NCBI GenBank assembly: GCA_018287875.1
Contig: JAGVVL010000002.1
Coordinates: forward strand, 3,100,001 to 3,164,000
Source of the DNA: Nigrospora sphaerica
Taxonomy: Eukaryota > Ascomycota > Sordariomycetes > Amphisphaeriales > Apiosporaceae
Length of the DNA: 64,000 nucleotides
Reading direction: 5' to 3'
This document shows positions 1 to 64,000 of this stretch, piece after piece (the first letter of the stretch is position 1; every line of letters begins with the position of its first letter). The position numbers and the translations under genes were made by a program. A model generated the notes under the pieces. That model was given only the letters and a program-made list of their open reading frames with translations. It was not told the DNA's origin and ran no database searches.

Positions 1-2
1 GC

Positions 3-191
3 GGCGACGTTAAGCTGGGCGCCGACGGCTCACCCCAGGTCATCAGCAAGAAGGACCTCAAGAAGCAGCGCAAAGAGGAGGAGGCCGAGGAGGCCAACGG
101 CAAGAAGAAGCGGAAGCACGACGACGAAGAAGAGGTGGAAGAGAAGGAGAGCAAGAAGAGCAAGAAGAAGTCCAAGAAGGAGAAGGCATAG
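3..191 (+). CDS. 3' end of a Lys/Glu-rich nucleolar-type protein (Nop56/Nop58-like tail)
   Basis: Partial gene: only the last 62 codons are inside the window, ending in TAG at 189-191. The visible part is extremely charged, with clusters such as KKLKK-type, GKKKRKHDDEEE and ESKKSKKKSKKEKA at the C-terminus. Tails of alternating Lys and Glu/Asp runs (KKE/D tails) are typical of the box C/D snoRNP proteins Nop56 and Nop58 and of a few other nucleolar proteins such as Cbf5. The assignment to that class is inference, because no folded domain is visible. The tail would act as a nuclear/nucleolar localisation and RNA-contact region. The codons are GC-rich and consistent with expressed coding DNA. 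Confidence 0.55.
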   Translation, partial: GDVKLGADGSPQVISKKDLKKQRKEEEAEEANGKKKRKHDDEEEVEEKESKKSKKKSKKEKA

Positions 192-904
192 ACGTTCTTG
201 GCGCGCCTCTTGCGTCTGGTTCGTCGGTTTGGTCTGTACCATATGCACACGGGCCGGCTTCTGGTTATCAAGACAGGGTGCCCACCGTCATGTCCTGTTG
301 CTGATTTACTCGTTCAAAATAAGGATGGCGTTCGGGATTGGTCGGTCATACCATGGTTTCTGTCGTCTTTACAGTTCTGCGTTGCGATGCATGGCTGGTA
401 GCTTAATGCGAAGCGAACTACACAACTTCCCAGCATGAAGCGCCTATACACTGTCGAATGTGGAGGCTGATGCTCTTCGTGATTTGGTACTCTGGCGCTG
501 TGGGCCGTCATCGTACAGTTTCGCGCATCCTGCGAAGACTCAACGTGTGAAGTGGCGTCCCGCCTTGGGACCCGTGAACGGAGAGGGTTTGACGACCAGC
601 TGACCCGGGCGGTCAGGTGCTGTGTACTTAGATATACGTGTTGCCAGCTACACCATCAGCACATACAATGCAATGTAATTACACCCGCTACTCATACATG
701 GTGTGGTCCAGGGGCTCGTTTTTGTTCGACGTGCTCCAACGATTTCGAGTTGGACGGCAAGGGGGCGACAAGCCAGGCCGGGGGAAAAGCAGGCATGTAG
801 GTGCCGGTGTGCACAGACCATGCCGCATGCCACTTTCTTACTTTCCTCCATGCCCAGCTTGAGAAACATCCTTCCGTCACATCCAGCACAGCTCACACTC
901 GACC
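192..904. other. Intergenic: 3' flank of the left-edge gene and promoter/leader of HUB1
   Basis: No coding region is supported. The last 150 bases before the HUB1 start are pyrimidine-rich, with stretches such as cttactttcctccatg, as expected of a fungal promoter and leader. I see no clear TATA box and no repeat. Confidence 0.5.
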
Positions 905-1579
905 ATGCCGGACCGTGAGCGCAGTCGCTCGCCGCGACGGGATCGAGCCCCGAGGGGGAGCTCGAGAGACCGCGACTGCGACCGCGACCGCGACCGCGAC
1001 CGAGACCACGACCGGCGCGACCGTGACCGCGATCGCACCCACGACCGGCGCGACCGGGACACTCCCCGCCGCGACAGCGACCGGGACGACCGCCCACGCC
1101 CCAAGAAGAAGACGGGCGGCTTCAACTTCAAAGATAAGCGGCGCGACGAGAACGACGACGACCGAGACGGCGACCGGCGCGGCGCGGGCTCCCTGCAGCG
1201 GGGCTACCGCCACCGCTCGCCGTCGCCGCGGAGCAAGCGGCCGCCCGCCCGCGAGGGCCGCGCCACGGCCGACACATCGAAGCCACCGGCGCGCGCACCC
1301 GCGGCGGCGTCTTCATCGTCGGGCGGCGCCAAGCCGGGCCTCGAGATGATCATCGTGCACGTCAACGACCGGCTCGGCACCAAGGCGGCCATTCCCTGCC
1401 TGCCGTCGGACACGATCCGGCAGTTCAAGATCATCGTGGCCGCCCGCATCGGCCGGGAGCCGCACGAGATCCTGCTGAAGCGCCAGGGCATGCGGCCCTT
1501 CAAGGACATGCTGACGCTGGCCGACTACGAGATCAGCAACGGCGTACAGCTCGACCTCGAGGTCGACACGGGGGATTAA
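905..1579 (+). CDS. HUB1: Ubiquitin-like modifier Hub1/UBL5 with RS/RD-rich N-terminal extension
   Basis: Intronless, 224 aa. Residues about 149-224 form a ubiquitin-like fold of the Hub1/UBL5 family. It begins MIIVHVNDRLGTK, continues through the family's LPSDTIRQFK and EILLKRQG segments to the DYEISNGVQLDLE end, and has no C-terminal di-glycine. Hub1 is known to bind spliceosomal proteins non-covalently (Snu66 HIND elements) and to influence splice-site use. The C-terminus here is VDTGD, without the double tyrosine seen in yeast Hub1. The first 145 residues are an Arg/Asp/Ser region (RDRDRD repeats and RSRSP or RSPSP motifs) that resembles RS domains of splicing factors. Yeast and human Hub1 are only about 73 aa and lack this region. 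The ATG at 905 (ACCATGCC) opens the extension in frame; an internal start at the ubiquitin domain Met (about 1346) could give the short form. Confidence 0.85.
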   Translation: MPDRERSRSPRRDRAPRGSSRDRDCDRDRDRDRDHDRRDRDRDRTHDRRDRDTPRRDSDRDDRPRPKKKTGGFNFKDKRRDENDDDRDGDRRGAGSLQRGYRHRSPSPRSKRPPAREGRATADTSKPPARAPAAASSSSGGAKPGLEMIIVHVNDRLGTKAAIPCLPSDTIRQFKIIVAARIGREPHEILLKRQGMRPFKDMLTLADYEISNGVQLDLEVDTGD

Positions 1580-2415
1580 TGAAAAAGAAAATTTGAGGAT
1601 CCCCGGCCACGGCCGTACGGCTAGGGACAAAACCCCATCCCCTCCCCCAAGATACAAGCGCGCGCGGCCGCCGGACGGGCACAGAAGGTTTTACGAGGAA
1701 GCCGACAGGTATCAAACGGAAGAAGAGCAAGACGGGCGAAAGTGAGTATGCTCGACTGGGGGACCTCGTTGCAACCAAGTTTAGTTAACGTAGTACCCAT
1801 AAGGCATAGAGAGCTACAATTCGGATCCTGGAGATATTGTAAGTTCTACTGGTGTAGCGCATTCGTGATGGTTGCATGTCGTGAACGCCTAGGGACCTCT
1901 CAAGGGATGAAGGGCGGCGCGTGCTTCGCAGCCGGGCCGGTTGTATTTGTCTTGGGGGGTCGCGTGCAAGATGTCTTCACAGCGAGCAACATGGCTTGGG
2001 CGTGACCCGCCGGGAGGACGTGGGAGCCATCGTCAAGACGGAATAAAGACCCGTCCAAGCAACACGACACCTACACTCGACGATTTCTGCCTCTGGCACT
2101 TCTCCCTGCCTGCTCGTCCGCTTTGGGCTAAAGTGTCACGTGCTCACGCGCTGTCGTGTCTGGCCGAGTGGCGCGGGGCGGACGCGCCCTGCGCATGACA
2201 ACGCCAGGACGCCGGGTGACTCAACAGCCAGAACAGCGCTTGGCTGGCTTCGGGGCATCGCATCTTGCCCAGTAGCTGCAGTGAAGGCCATGATATATCA
2301 ACAGTGCGCGACCTTCGAGTTCCGTCTCCGTAACCGTTCAGAACTCTCACCGTCTTCCCCATCCACATCACCACCAACACCGCGCTCCCCCTCCGACCGC
2401 CCCGGAATAAGCCAC
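1580..2415. other. Intergenic between HUB1 and the MGMT gene
   Basis: The 3' flank of HUB1 is followed by the promoter of the methyltransferase gene. A CT- and CA-rich stretch around 2340-2400 precedes the chosen start and fits a leader. An in-frame upstream ATG at 2290 could extend the methyltransferase by 42 residues of low-complexity sequence. I see no separate gene. Confidence 0.45.
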
Positions 2416-3287
2416 ATGGCCGTCGGACAAAAGCGGAAGCGCACCGCCGAAGAATCCCGGCCATTGGACGACGGCGGCCTCCCTACTACCACCAGCAACG
2501 GTAGCAGCAGTAGCGACAACTCATGCTCGCGGCGGCCCGCCAAGGTTCCGCGCGCGTCACTGACCACGTCTCGTGACCTGCCGGCGGTGCCGGACCCGGC
2601 CGAGATGGGCCCGCAGCTGCGGCGCATCGCGGCGTCGGACCGGACGGCCTTCGAGAAGCGCGTGCTCGCGCTGCTGTGCCAGATCCCCGCCGGCCGCGTG
2701 TCGACGTACGGCCTCATGGCGGCGCACCTGGGCAGCGCGCCGCGCGCCGTCGGTAACGCCGTAAGCTGAAGCCCCCTCCAAAGGCTCTCCCCTGGGATTT
2801 GTTTTTTGGGCCTTCTCGCCCGCTCCCCCCCCTCGCTTTTGCCCTTCCCGTTGTCTGTCCCCGCCGGTTCTCCCGGTTTCCCTCCCGACTTTTGGCGGCG
2901 GGAGGAGGGCATGCCCAATCAGGCGCCCGGAACAGCATACTTCACGACGATCTTGTCCGGCCTGGGGAATCACTACTGACTTGGCCTGGTGACAAAGCTG
3001 CGCCGCAACCCCTTTGCGCCCCAGGTAAAGCACCCCATGCCCACCCACCCCTTACCCGTCGCCGGGGAAAACGTGCGAAAACTTATTCGGAATCTTGTCC
3101 CCCTCGCCAGGTCCCATGTCACCGCGTCGTCGCGACGGGCGGCGCCCTCGGCGGCTTCAAGGGCCACTGGTCCACAAACGGCGAGGGCATCACCATCGAC
3201 GAGAAGAAGCGCCTGCTGCGCCGCGAGGGCGTGCGCATCGATGATAAGGGCCGCGTCTTGGGCTCGCCCTGGGGAGGGTTCACGTAA
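2416..3287 (+). CDS. MGT1: O6-methylguanine-DNA methyltransferase (MGMT/Ogt family)
   Basis: Three exons: 2416-2760, 2998-3024 and 3111-3287, giving 182 aa. The protein transfers an alkyl group from O6-alkylguanine in DNA onto its own cysteine (suicide repair, nuclear). Residues about 75-115 are the helix-turn-helix part, with FEKRVLALLCQIPAGRVSTY and the arginine-finger region PRAVGNA. The tiny second exon (27 nt) encodes LRRNPFAPQ. Exon 3 starts VPCHRV, the active-site motif with acceptor Cys127, followed by VVATGGALGGFKG. The three exons join in phase (gtaagc...acaaag, gtaaag...gccag), and the spliced order LRRNPFAPQ-VPCHRV matches the family. The N-terminal about 60 residues are Ser-rich with a basic KRKR patch, a possible nuclear signal. 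The first intron is 237 nt, long for this genome. An ATL-type relative lies at 55298. Confidence 0.92.
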
Positions 3288-4289
3288 GGGCGGGGTTGAA
3301 AGGGGGGAGGGCGAACGATACTTGGGTTTTAGGGCTCGGGAGGACGTAGATTATTCGAGGCTCAATGTTCGTCATGGCTGGCATGAACGAGCCACTCGGT
3401 ACTGCGTGGGCTGTAATGCGGTACTCACGTGCCTACGCAATACTGCGGAAACGTCGTCGCAACAAGGCGCTTCTGCCTTTGCCACGTGTTTTTCGAAATT
3501 CTCCGAGTTGTCGTCCTCTCCCCTTTGGGCCTCGAAGCAGCTGACTCTCATCTATACCGCCCATCTTGCCGTCCTCTGTACACTCGGGGAGAGATTCTCG
3601 GAACTTCGTGTCGGCTGTTCCTGCCCAGTTGCTACAGAGGAACCGCAACCCCTGATCCGCCTACTCAGATAAGTTCGAGAGGCCGGCAGTGGAAGTGGGG
3701 GAGAAGTGCAACTGGCATGAGGTCCTCGTCTGCGTGGGAACCCCCGTATGCCCTATACCCCCCCTCTCTTCACAGCCGTTATCTCCTCATTTGTCGGTGG
3801 GCTGCCTGTGCCAGTATTCGCGACTCACAATGTCAATCAAGATTGTCGCCCTTTCTTCCTGGTAAATACGCGACGGTTCGAATCCGCCTTTGACCGTGAC
3901 TACCCCCGCCGATCCGCAACATAACTTCCAATGGACCCTATCGTATCCCACCGACTGGTTTACCCACGCTATACGTTCATAACACATTCCGAATCGACAG
4001 ACAAACCTGCGAACAGGAGGGCCAAGACGTGGGAGCTTCGACCAAGTTCTCCTCGCAACATACACAAGCGCCCGATTCGTGTGCATTCGCTCCGTGCAAG
4101 CACCAAGGCCTCCATCCCTACCCCCCTTAATTCCTGCTTACACGAGCAACCGTCCGCCAATACAGCGACGCCCGACCCCAGTCATCATGGGGAACCCCCG
4201 GGACGCGATTTCACCAGCTGCGCATGGAGCGGTCGGTCGAGGAGGTGAAGACGCCGGCGCAGGGCCTAAAGAAAAAGGGGGGGCCGCCA
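3288..4289. other. Intergenic, no gene recognised
   Basis: No reading frame here has recognisable motifs. A B-box-like ggttcgaatcc at about 3875 lacks the rest of a tRNA. Confidence 0.45.
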
Positions 4290-4868
4290 TCACGGCCACA
4301 GGCGCCCGAGCAGGTGCGCGCCGACGGCGAGGGCGAGGGCGCCTAGCGCCGCGGATCGACGGTCGGGGGCCGCGGCCGCCGGCGGCCGTGGCGTCGAAGA
4401 TGGGGTGCCGCCGCTGTTGTGGGGGCCCTCGGTGGCTGTGGCCGCGGTGGTCAGGGGCGGCGACGAGGACGCGGGCCGGGGCGCGGTGCCGGCGGGCACG
4501 GTGGTGGCGGCGGGCGGCGGCGGGGTCTGGCCGCTGGAGGCGGACGTCGGGGACGACGGACCGCCGCCGCCGGGGACCACGGTTCCGCCGGGCGCGGGGG
4601 CGTCGACGGGCGGCGGCGGCGGCGGACCGCCCGCGACGACGGTGGTGTCGGGCGTCTCGCGGCCCGGCGCCGGCCGCACAACGCTCACGCACGACCCCGG
4701 GACCGGGAGCGGGTCCGGCCCCGGGTCCGCGTACGCGCAGTCGCCGACGATGACGGCCGTGGCGCCGGCGGTCGCGGCGAGGACGAGGACGAGGGTGGGG
4801 GACACGAGGGGCCCGCCGGCGGCGCGACGGCGGCGCGCGGGGTTCGCGGTGCTTGGGCATGCCGGCAT
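4290..4868 (-). CDS. Uncertain: Pro/Ala/Thr-rich protein with hydrophobic N and C termini (possible GPI-type surface protein)
   Basis: Open frame of 192 aa in extremely GC-rich DNA, not recognised. It has a basic start followed by a hydrophobic segment (residues about 24-45, LVLVLAATAGATAVIV) that could be a signal peptide or anchor. A long Pro/Ala/Thr/Ser-rich middle with P-runs and G-runs follows. The end, SAALGALALAVGAHLLGRLW, is a hydrophobic tail like a GPI-attachment signal. Such an architecture is usual for fungal wall or membrane proteins. However, other frames across the same bases are also open because of base composition, so this may be a chance frame. Confidence 0.3.
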   Translation of the reverse strand: MPACPSTANPARRRRAAGGPLVSPTLVLVLAATAGATAVIVGDCAYADPGPDPLPVPGSCVSVVRPAPGRETPDTTVVAGGPPPPPPVDAPAPGGTVVPGGGGPSSPTSASSGQTPPPPAATTVPAGTAPRPASSSPPLTTAATATEGPHNSGGTPSSTPRPPAAAAPDRRSAALGALALAVGAHLLGRLWP

Positions 4869-5413
4869 GTTCGTGCTGCAGCTGGTACCGGAATTCCTTT
4901 GGAGGGCAACGGCGGGGTGAGAATGGTGGGAGAAGGATGAGGGGGTGAGAGGTCGATATTGGGCCTACGACGGGATAGGTTTTCCTGTGATGGGTTCGCC
5001 TTGTTCTGCGGAGTATCTATGCGTCTGGGCCTCGCTTTATCAGGGCTTGCGCGTTTATTACACCTCTGCTATTTGTACCCCTTTTGCTTCCGGGCTTTTC
5101 GGAAGCCTACCCAGGCGATTCAATCCCTCGGTATCGCCGGAAATGTTATTCGCCCACGCCACCTCCGTAGTGCCGCCTTCGCATAGAAGGTCACATGGGC
5201 TTCGCATGAACCGTTACCCCTACCCCGGCCGACATGTGTATCCAAGGAAGAATCCGTGCCCTGCTTTTACCTCTCCGCCATATGAAAGGCAGACGAGTCC
5301 TTTTGCCCCTCCCGCCTCGAATAGTTTCTGTCGGCAACATGTATCACGCATAGCTTCAGTCTTCCGTTGCTGGTGGTTACCGCTCGCGCAGCCTCGGCCA
5401 ACGTCGAAGAGAG
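4869..5413. other. Intergenic, no gene recognised
   Basis: Moderate GC with no motif-bearing frame. The part next to 4868 could be the promoter of the uncertain minus-strand gene. Confidence 0.35.
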
Positions 5414-5860
5414 TTGATACCTAATCCAGCCGTCCGACGCGGTCGAGCGCGACATCGTCAAGCCGTTCGGGCCGTGGCCAGGGTACGTCGACGGCAAAAC
5501 CGAAGCGTCCAGCAGAAGATCCTCGAGTCCGTCTTTGCCGGCAAAGATCAGACTCCCCCCCCTGAGAAACCAGGGGTTTTGGATGTTGTAATCGGTTTGC
5601 GAACGGGGAAACATCAGGAATTTGCTCTACGGCCTCCTAGTTCAGAGGAGGAAACCCCCTCTCCGACCTCTGGACGGTGATAGTCCCAAGACAGAATCTG
5701 CGTTGAGTTGCACGGGGCAGAACCAGATGGGCCAGCCGGCCTTTGACATCAATCGCGTCGACAGGACGGCATCGCGGACGTGGCTGATCAGGACCGACAA
5801 GGCGCCGCGCGCCCAAGCTTGCAGCGCTGCCTACGTCAACCACGCCGACGGCAAGCAGTA
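5414..5860 (+). other. Coding-like stretch, unidentified (possible gene remnant)
   Basis: Several short pieces in different frames look protein-like. Examples are a frame reading DAVERDIVKPFGPWPGYVDG at about 5434-5493, one reading KPGVLDVVIGLRTGKHQEF at about 5566-5625, and one reading GQPAFDINRVDRTASRTWLI at about 5731-5790. The last is followed by a possible donor (gtacgt) at 5859 and a CT microsatellite. I could not join them into one spliced frame and do not recognise the family. It may be an intron-rich divergent gene or a decayed one. Confidence 0.25.
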
Positions 5861-5863
5861 CGT

Positions 5864-5906
5864 CATCTCTCTCTCTTTCCCTCTCTCTCTCTCTCTCTCT
5901 CTCTCA
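5864..5906 (+). repeat. CT dinucleotide microsatellite
   Basis: Nearly uninterrupted CT repeat with one ttccc interruption near 5877-5880, including a perfect run at 5881-5905. It lies directly after the coding-like stretch. Confidence 0.9.
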
Positions 5907-6844
5907 GAGGCACACAGGAATCGGGTAGCGGGGGAGCGATTGCGAAGAACCATCGGCACCGGCTTTCGGTTTGTTTGCACGATGTTCGGCAACTTCCCTT
6001 ACCCCCTGCCTGGGCTCCCCTGGATAATCCGGGGGTGTCCGCCTCTTGTCGCTAGGGCCAAGGCCCCAAGTCTCCCGTGTGCTTCCCAGTGAGCCATGCC
6101 GGGATCGACCGTCTACTTCTTTTCATGCATCATATCGCGTGCTCAGACATGATCGACAGGAGTCGTTGTGGCTCCTTGGTCGTGCCGCCCAATCTCCGCG
6201 TCATACGTCGTAGCAACCGCTTGCACTTGGTTTCATACTGCCCTATGCCGATGGCGCGCTCGCTATGGACAGGTTCGGCGACGACGCCCCATACCAAACA
6301 TCGATGGATCATTTCGCTGCGTTTCGCTACCACCGGCCTCGAATACCCCGTGCTCGAATCTCCCTCCAAACCTGCATCAGCCGACCACTAAGCCACAGTA
6401 CATAGTCCGGCAGGCCATATTTCGCCCCCCAAATTACTCTACAAACGACCGACAATCGAGACTCTTTGCCTGGCTAACTCTCAATCCACACTGTCGGCGG
6501 GGCTCGCAAGCACGAGTTCCGCGGGCCAGGTCCTGTGACAAAAAGAAATAATCCCGCCCTCAACCTTCGACTCGGTTCCAGGACAAAGCGCCGCTGAAGA
6601 AGACTGTTGCTTTTCGAGAGTTACGCCATGAAAACGGTGACGCGGACGGCACGACGAAGAACGAAAGGGTATATGTGTCGTGGTCTGAAAGGAGACGCAA
6701 ACCGAAGCCAACCAAATACAGAAAGGAGCATGGGAAATGGGAACCAACGGCCATCGGCGACACCACAAGCTGCCGCCCAGTGCCTCGGCGCCTCTCGTGG
6801 CAGCCACCGACCGGCCTGAGCAGCACACCGCCTTTGGCTTGCCA
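5907..6844. other. Intergenic, 3' flank of the minus-strand polyQ gene
   Basis: No supported gene. The part nearest 6844 should hold the 3' UTR and poly(A) site of the gene that ends at 6845. Confidence 0.4.
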
Positions 6845-7091
6845 CTAGAAGAATGCGACCTTGGTAAGTACGCGGTACTCGACGTAGTCCTCGCCGTCTA
6901 TGTTGATGAGCGTCCCGGTGCTGGCGAGTTTGCCACCGAACGGTCCAGTCTGCCGGCGCTCGTACCGGACACCGTTGTACTCCTTCACGTTCTCCATGGA
7001 AGCGGCGTTCATGCCGGGGTGTGCCATCGGGGCCGGCGGCTGTTGCTGGGGTTGATGATGTTGCTGTGGGTGCTGCGGTGGCTGTTGATGC

Positions 7092-7136
<45 letters not shown>

Positions 7137-10019
7137 TGCGGTTGCTCCATGTGCGGCGCCTGCATCGGTATGCCCGGCGCCTGCATCCGCTGCGCGCCCT
7201 GGGATTGCCAGACCTTATTGAGGCGATCCACATTGTCGTGAAAGGCGGCGCGGTTGTCGTGGGGGTTACCGTGCATCTGTTGGCGAGGGTGGTTGTTATA
7301 GCGACCCTCGAGCTTCAAGATCTCTTGCCGGGCCGCCTGGTTGCTGCGCTGGAGGTGATCGGCGCTCTGATTCCTGCCGTTCGCCCGATAGTCGGCCTCG
7401 GGGGCGCTGCGGGGGCCACGCAGCTCATCGTGGATCACGTCCCGCCGCGGGTAGCGCAGCTCGTGGGCCGTGTCCTGCTTGAGGCCGTTCGGCCCACCGC
7501 CGTCCATCTGCGGAAGAGTATGGCGGCCGTTGGCGCCGTGGCCGCCGTGCGCCGTTTTGGAACTGGCAAAAGCGACGCGTCGCTGGGCAATACAGACAGC
7601 CCGTGTCTCGTTGGCCACCTTGTCCTCGGGCTTCTCGCCGCCGTCGATCTGGCACTGCCGGACGCGGCAGTACTCCTTCATCTCCGGTCGGGTGAGCTCG
7701 TTGAGGTGCGGCAGAAAGATGACCTCGTCGTAGTTGATCCAGAGGGCACCGGCACCCGTAGGAAAGTTGCTCTCAAAGTACTTGCCGTCAAGCGTCTCCC
7801 GCACCAGCTTCACCCGGAACATGTCGTTGGCGCCTAGGATCCCATAGACCGCGTGCGCCGCGCCCTTGTCCACCTCGGTCGTGGCTTCCGACTTGCTCCA
7901 GCTGCCGACGGGGATGCGGGTCGGCCGGCTGCCCGGCAGATTCGGGCTCGTATCCCACTCGAAGGGCTGCGGCGGCGCTCCCTGCATGGCCATCTGCATC
8001 TGCATCTGATGCGGCTGGAGCACGTGCTGGGACTGCTGGCGCGGGGGTGGGGGGTGCGACATGAAGCCCTGCGCTTGCTGTACCTGCGCCGGCGCCGGGG
8101 CTTGGCTTTGGGGCGTCAGCGACTCACGACTGGCGGCGATACTGCCCGTGGCGCTGCCGGTGCGCCGACGCTTGCTATCGGGCCGTTGACCGTTCAGAAC
8201 GTGTTCGGGGATCGTAGCGCCGTAGGCGATGGCGGGCGGCTGTGACGTTTCGGGCGGCGGGTTGTTGGCGACGCGACGAACAGCCTCCTCGACGCAGGCC
8301 AAGTCGTTCTTCTTCCGCGTCTCCTCATCCTCATTGGACAGGTCGGCGCTCGTGCGGAGCTTCACGAACTCCTTGACCTGGTTGTGATCCAGGCCAACGA
8401 GGTGCTTTTCGAACACGACCCGCTCAAAGGTCACCCAGCTGCCGCCTGGACCCGGGGGCACGGGGAAGGCACGCGTATTTATCGAGTCATTAGAGCGAGT
8501 TGTCTGCTGGATGCGAGTGCGTAGCCTATCGCGGACGTCCATGAAGCCAACCACTGCGTGCTTCCCCGGCGACTTGGGGACGGGCGAGTCTCTCCAGTAT
8601 CCGAGCAGGACCGACTTGTTGCTACCAAGACCGTGTCGTCGGACTGAAGCTGCGCGGCTCGTCGGTCTCTCCTCAGCATCATCGGCACCACTAAGCAAGC
8701 TTTCTTCCAGCTTGTCTTCGCCGAGGTCGCTGTAGAGCGACGCGCGCTTGCGCTTGGGATAGTGAGCCACCGGTTTCTCCGAGTCCTCCCGGTCGATGAC
8801 TTCAACGTCTTCGGGCTCCGACACGACGACTGGCGACTTCTTCTCGCCCCCCGCTGTCGACACGTGCGCTCCGGCACCCACCACAATTTCGTCACCGAGC
8901 ACGTCGGGACCAACGCTGGAAACCGAGCTGGAAGGAGGAGGACTCAGAATAGTGTCGTCCGCCGTATCCTCGTCTTCGGGCTTGGATGAGTCATGGGTGG
9001 CAGCGCGACTGCTGGAACTTAACGTTAGCATACTACCCCTCTCCTTTTCGGGCAATCCAAGTAAGAAGGCGAGAGGGTTAGTCTCGAAGCTGAAGACCCA
9101 AGAATTGGGTATGCGGCACATGATGGAAAAACTGAGTGTGACTGATGACTACTCAGGACTCCTGCTCCCATGAGGCGGGGATGCGACGCTTTACCCAAGA
9201 CTGAGTGTAATAGATGTTGCTAAAAGACCCAAGGGGGGTGAATGAATGCCTTGCGTGGACATAGGCAGGTGAAGTGGCAAAGAATAAGGTTGTGAAAGGC
9301 AGCATGCGGAAAGGCGGAGCACCATGGCCTTCAATAAGGTCCTCAAGGCCCCAGGAAGGTGCATGGTTAGGTGAGGCAATAGACGACGAGGCAGCATCGA
9401 CAGGAAGGTGGATACAGCATCCTGCTTGATCCTTTCCTTGCCGGATGCCCACCGGGGCCATCAGAATGATGCATACCGACCAGCCCTGACAAGGTGCAGT
9501 GTAAGTGCCATGTGCTTGCAACAGATGGGCAATCCAGATGACAGGGCCTTTCGGGGGGCAGAGCCCGCGTAGTGCTCATGTCCTCAATACTGCAGGCCCC
9601 CCCCGGGGAGCCAGGTGTCACTAGCACCTCCTCGACGACTCTGTCCAGCGGCGTATAGCAGAGTTGGAAGAAAGGGTATACCGGGGAGAACAAACGGGAA
9701 CAAGGATCCGTCTGTCAGGTGGTTCCAGGATCGTGGTGCTGGCGATAATGATGTGGGGCGCACGTTGCAGTCGTTGGAAGTAGAAGGCCAACGAAGGTGA
9801 AGAGAAGAAAACCCCAAACCGAGTAACAAAACAAGCGCGGGGCGATGCAATATAGGCACCGGGAGCCCAGGCTATTGGAGAGATGCCAAAAGAAAGAAAG
9901 AAAACTAGACAGCAGATAAATTGCACATACCTCTCAACTGGTGCCGATTCCACGTCGCGGACTTCGCTGTTGGTAGCCGTTGCAGCTTGAGCGTCGCGTT
10001 CGGCCTCGGCTTCATCCAT
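6845..10019 (-). CDS. Orphan fungal protein with a duplicated ~105-residue domain and a polyQ tract
   Basis: Proposed exons 9931-10019 and 6845-9011, giving 751 aa. Exon 1 starts at ATG 10019 and ends before gtatgt. The acceptor follows a perfect branch point (tgctaacgttaagttccag), and the two exons join in phase. The implied intron is 919 nt, so further small exons are possible; an unspliced start at 9121 is less likely because the branch point lies downstream of it. I do not recognise the family. Residues about 176-280 and 399-513 are clearly related: both contain W-[RS]-[DK]-S, HAV-x-G, a basic strand, FP--x-PG/GAG--WV/I-x-[FY]-[DE], HL-x-x-L, [VM]KE[FY], then a helix ending RRVA. Between and after lie Pro/Gln-rich linkers, a basic KRRR patch at about 311, a run of about 17 glutamines (coded around 7090-7140), and a compact C-terminal block ending YRVLTKVAFF. 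Likely nuclear, by composition only. Confidence 0.75.
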
Positions 10020-11018
10020 GACGAAGAAGACCAGAGAGATGAACGGTGAGAAAAGCAGACAAGCGCGGCTGAAAATAAACAAGCGCGACTATGATGGCAG
10101 AAGCAGGACTGTTGTTGTAGGTGAGATGCTTCTGCTGCTATACTTGGGTATGGCTACGCTGAGGCGGCCGTGCCAACACGGGTGTACTGGGTGTTGCGGG
10201 CGAGGGTGAGGTGGGTGAAGGTCAAAAGGCTCGAACAAAAGCTTTCGAGAGCCGATGGTAAACAAGATTTGGGCGAACCCAGGCGAGCAGAGAAGCAGGC
10301 TAACGGTTCCCCGATTTGGAATTGTTGCGAGGGAGGAATGATTACTTGCAGGAGGCGAGGGTATACGATGAGCGTATCATAGGCTGGCTCGGCTCCATAA
10401 ACAGACCTAAGGGGGGAAGGGGATTCAGTTGTTGGTCTTGGGATCCATGGGATGGCATTGTTTGAGGGGCGGGACTAATTATCCGCAAGAGGACAAAGTC
10501 GGTCCCTTTTTCGGGGCTTACCTGGTTGATGCCTGCCAATGCTGCTGCGGGCCGGGTGCACAGGGCCCTAGATAGGCAGGAAAGGAGCCTTGTCAGTGCG
10601 GCAAGACGCGCAGTCGGCGATGTTGTTTTCCGCCCTGGGCTTGCCGGAACCGTGGCAAGGGAGGGTGGGGACGCGACGGCGAGAGTTTTGCGCGCGAGCG
10701 AGGAGTAGACAGGAAGGAATACTCGGAACCTAATAGCAGAACGAGAGGGAAAAAAGTTGTTGAAGATGGGAAAGGTGGGTGGGCAGTTCTTAGAGCGAAA
10801 TTGGAACCTTGGGCACGCAATTAGAGGTGGGAAGTATGGAAGGAGAGGTAATGCGTACTAATAGGTGGCCCGAGTTCCAGATTGACTAAAAAATTAGCAT
10901 TAATACGTCGCCTTTGCAGGAGAGCCAATCGCACCCCTCCAGACCGGGTTAAGTTGACTCCCAGTGACTTTTTGGTGCCTTGGCCGACAAGCGAGAGATC
11001 GAAAGAGGGAGGGGGGAC

Positions 11019-11069
11019 GCACACACACACACACACGCACACGCGCACACACACAAATACACACACACT
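11019..11069 (+). repeat. CA dinucleotide microsatellite
   Basis: Imperfect (CA)n tract with cgca and aaat interruptions, followed by a GA-rich tract to about 11145. It lies in the presumed promoter region of the minus-strand polyQ gene, about 1 kb upstream of its start. Confidence 0.9.
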
Positions 11070-13169
11070 GAGATAGAGTGAGAGATAGAGAGAGTGTGTG
11101 TAAGGAAGAGAGTAGGAGGGAGAGAGGGAAGAGGTGAGGAGGAGGATCATTCTTCGGCCAAGGGGACCACCAACAAGCAGTACTTGCCCTCTCTCTCCGT
11201 CCCTCTGCTCTGCGCGTTTCTGTATTTGTTGATGTGTTGCCGAATGTGACCGGACGACGACCTCTCACTCCCTACGCCAAGTACAGCCCATGCCTTGCTG
11301 CCACGCCTACTACTGCTGACGTTGCCAGTAAGTATTAGATCCATTGGTAGTTGGTCAAAAACCAAAAGCCGAAAAAAGAAAAAGTACCAGGGTCGGGTCA
11401 CGCAATCAGAAACGGCTTTTCCGCCAGCGCGGAAAAGAGACGTCATCCGTTCAATCAACTCTCATTCACCATCCGATTGTCCAAAGGAAAAGTTCTCCTC
11501 CGCTTACCTCGACCCGCTCCTGCATAGCAGCAACAAGAACCGAGTTTGGGTTTGGGTTGAGCTGATTGGCAGAAGCCCGTATTAGCCACGCTAGGGCGGG
11601 TTACGGGGGGGTTACATGGGCGCCCGCCCGTCTGAGATGGGTGTCATAGACAAGAGGCTAGGGAGGAGGAAACACAAGAGCTTATTAAAGCGACATTGAC
11701 GCAGCAAGCAATCTCTGCGGCCGGCCGGGCCTGGGTCTCTTTCATTCCTTCCGGGCCCCCGAAAAGCCGGGCGTGCGTAATCACGACCAACCAGCCCTAT
11801 GCGACCTGCTGAACGGCGGCGCCCCCCCCAGGATTCGTATTGCTGCCCTCTTCGTCTAAGCCGGGGCACGCGAGCGCCAACAGGCCCGATACTGTTAGAC
11901 CGGCTAATGAGAAGACAGCCCCATATGCAACGAAAGCCTGCATACTTAGGTGCCTACTGTGGAAGTACCTACCCTACTTAGGTTGGTACCTTCGCAGTCA
12001 GCTGCTCCATCCAAAACACTCGGCCCCGTAACACGACTTGAAATTGCCGGGCCCCGGTCCTTCCTTAGTAAGTACCCTGAGGGGCCTACTAAAACCGGTC
12101 TCCTCAGCTGTTACTCAGGCGCTGTACGGATATGCAGCTCTGGGTGGGTAAAGTAAGCAGGTGCGAGGTAAATTTAAGAGGCCCAGGTATGCAAGAGCGG
12201 CTCAGTATCGATGCTGCTGCTACGTCAATCCATGCCAAACCCCGACCGGCCCGGTCTCGCGATCTCGGGGTGATGCAAATACGGCATATATGGGGTTTAG
12301 AAAAGCCGAAAAGAAAAGAAAAGAGGGAAAGCACGGGGGAAAGCTAGTACCAAATACACAAGGGGGCTTACTGAGACTGTCTGGCGGCGACCGGTCCGGC
12401 CTGGGCGACGACCTCGGCTCGGCTGGTTTGGCTGATGGGCTATTTCGTGTTGCGCAACTTGACATGATTTTGACCGCATTGCCGAGCGGGCCTCCAGCTG
12501 GAACACGCCGCCACGGCGTTTGCATACCTCCTCCCTCCTTCCTATTCTTTTCCTCCTCGGCAAACAGTTTGAACTCAACTCAATTTCCGGCCCTCGCCTC
12601 CACGGCTTGTCAAACCCATCGTGGTTCACCACCCGAACAGTAACCTTCAATAGTGCTATGGGTTTCAGAGAAGGGGGTCCCACTCTTTTTTTTTCACAAC
12701 CCGCCGCCCGCTTGTTTGGCCATGCGTACCTCTTTTAGAGCTCTCTGCCTCCACTGGAAGTAAGCATCCATCTACTTCGGGAAACCCATAATGTTTACTA
12801 TTAGCCAATAAGTACTTGCTGTCAAGGTGAGATGGCTTCTCGTCTTTGCTAGACGGTTGGTAAGCCAGCAATAATGGGAGCCTTTTGCCCTCCCCCTCTC
12901 CCCGAGAGCCATGGGCGGCTATGACGGCTGCCACACTTTCTCATGAACGAATGTTCACTAAGACCCGTGGATTGCTTATCATATACCCGAGTCTCCACCT
13001 TGGTCGCATCCGGATCCCGGTAACTGTATGATGACTCCATTCGCCCAAGACAAACCAGCCCGGTCGCTCTGCCCGCATGTTCCGTATACGACATCCACCT
13101 ATTGGTTGGCCAGTATCTTTTGCGCCCGAAAGTTACCGAGCGCGGCATTCCTTCCACTGCAACGTTGGT

Positions 13170-13237
13170 TACTTGCCTCTCTCTCTCTCTTTCTCTTCCT
13201 CTCTGTCTCTCTCTCTCTCTTTATCTTCCTCTCTGTC
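13170..13237 (+). repeat. CT-rich microsatellite, two units
   Basis: Two CT runs separated by tttctcttcctctgt-type spacers, making a duplicated pyrimidine tract. It is intergenic. Confidence 0.85.
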
Positions 13238-14598
13238 TGTCGCTATCTCTTGCCGTCCTACTGACTGATCTCTGTTTATTACACCTGGCATTTCTCACAA
13301 GATACCTACTAGTTTAGTATACCTGCCACGCGCAGATAGGACTCTCTTTCCCTTGTGCGCCAATACAAGCCCTCGGGCAGCAGACCCTAGCTAGTCCATG
13401 ACGATCGCGTCGCACTATTGGCTTCCCGTAACCAACCGAACAACTTCCAAAGAGAGGAAGAGGGGGCCTTTTGAGTTGTGGCGTGTAGATTGCCCAAGCC
13501 TCTGCCTCCTCAAACCAGACCGCCACGCCCTAGCGTTCTTCTCAACCTTCGCATTGAGTCGAACGGGAAAAGTGGCAAACGCAATAACACAAAGCACGAG
13601 GCCCGTAAAAGAACACAGGAACGTCTCCTACCCACCGGAAGGATCACGGGAAAGTGGCAATTGCCATACGTTCCATGACTGTACGATAGTGCGGTGTAGC
13701 TGGTCGCACACAAGCTCCGTCTAAAACCCGTCGATTGATTCACCATATAAATTGCTTGCAAACCCCTGGGGTTGCGGTACGTCTGGCCCACAGGACGGAC
13801 TACGTACCTAGGTACCTAGATAGGAAGAACATTGCTGCAGACTTCACTGTGTACCGGTTCGAATCCGAAGGAGGCCTGGAGTTCAAGAGTATCGCCTTCC
13901 GATATTGCCCATCATTTACTGCTAAGGGCGGGTGTACCGTCCCTCTTAGTTGGCTACCTGCTTGAGCGACATACCTTTGCGCACTCGCTGTGCCGCAAGT
14001 TGGGATGGCATGTGGCCGCCTTCATCGTACACCCCCATGACGGTGCAACCAACAACAACCCACCAACAGACCTCGCAATCACTGAATGGTCTGTGTCGAC
14101 CCACGGGTTATCAGCCAGCCGTGACTCAGAGTGACCGCAAGACGCACAAAGCCCGTTAGAGTGACGGGTTGCATTCTTGACGCCTCCTCCACGGCGCATG
14201 ACGCATGCACCGTAAGGGGTTGTTAAGCCAACATACTCCGCCGTGACGGCCGCCAGCAAAACCTGCGCCCGTCGATACCCGAAGTACACGATAACGGCTT
14301 GCCGCACGGCATTTGGTGCGACGCGCCTGCATATCGGCGGCCTCAGGTGTATACGTGTCCAGTCCACCGCACGATATTATTCGGTGAAGCACGTGTTACC
14401 TGTCTGGAACCAAGTTTCGCCTTCTTGGATAGCTCTTTCATCCGTCCTAAGCGGTGGTGCAGCCCGAGCAAGCTCCGTGAAACGACGAGGCAACAACACT
14501 GAGCATTATGCTCGTCCTTGGGGCGGGGCTTTGATCGGCTCCGTGTGGTCCACGTACGTGCGGGCCGGGGCCGCGAAGCATGGGGTTCCGGCTTTCTT

Positions 14599-16065
14599 TC
14601 AGCGACCTCGACCACCGCCCCTCCCCCTTCCTCTTCCTCCCCGGCCGCCGCCCCGGCCACCCTTCTGACCCCTTCCGCCCGACTTTTTCGACCCGGGGTG
14701 GGATTTGGCATCAAAGCGCTCGTGTAGCCTCTCCTCGCCGAACGCCATCTCGGTGAAGCGCAAGTAGCTGGTCATGCCGCCGTCCACGACGGCAACGATA
14801 ACGTTGCGCCAGCCGTGTTTGAGCCTCTGGTACATATGCCCGATTCCAGGACCACCGGCACCGCTCTTGGAGTCGGGCGGATCGTACGGTGTCGAGTCCA
14901 CCAGCGACGACATCTCCGAGAGGGTCGGGACCGACGTGGTACGTGCGTCAACGACGGCAATGCGAAAGTCTGGAACCGGCAGCTTGGACTTGGTGAAACC
15001 GGGCCGCGACTTGAAGACGTGAAACGCCACCTTGAATGGTTCCTCGGGGGGAGGCTGGCTCGGTTCCGGGGAGGGCCTGTGGCGAGGGATGAGGTGGAGC
15101 TGGTGGTAAATTGGTTGATAAGAGCGGTAGAGGCCCGGCTTGACAAGGGGCCCCGACGACGGATGATTCCGAGGCATATCTGACGTTGCTGACGAGGGCG
15201 TGACGAGGGAAATAAGCCACTGCCACAGGCTTGTCACTGGCGGGTCCGCCGGGCGTTCATTCAGAGGGGTGGCCCGCGAGACAAGGTAGCCTGATCGCCG
15301 CAGATTCGAATAGACCTGGTACTTTTCCAGCGTGATCTTGCCTCTGTCGTCTTCGTCGCCGATGAAAAGGGCATACGCAGCCTGGAGACTGAGGGGCGGG
15401 CCCCATTCAAAATCATCATCGCCCGTTCTTTCTTCCTTCTCGGCGGCCTCTCCGACTTCCCTAGCGACCGGGAATATTTCCTCGACCCCCCGGCGGGGCC
15501 AGCGCAGTAGTAGATCCCCTCTCTCGACGAGAAACAGCGCTTCCTCGGGCAGCAGCCACGTCTTGTCCCAAGCCGGAGTCGTCTTGGCCTGTCCCTTCAA
15601 GACGCGGCCCATGCTTTTCACCATGGCGCCCGATTCTTTTTCCAGCACCACGACGCGATCCCTCTTCCACAGGCCCAGCGGCTGCGTGTCCTCGTCCGGC
15701 TCGCCCGCGAAGTGCTCGGGGAAATACCACCCGACCATGTAGTTGCCGGGCGCGTGGACTCGCGTGTAGCTGAGCACCTCGTGCATGGCCCTCCGACTGG
15801 ACTCAAGCGTGTTTTCCTGCAGGCGCGTGCCGTGCGACTCGAAGTCCTTTTCGCCCCGGCGCAGCGTCTTTCCCGAGACATGCGGCGCCTTTTTCTTCTG
15901 CGCGGCGTCGGAGCCGCCAGGCAGGGCCGCGGCAAACTTGCGGAAATCGGATACTACATCGTCGCCGTCTTGCTCGTCTGCAATTTCGGGGTTCGAGACG
16001 TCCCCATGCGCGGCGATTGGAGCCGGGGGCACGGCGGTGGGATCTTCGTCGTCGTCGTAAGGCAT
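14599..16065 (-). CDS. SEN54: tRNA-splicing endonuclease subunit Sen54
   Basis: Intronless, 488 aa. Sen54 is a structural subunit of the heterotetrameric endonuclease (Sen2, Sen15, Sen34, Sen54) that cuts pre-tRNA introns; the catalytic residues sit in Sen2 and Sen34. Residues about 71-190 carry the Sen54 N-terminal domain: GEKDFESHGTRLQENTLESS, then AMHEVLSYTRVH, a WYFPE core and WLLPEEALFLVERG followed by LLLRWP. The C-terminal half includes ALFIGDED and KITLEKYQVYSNLRRSGYLV, then FHVFKSRPGFTKSKLPVPDFRIAVVD, the degenerate nuclease-fold part. The last 30 residues are a Gly/Arg (RGG-type) tail, an RNA-binding type of sequence. The start at 16065 (MPYDDDED) is the first Met followed by the expected acidic N-terminus; an upstream in-frame ATG at 16245 would add unlikely sequence. 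A tRNA gene lies head to head 346 bases away. Confidence 0.93.
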   Translation of the reverse strand: MPYDDDEDPTAVPPAPIAAHGDVSNPEIADEQDGDDVVSDFRKFAAALPGGSDAAQKKKAPHVSGKTLRRGEKDFESHGTRLQENTLESSRRAMHEVLSYTRVHAPGNYMVGWYFPEHFAGEPDEDTQPLGLWKRDRVVVLEKESGAMVKSMGRVLKGQAKTTPAWDKTWLLPEEALFLVERGDLLLRWPRRGVEEIFPVAREVGEAAEKEERTGDDDFEWGPPLSLQAAYALFIGDEDDRGKITLEKYQVYSNLRRSGYLVSRATPLNERPADPPVTSLWQWLISLVTPSSATSDMPRNHPSSGPLVKPGLYRSYQPIYHQLHLIPRHRPSPEPSQPPPEEPFKVAFHVFKSRPGFTKSKLPVPDFRIAVVDARTTSVPTLSEMSSLVDSTPYDPPDSKSGAGGPGIGHMYQRLKHGWRNVIVAVVDGGMTSYLRFTEMAFGEERLHERFDAKSHPGSKKSGGRGQKGGRGGGRGGRGRGRGGGRGR

Positions 16066-16410
16066 CGCGTTGTGGAAGAAAAGATGGGACGAATAATAGC
16101 CTGTTGTGCAGACACAATTGATTGGGTGGGTATAGCTGTCAGCGGGGAACCGCGGAACAGACCGCGCCACGTTCCGCCTATAGCTCATACATACCACAAC
16201 AAGGTGCTCAAGTACTTTGTACAGAGCCAAGTAGCTGGGAACCACCGGTAAAATATTGACAATGACAATTTTGAAAATAGTCTATTCCACCTCATTATAG
16301 CCTTTGTTCAGCCAACTCTGCCCCAACTCTAACCCATTTGCATCCATTCTCTCTTGTTTTTCTAAGTTAGCTTTTATAAGTGGAGATAAGAAGCTAGTCT
16401 GTCACAATAA
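16066..16410. other. Divergent spacer between SEN54 and tRNA-Leu
   Basis: This 345-base spacer must hold the SEN54 promoter and the upstream flank of the tRNA gene. It is AT-richer than the coding DNA, especially at about 16250-16410. No TATA box is assigned with confidence. Confidence 0.45.
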
Positions 16411-16576
16411 GGCAAGATGGCCGAGTGGTCTAAGGCGTAAGCGATCCCTCTCAGCCCTCAACTTCAAGTTCTGGTTATACTAACAATTGTAACAGGTTGG
16501 ATTTAGGATCTGAAGTTCGCTTCTCTCCATTCCTCCAATCAATTCATTGGCGTGGGTTCGAATCCCACTCTTGTCA
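16411..16576 (+). tRNA. tRNA-Leu (anticodon UAG) with two interruptions
   Basis: Acceptor strands GGCAAGA (16411-16417) and TCTTGTC (16569-16575) pair fully with one G-U. The D arm is GCC...GGC with the A box TGGCCGAGTGG. The T arm GTGGG-TTCGAAT-CCCAC includes the B box. A long class-II variable arm (16539-16551) fits leucine. If 16437-16495 is removed, a perfect anticodon stem forms: TTGGA (16497-16501) with TCCAA (16534-16538). The loop TT-TAG-G gives anticodon UAG, and a normal tRNA intron of about 25 nt follows position 37 (about 16508-16532). The 59-nt insertion sits at position 25/26, after the D stem. It starts GTAAGC, has TACTAAC at 16478-16484 and ends ACAG, which is exactly a fungal spliceosomal intron. 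The gene could be functional if that piece is removed, or an inactivated copy if not. Confidence 0.85.
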
Positions 16577-16596
16577 AGGGAACTTTCCCACATATC

Positions 16597-16601
16597 TTTT
16601 T
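16597..16601 (+). terminator. RNA polymerase III terminator (T5)
   Basis: A run of five T residues 20 bases after the discriminator base of the tRNA-Leu gene is the usual Pol III stop signal. Confidence 0.8.
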
Positions 16602-19600
16602 GCCTCTTGCCCCATCCCCTCTTTTGGAACAACTCTTCTACTGAGAGTGCCTCGGTACTTCGAGCGCCTCTCCTGGGTGATGTTTCCTTAAGTCGGCCTG
16701 GCCTTTACTTCCCTTAGGTTTGGCCTTTGTTGTGCAATAGAGGTGTGTATTATTGGTGGGGTGCCAACCGACGTCCTCTGGCAATCGATATGGCCCGGGT
16801 GTTTTGGATACCTCCGTCGGTGCCGCAAGCTCATAACGAGAATCCGACACAGATTGTAGTTGCTTGCTCGCGTGAAGCATCCCTCCGTCCCAGCGACAAG
16901 GTGTAAGAAATGAGTATTTTGTTAAGTGAGGCACGACGTAATTGTACGTCTCAGCACACTGGCCTGGAGCCTGCCTGAACCGGGCGGGCCGGGATTGGCC
17001 TTGGACTCGTGCGTGAGAGGCCTTCTCGTTGCACAGGGACTGTCGCGATTGGTTCTCGGGGAGCACAGTCCGGAGAGAACATAAACACTGACAGCTCAAC
17101 TAGCGTAATGGTCCGCGGCGTGAATGCTTCTCCTTCGTTCATACTTACCTCATCCGCCGCTCTCTCATTTCTAATGGACTGTTCTCTTGTTTTCCTTGCC
17201 AGTAACCCTGTCCGTGTACTGCCTGGGCACTTGCATAGGTTGGAAGTGCCCGGAACCTGGAGACTAGGGTTCTGGGGATACGGACAATATGTTCCTGGGC
17301 TACATGACAGACCACGATGGGCGGGGCAGACGACTTCAAAGGGCATCAACAGACTGGATGAGGGGTTTCCTGGGAAGGCCTTGGCGCAGTGGGTTCCAAT
17401 GTGAGTGGGCCGTGATGCACGAGACGGAGAACCACGGCTGAAATAGCTCCATGGTTGCTAAATTGGCATTAGCTGGCAGGATCGTAGCCGTCAAGCACTT
17501 CTGGTACTAACCAGACTCAAACGGCTTGATCGCTCAAACGTCAGTCACCCCGGTCTTTCGCCAGCCTGATATCATGGATATATGTCGGAGACCTGTATCG
17601 CGGAATAATCTGGGGCGTTACAGGAACTAGACTTGTCGTTGACCTTTGGAGTCTGCGTTTGTGGATGCGGCGTGCCATCAGTTCAATACTGTCTATTGCC
17701 TACGATGGTACTGAAGTGGTGCGAGTGGTCAGCACGTCCCATGGTGAGCGTGGGTTCCAGGTGCTCAACAGAAACCCACTGCGTCGACGGGAGACGTCCT
17801 CACGATGCTGCTGAGCTATCCCACCCCTACTATCGAATACTGGGGATGGCATTAGCTGCCAGTGCAGAGATGGACCAACTCCTTCGCTAGCTAATTGTTG
17901 GCCTCCCGACTGCTAGGTTCCTCCCCTGTCTCCTTTTCCCGGATATGCCCTCCAATTTGCCAGAGCACCGTTAGGAGGCTGGCCCCTCTGGTCGTTGCAT
18001 TCCGCCCTCGTGGCGTTTTGCCAGTCCTGTTCACCCGTACGTTGTTTAGTCTCTGGCGAGCGTTTTTTCCGTATGCCGGTCTTCTAGCCTCGCCTCTTTT
18101 ATATACTCGATAGCCTCGCTCTGCACTGTTCTGATAATGCATTTGCTTCTCTTGGTCCTCGTGCCTTTCGTCCTCCTATTACCCTCCCCTTTCCTCCCCT
18201 CCCCGCAGGTCGTGCCCCCTGTCCCACTTAAGGTCATGAAATCTAGACTGCAGAGTTCGAGTCTACTACTTTGACGAGTTTTTGGTAGTTCCTGTGCTCT
18301 CCCCCACTTGCGTTGCCTCCACAGAGTATCATGTGCTGTAACAGTAGCAGGCGCGCTCCCTCTGCTCAATACGCATCCCTTCCTGCTTGGGACGCGTCAG
18401 ACAATCAGCTGAACTACTCCGGTAATCCAAAAGTAGAATGATTTCTCTAGGCTTGGTTCTCCCTCTCCCTCTACTCTCTACCCTCATATCCCTGCCTGTA
18501 AGTATGGACTCCCCTTATGTTCCAATACCATGGTTCCCTCACCAATGCATCTGTGGTCCCGTGTGTATTCGATTCGAAACGCCACGCACTTTCGGAGTGT
18601 TTTTCCTGCGTACCGGCTGGCAAAGTAGCCACTTAAGACGTTGCTGTGTGGTTTTCAATATACCTGGCCTCTTCCATTGTTCGAGCATCCCAGACTTGCT
18701 TCACATCTTGTCTCATCTTTTGATTCTCTTTATTCCCGAGGATATTCGTGCTGTCCCTTCTGCGTAGTATTTTTCATTCTTGAAAGTTCCTATGCTCTTC
18801 TCCAAATCGCCGTTTCCTGGTATAGCAGCACCGTCCCGCCCCACACCCAAATCGCCTTCACGCAGTTCAATCTGCCCTCTATTTTCAAATTGTCGTCAAA
18901 ACCCTCAGAGTCCATTGCCTCCGCGACCTGCTTGATGTCGGCTGCTTTCCCTTCTACTCCAATTGCCTACAAGCAATTCAACCCGCCCTCTCCCTTCTGC
19001 CCTTGTCGTCAAACCGATTGGCACCCATGGCCTCTCCCGTTCGGAGTTCCTCCGAATATCCATCCTCAGAATGACTGCCCTTGGGACTGGGGCGTCTTTC
19101 CTCAGTCGCAGAGGACCCCGCCCAAAGAACAGCCGAGGAATAGCAGTGATGTCATGAGAGGCCTACATACCGGGCCATATCCCTTCAGTCTCGCTATAGC
19201 CTTTGGCTCTCGTGCCGCTTTCTTCAACTTCGATACTCTTTTAAAGCATTGAACTTTCGCGAGATTCAAAGTTATCAATATGGTCTATGCTAATCCCTTT
19301 CTCGTAATTCCACATCATCGACAACGCGAACAGCAAGATTTAGGACAAGGAAGGCATCCCACCGAATTTTACTGCTTGTCTCCCGTTGTGGTGAAGTCAG
19401 TTCAGTAAGCTGACTGCTGATGTGTGCAGATCTCACATCATCAGCGATGTCAAGCCCAAGACCCAGGACAAAGTGGGTATCCCCCGAACAGAAGAATAGG
19501 ATAACCTGGCGATTAGTCAAGCAACCGAATAATCTGATAACCTAATAATCCAAGTTTTGTAAAGATATTTGGTAGTGGACCACGGAATGGAGAATGGTGT

Positions 19601-20596
19601 CACCAACGGCACCACCAACGGCACCTCCGGCGGCAAAGGTGGCAGCAAATGCGGCAACAGTAATTACAAGGCTCTTGGGGCGCGGGCATTAACAACAATA
19701 TGAGATCATATTACCAACCCATATAAAGAGTTATGTAACCGGCGGGCCCGCCCCCCGTAGCGGCAACCAGTTGGTTGCACTGTAGGCGCAAGCCCAGCAG
19801 TTACAGCAACCGCCGCTCCCTTTGTCTTCGGGACTGAAGGGCCCGCGCTTAGTTTCTTTGTCTTCCTTCTTCCTCCATTCCAAGAAGGGCAGGTTACCTG
19901 GGCAGTTTTCTCTAGCTTATTTCTACAGCGGGGTGGGCGGATAAAGACACTGGCAGAGGGCAATGACGAGAAGCGGCGGCAGCGGCAGCGGTAGAGGAGG
20001 CGTCAGTAGTCGGGTGGTGGTGGTGTGGATGGCTGGCAAGTACTTCCAAGACCAAAGCCGAGACCAGCAGCAGCTTCAGCTTCTTTCGGATCACCGTGCG
20101 GGACGAAAGCACCCTGAAAGCGACGTATATCATTATTCTATACTCCATACTTTAAAGGTGCAATCCCGCTATGTGTACCTACATAGGCTCGTATCATGGG
20201 AACATTCAGAGAGATGGACACGAGATATCATGGTCCTAGGCTCTTGGCTCGTGCCGCCCCAACCGCACTGAAAGGTTGATGGCGGAACGGAGACCGTATC
20301 GTTGATGCGCCATGCCTCTTCCGACCCGTCCAGGCAAGCGAGTGCAGTTTGGTTCCAGGACAACCAGCATGGGTTCGTGTCAGATATCTCATGCGACTAT
20401 CGGCGGGCTTCTCGCGTTCAGAATACCGGGAGGGACCTAGGCTCGGGTATTTATCTAAATCAACAAGAACCTTCGTGCGATGGCCGGCGTACCGCTGTTG
20501 CGTACTTGATCGCATGCGCCAAAGGACCCGCGAAAAGTGACAAGCTCGCGCTGGCAATGGGAAGTCGACCGGTGCTAACAAGTTTGGGGGCCCCTT
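16602..20596. other. Long intergenic region (4 kb)
   Basis: No recognisable gene. A two-copy diverged duplication lies at 18850-19034. A 38-codon frame at 19587-19703 rich in Asn-Gly-Thr repeats is probably chance. The end near 20597 is the 3' flank of the cyclophilin gene. Confidence 0.4.
18850..19034 (+). repeat. Diverged direct duplication (two ~74-bp copies, period 111)
   Basis: The copy at about 18850-18923 (aatcgccttcacgcagttca) and the copy at about 18961-19034 (aattgcctacaagcaattca) match over most of their length. Shared landmarks occur in the same order: tgccctct or cgccctct, ttgtcgtcaaa, and attgcctcc or atggcctct. It may be a decayed local tandem duplication. Confidence 0.6.
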
Positions 20597-21166
20597 TCAG
20601 GCCAGCGGATTGGCGTGAATGGTGACGCGTTCCACGAAAGCCTTCTCCTTCGGGCGGTTCTTCTTGTCTATTTCAAGGGCCTCGAGTTTGGAGAGGGTGA
20701 CCAGGCTGTCGTCGCCGATGAGCTTGCCGAAGACGGTGTTGAGGCCGTCGAGGTGCGCCGCCTTGTCGAAGAGGACAAAGAACTGCGACCCGTTGGTCCC
20801 GGGGCCCTTGTTGGCCATGGAGATGATGCCGCGGGCGTTGTGCTTCAGAGTGGGCCGGATCTCATCCTCAAAGGGGCGGCCCCAGATGCTCTGGCCGCCC
20901 TTGGGGTTCTCGGGCGTCGGGTTCGCCGGCCCCCCTGTCTGGATCATGAAATTGGGGATGAGACGATGGAAGGGCGAGTTGTCATAATACCCGGACGCGC
21001 AGAGGGCGAGGAAATTCTACGGCGCCGAGTTAGTGACGACACGCAGGAGGGAAACGCGCCACTTAAGATTTCAGCGAGCGTCACCTACCTCGGCCGTTTT
21101 GGGAACACTTTCACAGAAAACCTCAATCTTGAGGTCGCCAAAGTTTGTATGCAGCGTGACCGACAT
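20597..21166 (-). CDS. PPIL3: Cyclophilin-type peptidyl-prolyl cis-trans isomerase, PPIL3/Cyp10 subfamily
   Basis: Two exons, 21089-21166 and 20597-21016, separated by a 72-nt intron (gtaggt...cgtag) and joined in phase to 165 aa. The N-terminus MSVTLHTNFGDLKIEVFC is the hallmark of the PPIL3 (cyclophilin J) subfamily. The fold continues through NFLALCASGYYDNSPFHRLI, FMIQTG, GGQSIWGRPFEDE, ISMANKGPGTNGSQFF and a C-terminal VTIHANP. The catalytic Arg and Phe (FHR and QFF) are kept. The substrate-loop Trp of archetypal cyclophilins is replaced by the LDGLNTVFGK context usual for this subfamily. PPIL3 proteins are associated with spliceosomes in animals; that role here is inference. The length equals the family norm. 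Confidence 0.93.
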
Positions 21167-24100
21167 GGCGGAGAGCGCCGAAAGGTTCCGGGGCGGTTTT
21201 CTTGGGCACTGCGATGTGGTGAAGGGCCGGCTGGGTTGGGGTTTTGGCCTCGAGTTGAACGGGGGCGGTTGTGTATGAGGCTGGAAGAGAGGAAAAGAGA
21301 ATGCCGGCCAATCAGCGAAGACCTCGGACCATCCCGCCGCCTGCAAAGCTGCCGCTAGCACTCGCCTGCCTGTACCTCGTAAGGTTCCAAGTCTTGGGCC
21401 ATCCATCCAGGAACCCCGCGAGGCCATAACACCCAAAATGCCAGACCCGGGCGAGGGGTAGAAGAAAAGTTGCTATTCCCAATAGCAGATACGAACTAAT
21501 TTACCTGCTATTCTAAGACACCTATATCTATAGGGCCCGGGCTCTTGTCCGAGTCAGCCTCTCATTTCCGTGTCGGGAAAACAGGTCTTAGGGGCGCTGG
21601 GGCTTGCGGACGCAATTCGGAACGTCCGTTTCCCAGGAGGTTGGGCCTGCTCAAAGGTTGTCCCGATGCTGCAGGGCTGCAGCCAGTGAGTGAGTGCACC
21701 GAGATGGAGCCCGGAAGCTCGAAAGCGCCATAGGTGGTGGTGGTGCTACTAGATGGTGAGGGCCATTCAATTCCCATGTGAAGAAGCAGGGTGGTCCGTC
21801 TAGGTGCTGGGTTGGATTCCGATTTGTTTCGAAACATGCGACCTACGAATATGTCGGACCAGCCCTTGCAGTAAGGAGCACAGGGGGGGAAGGGGGAAGG
21901 AGGAACTCGCGCCCGTATGGCTTCTGGCTATGCGTGCGTGTGCGTGCATGCGTGTGTGGTGCGTGTGTACGGCCTACGGATGTGCATTGCCTACTTACTA
22001 CCTCTTTCTTACCAACCTACATGTATACATCCATGTGAAATTCTTTCTCACATCCAACAAACAGCCCTGCTTTGCCCGTCCCAGCCTTACGTACGTCCAA
22101 GCCATGGATCCAACCATCCATCGACCATCGTCGGTAAGCTTCGCCATCCCCCCCAAACGGGCGGGTGCAGGTGCTTGACCGGCTAGGTGGTCAGTGGGTG
22201 GACAGTACCCCTAAACGACGAACAGCCAAGGTGGAGGAGGCACATGCAGGAGCGGGCAGGCTCTCGGAGGCTTGCCCCTGGGTGGATGGATGATGGATGG
22301 AATCCAGGATGGAATGGATGGAAGCGGGACGCATTGGCAATTGTGGTGGGCCGCCAATTGCATGGCTCCGCACTTCCAGGACTTGTCTCCCACCCTTGGC
22401 CCCCCAAAGCCCTACATCTCATCCATGTCCCCGCCCCCTTCCCAGCTGCCAAAGCCAAGGTGGCATATCAGGTGAAGCAAAAAGCAACCCACTGGAATGG
22501 TGAGCAAGAGGGGTTTGGAAGACATGGAGAGAATGCGACGTAAGGACTACAATATTAAAAAAACGCACGCAACACGGTACATCTGCTATAGCGGACTCAG
22601 CTATACTTATAGTTGCACTACCTAACCGGCCTGACCACCCCCGTACCATCTACCGAACTGTCTAGGCCTTTGCCGGTAGCGGCCGCTTGGTGTCTCGCGA
22701 CGGCACACAGGCGTCGAACTTGGCAGACTCGTGGTGGTCCCTCGGAAAGGCCTACTGCGAACGGGTCCGATCCAACCCTGCCCACCTGCGCCTGTCCCGC
22801 CTTTAACCAGTAGTGTCTACGCGAACAGGCCGTCCTGGGCAGCAGGTCGCGCGGGTACATACGGGGTAGGCTGGATGTTTGCAGATTCGGATGAGACCCC
22901 CTGGCCGATAGCCGCCGCCGCCTATGAGTACCTCACTGGCCGGGTCCGCAGGCTCGAAGCAGCTTGGTCAGCCTACCATCGTCGTCACCGTAGGCGGCAC
23001 TGAACCTTCCAATGCTTTCCGGGGCGAGACGTCCCTTGTTCGGCGGATGAACCTTTTACCCTTTGATGGAGCCTTTGTCCGTAGAACGCCAAGGAGGAAT
23101 GTGGTCCTTCAGCCTGATGTTCGGCTCGTGGCCAAAGCGGCCGAGACTCATCGAGGTGAACCCTCTAGGAGTCACTTGACCAGAGGAGTAAAATCCAGTC
23201 AGGAGCCTCGCCGCCTGTTCCGCCAGATACCCAGACACGGGGGTTGTGTTGTCAGACCAAGTCCTCGCGCACCCACCTGGTGGAAAGTCGTCTGGATCAT
23301 CATCATCGACTCGGAATGGTAAGAGGCAGGCGGCACTAGAGAAGTACAGTACCGATGCCTCCGGAGACGCGTGAAGGGCCCTCGCCAGACCAAGACGACG
23401 AAGTAGCCCCGAGCCAGGATGGTCCTGGCGCACGTCTGATTAGAGTCAAGGACCAGGAGGATAGGGTCCGACCTCACAACCTCGCAAACCACGCGGCCAA
23501 CGTTTCGCTCCCTGGGGTAGGGAAGGCTGCAAGCAGTCGCGCCGGGTGGCCGCTGAAGGAGTAGGTATTTATTAGGCACAGACGCGAACACTGCAGAAGT
23601 ACATAGCAGCAGCAGCAGCGCCAGATCTCGCAGCCGGCTGTTCGCACCGCTTGGCTAGTTGGGTACCAAGCTTCTTCCGAGTGGAGGCTCGTGAGATAGT
23701 CTATCCCGTATCTCCAGCAAAAAAAACGCGAGCCTCGCTATTTACCGACAAGTATCGACGGAAACCAGCCTGTCTGCGGTCGCGTCCGACCCCTGCTCGT
23801 ACGCCAACGCCCTCCACCAACTAGGCCCAGCGATCGTCGCATCTCTGGGCGTAGGCAAGGGGAGCGCCCAATCCGCGGCCCGCCAACCACACGGCCAGGC
23901 CAATTCAAAATCGCCCTACAACCCGACCGACCGGCCGACCTGCATACACGCTTTACGCTTGCCTGTCCGCCGCCAGCCTCCGGGCTGCTGCTCTTGTCCT
24001 GGCCCCATCCCGTCCCGACCTCTGCAAGCCTGCGAGCGGCTGCTGACATCGACACGCTACTCACGACGACACGACGACGACGACGACGACAACGACGACG

Positions 24101-24548
24101 ACACCGACGCTGACGACACCGACGCCGACGACAAAGCCCAGGCGCTTTCCCCCGCAACTGTCAGCTCCGTTCCCCTCTCCCTGTCTCGAGCGCCCGACGC
24201 CCGAGTACCTGTCAGCGACGGTGCCGTTACCTGCTACGAGTTAGCTCTGTCTGGGCTGAGGAGGTCCGACCATCCATGCTGCTGGCGAGCCCCTCCACGC
24301 CCTCATTGCAGCAGCCCAATCCATCCGATCCTAGCCACGGCCGATCTCCGCGACGCCCTTCCTCTGGGCAGTCAAGGTTCGGACGACGCCTGTAAGACCC
24401 AGGCGGGGGTCCCAGAGGGCAATACATGCCACCACCTCGACCACCGCTACCATTCTGTGCCCGACTCGCCCGCGGTCGCTGCACTTGTCGCTGGCCCCCC
24501 GTCCTTACTATTATTCTTCGCCCTCAGCCTTGAGACGACAAGCCGACT
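21167..24548. other. Intergenic region (3.4 kb) upstream of the arrestin-like gene
   Basis: No gene recognised. It contains a short GGAT-type repeat (about 22283-22324), GT-rich words at about 21930-21975, and a GAC trinucleotide tract near 24060-24135 that would lie in the leader of the arrestin-like gene. Confidence 0.4.
24058..24136 (+). repeat. GAC trinucleotide tract
   Basis: Repeated gac units with caac, acc and gct variants, about 420-490 bases before the start of the arrestin-like gene. It may be part of the transcribed leader. Confidence 0.8.
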
Positions 24549-26044
24549 ATGACGGACCGCATAGCTGCCTTTGTCCGGGTCTCGGGCCCGCCGAATAGCA
24601 ATTTCCTCGTGGGCTATCCCGGTATTTCTGCGACCTTGGTAAGTCCCGTCGTGCGTCTTCGGCGCAGCTCAGATGGATGGCGCAAGTGGCACATGCTCTT
24701 CTCGGATTGCGGCTCTCGCCGCTGCCGTCGCCTGCCCCAGTCCCACATGCTCTCCACGCGGGCTCCTGATACTGTCGTGCCCAGAGAGCTTCGCGCACTC
24801 CCTGGGCCTGCAGGCCAAGATGTTCGTCCGTCACGGCGCCCCCGCTAACACGCTCGGCAGCCGCGCATCGAAGGAAAGGTCGAGATCCGGCCTGCAGCGG
24901 GCTACTCAGCACCCGTCGCAATATCGCTCGTCCGAATATGTCTTCAGCGAAGGGAGACGATTCACCCGGCAGCCGAGAACGTCGCCAAGCGCCACCTGGG
25001 TACCCCGCGCCGCGACACAACCGATGTTGTGGGCAAAGAACTTTTGCTATTCCGATGCGCCTCGGGCAGGGAGTCCGAGAGCGTCATCGCCATGGACCTG
25101 CCCTTTGTGCTGTTCATCCCGTTTGGGCGCGGAGGCGAAGAAACCAACAGGAGGATACCGCCGGCTTCGTTGCAGCTACCGAATCGTGTCCTAGAGACGT
25201 ACTACGAGCTGGTCGTCACGGTGCAGCAGGGCCAGAGCACACAAAACAAATATGCGTTCCCCATACCCCTACAGCGATACGACACACTATCGACATTTGG
25301 AATGTATAACCGGCCCGAAACCAAGATTGCGACGGCCGATAACATCGTGACATTGGGCATTTCTTTACCCCGGTGGAGCTACGGGCCCATGGATCCCATC
25401 ACCGTCTACATCAAGCTGGCGCCGAATCTGGACTGGATGTCCAAAGCGCGGAAGGTGACCATCAAGAACCTGACGCTGGCCATTGAGGAGGAGATCACAT
25501 TCAATCCCGAGGGCGATGAGCCGACCAAGAAGATCAACAAGCTACAAAAGCACGTGCAGACGGTCAACACCAGACTGCCCGAGGCGGGTTACGTCACCAA
25601 TATGGGTCTCATCTTTCCACACAAGGACCTCAGAGATGCGCAGGGGATCATTCGCAGGGGACAGCCCGCCTTTCCCAGTTACGAAGTGCCGTCCTTCACC
25701 ACAACATCTACGCTATACAAGATCGAGTTCTTTCTCTCCATCAAGGTGCGTGGCTCGGCTCCCGGGAGCGTTGAGTAACAGCTTACTGACAGACTACGCA
25801 GGCCAGTCTTACCTCGGCGAGGGATATTACACTACGGCAACCCATCGTCATATGCCCTCTGGACCACCAGGCATGCAAAGAGGAGATGGACGCGATCGAG
25901 CAGTCGGCCAAGGAAGCATCCTTCGTCGACCAGAACAACCCCATGCTGCCGGCGCCCACCATCATCTTTGCCAACGACCATAACGCCTTGAAGACCTTGG
26001 GATTGTGCATGGTGGGGGGCCAGAAGAAGCCCCTGATTGACTGA
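24549..26044 (+). CDS. Arrestin-like domain protein
   Basis: Three exons: 24549-24638, 24861-25745 and 25802-26044, giving 405 aa. Fungal arrestin-fold proteins (alpha-arrestin relatives) usually act as adaptors linking membrane transporters or receptors to ubiquitin ligases; the partner here is unknown. Exon 1 encodes SGPPNSNFLVGYPGISATL. The branch point gctaac and acceptor ggcag precede exon 2, which begins PRIEGKVEIRP, so the fold reads through the 222-nt intron. Typical beta-sandwich elements follow: LPFVLFIPFGRG, LPNRVLETYYELVVTVQQG and, in the C-lobe, VTLGISLPRWSYGPMDPITV. The last exon has ASLTSARDITLRQPIVICPL. I saw no PPxY motif, which many alpha-arrestins use to bind Rsp5-type ligases. 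All three exons join in phase. Confidence 0.85.
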
Positions 26045-27977
26045 TGCACGGCATCCGGACGGAGACCACCAAACGTCGGCAGCAACCGCATTCGGCTTCC
26101 CGACCATGCAAACTATAGAATCATTGTTTCGCGACCCCGCGCGACCAAGCACCGGCAGAACGGCTGTTCGTGATTTAGAACGCGAGATTGATTAGGAATC
26201 CGGGTTCCCAAATCGCTAGTTGAGGCCGGTCAGAACCGCTTTGTGGCCGCCGCCGACATGGCCGTCTCGTGCCGCGCTCGGTCTGCGGCTTCAAGCGCCC
26301 GGTGGGCGAAAAAACACTTTCTCGAATTGGCACTGGAACGATTCCCGCGGGACATGGGAAATGGAGGCGACTTCGAGCACCGGGCGTCAAGCTCGAGTCC
26401 TCCTTGGCCCATGTCAGCGATAGAACCTGGGGGTTCAGCGGTGGATGGACTCAAGTGGTCAAGATGCACGTCCCCAAATCGGGGTGTGCTGTCAAGTTAT
26501 TAATAATACAGGTATTGCGAATACTCGATGGACGGATGGACCCATTTGAGCATGAGCATATGGAATCATGACCAAGCGGCGGATAAGGCGTCTCGACTTA
26601 GGGAACATCACGGATCGGTGACGGGACGGTTGCTTTGGTACGGCGTCACGAGTATTTTTGCAATTCGTACAGGCTGGCCACGACGACGGTAGATACCCAG
26701 GCTTCGTGCGCCACGGCGTTCAGGATATGCGGAGGATCTTACCGAGTCTCGCCTGATCACGACATCCAAGACGGACGGCCCCGGCTCTACGGCGCCTCCC
26801 CCCGCTCTTGTTCCATGGCCAGCCTTGCCACGAGTTCGGGGGCGAAGCACAGAACCAGCAGGATGGATCGGCGAACCCAGCACGCGCCCAAGTAAAGTTT
26901 GGGCTTGCTGGACAAGAGGGGGCGAAAGCGCCAATAGAATGGGGCTTTTTGAACAGATTCGCATGTACACATACAGGAGAGGCTATTAACTTCTTTCATA
27001 CGAAGTACTTCCTCACATCCACACGTATCACGGGACTTGCTGGGGCGCATTCTAGACCCCGCCGTTTGATTGCCAGCGGTGTCTGGCGCCAGCGATGTCA
27101 GTATCGCTAGTGCCGCCACCTTTATCGGTGCCGGTGTTGGCATTGTGCTGTCACGGCTGCCGTTGCTGCAGCTGACGCATTTAGTATTGTTTTCCGGCGT
27201 GCTGCTCGGTTGTCTGCTGGGGCTGTTGCTGCTGCTCACGTCCGAATGCAACTAACATCAACGCCGTGCTCAATATGTCCTCCTGGGATCCGACCAGGCT
27301 GCCGATCCAGGAACTGTGCAGAAGAAATCGCCTTGAAGAACGGCATTCCCACGCAGGTTTTATTACCACGGCTCGGATCCAACTGAGTAGATCCTGGCAA
27401 AGGCATCGTTGCCGCTGTCCAGTTTTCATGTCCACGGGGCAACCCTGCGTACTAAGCCTGTACTTCAAAAACATGAACTCTGTGAATTTCTTCTGTTCAT
27501 CAGTACCGAGTGGGAAATTCACCTACCTACTTCCTAATCAAGAACTTAACTTCTCGTAAGAACCAATCCCGGACCTATTCAACAAGCGTGCAGCTGTGCC
27601 AAGGCACGTATTGCGATGAGCTTCATTCACGCTCCCGAGTGACGCTCCTAGTGCAATGAACACACTTTTACATGGAAGCCAGGTTGAAGGGACAAACGAA
27701 GTGATTGGATAGAGACGAGATATATCTAATTACTTAGCTACCAAAATCCGGTTGTGCCTACTTCAGGGCAACGGCGCACGCGATTGCCCCTTCCTGGCCG
27801 TGAGGCAGAAGAGGAGGGCACGACCGACGCGCTTTCTCAAAAACATACCTCGTCGCCGAAGCTGTTTCGCACATCCCATTCCAGGGTTGCCTTGCATCCC
27901 TGGCTCTCGCATATCTATTTGTTTTCCCGTACATCCGCTCCTCCCGTCCCGCCTCGACTTGGACCACCTCACGCAAC
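26045..27977. other. Intergenic region (1.9 kb)
   Basis: No gene recognised. A short frame at 27070-27255 encodes a hydrophobic stretch, but nothing around it supports a gene. Confidence 0.4.
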
Positions 27978-28760
27978 ATGGCCGTTGCCGAGGACACTGG
28001 CATCGAGGTTTCTGTTCGGGCGAATGGCGCCGATCTACCCGAATACGAACCAACGGATGTTTCTGGTCTTGATCATGCTCGCCCTGTCATCACCAAGTAC
28101 ATCGAGAGTCTTGTCCATGCCGTTTTTGCGATCCGCATTATAGCCGATATCCCCTACGACTGGGGCAAGGGCGGGCTTAACGAGTCGGCCCTTTATTTCC
28201 GTCTTGCGCTCGACGGTCAGAAGGCTGCGCGTCGATACCCCACGCACCAACAACCGGCAACCGTTGTGCCAGGCGCCGAAACCCGTGAGCCAGACGGCCA
28301 ATGAGTCGAAAGAAAGTTCCAATTCACGTCGATATCAACCGGCACGCCTTTCCCCTGCCCTCGGTGTTGACTCGCAATTGAATATTTTGCGCTAGTCGAG
28401 GATTGGCTCAAGGGGCGAGTAGAGCACGACAAGGCCGTGGCAGACATCCTCGGCAAAATCGAGGTTCGATTTGAGCGCGGCTACCCAGGCGGCGTGTCGG
28501 GAATCGCAAGCAATCGGGACATCATGAGGACGGACATGGTACTTTCTGAAAAGTCTTTGAAAGGAAAGGGGATCTCCCATGGGACAACGCAAGTTCCAAC
28601 ATCCGATGACCTAGAGAACAAGAGAACATGTAGGATACTGACCCTCATAGATACGGCGAGGCAAGAGCCGTCCCCGTGCCTAAAAAGTGCAAGTATTCCG
28701 CTTGGAAAAAGACCTAAACCCAAACCCAATCTTTCGGTTCTTTTACAGATCAAAGGGTAA
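27978..28760 (+). pseudogene. DUF7918-like protein gene with an in-frame nonsense codon
   Basis: A start at 27978 opens MAVAEDTGIEVSVRANGADL, then VITKYIESLVHAVFAIRI and ALYFRLALDGQK. This is the shape of fungal DUF7918 proteins (function unknown). The frame meets TGA at 28302-28304 in the context DGQ-stop-VERKFQFTSIST, where the family usually continues and a Trp codon (TGG) would fit. Downstream, a 54-nt intron-like gap (28342-28395, GC donor, gttgac branch, gctag acceptor) joins in phase to VEDWLKGRVEHDKAVADILG and KSLKGKGISHGTT, again DUF7918-like. The frame then stays open to TAA at 28760. So a single nonsense change and a GC donor separate this from an intact 242-residue protein. The family name is from memory of its motifs. 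Confidence 0.55.
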
Positions 28761-31527
28761 TGACACAGCAGCTATCCGCGTGGCTTGACTAAACTGGCGT
28801 CCAGAAGCTCTCAAGAATGAACTAACCATTCCTCGGTCACCACGTGCTCTGTCACTCACTCTCGATGTACGCTTGCCCCGTTGCCTGTTTTCTGTTCCTT
28901 TTTTCTGACGATTTTTGGGCTTCGAGGCCAAGCCTGAGAAAGGCAAGGCTTCTGCCAAGCGCAATTTCGGAACGTTCTACGATCTTACACATGAGTCTTC
29001 GCTGGGAAGCCGTCTAAGTTTGTAAAAAGAGTCGTAGAAGGTGAGATGGACTTCATCGATCTGACGGTAGACTAAGTGAGAACTCGGGTCAATGTTTCTG
29101 GGAGGCAAAGGCATGAAACTTGTACCTTCAATGCCCGAACAAGTGAGAGCTTTGTAGCTCGTTGGAGGAGGGCAGAGGAGAACCGTCGGTGTATATGAAG
29201 CCAGGATTCCTATAGTTATTCTTCTATGATGTGAGTTTCTTGTCCCGCCGACAGGGCGCAGACAAAATAACGAAAAGTACCAAAGTCATGATCCTAGTCA
29301 TGCCAATACGCGAGTTTAAGACGGTTTCCTAAACGCAAGTGCCGTCGTGATCGATCTGGTCTAACCCGCATGAGTGGAATATTATATATATATATTTATC
29401 AACATCCTATGAAGCATGTCCGAGCCTGTCATTGGGAACGAATGCGCGTCGTCGTACGTAAAAACAAGCACGCGGGAGAGTACTCGGTGAATTGACATCC
29501 GTTGTTACTTGCCGAGTCCTATGCGGCTCGTAAGTTGGCCCCGACAACTGCCGATATGCATGCAAGCTGGGGCTCAAGACGCATGATGAGATGGGGTTTA
29601 GGGCGACTTGGCTGAGGTGAAGTGACCACGGGATCGACTTTCTGGGATCTGAGGAGGGCATGTGTACCCTGCAGGGTCTCAGGGGGGGGGGGGGGGGGAA
29701 GGGGGCTTTCTCCAATACAAAAACGGCCGTGTCGATCCATTTACGACTATCCGCACCTTCCCTAGTTCTCCTACAGGTGTAGGACGAAACTAACCGTTTC
29801 TCGAAGCTCCCCCCGTAGTACCCCCGAGAATCGTACCGAACGCGAAGTGCACCCTCCGGAACGGGAGTGCGTAAGGCTCACGCCGTCGGAGGGAGTACGC
29901 TTTGTTCTTCTGGTAGGACGGGTCCGCATAAGGCCCGAAGTAGGCACTTGATCTCTGCCGACGACGCTATAGTGTCGATGAGACTCAGGGGTCGGCATCG
30001 ATCCTCCTTGGACATCGGACACTACGAGACGGACGCGGATACATGTGACCGCCAGACCGATGACCAAGAGGGGGAGGCGGTGCCGGTGAACAACACAGGC
30101 AACGGCTGGGTCGTACGAAACTTCCTCGTTGCAGGGGGGGGGGAGCCAAGTGGCCGGTGGATGACGGACCCCTGGTGCATATGCCCTTTCGCTACTGCAG
30201 CGCCGTGCAGACGGACTATTTGATAGACGCATCCACTTTTCGGGCTGGCAGTATCAGCGCTAGTTGCAAATCCGCGTGGGGTTTAATGTTGTAATTAATT
30301 ACAAAGAGCCGGTGTGGCCCGGGAGACGCTCCCTTCTGGCCGGGTATTTTAGTCTTCAATGCCAGTCCGAGGCGGAGAAAAAGGGTCAACAGTAAGCACA
30401 GATTACCTCCCGTCACAGGGAGCCTCAGTCTACCGAGAGGGTGGGGTTCGCCGCGCGTTAGGGCCGGGCAGCTGAACCCACGGGCTCGGCGCCGTCCATA
30501 CACTAGGGCGGGCCGCGTTGCTTTGCACCGCGGATAGAAACGCCGCCAGCCAGACCTGCCGGGCGGCCGTGGGGAGGGGAGAGGGGAGGGTAAGGAGGAC
30601 AGGGGGGTTCGTGGCAGCCAGGTCCTACCGTGTACGTACGAACTACGCATGCAGCGACAAGCGGCGCCGGAACTCGCTTCGACGCTCTACTGCACGCAGG
30701 TCTTGGATGGCCCGCTGGCCATGCGGCCTCGTGGTCTCCATCCTGGGACCGCGCGTTGCTTTTTCTCTGGTCCCTCGGGCGGGAAGTGCGGCGCGTCGCT
30801 TTCTCAGCGCCCTACAGCCGGCAATTCTTGGCAATGATTGCTGACCACCCCTTTCGGTTCGACCAACTAGGTCCCTGCTCTGCGTGGTGCGAGGGGCTCA
30901 CGTGCCATCCCTCCGTCCCTCTCACTAAGTCCTCTTTCCACACCTCCTCCGGATTCCCCGGCGGGCAACCGGGGCCCCGTGTTTGCTCCCGCACCCCCCT
31001 CCCAGGGCCCAAGTAAACTAATGTCTGTTACTTACCTCGCCTCTTAAACGCTTGAATGCTTGCTAACAGGATGTCCTTCTTATTTGTCGTTTTCCTCTCG
31101 ATCAAGTTGCTTGAAAATTTGTTATACAAGGCCCTTTATGATCAGCGCCATGGTCGGGTAGGGCTGCCGGCCTTTTTGCTGGGGGAGGAGCCATTTCCCC
31201 GGCGCGGAAGGAGGAGAGCCCCTTCTTGCATTATAGTGCCCATAGAAAGTGGGGGCATTGCTTGATTGGTCCACAAGTATCACATCGGGGGGTGCTTGGC
31301 CTATGGTGATGGGCAGGTGCGGTTGCACGCGCGTATAGGGCCCGGCGAATGTTGACCTTTTCCAGCGTGGCCCAATCGCGCCCCCGTTTTCCTCCCCTCT
31401 CTCCAGTCACCTGTACCCGTCTTGCCCTTATAACTAGTCCTTGAAGTCCTCTGGTTCCCGCGGGCTGTATGTTGCTGTGCCAGGCCAGTTCAACAAGACC
31501 CCTTCAGTGAGATACAGCCTCGCAACC
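28761..31527. other. Intergenic region (2.8 kb)
   Basis: No gene recognised. It contains a short (AT)n stretch near 29380-29396, a 17-G homopolymer (29682-29698) and several 8-11 nt G or C runs. Confidence 0.4.
29682..29698 (+). repeat. Homopolymer of 17 G
   Basis: Uninterrupted G run at the end of gcagggtctca. It could form a quadruplex and may also be an assembly-sensitive site. Confidence 0.9.
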
Positions 31528-33527
31528 ATGGAAGCCAAGTTTGATTTCATAGTGGTCGGCAGTAAGTTTATTAACTGAATACTACTTGGCCGGCAGGAGC
31601 TCCTGCTGACACCGGATTCCCCAGGCGGCCCGGCGGGTAGTGCCCTGGCGGCCAATCTGGCCAAGACGGCGGCCAAGCCATCGGTACTGCTGCTGGAGGC
31701 CGGCGGCACCAACGAGGACCTCGACCTGCGCGTCGACGGCCAGCGGTGGTTGACCTTCATGAAGCAGGAGATGAACTACGGCTACAAGACGACGCCCCAG
31801 GAGCACGCCAGGAACCGCGAGGTCGACTACTCGCGCGGCAAGGGCCTGGGCGGCTCCAGCGCCATCAACTTCGGCGTCTACACGGTCGGCGCGCGCGACG
31901 ACTACGACGAGTGGGCGCGGCGCGTCGACGACGACGCCTTCTCCTGGGCGCGCATGCAGGCCCGCTTCAAGGAGCTCGAGACCTTCCAGGGCACGCCGCC
32001 GCCCGGCATGGAGAAGTACGCGGCGCCCGACATGGCGAACCACGGCACCGCCGGCCCCCTCCGCGTCGGCTACACCCGGGAGTGGGAGACGGAGCTGCCC
32101 GGCCTGCTCGACACGTACGAGCAGGCCGGCTTCCCCCTCAACCCCGACGTCAACTCGGGCAACCCCATCGGCATGTCCGCCCTCATCAGCTCCGCCGCCA
32201 ACGGCGTGCGTTCCACCGCCCAGGACCTCCTGACGCCCCGGCCCAAGAACCTGACCATCCTCGCCCACTCCCCAGTGCGGCGAGTGTTGTTGGAGGGGAT
32301 GAAAGCCGTGGGCGTCGAGACGGACAGCAAGAAATGTATGTATTTCTTCCGTCGTAACCACCAAGCTGGGACCCACGGCCGGTACGCAAAGCAGAAACAT
32401 TTTGCTGATCTCTCCAGATTTTGCCTCCAAGGAGGTCATCCTGTCCGCCGGCGCCTTGGACACGCCGCGCATACTTATGCACTCGGGTATCGGACCCGCT
32501 GACCAACTGAAGGAGTTCGGCCTTCCCGTCGTGCTGGACAGGCCGGCGGTCGGCCAGGGTCTCCGGGACCACGAATTCGTCCCCCTCGTGATGACGCGCT
32601 CGGGGGACAAGACGGAGCGGGCCGTCTTCTACGGCGACCAGAAGGCCATGGACGCCGCGCTCGAGCAGTGGCGAAAGGACGGCACGGGCCCGTGGGCCAA
32701 GTACGCGACCGAGATGGGCATCGGCTTCTTCAAGCTCCCGGAGCTGGCGGCGACGCCCGAGTTCCGGGAGCTGCCCCGCGAGGAGCGCGAGTTCCTGCTG
32801 CGGGAGACGGTGCCGCACTACGAGATCTTCTCCCTCTTCCCCGTGCACTGGTTCATCCCCGACTTCCCCGAGACGGCCCTCAACTACACCTGCCTCCTCG
32901 TCTTCCTCTTCAACTCGTCGGCGCGCGGCGAGGTCCTCCTGCAGTCGGCCGACCCCGACGTGCCCCTCAAGTTCGACCCCAAGTTCCTCTCGACCCCCTT
33001 CGACCGCCGCGTCGCCGTCGACGCCCTCCGCGACGCCCTGCGCGTCGTCAAGCACGAGTCCTTCCAGAAGCACACGCTGGCGACCTTGGCCGGGCCCGAG
33101 TCCGAGTCGGACGAGGACCTCCTGGATTACTGGCAGTACGTCCCTCCCCCCTCCACCCCCCCGGTCCCTCCTTAACTGACAAACGCGGTCCAGGGAGAAG
33201 ATTTCCTCGAGCTGGCACATGACGGGCACCGTCAAGATGGGGCGGGCCGACGACCCGACGGCCGTGCTCGACAGCAGCTTCCGGCTCCGCGGCGTCGAGG
33301 GCCTCCGGGTCGCCGACTCCAGCGCGACGCCCATCCTCGCCAGCTGCCACGTCCAGACCGTCGCCTACGCGACGGGCCTCGTGTGCGCCGAGAAGCTCGC
33401 GGCCGAGCACGCGCTCGACCGCGCGCCCGCCGCCGTCGGCGTCGCCCAACAAATCGCCCACCTCGGCCAGCAGATTGCGAACCTCACCATGCCCAAGACG
33501 GAGCCCGCGCCGGAGACGCCTGCTTAG
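31528..33527 (+). CDS. GMC (glucose-methanol-choline) family FAD oxidoreductase
   Basis: Four exons: 31528-31561, 31625-32335, 32418-33135 and 33194-33527, all in phase, giving 598 aa. The FAD-binding start is MEAKFDFIVVGSGPAGSA, with the GxGxxG split by intron 1. The GMC signature GKGLGGSSAINFGVY (about residues 97-111) and the second GMC motif SAGALDTPRILMHSGIG follow. The C-terminal active site has SSWHMTGTVKMG with the catalytic His, then ADSSATPILASCHVQTVAYATG, where the second catalytic position (His or Asn in the family) is His. These flavoenzymes oxidise alcohols or sugars; the substrate cannot be read from sequence. No signal peptide or PTS1 is visible, so it is probably cytosolic. 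The C-terminal tail after about 565 is Ala/Pro-rich and variable. Intron 3 interrupts DYW-QEKIS. Confidence 0.92.
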
Positions 33528-34612
33528 GTGCTTCGACTTGGCGTTGCGAAGCGCATGATAAGACGTGTTTTTTGCCCGGGTGGTTTTTGGATACAGGCAA
33601 GGCTAGGGGGAATCGTCCAGCGTCTTGTATCAATTAGAGGACAGTCGGGCGATCTGCTTGATGCTGTTAGAAAGGACGGAGTAGATTACTCCAATATAGG
33701 GATCCAAGATTCTTCGGCTTAGGCGGTTCTTTAACCTTGACCCCAACAGTGCCGTCGTGACCACCGAATGGAGACTGGGTTTTCTTACTGTTGTTAATAA
33801 GAGCTCCCTGAAATACCGTTGAATCTGCCGTACGCCATGTTACGTTTTACAAAACCCCTTGAAGGCACAAGAATACTGTTTGTCCTATTCTACGTCACTA
33901 ATTATACTAATGAACCTAGTTTCACCTAGGTTCCAAATAATATGATGGTCTCGAAATAGCAACCTATACCGAATCTCAGTTGCCGACCTACTTGGGATTT
34001 TCCCTCTTGTTAAATCGTAACTAGAACACAGGGCGTCGTGTCACCACTAACGCTGGGCAGCAAAAAGTAAAGGCTCCCAGCAGCAGTGAATGCTTCCCAA
34101 AACTCTATTTCCATGGGCTGTGGGCACCTTCCAGTAGCGGCCAAAGGAAACGAATTTTGCTGACGGGAGGTCCAACATTGTCTAGGTCTTTTGGATAACC
34201 GGTGCTTCACGCTTATTGTAAGAAAATTGGTGTTCCATTTCTTTCTTAATTTCTTGAGCAAAGACTATTGATGCATGGCCTCACGTGCTGGGCCGTGTAC
34301 AACCAGGCGGACTGTGTAAAAGATGTGCCTGTCCCAAATTGGAGGCACGGCGTACCACAGCAACGGCACTCGAGTACCTTTGGCGTGCTGCGCACCAAAG
34401 GGGATGGAACAAACGTCTACGGCAAATGCTACCCATGGTTGGAAGAGCCGAGTCTGGTAATGTCTCAAGAGGCACTGACCGCATGCGGCCGCGGTGTCGT
34501 AACAGTAGCTAACTTCATTACAGTACTCATAACATTTCCACGTCACTTTCATCGCCTCATCTTCTTTCCCATCAACGGCCCCGTCGATAAACCGGTAGTG
34601 AGTCAGGCACCC
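33528..34612. other. Intergenic, convergent 3' flanks
   Basis: AT-richer than its surroundings (about 33700-34260), with no gene. It lies between the 3' ends of the GMC gene and the DUF1772-like gene. Confidence 0.45.
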
Positions 34613-35137
34613 TTAGTTCCGCCATAAAACGGCAAACAACGGCAACATGCCCCCGACCAGAGCCAAAACGCTCCTGGCCAAAGTTATGCGCCTCCACCGG
34701 CGGAGCAGCCCGGCGGTCTCGCCGCCGTCGTCGTCGATCAACGGCGTCTTGTCGCTTTCGCGTACCGGCGCGCGCGCCGACGCGGCGGCCTCCCTCGCGA
34801 CGACGCGCGCGAACGGCAGGGTCGCGAACAGGCAGATGGACGCCGCGGCCCAGGGGGCTCGTTCGGCGCCGTCGCGGGCCAGCAGGGCCACCAGCGCCGA
34901 CGAGAGCCCCGCGACGACGGAGAAGGGCACGGCGGCCTTGGCACCGCCGTGGTAGAGCTCGGCCACGGGGACCGGCGGCGGGCCGAGGGCGGAGAAAAGG
35001 GGGCGCGCGATGTGCGACGCTGCGAAGTTGATGCCCGAAAGGAAGAGCGAGGCCGAGATGGCGAGGAGCTTGGCGGCCGGGACGAGGAAGAGGGCGGGAG
35101 GCGCCGCTGCGGTCGCGGGTGCGGTAAGGGTGTTCAT
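34613..35137 (-). CDS. Four-helix membrane protein, DUF1772 (anthrone oxygenase-like) type
   Basis: Single exon, 174 aa. Four hydrophobic helices are visible at about residues 12-38, 63-85, 90-112 and 152-172, with a charged loop (REAAASARAPVRESDKTPLI) before the last. The pattern of a small N-terminal helix with SG-x-x-F, a mid-protein H-G-G-K/A-motif, and a final helix led by LLRRWRRITLARSVLALVGG matches DUF1772 proteins. Some of these are described as anthrone oxygenases in polyketide clusters; others have no known role. The assignment is by architecture, without a diagnostic residue. It converges with the GMC gene, but no polyketide synthase is nearby, so a metabolic cluster is not supported. 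Confidence 0.6.
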   Translation of the reverse strand: MNTLTAPATAAAPPALFLVPAAKLLAISASLFLSGINFAASHIARPLFSALGPPPVPVAELYHGGAKAAVPFSVVAGLSSALVALLARDGAERAPWAAASICLFATLPFARVVAREAAASARAPVRESDKTPLIDDDGGETAGLLRRWRRITLARSVLALVGGMLPLFAVLWRN

Positions 35138-36055
35138 GATGGTCTGCTCGGGGCTGATCCGGTCCGTAGGTGAGGTATTGGCTGGGAGACGGCGGTGGAT
35201 GGTGTCTGGATGAGGGTCTGGTTTGCGAGGAGAAGCAAGTGGGCGGGCGATACTACCAGGCTACTTATTTATATCGATATTTCTTTCGGTAGTTTGATCA
35301 GAGACGGGAAACGGGGGCTGAAAGGGGTTGCCTCGTGGCTCCGAGAGGGCACGGAGGTTTCGGTTCTTGTCTCCGGACCCTCTCGGAGTTGGAAGAGCGC
35401 CAAGGGCCAGTCAGACGGGGCTTTGCTGTGGGCGTGGCGATAGCTTCAGGCCATCTCACCCGATCCTCGTCCTGCGTCATCGTAGCATTACGATGGATTC
35501 GTTTCTTGATTTTCTTGTAGCCGGGCGTTCTTCCTCATCATTCGCTTGTGGAAGAAAGGGGAGATGGCTGCCGACAGAGCAGGTCTTTTTGAAGCTGCAA
35601 GCTACAGAAGTGGTTTTCCTTTTGCTAATCCTATTGTACACGAGGTCAATACGGTATTCCAGTGCCTGGGCGAACTTTTGAGTATGCTGCAATACCTATT
35701 TTCCGGCAAATGGTCATTCTCACCTTCGTCCTCCGAAACATTTGGGATGAAGGCCATGCTATCCATCCCATCAACCATACCATCATGGATGCCTGGTCGC
35801 CAGTGAATACGAGGCGCTGGATCCACTCCGCTAATGGCCATCCTTCAGGCCAGATGGATTACGAACTTTGGACTCGCGAACGCCAAACCCGCTTGGGTTC
35901 TCTTTCAACGTGTACATACTTACACACTCCTCCGTCTCCCATTCTAGCGACCGTGTGGGAACGAAGCACTCTTCTTGCCCGAGGAAGTCTTCCACCACGA
36001 AACCAAATCTATCCATCGTTCGGCTAATGCACCAAGTGTGCCGCGCAATCACGCC
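35138..36055. other. Divergent intergenic region upstream of the BiP-like gene
   Basis: 918 bases between two divergent genes. It presumably holds both promoters. No heat-shock element or unfolded-protein-response element was assigned with confidence. Confidence 0.4.
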
Positions 36056-38616
36056 ATGGTGCTTCGCAACCCCGAAAGGAATCGGGCCGCCTTGTTTATA
36101 TGCTTTTGCGTTTTGGTGATTCTACTACTGCGCAGCTGGGTCAGATCCTCCTCGCTTGACCACGAAGAGTATGGCATAGTTGTCGGCATCGTATGTTGTC
36201 TACGTCTACGAGGGGTCGCATACAGCGCGCGATTCGTCTGACTCGAGTAACTTAGGATCTTGGAGACGTCAGTGGTTGTCGGAGTCGAAGCGCGTAAGCT
36301 GTATATTGACTATCCGGCTTAGGACTGTGCTCGAGTGGCCTATTATGGAAACAGCACGGAGGAGTCTCCAACCATCGTCAAGCTTGAAAACGGCACTTCG
36401 TGTGTGCCGCCCTGCGTCGCATTTACGGACAAAGGCCGTGTACTCGTGGGGCACGGTCCGTGGCTTCTCTTTCTTGTCAACTCCAACCGTCCAGCTTGCT
36501 AATTGTGACCCGTAGAGGCACTACTACACGCCGAAACCGATCCTAAACGAACAATATGCGGCGCCCAAAGGCTGGCGGGCAGGAAAATGCCATCGGTTCA
36601 ATCATTCGTGGAAACCCTCCCATATCGAGTGGGCGAGGGTCGGAATGCCAAACTTTCTGTGATCGTGAACATTAGAGGTAAGGACAAGAGCTATTCGCCC
36701 GAGGAACTGACCGGCATGCTGTTCTCCAAGCTACGAGAGCTTACCGAGGCTCGCCTCGGCAAAAGAATCACCCACGCCGTCGTCAGTGTACCACGCCTTG
36801 ACGACGGCCAGGACGAAGCAGTCAAGGATGCCGGGGCTCGTGGGGGGCTCACAGTGCTGCGGGTCGCCAACTCCTGTACTGCCGCGGCCCTGGGATACGG
36901 CCTGGATGTAGACAGCGATGAAAGGAAGGTCGTCGTATACGACATGGGCCGCGGCAATCTCCGGGTTACCGTTTTGGAGGTAGATGAAGGGGTTTTTGAG
37001 ATACTTCACACAACTTCCGCAAGGCTTAACGAGCGGGCTGCTGTGCCGCGCATTGGAGATCTGCCCCTTGAGGGTGTCATGAAGCCCCTGAAAGATGCGC
37101 TAGGTGAGAACCGCCCAATCCTTCCTCTTTCACTTTCCCTCATCTGGCAAATCAGAGAAAACAGGTCTCACGGCGAGCGATATCAACAACGTAGTATTCA
37201 CGGGCAGCTCAAGCCAGGATCCGAAGGTCAGTGCTTACCCGTACTTGTTCCTACGCCTCATCCCTGCGACTAAGCATTGCCATAGCTGCTTTCCGCCATA
37301 AGGGACTTCTTCAATGGCCAGGAACCTGCTACGGACCTGGGGGACGAGGCCGTGGTTGTGGGAATCGCCAAGCAAGCCGCCCATTTCACTGGGGAGGATT
37401 CGTCATGTTGCGGCTGTGGGAACTGGCAACTCACTCATCTGAGCCTCTCGATTGTGCGTTTAAACGACGGCTTTGAAACCTTGTAAGTAGGCATGGGGTC
37501 TTTGCTGACATGTGGGGACAGGAAACACATGACGGTCTTGCGCGAGTTATCGTCCCCCGCCACTCGATGACACCGCTGAGGAGATCCCATTCGTTCCTGA
37601 CGACGTCGGAAGGGCCCTCCGCCGCGGCTATCAGGATTCACGAGGGGGAGCGAGTATTCGCTCGTGACAACAGGCTCCTCGGAGAGTTGAGAATCGACGA
37701 GGTTCCCTCTGGCGTTCCGATCGAGGTGGTCTTGGAAGTGGACGTGAGCTTTTCCATGCCAACCAGCCGGCCCCGCCAATGTACGCTGTAGATCTAACAA
37801 CTTGAGCCACAGGCCAATTTTAGACTGCACGCCGCAGCGGCAATTCCGGGCGGTACAATGCTCCCCTTCAATAAGACTTAACAGTTTGGGGGGGGGGGGG
37901 GTGAGGGCTGACGTGAATCGGCACTCACTTAGGGATATCCGTGTCATTGAGCAACGTGAGGAAACACTCCCGTCCCAACGCACGTTCTATCGTACTGACC
38001 AGGCTTCGGCCCAGCTTAACCACACGAAAGAGTACACCGAAGATTTCATGGAAAGGGTGGCCATGGAAGCCGAGTAGAACAACCGCATTCCGGGGCCGGG
38101 ACGCAGCGGGACTTGCTGACTCGCGAGTATAGGTCCCTGCGGGACGTCGACCGCGCCGCCGCCGAACCCCTGGACGCGCGACGCGACCTGGACAGTTACA
38201 TTCTGGCGGCGCAGAAACCTGGCGAGGAAGGGATAGGAAGGATCGCGGGCATAGACGGCGCGCCCGGAAGGTGAGAGCACCTGTCGTTGCGGCGGTCCGC
38301 CGGTGCTGCAGCTGCGCATATCGGCCACTGACTCGGCTGTATAGAACCGCCCAAGACGCCGTCCAGGTGGCGCGAGATTGGCTGAGCCACGCTGGCAGCG
38401 CGACCCGGGCGCAAGACTTCTACGACCAGAAGCAGATTTTGGGTCACGCGTAAGTACTTCCTCTGTGCCCCATCTCGTTCGCCGCCGTCGCAACGAGTAA
38501 TGTCTAAAAAATGACTCTCGGGCAGATTCGGTGAGCTTGGCTCGGTCTTCATGTACGAGCAAGTATACAGAGTTGGTGGTCCTGGACAACGTGAAAGCGG
38601 CCATGACGAGTTGTAG
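36056..38616 (+). CDS. Divergent ER-luminal Hsp70 (BiP/Kar2-like) with degenerate ATPase site and HDEL tail
   Basis: Thirteen exons read by hand: 36056-36190, 36256-36267, 36323-36455, 36516-37103, 37165-37226, 37286-37453, 37522-37743, 37813-37852, 37933-37955, 38015-38073, 38133-38270, 38345-38449, 38526-38616. All phases agree, giving 591 aa. Residues 1-30 form a signal peptide (AALFICFCVLVILLL core). The Hsp70 fold is followable throughout: EEYGIVVGIDLG, CVAFTDKGRVLVG, ITHAVVSVP, VKDAGARGGLTVLRV, FFNGQEPATDLGDEAVVVG, HEGERVFARDNRLLGEL, VDRAAAEPLDARRDLDSY. The last four residues are HDEL, the ER retrieval signal. Key ATPase motifs are altered: the phosphate-1 loop DLGTTYS is DLGDDCA, phosphate-2 DLGGGTFD is DMGRGNLR (236-243), and VGGSTRIPK is TGSSSQDPK. 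About 75 residues of nucleotide-binding subdomain IIB are missing after residue 264. It may be a pseudo-chaperone or co-chaperone. Introns 2 and 8 are the least certain. Confidence 0.8.
37888..37901 (+). repeat. Homopolymer of 14 G inside intron 8 of the BiP-like gene
   Basis: The run lies between an in-frame TAA (37880s) and the proposed acceptor at 37932. Placing it in an intron removes both the stop and the homopolymer and restores the Hsp70 frame. Confidence 0.85.
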
Positions 38617-40465
38617 TCATGTGCCAACTGGCGTCTTTTCTTCTTGCTCGCCCAGGGGGTATGGAGGACTCGGGCCCGGCAACTTCGAGGCCTGAAATCC
38701 CCCGGTTTTGCTCTCTCGTTGCAGCGCGCCCTGCATTCTCCGACGGGCCGAGCCGGGTCATGGCGGAGACAATGAACCGGTGGGCAAGGCCTACGTTCAT
38801 GGTATCCTGGATGGAGAGATGCCTGGGGGACCGGTGCGGTTCGTTGAAGTTCTGTGAGGAACTTGGTTGGCGGCATGTAACGGAGTAGCACGCTGGCTTC
38901 AGTTGGATAGAGTATAGTAGGTGGGTTGAGGCGCGCACCGTCGAGGCGGGCCTCCGTTTTGTCTACCACGGTGACATCGCTCTCATGTTCTGGTCACCTG
39001 ACCACCAAGCAGAGACCGGCGCGGCCTCGCGGTCCGCGGAAGCAGAGAGACCTCCACCTGGAGATCCCCGGGCTTACGCAAGATGCGATGTCACACGAGT
39101 AAACATGTTGACGAGTCGTGCCCCTCGTTCGTGCGCACAGCGGCACCACGCAAGCGACGGCAGGGGGTTGCCACGAGCGCACAGACACACGGTCGACCGA
39201 AGGTCCCGTCCGGGACCGGAGAATTAATGGAGGGGCAGGTGGCTTTGCAGGACATGCCGACCGTACCCGGAACGTAGTTCCCGCTACTTCTTGATGATAG
39301 CATCTATCACCTCTCAGGGGGCCGTACCCGTGGCTCCGCGTACAGGAGGACCGCTCACGCCACGAGAGCGCCGTTGGCTACCGCGGAGCAGCCTACGTAA
39401 AATTGGGGGTGGTAGGGGGGGGCGACGCGGGGGTAGTGATAAGTTTGACCGGATCGAGCTGCTCTTCGGGAAAGACGGCGGACCGGTGGACATACACAGA
39501 GTGGCTAATGACCCGTCACACGTAGACTAGATTCTGTGAAGATCCCCGGCTATCGTGCCTACCGGCGGACCGCAACGCGGAGGGGCAGCCTCTACGGCGC
39601 GGGGCTGATTTGCATGATCAACACTGGACCCTATAGTTGAACCGAGCCTCGGATGATATGCTGGGGCCGGACGGAGATTACCAGATTACTTTTTGTTTTA
39701 CCAGACTCGGGAACAAACAGCGGCAGCCCACGGTGTCGGGCACTCCAGGCCAAAAATACGGAACCCGCTTGTTGGTCCGATTGTCTCGCCTTTGGAAGTT
39801 CACGGGATGGTGACAGAAATATCCCGGAAGGGGGCCTGTCCGTCATCGTCGCATCTCGTGGAAAGCGGGCAAAGGTAGGCTCCCGCCGCCCATGACAGAA
39901 GCCCCTCCGCCCTGCTGGTCGGAGAATAGGACGAATAGTTAGGCTGGCGGGGTCTGGAAGGGGTATGTTCTTTTTCCAAGGTTCGGGAAAGGCTCTGTCG
40001 TCTCGTGTGGTGGGGGGGGGGGGACGCGCGCGTGTGTATGTGTGCCGCCGCCTCCTATTAGTCGCTTCGCTTTTGCCGTCGCACTGCCGAGGGTTTCATG
40101 CGGCGGCATTGGGGGGCCCAACCTTGATCCTATGCACGACGCCGCGGCGAGGACCCAGGAACGTGCGCTGCGACGTCCCCGGGAGGGGAGGGGAGGGGGT
40201 GATGACTGAACGACTAGCCGCATCGATCCGCGGTGATGTTACCCCGACACGGCTGCCGGCGGCTCTCACGGCGTACAAGAGAGGCCGTCATGAGGTTCTC
40301 GCGCGGTCCGGGAGCATGGTAACGACTCGCTGACAACCCCCACTTTCCCTCGCACTGATCCGTGGGCTCTCTTCTCGGGACGACCTGGCATGGATGCTGG
40401 AGCATGGAACATGGTGTAGCATGGGGGCGAGGCCGTGCGTACTCCGGCTGCTCCATCGGCGGTGG

Positions 40466-40513
40466 CGATGGATGCGACGGATGCGCTGGATGCGATGGAT
40501 GCGCTGGATGCGC
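40466..40513 (+). repeat. Imperfect GATGC-GCTG tandem repeat
   Basis: Units of gatgcgctg and gatgcgatg alternate about five times. The function is unknown and the repeat is intergenic. Confidence 0.7.
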
Positions 40514-43500
40514 TCGAGGCAAGCCAGGCCGGTGGGCGGCCGGTGTGGTCGAGACGGCTAGGGGTTCCGAAGCCTGTTCGACCAGGAAGGCGAGTATGGA
40601 AGGCCGAGTACACGGCGCATCGTACCCGGGTTCGTCTCATCACGAATCCAGAGAAGGGAAGTTCTTGGGTTGGATTATGTCTTGGCAGCCGAGGCATTAC
40701 ATATGCCCACCAGCAACGGACCGACGCACGGCCGGACAATTTGTCAACAAGGCCTGGGAACGCCGAGGGAGGCTTGGGGTTAATCATTTGTCCCGACACT
40801 GCATGTCACTCTTTCCTCCATGCCCTCCCTCTTCGTCAGAGCCCCTGCCAGCCCGGGGGGGAAGGCGATGGACGCCAATCACTCTTGGTGCCGGTGACCC
40901 GTCACGTACGTACCTACTTACCTACCTACTTCAGTAACCGCCGAGGTGTTGCCCACGATGCTTCTGGGACGGCTTTCTCTTATCTGCTGCAACTAGGCCG
41001 TAACCCCACGGCAATGGCGGCAGTTCAAGATGACCATGGATCCCGGCTTCGCAACCCCAAGCCCGCCGCCCCTGCCGCGCATCATCCGAGACAGGCTGGG
41101 GGGTTTTTCTGGATCAGCGGCGCCGTCCCGTGGTTGGAACCAGCGTGATGAAACGGAAAATATCCAAAGCGACAACGGCTCCGTGAAAGCACCTTGGAAT
41201 GCGGGGTGCAGAACCAGGCAGGTAGCCAACGATCCCAGCATAGCAAAATGCGGCAACCCGTTCTGTAAGTCCGCCCTGTCTCCAGTCGGTATGCCTGTGT
41301 ACCTTGGTTGTGTCTTCGATCGTGTGCGCTCGCATTCGGTAGGTTTAACAAAGGAATGCCGGTCAAGCTTTCTGCTTCTCCCAGCTGTTTCATTTGTAGA
41401 GTTGAACCAAGCCCGCCCAAGGAAGCCCCGTCGACCGCGATAAGCGAGCTGCACCGCAATGGGGATGGATGGGATGAGGAACGATTGCAGCATCTGCCCT
41501 GGATCGAAAAGCCCGCCATACCAAGGTAAGCGACGTAGGCAGGAGGCGACGGCACCATGTACCTACCTACCTTCAGACCATCTTGGCCTCGGTGGTCTTT
41601 TGCGCGAATCCGCCTCGCCATCCTCGGTTACAACGAGGAACTGATGTGCTCCGTTTCTGAACCTTCCCTTGTTGAGGTCCCTTGCTGGGAAATTGAGGAG
41701 CCCCCCCCCCGAATGCCAATGCGTACTAACAGATAGCGGAGGAACGCCTGGTTGGTGCCAGCAGGCCAGCATCACCGTCAAAGCCAATAGAATAGAACCT
41801 AACGTTAGAGCATCGATTGCTGCCCAGGCATGGATGAAGGGATGGATGCCTTGAACCAGGGCTTAACTTAATGTATCGCAGTGATTTTATTTTTGCTGCC
41901 CGTGGCAGAGTGGCGAGCCAGCATCGGCCGCTCTGCAGCAGCGCAGGCGACCAACGCGTTAGGGCCATCTCCTACCGAGGCGATCTGCGCTCCTGCGCTG
42001 GCTGACAGGTAACACGAGGCGCTCAGCCCCCTTTGTTGCGCACCCAAGATAGCTACATCTTTTCCCGGGAGCATATTCAAATTCAGGGCGAGCAGTTGAG
42101 CCCGGCCCGCTGTCGGTGCCTAGCCAGAGTCGTCCGACCGTTCCAATGCCACAAAGGTTTTCGCCTGCATCGGCATCTACCACGGTATACCCCCTAGCCG
42201 CTGCTGAGTGGGCTGGACCAAGCCACGCCAGGCGCCACGACGACCACAGGCGGGAGATGCAACGTGACGGCATTGTGCTGCTGGGCGAGCGGGTGCGGGC
42301 GCGCCCACACACGTCCGAGACGTCCTTACCAAGACGCCGTAAGAGATGCATCGGCCATGCGGGCCAAGCACGCATATCGGGGCGAGGCCACCTGAGGTCA
42401 TGGTGCACGCCCCCTTTCCAGACCAAGAGCTCGACTGGTTGACTACGGTAGTGTTCAGACGCCAATGAGCCCACCGACGATCCGACTGGGCGCACAACCA
42501 CAGGGTGGCCTTGTCGCCCGGCTGCGTAGCCGGAGGGAGCCCTCAATTTTAGGGTGAGACGGACCTGGGATCGGTCTTTTCCCAGATTGCCTATGCCACG
42601 CGCTGTCGTTGCTGCAGCCGCACTCCTCCTTTTCTCCTGCCTCTTCCCGATAAGGACCCTGGACCATACCCCTGGCCACGCGTGCCTTCCGCCGGCGGCC
42701 GGCCATTCACGGAGCGCTCAAGGTTTGCCGCTCCTGCACGCGCGCTGCAGGTCGCCGCGCACAGTTTTGACGGGAAGAGGTCCCAGGCGAAACGGTCGGC
42801 GTCCATCTGCGCAAATCGCGCGATAATGCCGAGTCCGGAAATTATGCGCCGATACGGAAAGCGGGCGTGCTCTCTCTCACCTGCACCACGAGGCGACAGG
42901 CCCAGCCGGGACCGCGCGGGGGGGTGGTTCGCGCGCGTACCTCCGCCTCTCCCCGTTACGGGCCTGGCAGGGCCCCAGGGGGAGATGGGGCGCACAAGCC
43001 ACGGCGAAGTGAGATGGGTCTCTTGCAGGATGAAGAGCGACGCGGCCTGTCGGTCGGATGGGCGGTGCTGGCCGGACGGACCCCCCATGGCCCCCGAGCC
43101 CGCTCCCATGGGCCTATTTCGAGTAGTACTTCGTAGGTGCGCAGTACGGGACCCGTACCCATGCGTGCCATCCATCCCAATAACACCATACTGGAGCCCC
43201 GGCAGAGCAGCAAATGACATCTATGTTTCGAGCACGAGAGCGGCCCCATAGCGGCCGGGGGGGTGGTGCTGGAAAAGAAAGCAACTGGCAGCGCGCGTGT
43301 CCCTGGTCCCCGGTTCCTGACGGCGGGGATTTAAGAGGAGGACTGGATCCAGGTACCTGACATGTACGCTAGCCGACTCCACTCCCTTAGTTAGGGCCCC
43401 AGTTGGTCAGCGGTGCCTGCAGCAGCACGAAACGGGAGGAACGCGAGGGTGTGTGCAAACGGCAAACCGCTCTTATGTAGGTAGGGACTGAATGTCATCG

Positions 43501-45538
43501 ATTGCAGCCAGGGCTAGGCGAAGAACCATGCAATGAGGGTTGCATACTTTCTTTCCAGGGCCTCTCCTGAGACGCCCGTTTTGGTAGCAATCAGGGCTCT
43601 TCTGTTTCGACGCGGCACGGTGACTGGCACTTGGATGGGACCCGACCACGCTGTTGGTAATTACCCCATTCGTATTGGATCGACAGGCAATTAGGTACTG
43701 CCTCCAACCCCATGTACAGCGTGCATAATCAAGTACCCTACTTGCCTCATGTACATACTTATATGCAATTAATCCATCCCCTTTCCAAGGGCAGTACGCG
43801 CTTCCACCCCAGGGAAAAGCGAGACGGATCCTTATTCGTATCGTATTCAGCATAGCTAACTAAAATACACGGCATACAGAAAGTCTACGTAGGACAGAGA
43901 TAGAAGGGGAGGCCATGGGTCTGGGTACATCCTAGGCGCCGGGCCTGGGGGTAGGGGCTTCCGAGCACCCGGGGTCGGGAGACAGGGCGAAATCGGTTCG
44001 TACGACGCATGAACGCGACAGGTGTCGCCGGAGCAGAGGCAGTGGCCTTGCATAAAGACAACCCAAGTTGTCCCCTTCCTCGTGACTGACAGGCAGGGTC
44101 ACACCCGACTACTGACTCGCCCAGTAGTTGCGCTGCCGTACATTGCGACAAGCTCTCCTGCCTGCCTCATTGGTATAGGCCGGGCCTGTGAATGCGTCAG
44201 AGTAGGTAGGAGGAACGTAGGTAGAGCGGTGATCGCCTCTTATCACGGCTAGGAACCTCGGCAGAGAGTCGAGCTGACCAAGAGGCTAGGGATTGAATAA
44301 GTCCAGTCGGTGGGTATACTTGCTTGCGGTTAGTCCTAGTACACTACACACATTAAGTACCTAAGGTACCCCGAGTCGCAAACGGGCCAGGGGCGACTGG
44401 CATGGACGCCGTCCGCTCCATCTCATCGATTCGTGCCCGGCCCTACAACAACAGGTTGGATGGATGGATGGACACTGGACTCCAGCATCACCTGCATCTG
44501 CAGCCCGTACAACTACTTGCAGGATACGTCGGGTCCAGTACGTTTACGAGAGGTACCTTCCGCTAGCGATAGATGTTCAGGCCGGATTGGGAAAGAAGCT
44601 GGGCCCATTTCGACTGTCGGAGACTGAAGCAGCAAATCACACCCGGAAGCAATGCCTTTTCACTCGACCGCTGTCAATTTGGGCGGTGCCTCGACGAGTC
44701 AGAACCTGGCACTGCAAATAACCAAGCTTGCCGTACCCCGAAAGTTTCACCAATCAACACCTCCCCCCAATTGTATCGTCAATCCTCGGGCGCATGCGCC
44801 GTCCCATCCTCCAAACGCGTTTTTCGGGAGATCCCCTTTGCTGCCGTTGTTTGACTGAGTAGACGGCTTGTCCCGAGAGATGGAGAACCCGAGAGCGACA
44901 AGATTAGAGAAAAGAAAGACGGAACGTTCTGACCGTCCATCCCTTCGCTCGACTATCCCACCCGCCTCACTTGTTGCCACCTACTATACGCACCTTTGCC
45001 CGCTACAAGCGATACTCGCAGACCAAGTATCTAGATAGATACTTAGTACATTACCCACCAAGTACATTACCTGGCCTCTGTCGGGTCGACAGGCCGGCCA
45101 GCCTTTACAGAACGCATCACGCGGCGTGTGCTCTCGCGTGTGCTTGTGTGTATCTGTGTGTGCGCCCGCGCGACGCGATCCCAACGACCGTTGGTGTCAT
45201 CCATGCAATGCGCAGCCGTGGCCACCCCTGCCTTGTCCCTTCATCACCATCATCCCTACCCCGTCTCCCTCCCCCGTCCCGTCAGTCTAGAACCTCCCTG
45301 TACTTAGCATAGGCCAAGCAAGTACTTAGTGCCGCCTGGCGCGCCCATGGCTAAAAGTAGCGTTGTAGCCAGGTCGTACCGCGCCCGTGGTTTGGGCCCT
45401 TGGTAGTGCGACTCTCCAACCCTGTCCCGTCCGTCTGTCTGCCCACCTCTACCAAGGTATCTTGTCTCTCTTTTTCGCCAGCCATCCCGTCGTCCAAACC
45501 CGCGCCTGCGACACATGACGGTGACAGCGGCCGACGAC

Positions 45539-45605
45539 GACGCAGCAGCAGCAGCAGCCGCAGCAGGATCCGCAGTGGCAGCAGCAGCAGCAGCAGCAGC
45601 ATCCA
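45539..45605 (+). repeat. CAG-rich trinucleotide tract upstream of the kinesin gene
   Basis: Two CAG runs separated by ccgcaggatccgcagtgg, about 380 bases before the kinesin start. It is open in several frames only because of its composition and is more likely leader than coding. Confidence 0.8.
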
Positions 45606-45983
45606 CAGCCGCCATCGCAGTAGCAAACAGCCCTACCGAACCGAAAGAGGCTTTGCTGACGAGGCATTAACCAAGAAGGCGCCCTGCCTGGGCTTGCGCC
45701 GTCTGCATTCCTTGTCCGCTTCAGCGTTTCGCCTGTTTGCCTTTTTTTTTTCCTTCTTTTGGCCATTGCAACGGCCCTTCGCCGGCGCCCGTTCCAAATA
45801 GCAAATTGCAACACCAACCTCACCAGCGCCTAGTTTCGTCGCCTTCCCCCGCCGTACGCCATCGCCGAAATTCGGTTCTCAGCCATTACCGGCCCCGGCT
45901 AATCCCAACTACCCATCACCCACGATTCCGGCCAGTACTGTTCCCCATCGCCGGCTGTCCTTCAGGCGGCCCACGCCACCGTC

Positions 45984-48900
45984 ATGGCTTCGTCGCCTCC
46001 GGGGTCGCCCTCCATGGCGGCCCGGCCCGTGAGCGCCATGATGAGGCCGGCGCAGCGCAGCAGCAGTCGCCTAAGTGTCGGAAGCAAAACGGGGGGTGGA
46101 AGCAGAGCATCTGACGATGATAGCCGGACTGCCGTCAAAGTCGGTAAGTAGCCAGTTGGAAAGCGCGGCCGGCCACTATACCTGTGTGTGAGGTCATCAT
46201 GCGCTAACTTTCGCGCCCTCTCCCGCAGCCATTCGCGTGCGCCCTCCGTTGAACCCTGACGACCCGGGCTATGACCTAATCCCCCAGCGATTCCAACGCC
46301 CCATGGTCCAGGCGACGTCTCAGACCAGTCTCTCGATAGAAGCGCCACAGGGCAAGAAGCTCTTCGTCTTTGATCGCGTATTTACCCCCGACACGAGCCA
46401 GGAGGGCATCTGGGAGTACTTGAAAGACAGCGTCGACGCTTTCATGTCGGGGTACAATGTGTCCCTCCTCGCGTACGGCCAGTCGGGCGCCGGCAAGTCC
46501 TTCACCATGGGCACTGCGGGCCCCATCGAGCAGGACAACTTGGACCAGATGGGCGTGATCCCCCGCGCGGCCACGGCCTTGTTCGAGAAGCTGGACGGCA
46601 CGCCCTCGCAGGGCCTCAACCGGAGCTCCATGTCGCAGCTCCGTACACCCCAGCGCTACTCCACGGCGACGCCGCCGCCCGGCGCCCCCAGGGCCGAGAA
46701 GACCTGGCAGCTCAAGGCAACCTACGTGGAGATCTACAACGAGCAGCTCCGCGACTTGTTGGTACCCGACAACACGCCGAGCCACGAGCGCAGCAACGTG
46801 ACCATCCGCGAGGACACCAAGGGCAACATCATCCTTACGGGCCTGCGCCAGATGGACGTCAACTCGGTGGACGACCTGATGAGGGCCCTGAACTTCGGCT
46901 CGGCCATCCGACAGACGGATGCGACCGCCATCAACGCCAAGTCGTCGCGCTCCCACGCCGTCTTCAGCTTGAACCTGGTTCAGAAAAAGGCCCAGTCGGC
47001 GGCAGCAGAAGGCGCCAACAAGCGGTTTTCGGTACCGGTCGAGGCCATGACGGGATCCGAGACGTGGGTCACGACGGATAGTAAGCTGCACTTCGTGGAT
47101 CTGGCCGGAAGCGAACGGCTCAAAAACACCGGAGCCCAGGGCGAGCGCGCACGCGAGGGTATCTCCATCAACGCGGGCTTGGCTGCCCTCGGCAAGGTCA
47201 TCTCGCAGCTTTCGTCGCGCCAGCAGGGCGCCCACGTCTCGTACCGCGACTCGCGGCTTACGCGACTGCTGCAGGACTCGCTCGGCGGCAACGCCATTAC
47301 TTATATGATTGCCTGTGTAACACCGGCTGAGTTCCATCTGAGTGAGACACTGAACACGGTACAGTATGCGCAGAGGGCCCGTGCCATTCAAAGTAAGCCG
47401 CGGATACAGTCGGTTGAGGAGGGCGATAAACAGGCCATTATCGAGCGGCTTAAAGCCGAGGTAGCCTTCCTCCGCGAACAGATCCGCAGTAATGAGCATG
47501 GCGGTGGGGAGAGGCGCAACCAAGTGGCCAGCGAGCGGTCCGAGCGACTCAACGAACGCGAAACGGAACTCCAAAACCACCTACTCGACGCCCAGGAGAA
47601 CTATACGGCTCTCAGTCAGCGTCATGCTAAGCTCATCGCCGAGATGGCCAAGGCCCGGGACAACGAGCAGGCCGAGAACCTGCGCTACGGCGAACCCATG
47701 GGCGAAATTGCAACAGAACGTCTCAACCGCTCCAACTCCTTTGCCCAGGCGGTGGAGCAGGTCGTTCTCGAGTACGAAAAGACCATCCAGAGCCTCGAGC
47801 AGTCGCTCTCCAGCACGCGCACAACGCTGTCGAATACCGAGACTACCCTCCTTGAGAAGGAAACCCGATGCGCCTACGTTGAGACCCTCAACACCCAGCT
47901 GCATGCCCGCCTGCAGAAGCTGATGGACCGCGAGGCCAACACCGAGAGCTACCTGCACGACCTCGAAACGAAGCTGGATGGCCACACGTCGGGCGAGGAA
48001 AAGAACGCGACCATTGTCGTTGAGCTACGGAAAGAAATTTCCCGCATCCGCGAGAACGAGGCCGCCGCCGAAGAATACATTTCTACCCTGGAGGAGAGAT
48101 TGGCCGAGGCCGACCAAGACACGGAGCTGATGCAGCGTGAGATCGACCGTCTAGAACAAGTCATCGAGCGCCAGCGCAGTCTCGGCAAGCTCGACAACCT
48201 GCTGTACGAGCTCGACCACGTCAACGATGGAAAAGGCCCCGCCGCCCAACCGGACGGCACCAACGGCTTTGGCCACCGTGGTAACTTTTCCGAACGCTCA
48301 GCCAGGAGTCACATGAGCCGGCCGCCAACCGTCCAGAGCCGCCGTGGGACCCTTCCCGAGGTGGGCGAGGAAGAGGCCGAAGAGGACGCTGAGAAGGCGT
48401 TTCGCAAGCGGCTGGCCAAGGGCGGGGACGTCTCCGGCGACGACGATAGACGAAGCTTCGGCGGTGCGGAAGACGCCCCGCAAAGTCCGGCGCAGTCCAA
48501 GTTCGTCGCCGACAAGCTGGAATCCGTCACCGAAGAGCTGATCCACCTCCGTGTTGAGCATGAAAACACCCTGAACGAGTACGACGCGCTGCACAGCAAG
48601 TACGATGAGGCGCTGCGGACATTGCGCGAGCTCCAGGACGCCGTCGATGAGGCCAGGCACCCCAACCGAGTAAGGGACTCGATGCTGTCCGTCACGTCCC
48701 AGGAGCACACCCGACCGTCGTCTTTTTTATCCGACACCAGGTCCAGCGACGTCAAGGTTGGGATGCGATCATATTCGCGATCGCTGTCCTCGGAATTGTC
48801 CTCGGCTATGGAATCCCCCGCTACTATGGATACCACCACTGACGGGCTGGACGCGGAGACACCCAAGCCTTCCGAATCGAAGGAGACGCTCGTCGCCGAC

Positions 48901-51336
48901 AAGCCAAACGACGAGAGGCTCGCGCTCGAGCTGGAGCAGTTGAAGGAACTGGCCCTCGAGAAAGAGGCCGCCGAGAAGGAACTCGTTATGCGCTACACGC
49001 AGCTGGAAGCGGAGCACCAAGAGGCCCTCGACATGGTAGAGGAGCTGAAGACCGAGGTCGTCAGGGCCAAATACACGGAGCCTCCGTCCCCCCGGAGTGC
49101 TACCCCCGTGATCCGACGCAAGTCGAGCCAGAACGTCATGATCATCGACCGCGCGCACCGATCATTTGCCTCACTCCGTAACATCGCCGCCGAGAACTTC
49201 GAGGAGCAGCCCGATGTGATGCAAAACTTTGAGCTCAACCTGAACGCCGCCATGCATGAACTGCATGCCCGCTCCCAGCGCATCCAGGAACTCGAAGCCG
49301 ACGTGGCCAACGCCAAGAAGGAGATGGAGACGAAGATGACCATCATCAGTGGCCTTACCCGCGAGCGCTCCAGCCTGAAGTCGAGCCCAATGGACATATC
49401 GGTGGTAGCCAAGATGAGAGACGAGCTGGAGCAAAACCAGAGGAGGCTCGGGGAGATGCAGCAAGCTCATGCCCACCGCGAGGAGGCGCTACTGGCCGAG
49501 ATAGAGACTCTGCGCGCCTCGTTCAAGGAGAGGCCGGAGGGACAAGCCCGATCCAGTGAGGCCGTCAAAGAGGAACACAGCGAAATTGAGGCGGCCCATC
49601 AGCAGAAGATCGACCAACTCAAGGCCGAGCTGGAAGACTGGGAGGGCAAACACCAGACTGCCCTCGAGAACATGCAAACAACGGAGCGGACCATGAGACA
49701 AACTATCGAGGAGCTCGAGACTCAAGTCACCGAAGTTAACGCCAGGTTCACAGAGGCTCGCAACGCCCCACTCAACGCGAAACCGCAAGTCGACGAGGCC
49801 AAGCACCAGGACATGGTCGCTCTCCTCCGCAACGAGATTGACGAGTACAAGGCGACGATCGAAAGCAACGCGGCCAAGGTCGCGAGCCTCGAGGAAGCTC
49901 ACTTGAACGCCAAGAGCCAGCTCGAGCAAGCCACTCAGGCTGCTGCCGTCGAATCCGAAAAGCACAAGGAGCTCGTGAAGAAACTGGAAGAGCAGATCGC
50001 CCAGCACGGGGCTGCCATCCAGAATCATCAGGCCGGCATGGAAGAGCTGCGCGCCCACCACGCCAAGGATATCGAGGCGATCCGGGCCAAGTCTGACATG
50101 GACTACAAGAACCAGCTTGAGCTGCTCGTTTCGGAACATGACGAGAGCATCCGAGTCCTGGAAAGCGAGCTGACGGATGCCCGCGACCAGCTTCTGGAGG
50201 TGGCCACGCAGGTGGCGCGCGCTCTGGGCACCGAAGTCAGCGTCGACAAGCTCTCGGAGCACGTGCAGCTTCTGCTCGAGGACCAGAAATCCCTGGCTGC
50301 CGAGCAGCAAAAGAGCATGGAACTTGAGGCACACATCGACGAGCTCTCGGCCATTAACAACACCATCATGCGTGATCTCGAAGGCGTGAAGGCGTCCCTT
50401 AGCGACATGCTGGTTGTGGAGGGCGAGAAGATTAAGAGTCCTTACCCTTCCATGACGGAGCAGCTCGCGGCCGTCAAGAAGCGTATGTACGATCTGGAGA
50501 ACCGGAACAAGAAGCATTCGCGCTTGGTGGAGGAGCTCGAGGATCAGCTGCAGACCAACTACGATCAGGCCCAGATCACAAACAACCGCCTGTCGACTTT
50601 GCAGTCGGAACGCCAGAGTGCGATAGAGGAGGCCACGACGGCCAAGATTAAGGCACAGGCGGAACTCGAGACCATCCGCGAGGAATATGCTGCCCTTCAG
50701 GTGAGTTTAATGGCCAGCACTGGTCCTGGTGGGACATCACTAACTCGTGTGCAGTCCCGATACGAGGAGACTCTGGCGTCTCCGAAGAGGTCCAACTCGT
50801 TGACCTCGCAGCAACAGGCGCAGGTTCGCAAACAGGGTTCGCACACGTCGCTGCCGTCGCCACCGCCGGCCATTCCGCTGCCCCCTCTCCCGGGTGTCAG
50901 CGGCACCACGTCTCCCACGCAAGGGGTGTCGTCGCCCACGCCGGCGGGCGGGCGGCCTCAGAGCAACGGCAACGAGCTGGCCATGGCTCAGATCCGGGAG
51001 GACCAGGAAGCCCGGATTCGGTCCATTGAGAGACACCTGAATGCCGAGAAGCAGCTGACGTCGACCCTGGAGGAGGCCCTCACGGACCTGGAGAAGCAGT
51101 CCAACAAGGTCAAGACCGACTGCGACGCCTGGCGCAAACGCGCCATGGAGCTTGAGGGCGAAGTGAAGCAGCTCAAGGAGAAGCCGGCACCAGACAACCG
51201 GTGGAGTCTGCACCAGGTCGAAGAGGAGCGGAAGAAGCGGCAAGATGCCGAGAGAGCACACGCCCGCCTGGAAGAGCGGATGAACGCCATCAACCAAAAC
51301 AAGAAGAAGAAGAAGGGCAGCCTTAACTGCTTCTAG
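45984..51336 (+). CDS. Kinesin-4-like motor protein with very long coiled coil
   Basis: Exons 45984-46143, 46229-50700 and 50755-51336, giving 1737 aa. The motor domain is N-terminal (residues about 49-395): VKVAIRVRP crosses the first intron, the P-loop is GQSGAGKS (137-144), switch I NAKSSRSHAVF, switch II DLAGSER, and RLLQDSLGGNAITYMIACV is close to kinesin-4. Nearly all the rest is heptad-rich coiled coil (LEQSL, LEERL, LEEQI and similar), broken by a Ser/Pro/acidic hinge near residues 690-760 and by a Pro-rich segment (PSPPPAIPLPPLPG) near 1575. The C-terminus is a lysine run then GSLNCF. It should move cargo or regulate microtubules in hyphae; the exact subfamily is inferred from the motor. 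The 54-nt intron at 50701-50754 (gtgagt, actaac, gtgcag) is a multiple of three without a stop, so retention would add 18 residues. Confidence 0.9.
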
Positions 51337-52990
51337 GCGTTGGCAATTGCGGTGACTTTCTCCGTCTGCTTGGCGCTGCTCCTGGCTCTCTGGGCTATAC
51401 ACATTTTCCAGCTGGATGGGTTTCACGTTACTATGAATCTGGAGGCCCATCTTGTGCTGCCGTCGCTGGCTACATTGCGTCATATTTGGCACGGCGTTTA
51501 GGGATACCACCACTTGATTCACCCCCATTTCCGATGAGGACCAGCCCCTATACGCGCCTGTGTAGGGGCACGGGCGGGTGAGACGGGCTTCTTTTTTTTT
51601 TCTTCCGCCTCTGTTTCTAGACATGATACTTTCTTTGTTCATGATCGACGATTTTCCCTTTCACCTTCGACATATCTGCCCGGTCGGTATGCAGTCTAAA
51701 ACATGAAAAGTTACGACGAGCCTTTTTGGGGGGGAACGAGATCTCGGAAGAGGAGACGCGCGCCCCCTAGGGAGTTGCATCGCAGCATCACACGGGCGAT
51801 ATGCCCAGGGCGCACACACTCCGCCCCTGTAATATCCTTGCCGCATTTCTTCCCCTTACGCGGGCGTTGCCCCCTCTTTGAGGAGGACGAAGGGAAAGAG
51901 CAGGACGCATACGAAGCTGCGGGTTGGCCCAAGCCAAAACTATTCATGCCGAGATACCACTTTGCACCGATGAGTTTACGTTGCGTTCTTGTACTTGTAG
52001 TGGCGGTGGTGTTTGTCGATTGTTTTGTGTTTGCAGGCGTGACGGGAGGAGGGGACGTAAGAAAGGGCCACGGCGGATGATGAGTTTCTTCTCTTTGTAC
52101 ATTTGACCACAGACCGGCTCTCCTAATAATTCCCTCATCAGACAACGCCGGGCGCAAAGGGGAGGACGAGGATGAAATGATATATAACCATGGCTGCCTG
52201 ATTGATGCCTGAAGCGGCGCGGCTGCAAACCGGTGAAAGGAGCGAAAGCAATGCCGTGCGTCTTTTCTTTTAAGCCTTGGGAGCCCTCGCCGCCCACCCT
52301 GTTTTGGTACCAAACCTCTAGAGAGGTAGGCCTTCATTCTTCCTCGGTGCCGCTCTGCCAGGAGCACGGGAGGAAAGGTGATTTCGTCGTTGCCGAGGAC
52401 GCGGGTTTCAGGGTAAGGCCGGAGCCAGCCGTCCGACAGCCTCTTGCGGGTGATGTGCGGAAGCCGCCGGCTACTGCCGTGGCAATGGGGGGATTCGACC
52501 ACGGGAGAGAGAAAGCATGGAAGCCATGGAATAGTTCCGAGCAGATGAAGCGGGCGGCAGGTTGAGGTAGAGGATCCAGTCACCCGAATAAGACCACCGC
52601 GTCGGAAAACTTGCGAGGGGGTCCGGGGAAGCGCCGCGAATGAGCTTTGGAGAGAATATGAGATGGGACGTTGCAAGCTCAAGTATTGGACTTTTTGGGC
52701 GTTGAACCAATCCACCATGCCTGCATCGCATATCACACGTTGACAGTTCACTCATAAGGTTTACACCGCCATGAACAGGGGAAAGAGTGTATTTTCCATT
52801 CGATACCCCAGCCAGGGGGGCTGGAGTACCAGCGTCCCACGGAGCATCTCGTGCAAATACCCACGGCGTACTTAATGAACTAGAAAGATGGGGCCCGGTG
52901 ATGCACATTTTGGGAAGGCCTCCCTTTCTACCAGAAGGAGAAGAAACGAAACGACCGAGTACGCCCCGGGGGAGAGAGGGGGTTTTTTCC
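51337..52990. other. Intergenic, convergent 3' flanks of kinesin and THI4
   Basis: 1.65 kb with no supported gene. It holds the 3' UTRs of the two converging genes. A run of ten T at about 51592-51601 could belong to the kinesin 3' end. Confidence 0.45.
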
Positions 52991-54279
<1,289 letters not shown>

Positions 54280-55297
54280 CTGCTGCGAACGTGCCGGGTT
54301 GATCCCGCATCGCCGCCTTCAAGTTTCACTGGATAACCCCCTGCCAGGACATGCTGTCCATCGCCGCCAGCGTCATGGCGACCCGTACCGACGTGTGTCT
54401 GGGCCGGGTGTTAGTAGATGGGAGGGAAGAGGGAAAGGGGGGGGGAAAAGAGAGATCCGCGGCAGGTCACGGTGCGTACGGTTTGTGATTTCCTGGTGAT
54501 TTGACGATGAGCCAAGCGGTGATAATGGATGAGGAGAAGACGAGGGCGGGTGAGGAACAGGAACAAAGCCATTGCGATGAAGGCCTTACCCCCGTCCACT
54601 TCATATAGGTTGGACAGAAGAGGGGTAGAGGGGTGGTACTCGGTCAGGAAGCGCACTAGATCTGCGAGTTGCATTGCCTTCTGTCGTCATGGACGGTTGG
54701 CGCGCCTGCCGTCGGCTGCCGCTATCGTGCGCAACCGGAGGTACATGGGATCGTCGACCGAGGCGAGACTGGCTAATTGGTCGAGTCGGCAAAAGTAGGT
54801 TGATTACCAAAAAGTCAAAGTGACTGGACGAGCAGAGAAAACCCCCCCCTCTCCCCCGGACGGCGCGGGGGCCTCGGATACTCGCGGGAAGGGGCGGGAA
54901 ATTGAAATCCATGGAAGATATTCGTAGGTTGGTCCCTGGTGGGACAGATGGAGTTGTGGGACGGTGGTCGGCCCATGGATGATGCATGGCCAGCAGTTAG
55001 CGATATCCGGATGCATCACCCAGTACAGAAAAAGAGCAGGAGGATGTGGAGGGGAAGCTAGTTGAGCCTGATAGGCTGGGTCACTACATCCATCCGCCTT
55101 CCTGTGAATACACGGACAAGCAGACCGCGCCTAGTCACGTCACGGCCGGCTTGACCCGGGCCGTCTTCCGGCTTCGCTCGACACGGTTTCTGGGTAGACT
55201 GGCGACGACAACATATTAAAAAAATCACACTATTCAGCACCCCCCACGTCCACCCCCGCGAGCGACGTCGGCAACCCCCTCCTCCAAAAGCGCGCCG
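54280..55297. other. Divergent promoter region of THI4 and ATL1
   Basis: About 1 kb between two divergent genes. No gene is recognised. The 70 bases before the ATL1 start are rich in cacc and cccc words. Confidence 0.45.
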
Positions 55298-55917
55298 ATG
55301 CCGCGCTCCGATGAGGCGGAGGCCTTCTTTTCGGCCGTGTATATGGCCGTCCAGGAAATCCCCCATGGTCGCGTCACCAGCTATGGACACATCGCCAAGC
55401 TGATAGGAACCCGTACGTAAACCTCGGCCCGGGGCGCTCCCCCTTCCGAAGCGCCGGGCTATTACTTCCCTTCCCAAGGACCCGGGGCTGACGAGCCGCC
55501 CGTAGCCCAACGGCCGCGCCAAGTGGGCGTCTGCCTGAAGCATCTCCCGCAGGACCCGGCGGCCCGCTACAACCACGACAACGTGCCGTGGCAGCGCGTC
55601 ATCAACGCCAAGGGCATCATCTCGCCCAGGTAGGCACGCTCCCCCCCAAACCCCGTCGCTTGGGAGGCGATAGGGAGAGAGTGCGCCGTGGCTGACCACC
55701 CGGGCGGCTCCTCAGATCGCAACCGTCGGGCGCAAGAAGCCAGGCTGCCGCCCTCGAGGCCGAGGGCGTCCACGTCGAGACGGGCGCCCTTGGCGAGCTG
55801 ACGGTCGACCTGGCCGAATTCGGGTGGTTCCCGCGCTCGCTGCCCTCGGGAGCATTCGGCAACGGGGACGACGGGAACGAGGAGGATGAGGAGGACGAGG
55901 AGGCGGGCGCGACCTAA
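55298..55917 (+). CDS. ATL1: Alkyltransferase-like protein (ATL)
   Basis: Exons 55298-55412, 55506-55629 and 55716-55917 join in phase to 146 aa. ATL proteins resemble the DNA-binding half of MGMT but cannot accept an alkyl group. In S. pombe Atl1 binds O6-alkylguanine and hands the lesion to nucleotide excision repair. The N-terminus has FFSAVYMAVQEIPHGRVTSY and GHIAKLIGTP, then RQVGVCLKHLP with the arginine finger. The active-site motif PCHRV is replaced by PWQRV, with Trp67 in place of the acceptor Cys. The C-terminus ends LEAEGVHVETGALGELTVDL and FGWFP, followed by a short acidic tail (EEDEEDEE) that the S. pombe protein lacks. The start at 55298 gives the normal N-terminus. Confidence 0.93.
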
Positions 55918-56531
55918 ATCTATACGCCCTTCTACCGGCACGGACTGCGAAGCGGGCATATGCCTTGCTCTTGCTCTCCCCTCCCCTCGATGCAAGATAG
56001 GGAGAACCATTCCGTCATCGACTTGTTGGACGGGACACTGTAGCACGGTCCCCATCTAACTAGCCATTCAAAGCGAGATCTTAAAACGAGCAGATATCCC
56101 AAGGTGCTTCTGTGCTGACTCAAGTCTCCTACATCAACTACCCGTCGCAACAATTCACTCGCCAGGTTTGTCAAATGGAACGTAGTTGGACCATGGGTCA
56201 AAGTCACTACTTGCGTGACGAACAGCATGTTGAAAGTGTTTGAACATTTTTATTATTGATCTATGGGCCACGTTGACGTGAAGGAACTCTGCTACAACCA
56301 TAAGCAGGCCAGAATAGTGTCCTAGAAACTTCTTTATGGTTAGCGAGAAGCACTTCATCATCATCCAAAAACGAAGGTGAAGTGAAGTTATATCAGATAG
56401 CGGTTGTTTCGCATCCACATGTAAGTTTTCGGAACAGGTCTGTGAACATTGCTTTCATCATGCTGAGGAGGCTGGATAGGAAGAAAAAAGGCAGCTTACC
56501 AGGCTGGGTGGAGGAGCAGGCGACGCTGTGC
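55918..56531. other. Intergenic, convergent 3' flanks
   Basis: 614 bases between ATL1 and the histidine phosphatase gene. No further gene is seen. The right half is AT-richer. Confidence 0.45.
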
Positions 56532-57456
56532 TCATCGTTTGGATTGAGATGAGTCGCCGTCGAGATCCTGCTCCTCGGCTTTGCGCTTCTTCGCAGTCGT
56601 GGTGAAGAAGGAGTCCATGGTGCGCTGCCGAGCGTCGAACTTGGCGCTTCCGATACCACCTCGGGTCTTCTTCAAGCCGTTCAGGTGATCTACATTGTTC
56701 GTAAACTGTACCAGTATGTCGAAACTCCGTGACCCTGAGGCAGGTGCTTTCGAGACATCAACCAATGCCTGGAGACAACCGGTGTTGCTCCAAGTGGCAA
56801 TGCACTCGCTGCCAGAACCAGAACCGATGGGGCCGAACGGTGCGGCCGAGTGGGCAGGTGCAGGGAACTGCGAGAGAAGTCGCCCCAAGAGAACATTCAG
56901 GATGATCCCGTGAGAAACCACGAGGATCGACGACTTCGCTGTGGGGTCTTGGTCAAGCAAGGGAGCAAGATACGCGTGGATGAAACGGTCCACTCGAATC
57001 GTCATCGCGTCGCGCGTCTCAGCATCCGAGCGAGCCATTGTGCTCGCCTTCCCGCTCGGCTTGGACCCAAACCTCTTGCCTTCGGACGACCCAAAGTCCT
57101 TTTCTCTGAGTTCCGGCACCTGGGTGACCGAAGGCAGAGCACAGGCCTGCTCGGTACCGGGGGTAGCCAAGCCCCGTTGAGCATCCGCCACGGCCTCAGC
57201 TGTCCGGTAGGCTCGCTGAAGATCGGACGCGAAGATGCGAGTGATGGGCCCGACAGCGTCGCGACGGGCTACCAAATGATCGCCCAAGCGCTTGGCCTGG
57301 AGCACGCCATGGTTGGTCAATGGCGAGTCGCGTGAGCCTGCACTGGGGGCTCGTTAGTACCAAAGGGCCCTTGTGGTGGCAGCGAGTGCATGCAACTTAC
57401 TATAAGCCCGCCACATTGTCAACCGACTCGGCATGCCGCACGAGAAGAAGATGCAT
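56532..57456 (-). CDS. Histidine phosphatase (phosphoglycerate mutase-like) with C-terminal PIP box
   Basis: Exons 57401-57456 and 56532-57342 join in phase (donor gtaagt, branch tactaac, acceptor cccccag), giving 288 aa. The N-terminus MHLLLVRHAES carries the RH motif of the family (catalytic His8). NVAGLYAGSRDSPLTNHG follows across the intron, then FASDLQRAYRTAEAV. The second catalytic His is in VVSHGIILNVLLG. Members dephosphorylate small phosphates or proteins; the substrate is not evident. The distinctive part is the tail. QRTMDSFF (258-265) fits the PCNA-interacting consensus Q-x-x-M-x-x-F-F, and TTTAKKRKAEE directly after it gives the flanking basic charge and a nuclear-type signal. 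A link to replication or repair is inference. Confidence 0.88.
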
Positions 57457-60400
57457 GGTGTTGCATCATCTTGCCCGTCCGTCACAGTCGAGTCGTTGAT
57501 AGTGAAAGAGAGAAAAGTTCGACTTGAAATTTCGGCGTCTGAAATTTTTGTTTTGTAGCTGTCCGTCACGTGCGCTGAGACCAAGTCTCTTCACGAGACG
57601 GATAGCGTGTAGGTCACGAATGTATAAATTGACTATCCTGCACTAAATTGACCGTGAGGGTCCAGTACTTATGCCACTACCAAGCGATCCATGTAGATGT
57701 TATAGGATTGTTCATAATACATGGACTTCTAGCAATTCGGATGACGTCTTCTAAGAAATAGATAGCTCAGAGACTTTTTTAGGTAGCTAGTAACCTGGAG
57801 CCCTCGCTGATAAATCTTGCTGCTCTTTCCTGCAGGGCTCGTGAAGGCCGCGAGCGGCTGGCGAGGCCCACCTCAGTAATCAAATTAGAGAAAGATGATC
57901 AATTTCCGATATTCCCGTATTAGTCTACCAGGGAGCCAGTTGTATTATTGTGCCACAATGAAGCTCTTAAGTGGCCGAGACTTGCCATACTGTCAATCGC
58001 GCGACCTTTGGCTGTGCAACTTTTATTTCGGAGACTGGACAGAGGAAGTTGTGAATCCGACACTCGCAATACCAAAAACTTAATTCACGATGTTCAATAC
58101 AGTTGACATTACTTGACACCTGCAAGCTGCACCGAATGTATCAAATTCACCGCGACTCCTAGTTCCTGGAATTTCTACTGCTCTAAAGGCAAGGGCGGGT
58201 ATTTTGCTGCCTGCCTCATCGAGGACAAATATTTTGTTGCGTGGCCTTTGGCCGATTTCCAGGTTGGTCGATTCTATCTGCGTTGTATGGAATCGGGTCT
58301 TAACTGCGTGGCAGACCCTGCAACGCCAACGTTGCTCGATGGGACGGATTTTATCCAATAACAATTGCCTGTTTTTTTTATGGCATGATGGATCGATATG
58401 TGCGTGTATAGAGCCGGTGCTCACAGGATGCGCTCCAGATAAAATCTACGGTCTCTACGGAAGTCGTTGTTCTTCTTGTGTCCCAAACCTCGAATCCCCT
58501 TCCGATACATCAAGTTCTGACCCCCAGCTGTCGCCAAGGAAGGGGCTCATATGTTCACACTGGAAACAGCAGTGTCGCCACAAGAAATAGCACCGCGCAG
58601 TCAACACTGGGTACTCAGTGCCGCTGGCCCTAGAGGTGTGTCCATTGCCAACCACCGTGATTGATCTCAGACTTTTGCTCCGTGCAAAACCTTCTGCGAG
58701 CGTCTTGATGGACCCTGCTGTGCGGTCAAAGGCATTGTTGAGGTGGTGCTTGAACTTCGCAAGACCCTTAGATCTAGGTCAGGCTTTACCCCTAACCGCA
58801 CGACTGCTATCGTTTTTAAGAACGTTTTGTACCGCCCCAATGCTCGTTTTTATGCCGTCGGCCTAAAATGTTTAAAGAATACAGCATCGCGTAAAATGAC
58901 AGGCCCGCTGGCAGTGTCCGAATTCTTCACCATGAGACAGGCGTATAATAGGCTTTCTGGACGAATTCGGCCGTGATTGCACAAGACTCCTGCAGAAGAG
59001 CCAGACAAAAGGGGACGCCAGCGGGGACTGGTGCCTTGACTTAGCCTCTGAGATCTTTGCCACTACTAAGTGGGGGGGCACACATGAGGGCGTTACCCCA
59101 AGTGTTTTGAGTTGGACGATAGGCAGGCTAGTGATTAAGGGGCACAGGGTAGGGGCGCCCTCATTTCGTCTCTGGACTTCGTAGGCAGAGGTGGAGCGCC
59201 ACAGATGACAGACGCTCCGGTCGTCGAAGAAGGAACTGAGAATTCACGGGACAACCAAACAAAAGTAGCAGAGGTGCTGATAAGTCGGGAAGGGAAAGAT
59301 ACGAGCCCTTCCAACGAAATCGCCAGGCTGACCGGGCAGCAAGAAGACGAAGTCGAGCCGCCTGCTCTTGAGAGCGAAAAAAGAGATGGGGGGTGAACAG
59401 CTTCATGCGCGAACCTGCAGAGGACCTGGCGCATACGGCGGACGGCTTCTTCGCGAAGAATCAATTGGCGTGGATCCGAGAGCATTTCCATCATTCGAGG
59501 GGGGGTTCTGACGCCTTACAGCTTGCTTCCTTACAACGAAGACCAGTGCCACGAGGGCGTCACCGTGCTGCGAGCCCTGATGCCATATGATGCGCGGCGA
59601 GGCCAGAAACAATCCAAGTATGAAAAATGTATGACGACTGAGTGGGGGGTCTTTTGGGGGGAAGGGGGGGGGGTGTCAGCTGCTGTTTCCAGGTCTATTA
59701 TCAGGTAGAGAATTTGAGCGGCTGGAAGAAGTAGATACTTAGGCAATAGAGACAAAGTGCCCCGGTCCCTGCGCAACGGCTCAAGACAGTTCGGTGGCCT
59801 TACCGCGGCAGCAGCTGATCGAGTGCTTCAACGTGCCCAGTCTTTCAGGGTGCCTGGCTCGCCGGGCCATTGGACGACATGCTCCCATCTGTCATGGTGG
59901 GGGGATGTAGCGGAACAGCGGCACAGCCCAGCCGCGTCTGGGCTTGGCCAACTATCCCGCTCGAGCACGATGTCGGATTGAGAATTATCATACAATCAGT
60001 GAAGTCTCGCTGAAAAAATGACAGCCAGGCTGCCGCGATGACAGTGTAGTGGAAAGGGTTCGTGGCCACAGCTGGGAGCCCTGCAGGATTCCGAAAGTCG
60101 TTTCTCGTACGAGTCTGGCGGTTTTGGTGTGGAGTTTGGCGGCCAGGAGATGGCGGAGGTCCGCGGGTACTCCCAGGGCAGACCCGCCCGCGCACCTCCT
60201 AAACCCACTCCACTCACTAACATCCAGGCACCCAACCGGGGTCTCTCAGTACAAGTACATCCAATCCTCTTGTACTAAATGTGCATCTGTTCCCATCGCG
60301 GCAGCCGTGGTATCCTGGCCTGCCTCGCCCGTCCGTCGCCCAGCCCGCCTACAGAGGGAGGGGACGCAGTGTGTTGTGGCTCTTTCGCAGCTATGGACGC

Positions 60401-61737
60401 AAGGAGATTGGGAGCAGTGGAGCCTTGTGCCGGCGGCTGGACGCCCTCGACACCCCCGCTCGAACCACTGGTCGACCCATGGGTGGAACCCGAAAATACG
60501 AACGGTCTCGCTCGCAAGACGTCGCAGAAACTGGTCGCACGCCCTCAATCGTGCTTTTCCTTTCTTGTGGCAAACACCGGAGAGCAGAGGCATCAAGGTG
60601 GGATGTAGGGGAGACTCCACGGCAACAGACGCGAAGGTCGCTTATTGTTATTGGAGGTACTCCGGTGGCAAAAGGCCCTCCGTTCCCGTCGTGCCCGTCC
60701 CCAGTACAGCCCTGGCCCCACTGGAGACAGTTGATCAAAAGACCCACTGAGGGTCCGGGGAAGCGGGGTTAGCGCTGACCCTGGGTCTACCTAATTCCAG
60801 ACGGCACATGTTGGTGTGGAACGGACGGGACTTCACTCATCTGAGGTCGTGTGTGCCCTATCGACATCTCGGGCGATGGGGGAGTTATATCAGAATGCCC
60901 GACTCGAAATCTTTCTAGGGCATGGGATCCCGCAGAGCCTCAAAGAGCCAGCGCCGCCTGTCAAACGTGCTAAACTACAGCAGTGTGCTCGCGACGTGGG
61001 TGCTGGTCAGGCTCCCCCCCGCCAGGGCCTTGCAGACCGTCACTTTGGATGGTGTGCCGGACCCATGCTGCCATGCCGGCGCGTCCCATACGCTCTGCGT
61101 CAACTGAACCATGTTGGCGTCGAGTGGCTCGAGTCAGCCGTCGGCGCCAGGGAAGCAGCCAACCACTGACCAACGGCTCATCTGGCCTCGCGGCCGTCCT
61201 TGGTTGCATGGCAATCCTGTCGATCGAGGCGTTGGTGGATGGTCGCGTGTTGCTTTAGGCGCAGCGTAGCCTGCCATGTCCGACGAAGGCCATCAGATGA
61301 TTGGTGCTTATGTGACGGCCTGCGACGTGAATCGCCTACCCCGCTTCCTCAGGCGGCCCAAACATATGCGCACTCGTTCGATGCTCGTACGTACCACCTA
61401 CGTACATAGGTCTGTCCTTTTTGGTGTGCTGTGTTGCTTTTGGGGGGAAGGGGCCGGGAGGGGGGGGGGTTGGCAACTTCGGCTGCCCTCACGCAAAGGG
61501 AGGACACCTTGGAGATGCCCCCTTATTAAGGCAGTCTGACTCCCCCGTCGGGACAAGAAGTTGGGGTTTGTCACACCACTTTTCTCATCTATTTGATTCA
61601 TATTAAATTCATAACACCTTTCGAATAGGTCCTGATAGGTCGTCAAGTCCAACGTCCTCCATCTCCAAAACATTTTCCGCTGGCACCTGGCCATCGACAC
61701 TACACTCCTCCAACATCCACCTCTTCCTCTCTACACA
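57457..61737. other. Long intergenic region (4.3 kb) with coding-like scraps
   Basis: The part at 57600-58150 is AT-rich and silent. A hydrophilic open stretch at 59205-59396 (start MTDAPVVEEGTENS, acidic and Gln-rich) looks protein-like but has no partner exon that I could place. A short frame at 59393-59590 follows it. G runs occur at about 59660-59672 and 61460-61468. No gene is called. Confidence 0.35.
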
Positions 61738-62058
61738 ATGCCCGTCCGCATTCCTGCCCCGCGCCGCTCGGAGGGCGTCGCCTTTGGCATCGCCGGCGTT
61801 GCGGGCTTCGCACCACTCTACATGATGCTGCCTGGCGCCGAGGCCCGCATGGCCAACCAGACCCAGAAGTGGGCTCCCCGCTGGGAGAAAAACATCTCTT
61901 ACTTTGCTCCCCCTGCCCGCTCCGTCGCTCAGCGCGTAGAGCCCCGTGTCGAGAAGACTGTCAAGCGAATTGACAACCGACTTCCCCTCGAGAGGGTCGC
62001 CCTGAACGTCGACAGGCGGATCAAGAACAACATGGACCGCTTCCAGCCGAAGCACTAG
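61738..62058 (+). CDS. Small protein with one N-terminal membrane segment, unrecognised
   Basis: Single-exon frame of 106 aa with coding-like composition (GC-ending codons, no low complexity). MPVRIPAPRRSEG is a short basic, Arg-containing N-terminus, followed by a hydrophobic helix GVAFGIAGVAGFAPLYMML (about residues 13-31). The rest is basic and helical with regularly spaced Arg, Val and Glu (SVAQRVEPRVEKTVKRIDNR, VALNVDRRIKNN). Such a pattern is common in small mitochondrial inner-membrane proteins, but I cannot assign a family. The leader is pyrimidine-rich (ccacctcttcctctctacaca) up to the ATG, which supports this start. Confidence 0.65.
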   Translation: MPVRIPAPRRSEGVAFGIAGVAGFAPLYMMLPGAEARMANQTQKWAPRWEKNISYFAPPARSVAQRVEPRVEKTVKRIDNRLPLERVALNVDRRIKNNMDRFQPKH

Positions 62059-64000
62059 GGACGCTACCAACGGATTCTCTTCATCATATATCGGCGCTCG
62101 GGGGGCCTGGGATGGAAGGCAATATCCATCACTAGCATACCATACGTGGAGATCATGGACGAGCACAAGGGTCGCTCTATGTCATCACGAGTCCACATGA
62201 CGGAGTTTCATAGCTTCAAAGCGAAATACAGTAAAACAGTTAAACCACCATGGGTTCGCCCGCAGTGACTGGTCTTGTATCATCACCATTTTCCTCTGTA
62301 ATCAGAACTTCGTGTGCACAGTATGCTACGACGGGTGGTTCTTCCGTGCGCAGATACGATTGCTTCCCCTCACCGATAGCCGCCCTTCACTGCCCGCTGC
62401 AAGCCAGCCACGCGTCTCCCTTCCATGCCGTCTTGCCCCCACCTCGCTGCGGAGTTTCTGTGCTCCATGGTATGGGGGGCAGTGCCCTGACTCGACCTCT
62501 TATGGTCTTCCCACCTTCTTACCCGCCTGCCAACGCAGCTTCACGAGCGGCATGTTCACGCGACGAAGTCGACGAGGCATGACTCTTTGCACTGCATCGT
62601 TCCCTTGCCACCGACCGACCGACCCGTGAATCCGATCCCAGATCGGCCGAGGGCTCCAGACAAAAGGCTTTCCTCCGGCTCACACCCCGCCAGCCCGCCT
62701 AGCTAGTCCAACTGGATCAGAACTCGTTGGATTGCCAGATGGGCCGGCGAGGGCCGCGGATGGAACTGCTCACTCCATCGTACGACCCGTCCTATGAGAT
62801 CTGTCGATGACGTCCGTGACTGTGCTAGGTGGCCAGACTGCCAGGTCCAGGTCGTGATTACTTCGTGCATGCGTACAATTTCCCCTAGGATCTCGACGAT
62901 ACCCCGACCTGACCTGCTCCACGATGCAACTCGTAAACCGAGAATGATTCAACATTAGTATTCAGCGGGCGATACCGAACCGTTTCCTGGCTCACTCAGT
63001 AGGTTAGACATGCGACGTATTATTAAACTACTTGACCAGTCACTGCTAACCCCTCCTTATTGATGCTAAGGGCCCGCGACGTTCACCTGTAGAAATTTTC
63101 TACTGCAAATATCAACCCGTACATGTGGTTGGTGACCGTCTTCGAGGCATTCGTACTGCCGGAACTTCCTGGGCATTCGAGCAGCGGTGCTCGTGGCTGT
63201 AAGTGGCTGCCTTCCACACCATGCCAACCCATCCACGACCCAAACCTGTTGAAGAACACCGCCATCTTCCCAAGAGTCCAAATTGAGTGATCTTGCAGTT
63301 CCTCTGCTTCCTTGGGGATTTCCCTGCCCAGAATTAGACAGTCCACATCTGCCCCTTCGGCGACCTAGTTCAATGTTGTCGACGAGTATTGAGCAAACGT
63401 ATGCGGCAACTGGCAGCAGTGCCAGCTTTGAATCTTGATTTTCTGAAGCGTATTGCAACCGTTAGACATACATGTCCACGAGTTACCTCGTTGCGTTGCC
63501 CTCCTTAATTGCATCCCAGGGATCCCGCAGGGCCACCACAGGAGTTCCCAACATCCCAATGGACGAAACACAATATTCTATTGCTATAAACCTACCCATG
63601 GAACCATATCAAGGTCACGTGGCCAATCCAATAGCTTGCTTAGTGGAGACAGAAAAATGCCGATACACTCTTATATGGGCAGAATAGCGAATGTGTTGGA
63701 AACATGGTCTGATTCCTCGACGATCATAGTATTCCGGGGCTGGTTGAAGCTCCAAGTAAAGGGCACTGGGACCGCTTTGCTCTATAAGAGATCGTCTTGC
63801 TGGCAAATTTTGATGACCAACTATTTCTGGAAAGGGTGGCAAACAACCCTTTAAGTATTCCCATGCTAGCCAAACACCCGGCTCATGTGTTTAGTGCTTC
63901 GGGTCTATTGTTACCTGCCAACTGCTTTTGGACGTCCGCAGTGCCGGCTCGCACGCTTCAGAAACCGGATATCGCTGGAAATGATTCAGTGCTGACCTGG
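62059..64000. other. Right-end intergenic region, no gene recognised
   Basis: 1.9 kb at the window edge. A minus-strand piece at about 63083-63346 (IPKEAEELQDHSIWTLGKMA, then VFFNRFGSWMGWHG) reads like protein but is flanked by stops, and no family is recognised. It might be an exon of a gene reaching beyond the window. Confidence 0.35.

Follow-up and report, generated by a model that had tools for sequence, protein, structure and literature searches.

A tRNA-Leu(UAG) gene with two interruptions

The locus described here lies in a 64,000-nucleotide stretch of the Nigrospora sphaerica genome, the whole of which we refer to as the window, and it holds a tRNA-Leu(UAG) gene in which a 59-nt insertion with the signals of an mRNA intron precedes an ordinary tRNA intron (Table 1). 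The window covers positions 3100001 to 3164000 of contig C12. An earlier reading made from the letters alone, the sequence-only reading, had placed this insertion after the D stem, with GTAAGC at its start and ACAG at its end. We confirmed this placement, the last five bases being AACAG. The motif TACTAAC, also reported in that reading, is indeed present near the 3' end, but it lies 11 nt from the end and not 12 nt as first given. The junction shows the usual one-base ambiguity and can be drawn as GGC/G or as GGCG/.

TABLE 1 Features of the split tRNA-Leu genes, their surroundings, and the U6 and U3 genes of the same assembly; coordinates without a contig name are window positions
Feature	Position	Strand	Basis or remark
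SEN54, tRNA-splicing endonuclease subunit	14599..16065	-	Pfam PF12928, 7.9e-20
TATA-like element, -36 to -32 from the tRNA	16375..16379	+	Sequence
tRNA-Leu(UAG) gene, entire transcript body, 166 nt	16411..16576	+	Sequence and ARAGORN
Leu(UAG) exon 1, acceptor 5' strand and D arm, positions 1-25	16411..16436	+	
Leu(UAG) A box, TGGCCGAGTGG	16418..16428	+	Sequence
Spliceosomal-type intron, 59 nt, between positions 25 and 26	16437..16495	+	GTAAGC / TACTAAC / AACAG
Branch-site motif TACTAAC in the 59-nt intron	16478..16484	+	
Leu(UAG) exon 2: G26, anticodon stem 5' strand TTGGA, loop TTTAGG (anticodon TAG)	16496..16507	+	
Ordinary 37/38 tRNA intron, 25 nt	16508..16532	+	ARAGORN
Leu(UAG) exon 3: C38, anticodon stem 3' strand TCCAA, variable arm, T arm, acceptor 3' strand	16533..16576	+	
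Leu(UAG) B box, GGTTCGAATCC, intact	16555..16565	+	Sequence
T5 Pol III terminator	16597..16601	+	Within CTTTTTGC, a context shared with several other Leu genes
Split tRNA-Leu(UAA), L092	C12:4141000-4141152	-	Two-mismatch place of the 5' Leu pattern
L092 intron, 59 nt, at 55/56 in T loop and B box	C12:4141018-4141076	-	GTAAGT…TACTAAC…CCAG
U6 snRNA gene L077	C12:3548859	+	Above Rfam cut-off
U6 snRNA gene L078	C9:780997	-	Above Rfam cut-off
U3 snoRNA gene L112	C12:2147890	-	Above cut-off
U3 snoRNA gene L113	C7:2457677	-	Above cut-off

Taking the insertion out was predicted to restore a tRNA-Leu(UAG) that still contains a 37/38 intron, and this held: ARAGORN then called tRNA-Leu(TAG) with a 25-nt anticodon-loop intron, and the stems are intact. 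On the unspliced locus the same program reported no tRNA under its default settings and a spurious tRNA-Ala(CGC) in intron mode, while the Rfam tRNA model gave 18.5 bits, below its cut-off of 29. In the exons all of the stems pair, and the A box, the B box and the terminator are intact. The A box was called against the consensus TRGYNNARNNG, and the B box likewise against its own consensus. Exon 1 is one base different from the Leu(CAG) sequence. Over the mature tRNA there are 18 differences from Leu(CAG), among which six stem pairs are altered on both sides (four in the anticodon stem and two in the variable arm) and none is broken. The 37/38 intron may be cut poorly, since its A-I pair (position 32 with intron position -3) is U·U in the strict register; this position pairs in 8 of 8 Leu(CAG) and Leu(CAA) genes.

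Transcription by Pol III is suggested by the A and B boxes, the TATA-like element and the T5 terminator. The T5 run lies at +21, the split Leu(UAA) gene described below has a T6 run at +10, and the other leucine genes have T runs within 32 nt in 15 of 15 cases. The split Leu(UAG) gene stands head to head with SEN54, the start of which is 345 bp upstream on the divergent strand. SEN54 has 837 homologous proteins at an E value of up to 0.001 among 7976 scored candidates, and the best organism-named ones, among the matches listed (120 of 837), are from Xylariales, which points to a filamentous ascomycete in or close to this order as the host. The seeming functional tie between a tRNA-splicing endonuclease gene and a split tRNA gene may be a coincidence.

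The 59-nt insertion as a probable spliceosomal intron

The Leu(UAG) insertion has the marks of a U2-type intron, namely a GTRNG 5' splice site, a CTRAY branch site and a YAG end. Under a loose definition (GTRNG, YAG, and CTRAY ending 8 to 20 nt before the end), 2 of 400,000 shuffles of the insertion qualified. Scanning all of the 59-mers of the window (63,941 per strand) with this definition gave two places on the forward strand and none on the reverse, and a strict definition (GTAAG, ACTAAC, CAG) gave one and none, respectively. That single strict place should be the insertion itself, since the insertion fits the definition. As judged from its sequence, the insertion can with high confidence be called spliceosomal in form.

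For comparison, 14 candidate introns of protein genes were collected from 84 kb; they were kept from 33 by the presence of CTRAY and are thus partly selected for the very feature compared. These putative host introns are 45 to 93 nt long with 8 to 20 nt between branch motif and end, and the Leu(UAG) intron, at 59 nt and 11 nt, falls inside the range of this CTRAY-selected set. TACTAAC is the displayed branch motif in none of the 14, while both tRNA introns carry it; it occurs five times in the 84 kb, counting both strands. The numbers are small, but the motif may reflect selection for strong signals where coupling to Pol II is lacking. A likely native intron of 72 nt (GTAGGT…CACTAAC…CCGTAG) lies at window positions 21017 to 21088 on the reverse strand, in a cyclophilin-like gene that we take, by name, to be PPIL3-like.

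Relatives of the insertion were sought throughout the genome, as the sequence-only reading had proposed. At E values of up to 10 the Leu(UAG) insertion matched itself alone, with no parent intron, and the same was true of the insertion in Leu(UAA). Introner-like elements are a source of new spliceosomal introns in fungi. Such elements occur as many near-identical copies, whereas each of the two tRNA introns matched itself alone, and neither fits this class. A common origin of the two introns was rejected, as 266 of 500 shuffles scored equally well and the likeness is limited to the splice signals.

Leucine tRNA genes of the assembly

The leucine genes of the 51.6-Mb assembly were searched from both ends. 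A 19-base D-arm pattern allowing up to two mismatches matched 59 places (9 exact and 50 mismatched), versus 23 for the same pattern reversed, and the nine exact places are six Leu(CAG) genes, two Leu(CAA) genes and the split Leu(UAG). A 28-base 3' pattern allowing up to three mismatches matched 14 places, versus none for the control, these being the six Leu(CAG) genes, the split Leu(UAG) and seven Leu(AAG) genes. In all six Leu(CAG) and both Leu(CAA) genes AAGGC/G is followed directly by the anticodon stem, and the seven Leu(AAG) genes are likewise free of an insertion at 25/26. A second Leu(UAG) gene is absent from the 59 places of the 5' search and from the 14 of the 3' search; the proposed hunt for copies without the insertion thus found none with either pattern.

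Two screens were applied to the 50 mismatched places, one asking whether a B box lies within about 190 nt and the other whether a perfect acceptor partner stands downstream. Four are tRNA genes: two bacterial Ser genes on contig C19 (L044 and L107), a nuclear Ser(TGA) gene (L103) and a Leu(UAA) gene (L092). In another four, which look like chance, an acceptor partner is present without a B box, and the remaining 42 have no partner. An Rfam tRNA search of the assembly, in which 63 of 1243 candidates were scored, gives an incomplete census. Among the nuclear tRNAs of the 41 of 66 Rfam hits that were fetched there is neither a Leu(UAA) nor a Leu(UAG), and the 25 of 66 hits outside that reading lie on contigs C19, C20, C21, C22 and C24. 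Within this incomplete census, the pattern and Rfam searches found no intact nuclear copy of either gene, such as would mark the split one as a redundant pseudogene. A Leu(AAG) tRNA, read as IAG, should decode CUA too. In three open reading frames of the window, two of them taken from stop to stop and therefore approximate, 10 of 85 leucine codons are CTA and 1 is TTA.

Contig C19 (836,366 bp) carries many tRNA genes of bacterial type, 28 of the 66 listed Rfam tRNA hits, and might represent either an endosymbiont with a reduced genome or contamination in the assembly.

A second split gene, tRNA-Leu(UAA)

The Leu(UAA) gene L092 is also interrupted by 59 nt, at a different site from that in Leu(UAG). 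Its intron has the GTAAGT, TACTAAC and CAG expected of the U2 type, with 10 nt after TACTAAC, and its removal leaves a perfect T stem (GTGCG/CGCAC) and a perfect acceptor stem (GCTATCA/TGATAGC). ARAGORN calls Leu(TAA) once the gene is spliced and nothing when it is unspliced. The 26-base 5' end of L092 has one match in the assembly at up to three mismatches, and its intact 25-base 3' end, searched in the same way, has none. A D-arm pattern of the Leu(AAG) type matched 19 places (5 in controls), comprising the 7 Leu(AAG) genes and 12 others. Of these 12, the two that were read, L055 and L117, hold no tRNA; the other ten are three-mismatch places. The Leu(TAA) gene on C19 (L013) is bacterial in kind. 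Within the searches made, L092 is thus the only gene found that we would assign to a nuclear Leu(UAA).

The codon UUA cannot be read by the leucine anticodons CAG, CAA, AAG or UAG. With no other nuclear decoder of UUA found, the Leu(UAA) gene should be essential, and a dead copy is unlikely. It has an A box and a T6 run, and its B box is split by the intron, with no convincing replacement seen nearby. The split B box counts against reading Leu(UAA) as a Pol III gene with a spliceosomal intron.

Introns in the U6 genes of the same genome

An Rfam search for U6, with 47 of 2132 candidates scored, gave three hits, two of them above the cut-off; the third (L079) is a degenerate copy below it. Both genes above the cut-off have an intron at GATA/CAGAGA, of 53 nt (GTGAGT…GCTAAC…CTACAG) and 51 nt (GTGAGT…ACTAAC…CTGTAG). 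The Rfam match runs into the insertion, and the exon boundaries were read by hand against the conserved U6 sequence. With introns in both of these genes, this fungus must already use its spliceosome on a Pol III transcript. The two U3 snoRNA genes above the cut-off show no intron-sized gap, and the model matched them end to end over 285 and 287 nt. A U3 intron is described as present in the vast majority of Pezizomycotina examined, in the excerpted text of one study (PMC5832005).

A proposed processing route and its alternatives

We consider it probable that the insertion in Leu(UAG) belongs to the U2-type spliceosomal introns, that it lies in a tRNA gene transcribed by Pol III, and that the spliceosome removes it. 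That the gene is spliced and used is likely, and it is the Leu(UAA) gene and the U6 introns that carry most of the weight here. Pol III would transcribe Leu(UAG) from its A and B boxes, perhaps with help from the TATA-like element, and stop at T5. The U1 and U2 snRNPs would recognize GUAAG and UACUAAC on the uncapped pre-tRNA, and excision of the 59 nt by the spliceosome would restore the stack of the D arm and the anticodon arm. Only after that step could the Sen endonuclease gauge the mature domain and excise the 37/38 intron, with ligation and end trimming last. Leu(UAA), with its intron in the T loop, would take the same route. We infer Pol III transcription, the splicing itself, the order of the steps and the function of the mature tRNA. 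The spliceosome is placed first because Sen54 is described, in an excerpt of the literature (PMC4033280), as a ruler that measures from the mature domain, which the insertions interrupt.

Folding of the unspliced Leu(UAG) RNA was modeled with and without a forced cloverleaf. In the forced cloverleaf the 5' splice site begins with four bases whose probabilities of being unpaired are 0.88 to 0.96, followed by a fifth at 0.43; for the final five bases of the branch motif the values are 0.79 to 0.97. The last G of the intron is paired in both folds (unpaired 0.12 in the free fold and 0.02 in the forced cloverleaf). The free ensemble lies 6.7 kcal/mol below the forced cloverleaf, and its minimum-energy fold breaks the D stem and partly pairs the 5' splice site. 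The paired last G and the partly hidden 5' splice site count against the spliceosomal reading. By this model, the unspliced RNA may misfold, which cuts both ways.

Among the explanations offered in the sequence-only reading, a spliceosomal intron emerged as the best supported, with the same kind of intron in both above-cut-off U6 genes and, independently, in Leu(UAA). A killed gene copy had also been offered. An intron-like sequence would then have landed in Leu(UAG) and been tolerated since Leu(IAG) and Leu(CAG) cover the codons. Seven Leu(AAG) and six Leu(CAG) genes are present, CUA is perhaps read by IAG, leaving Leu(UAG) possibly dispensable, and the lack of an A-I pair in the 37/38 intron also fits a decaying gene. 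A dead or dying gene is nonetheless unlikely, as this is the only Leu(UAG) gene found and not one of many synonymous copies, its stems all pair, its A box, B box and terminator are intact, and the parallel Leu(UAA), the only nuclear UUA decoder found, cannot easily be dead. It is also rather doubtful that the same intron is removed by the spliceosome from a Pol II transcript, for example one started in a promoter region shared with SEN54, with the tRNA trimmed out afterward. The divergent SEN54 345 bp away makes a bidirectional promoter conceivable, and the split B box of Leu(UAA) is easier to accept if Pol II is responsible, but the A and B boxes of Leu(UAG) are perfect, and T5 at +21 and T6 at +10 sit as the T runs do near all 15 of the other leucine genes. 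A chance resemblance, in which an arbitrary insertion happens to look like an intron, has nothing in its favor beyond the size of the search space. The rarity of such matches among shuffles (2 of 400,000 under the loose definition) and the recurrence of the signals in Leu(UAA) and in both above-cut-off U6 genes make it barely credible.

The other proposal, a noncanonical tRNA intron cut by the Sen endonuclease, would have its parallels in archaea, red algae and nucleomorphs. It was examined by scoring bulge-helix-bulge structures, defined as a 4-bp helix between two 3-nt bulges, together with a count of outer-helix pairs. At the exact Leu(UAG) junction the predicted structure has 1 of 4 central pairs and no outer helix, and one base over it has 0 of 4 and again no outer helix, so the check suggested for this proposal went against it; the Leu(UAA) junction has 2 of 4 central pairs and no outer helix. 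The ordinary 37/38 intron of Leu(UAG), taken as a control, also has just 1 of 4 central pairs, and a weak central helix therefore does not by itself exclude Sen, but this control has a 7-bp outer helix, which makes the outer helix the more telling part. When the register of the Leu(UAG) insertion is shifted by up to three bases, six registers reach 3 of 4 central pairs, two of them with an outer helix of 5 or 6 bp as well, but cutting in these two would make the tRNA 2 or 4 bases too long. Precedent exists in the excerpted literature, where 25/26 is a known archaeal intron site, introns away from 37/38 occur in a red alga and in nucleomorphs (PMC4090602), and many nucleomorph introns lack a defined bulge-helix-bulge (PMC3978253). 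Cleavage by Sen would, however, leave GTAAG, TACTAAC and CAG in both genes unexplained, and we regard it as very improbable.

Returning to the spliceosomal intron, it is probable that two leucine isoacceptors, among them the sole nuclear decoder found for UUA, cannot be made without two unrelated splicing machines, the spliceosome and then Sen, with introns colonizing such genes and persisting in them.

Relation to known systems

Introns of tRNAs and introns of mRNAs are usually treated as separate worlds with separate machines. The findings suggest that in this fungus the mRNA-splicing machine also makes some tRNAs. The mRNA-type introns of fungal U6 genes (in fission yeast and others) are alike in that a spliceosomal intron sits in a short, structured Pol III RNA. 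Canzler and colleagues reportedly surveyed such introns in fungal U6 snRNA genes in 2016. In U6, however, the host RNA belongs to the spliceosome, whereas the host here is a tRNA that also needs Sen splicing. Because a tRNA lies outside the spliceosome, the argument made for U6, reverse splicing near the catalytic bases, is not directly transferable. The U6 RNA of fission yeast is spliced by the spliceosome, as stated in an excerpt of the literature (PMC10484740). Introns of mRNA type in fungal U3 snoRNA genes (PMC5832005) and spliceosomal introns in ascomycete rDNA and Rhodotorula U2 (PMC2586383) also interrupt noncoding RNAs but, in the excerpts that describe them, belong to other RNA classes. 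In 2017, according to the excerpted text, no small structured RNAs other than U3 and U6 were known to carry introns frequently (PMC5832005).

Ectopic tRNA introns occur in archaea, Cyanidioschyzon merolae and nucleomorphs. These introns resemble the present case in lying outside 37/38, sometimes beside a canonical intron, and in archaea at 25/26 (PMC4090602, as excerpted). They differ in that those of archaea and C. merolae are cut by the splicing endonuclease at sites of the bulge-helix-bulge type, and none is described, in the excerpted sources, as GT-AG with a branch site. For nucleomorphs the excerpted text states that the mode of splicing is unknown. A 2014 review names, in its excerpted part, nucleomorphs and one red alga only as eukaryotes with noncanonical tRNA introns (PMC4090602). 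Among the papers listed by searches of titles and abstracts, with most subscription papers outside their reach, none describes a nuclear tRNA gene with a spliceosomal intron.

If the spliceosomal reading is correct, the spliceosome can work on Pol III tRNA precursors that are uncapped and very short; in Leu(UAG) the first exon is just 26 nt long, and in Leu(UAA) the last exon measures 18 nt. These would be natural substrates for testing what the spliceosome requires, and they would represent a new place for intron gain, in which spliceosomal introns can colonize and persist in tRNA genes even inside a B box. Some apparently missing tRNA isoacceptors would be explained, since tRNA finders miss or misname split genes of this kind. 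Translation of rare leucine codons would be tied to the activity of the spliceosome, the U6 RNA of which is itself made by splicing.

Searches for further cases

The insertion was sought in other sequences with a degenerate pattern of the D arm followed by GTRWG, which gave one match in viral contigs, a viral tRNA without the insertion, and one match in genome contigs, a Flavobacteriaceae tRNA-Ser without the insertion. Two stretches of viral contigs matched a SEN54 pattern and neither is a relative. Plasmids gave no match. Further split tRNAs were sought in the assembly with a pattern of CTAAC, AG and a B box, which misses tRNAs that have a long variable arm and a 37/38 intron, the split Leu(UAG) included. 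The 20 matches, versus 24 in reversed controls, contain no new case. Ten of them are one near-identical repeated tRNA, which we take for Glu(CTC) and whose D arm contains CTAAC, seven look like chance, and three lie on C22 and C24, taken as mitochondrial. The tRNA hits on C22 recur at a spacing of about 91.3 kb, and again on C24, a pattern that would fit an assembly running more than one full turn around a circular mitochondrial genome.
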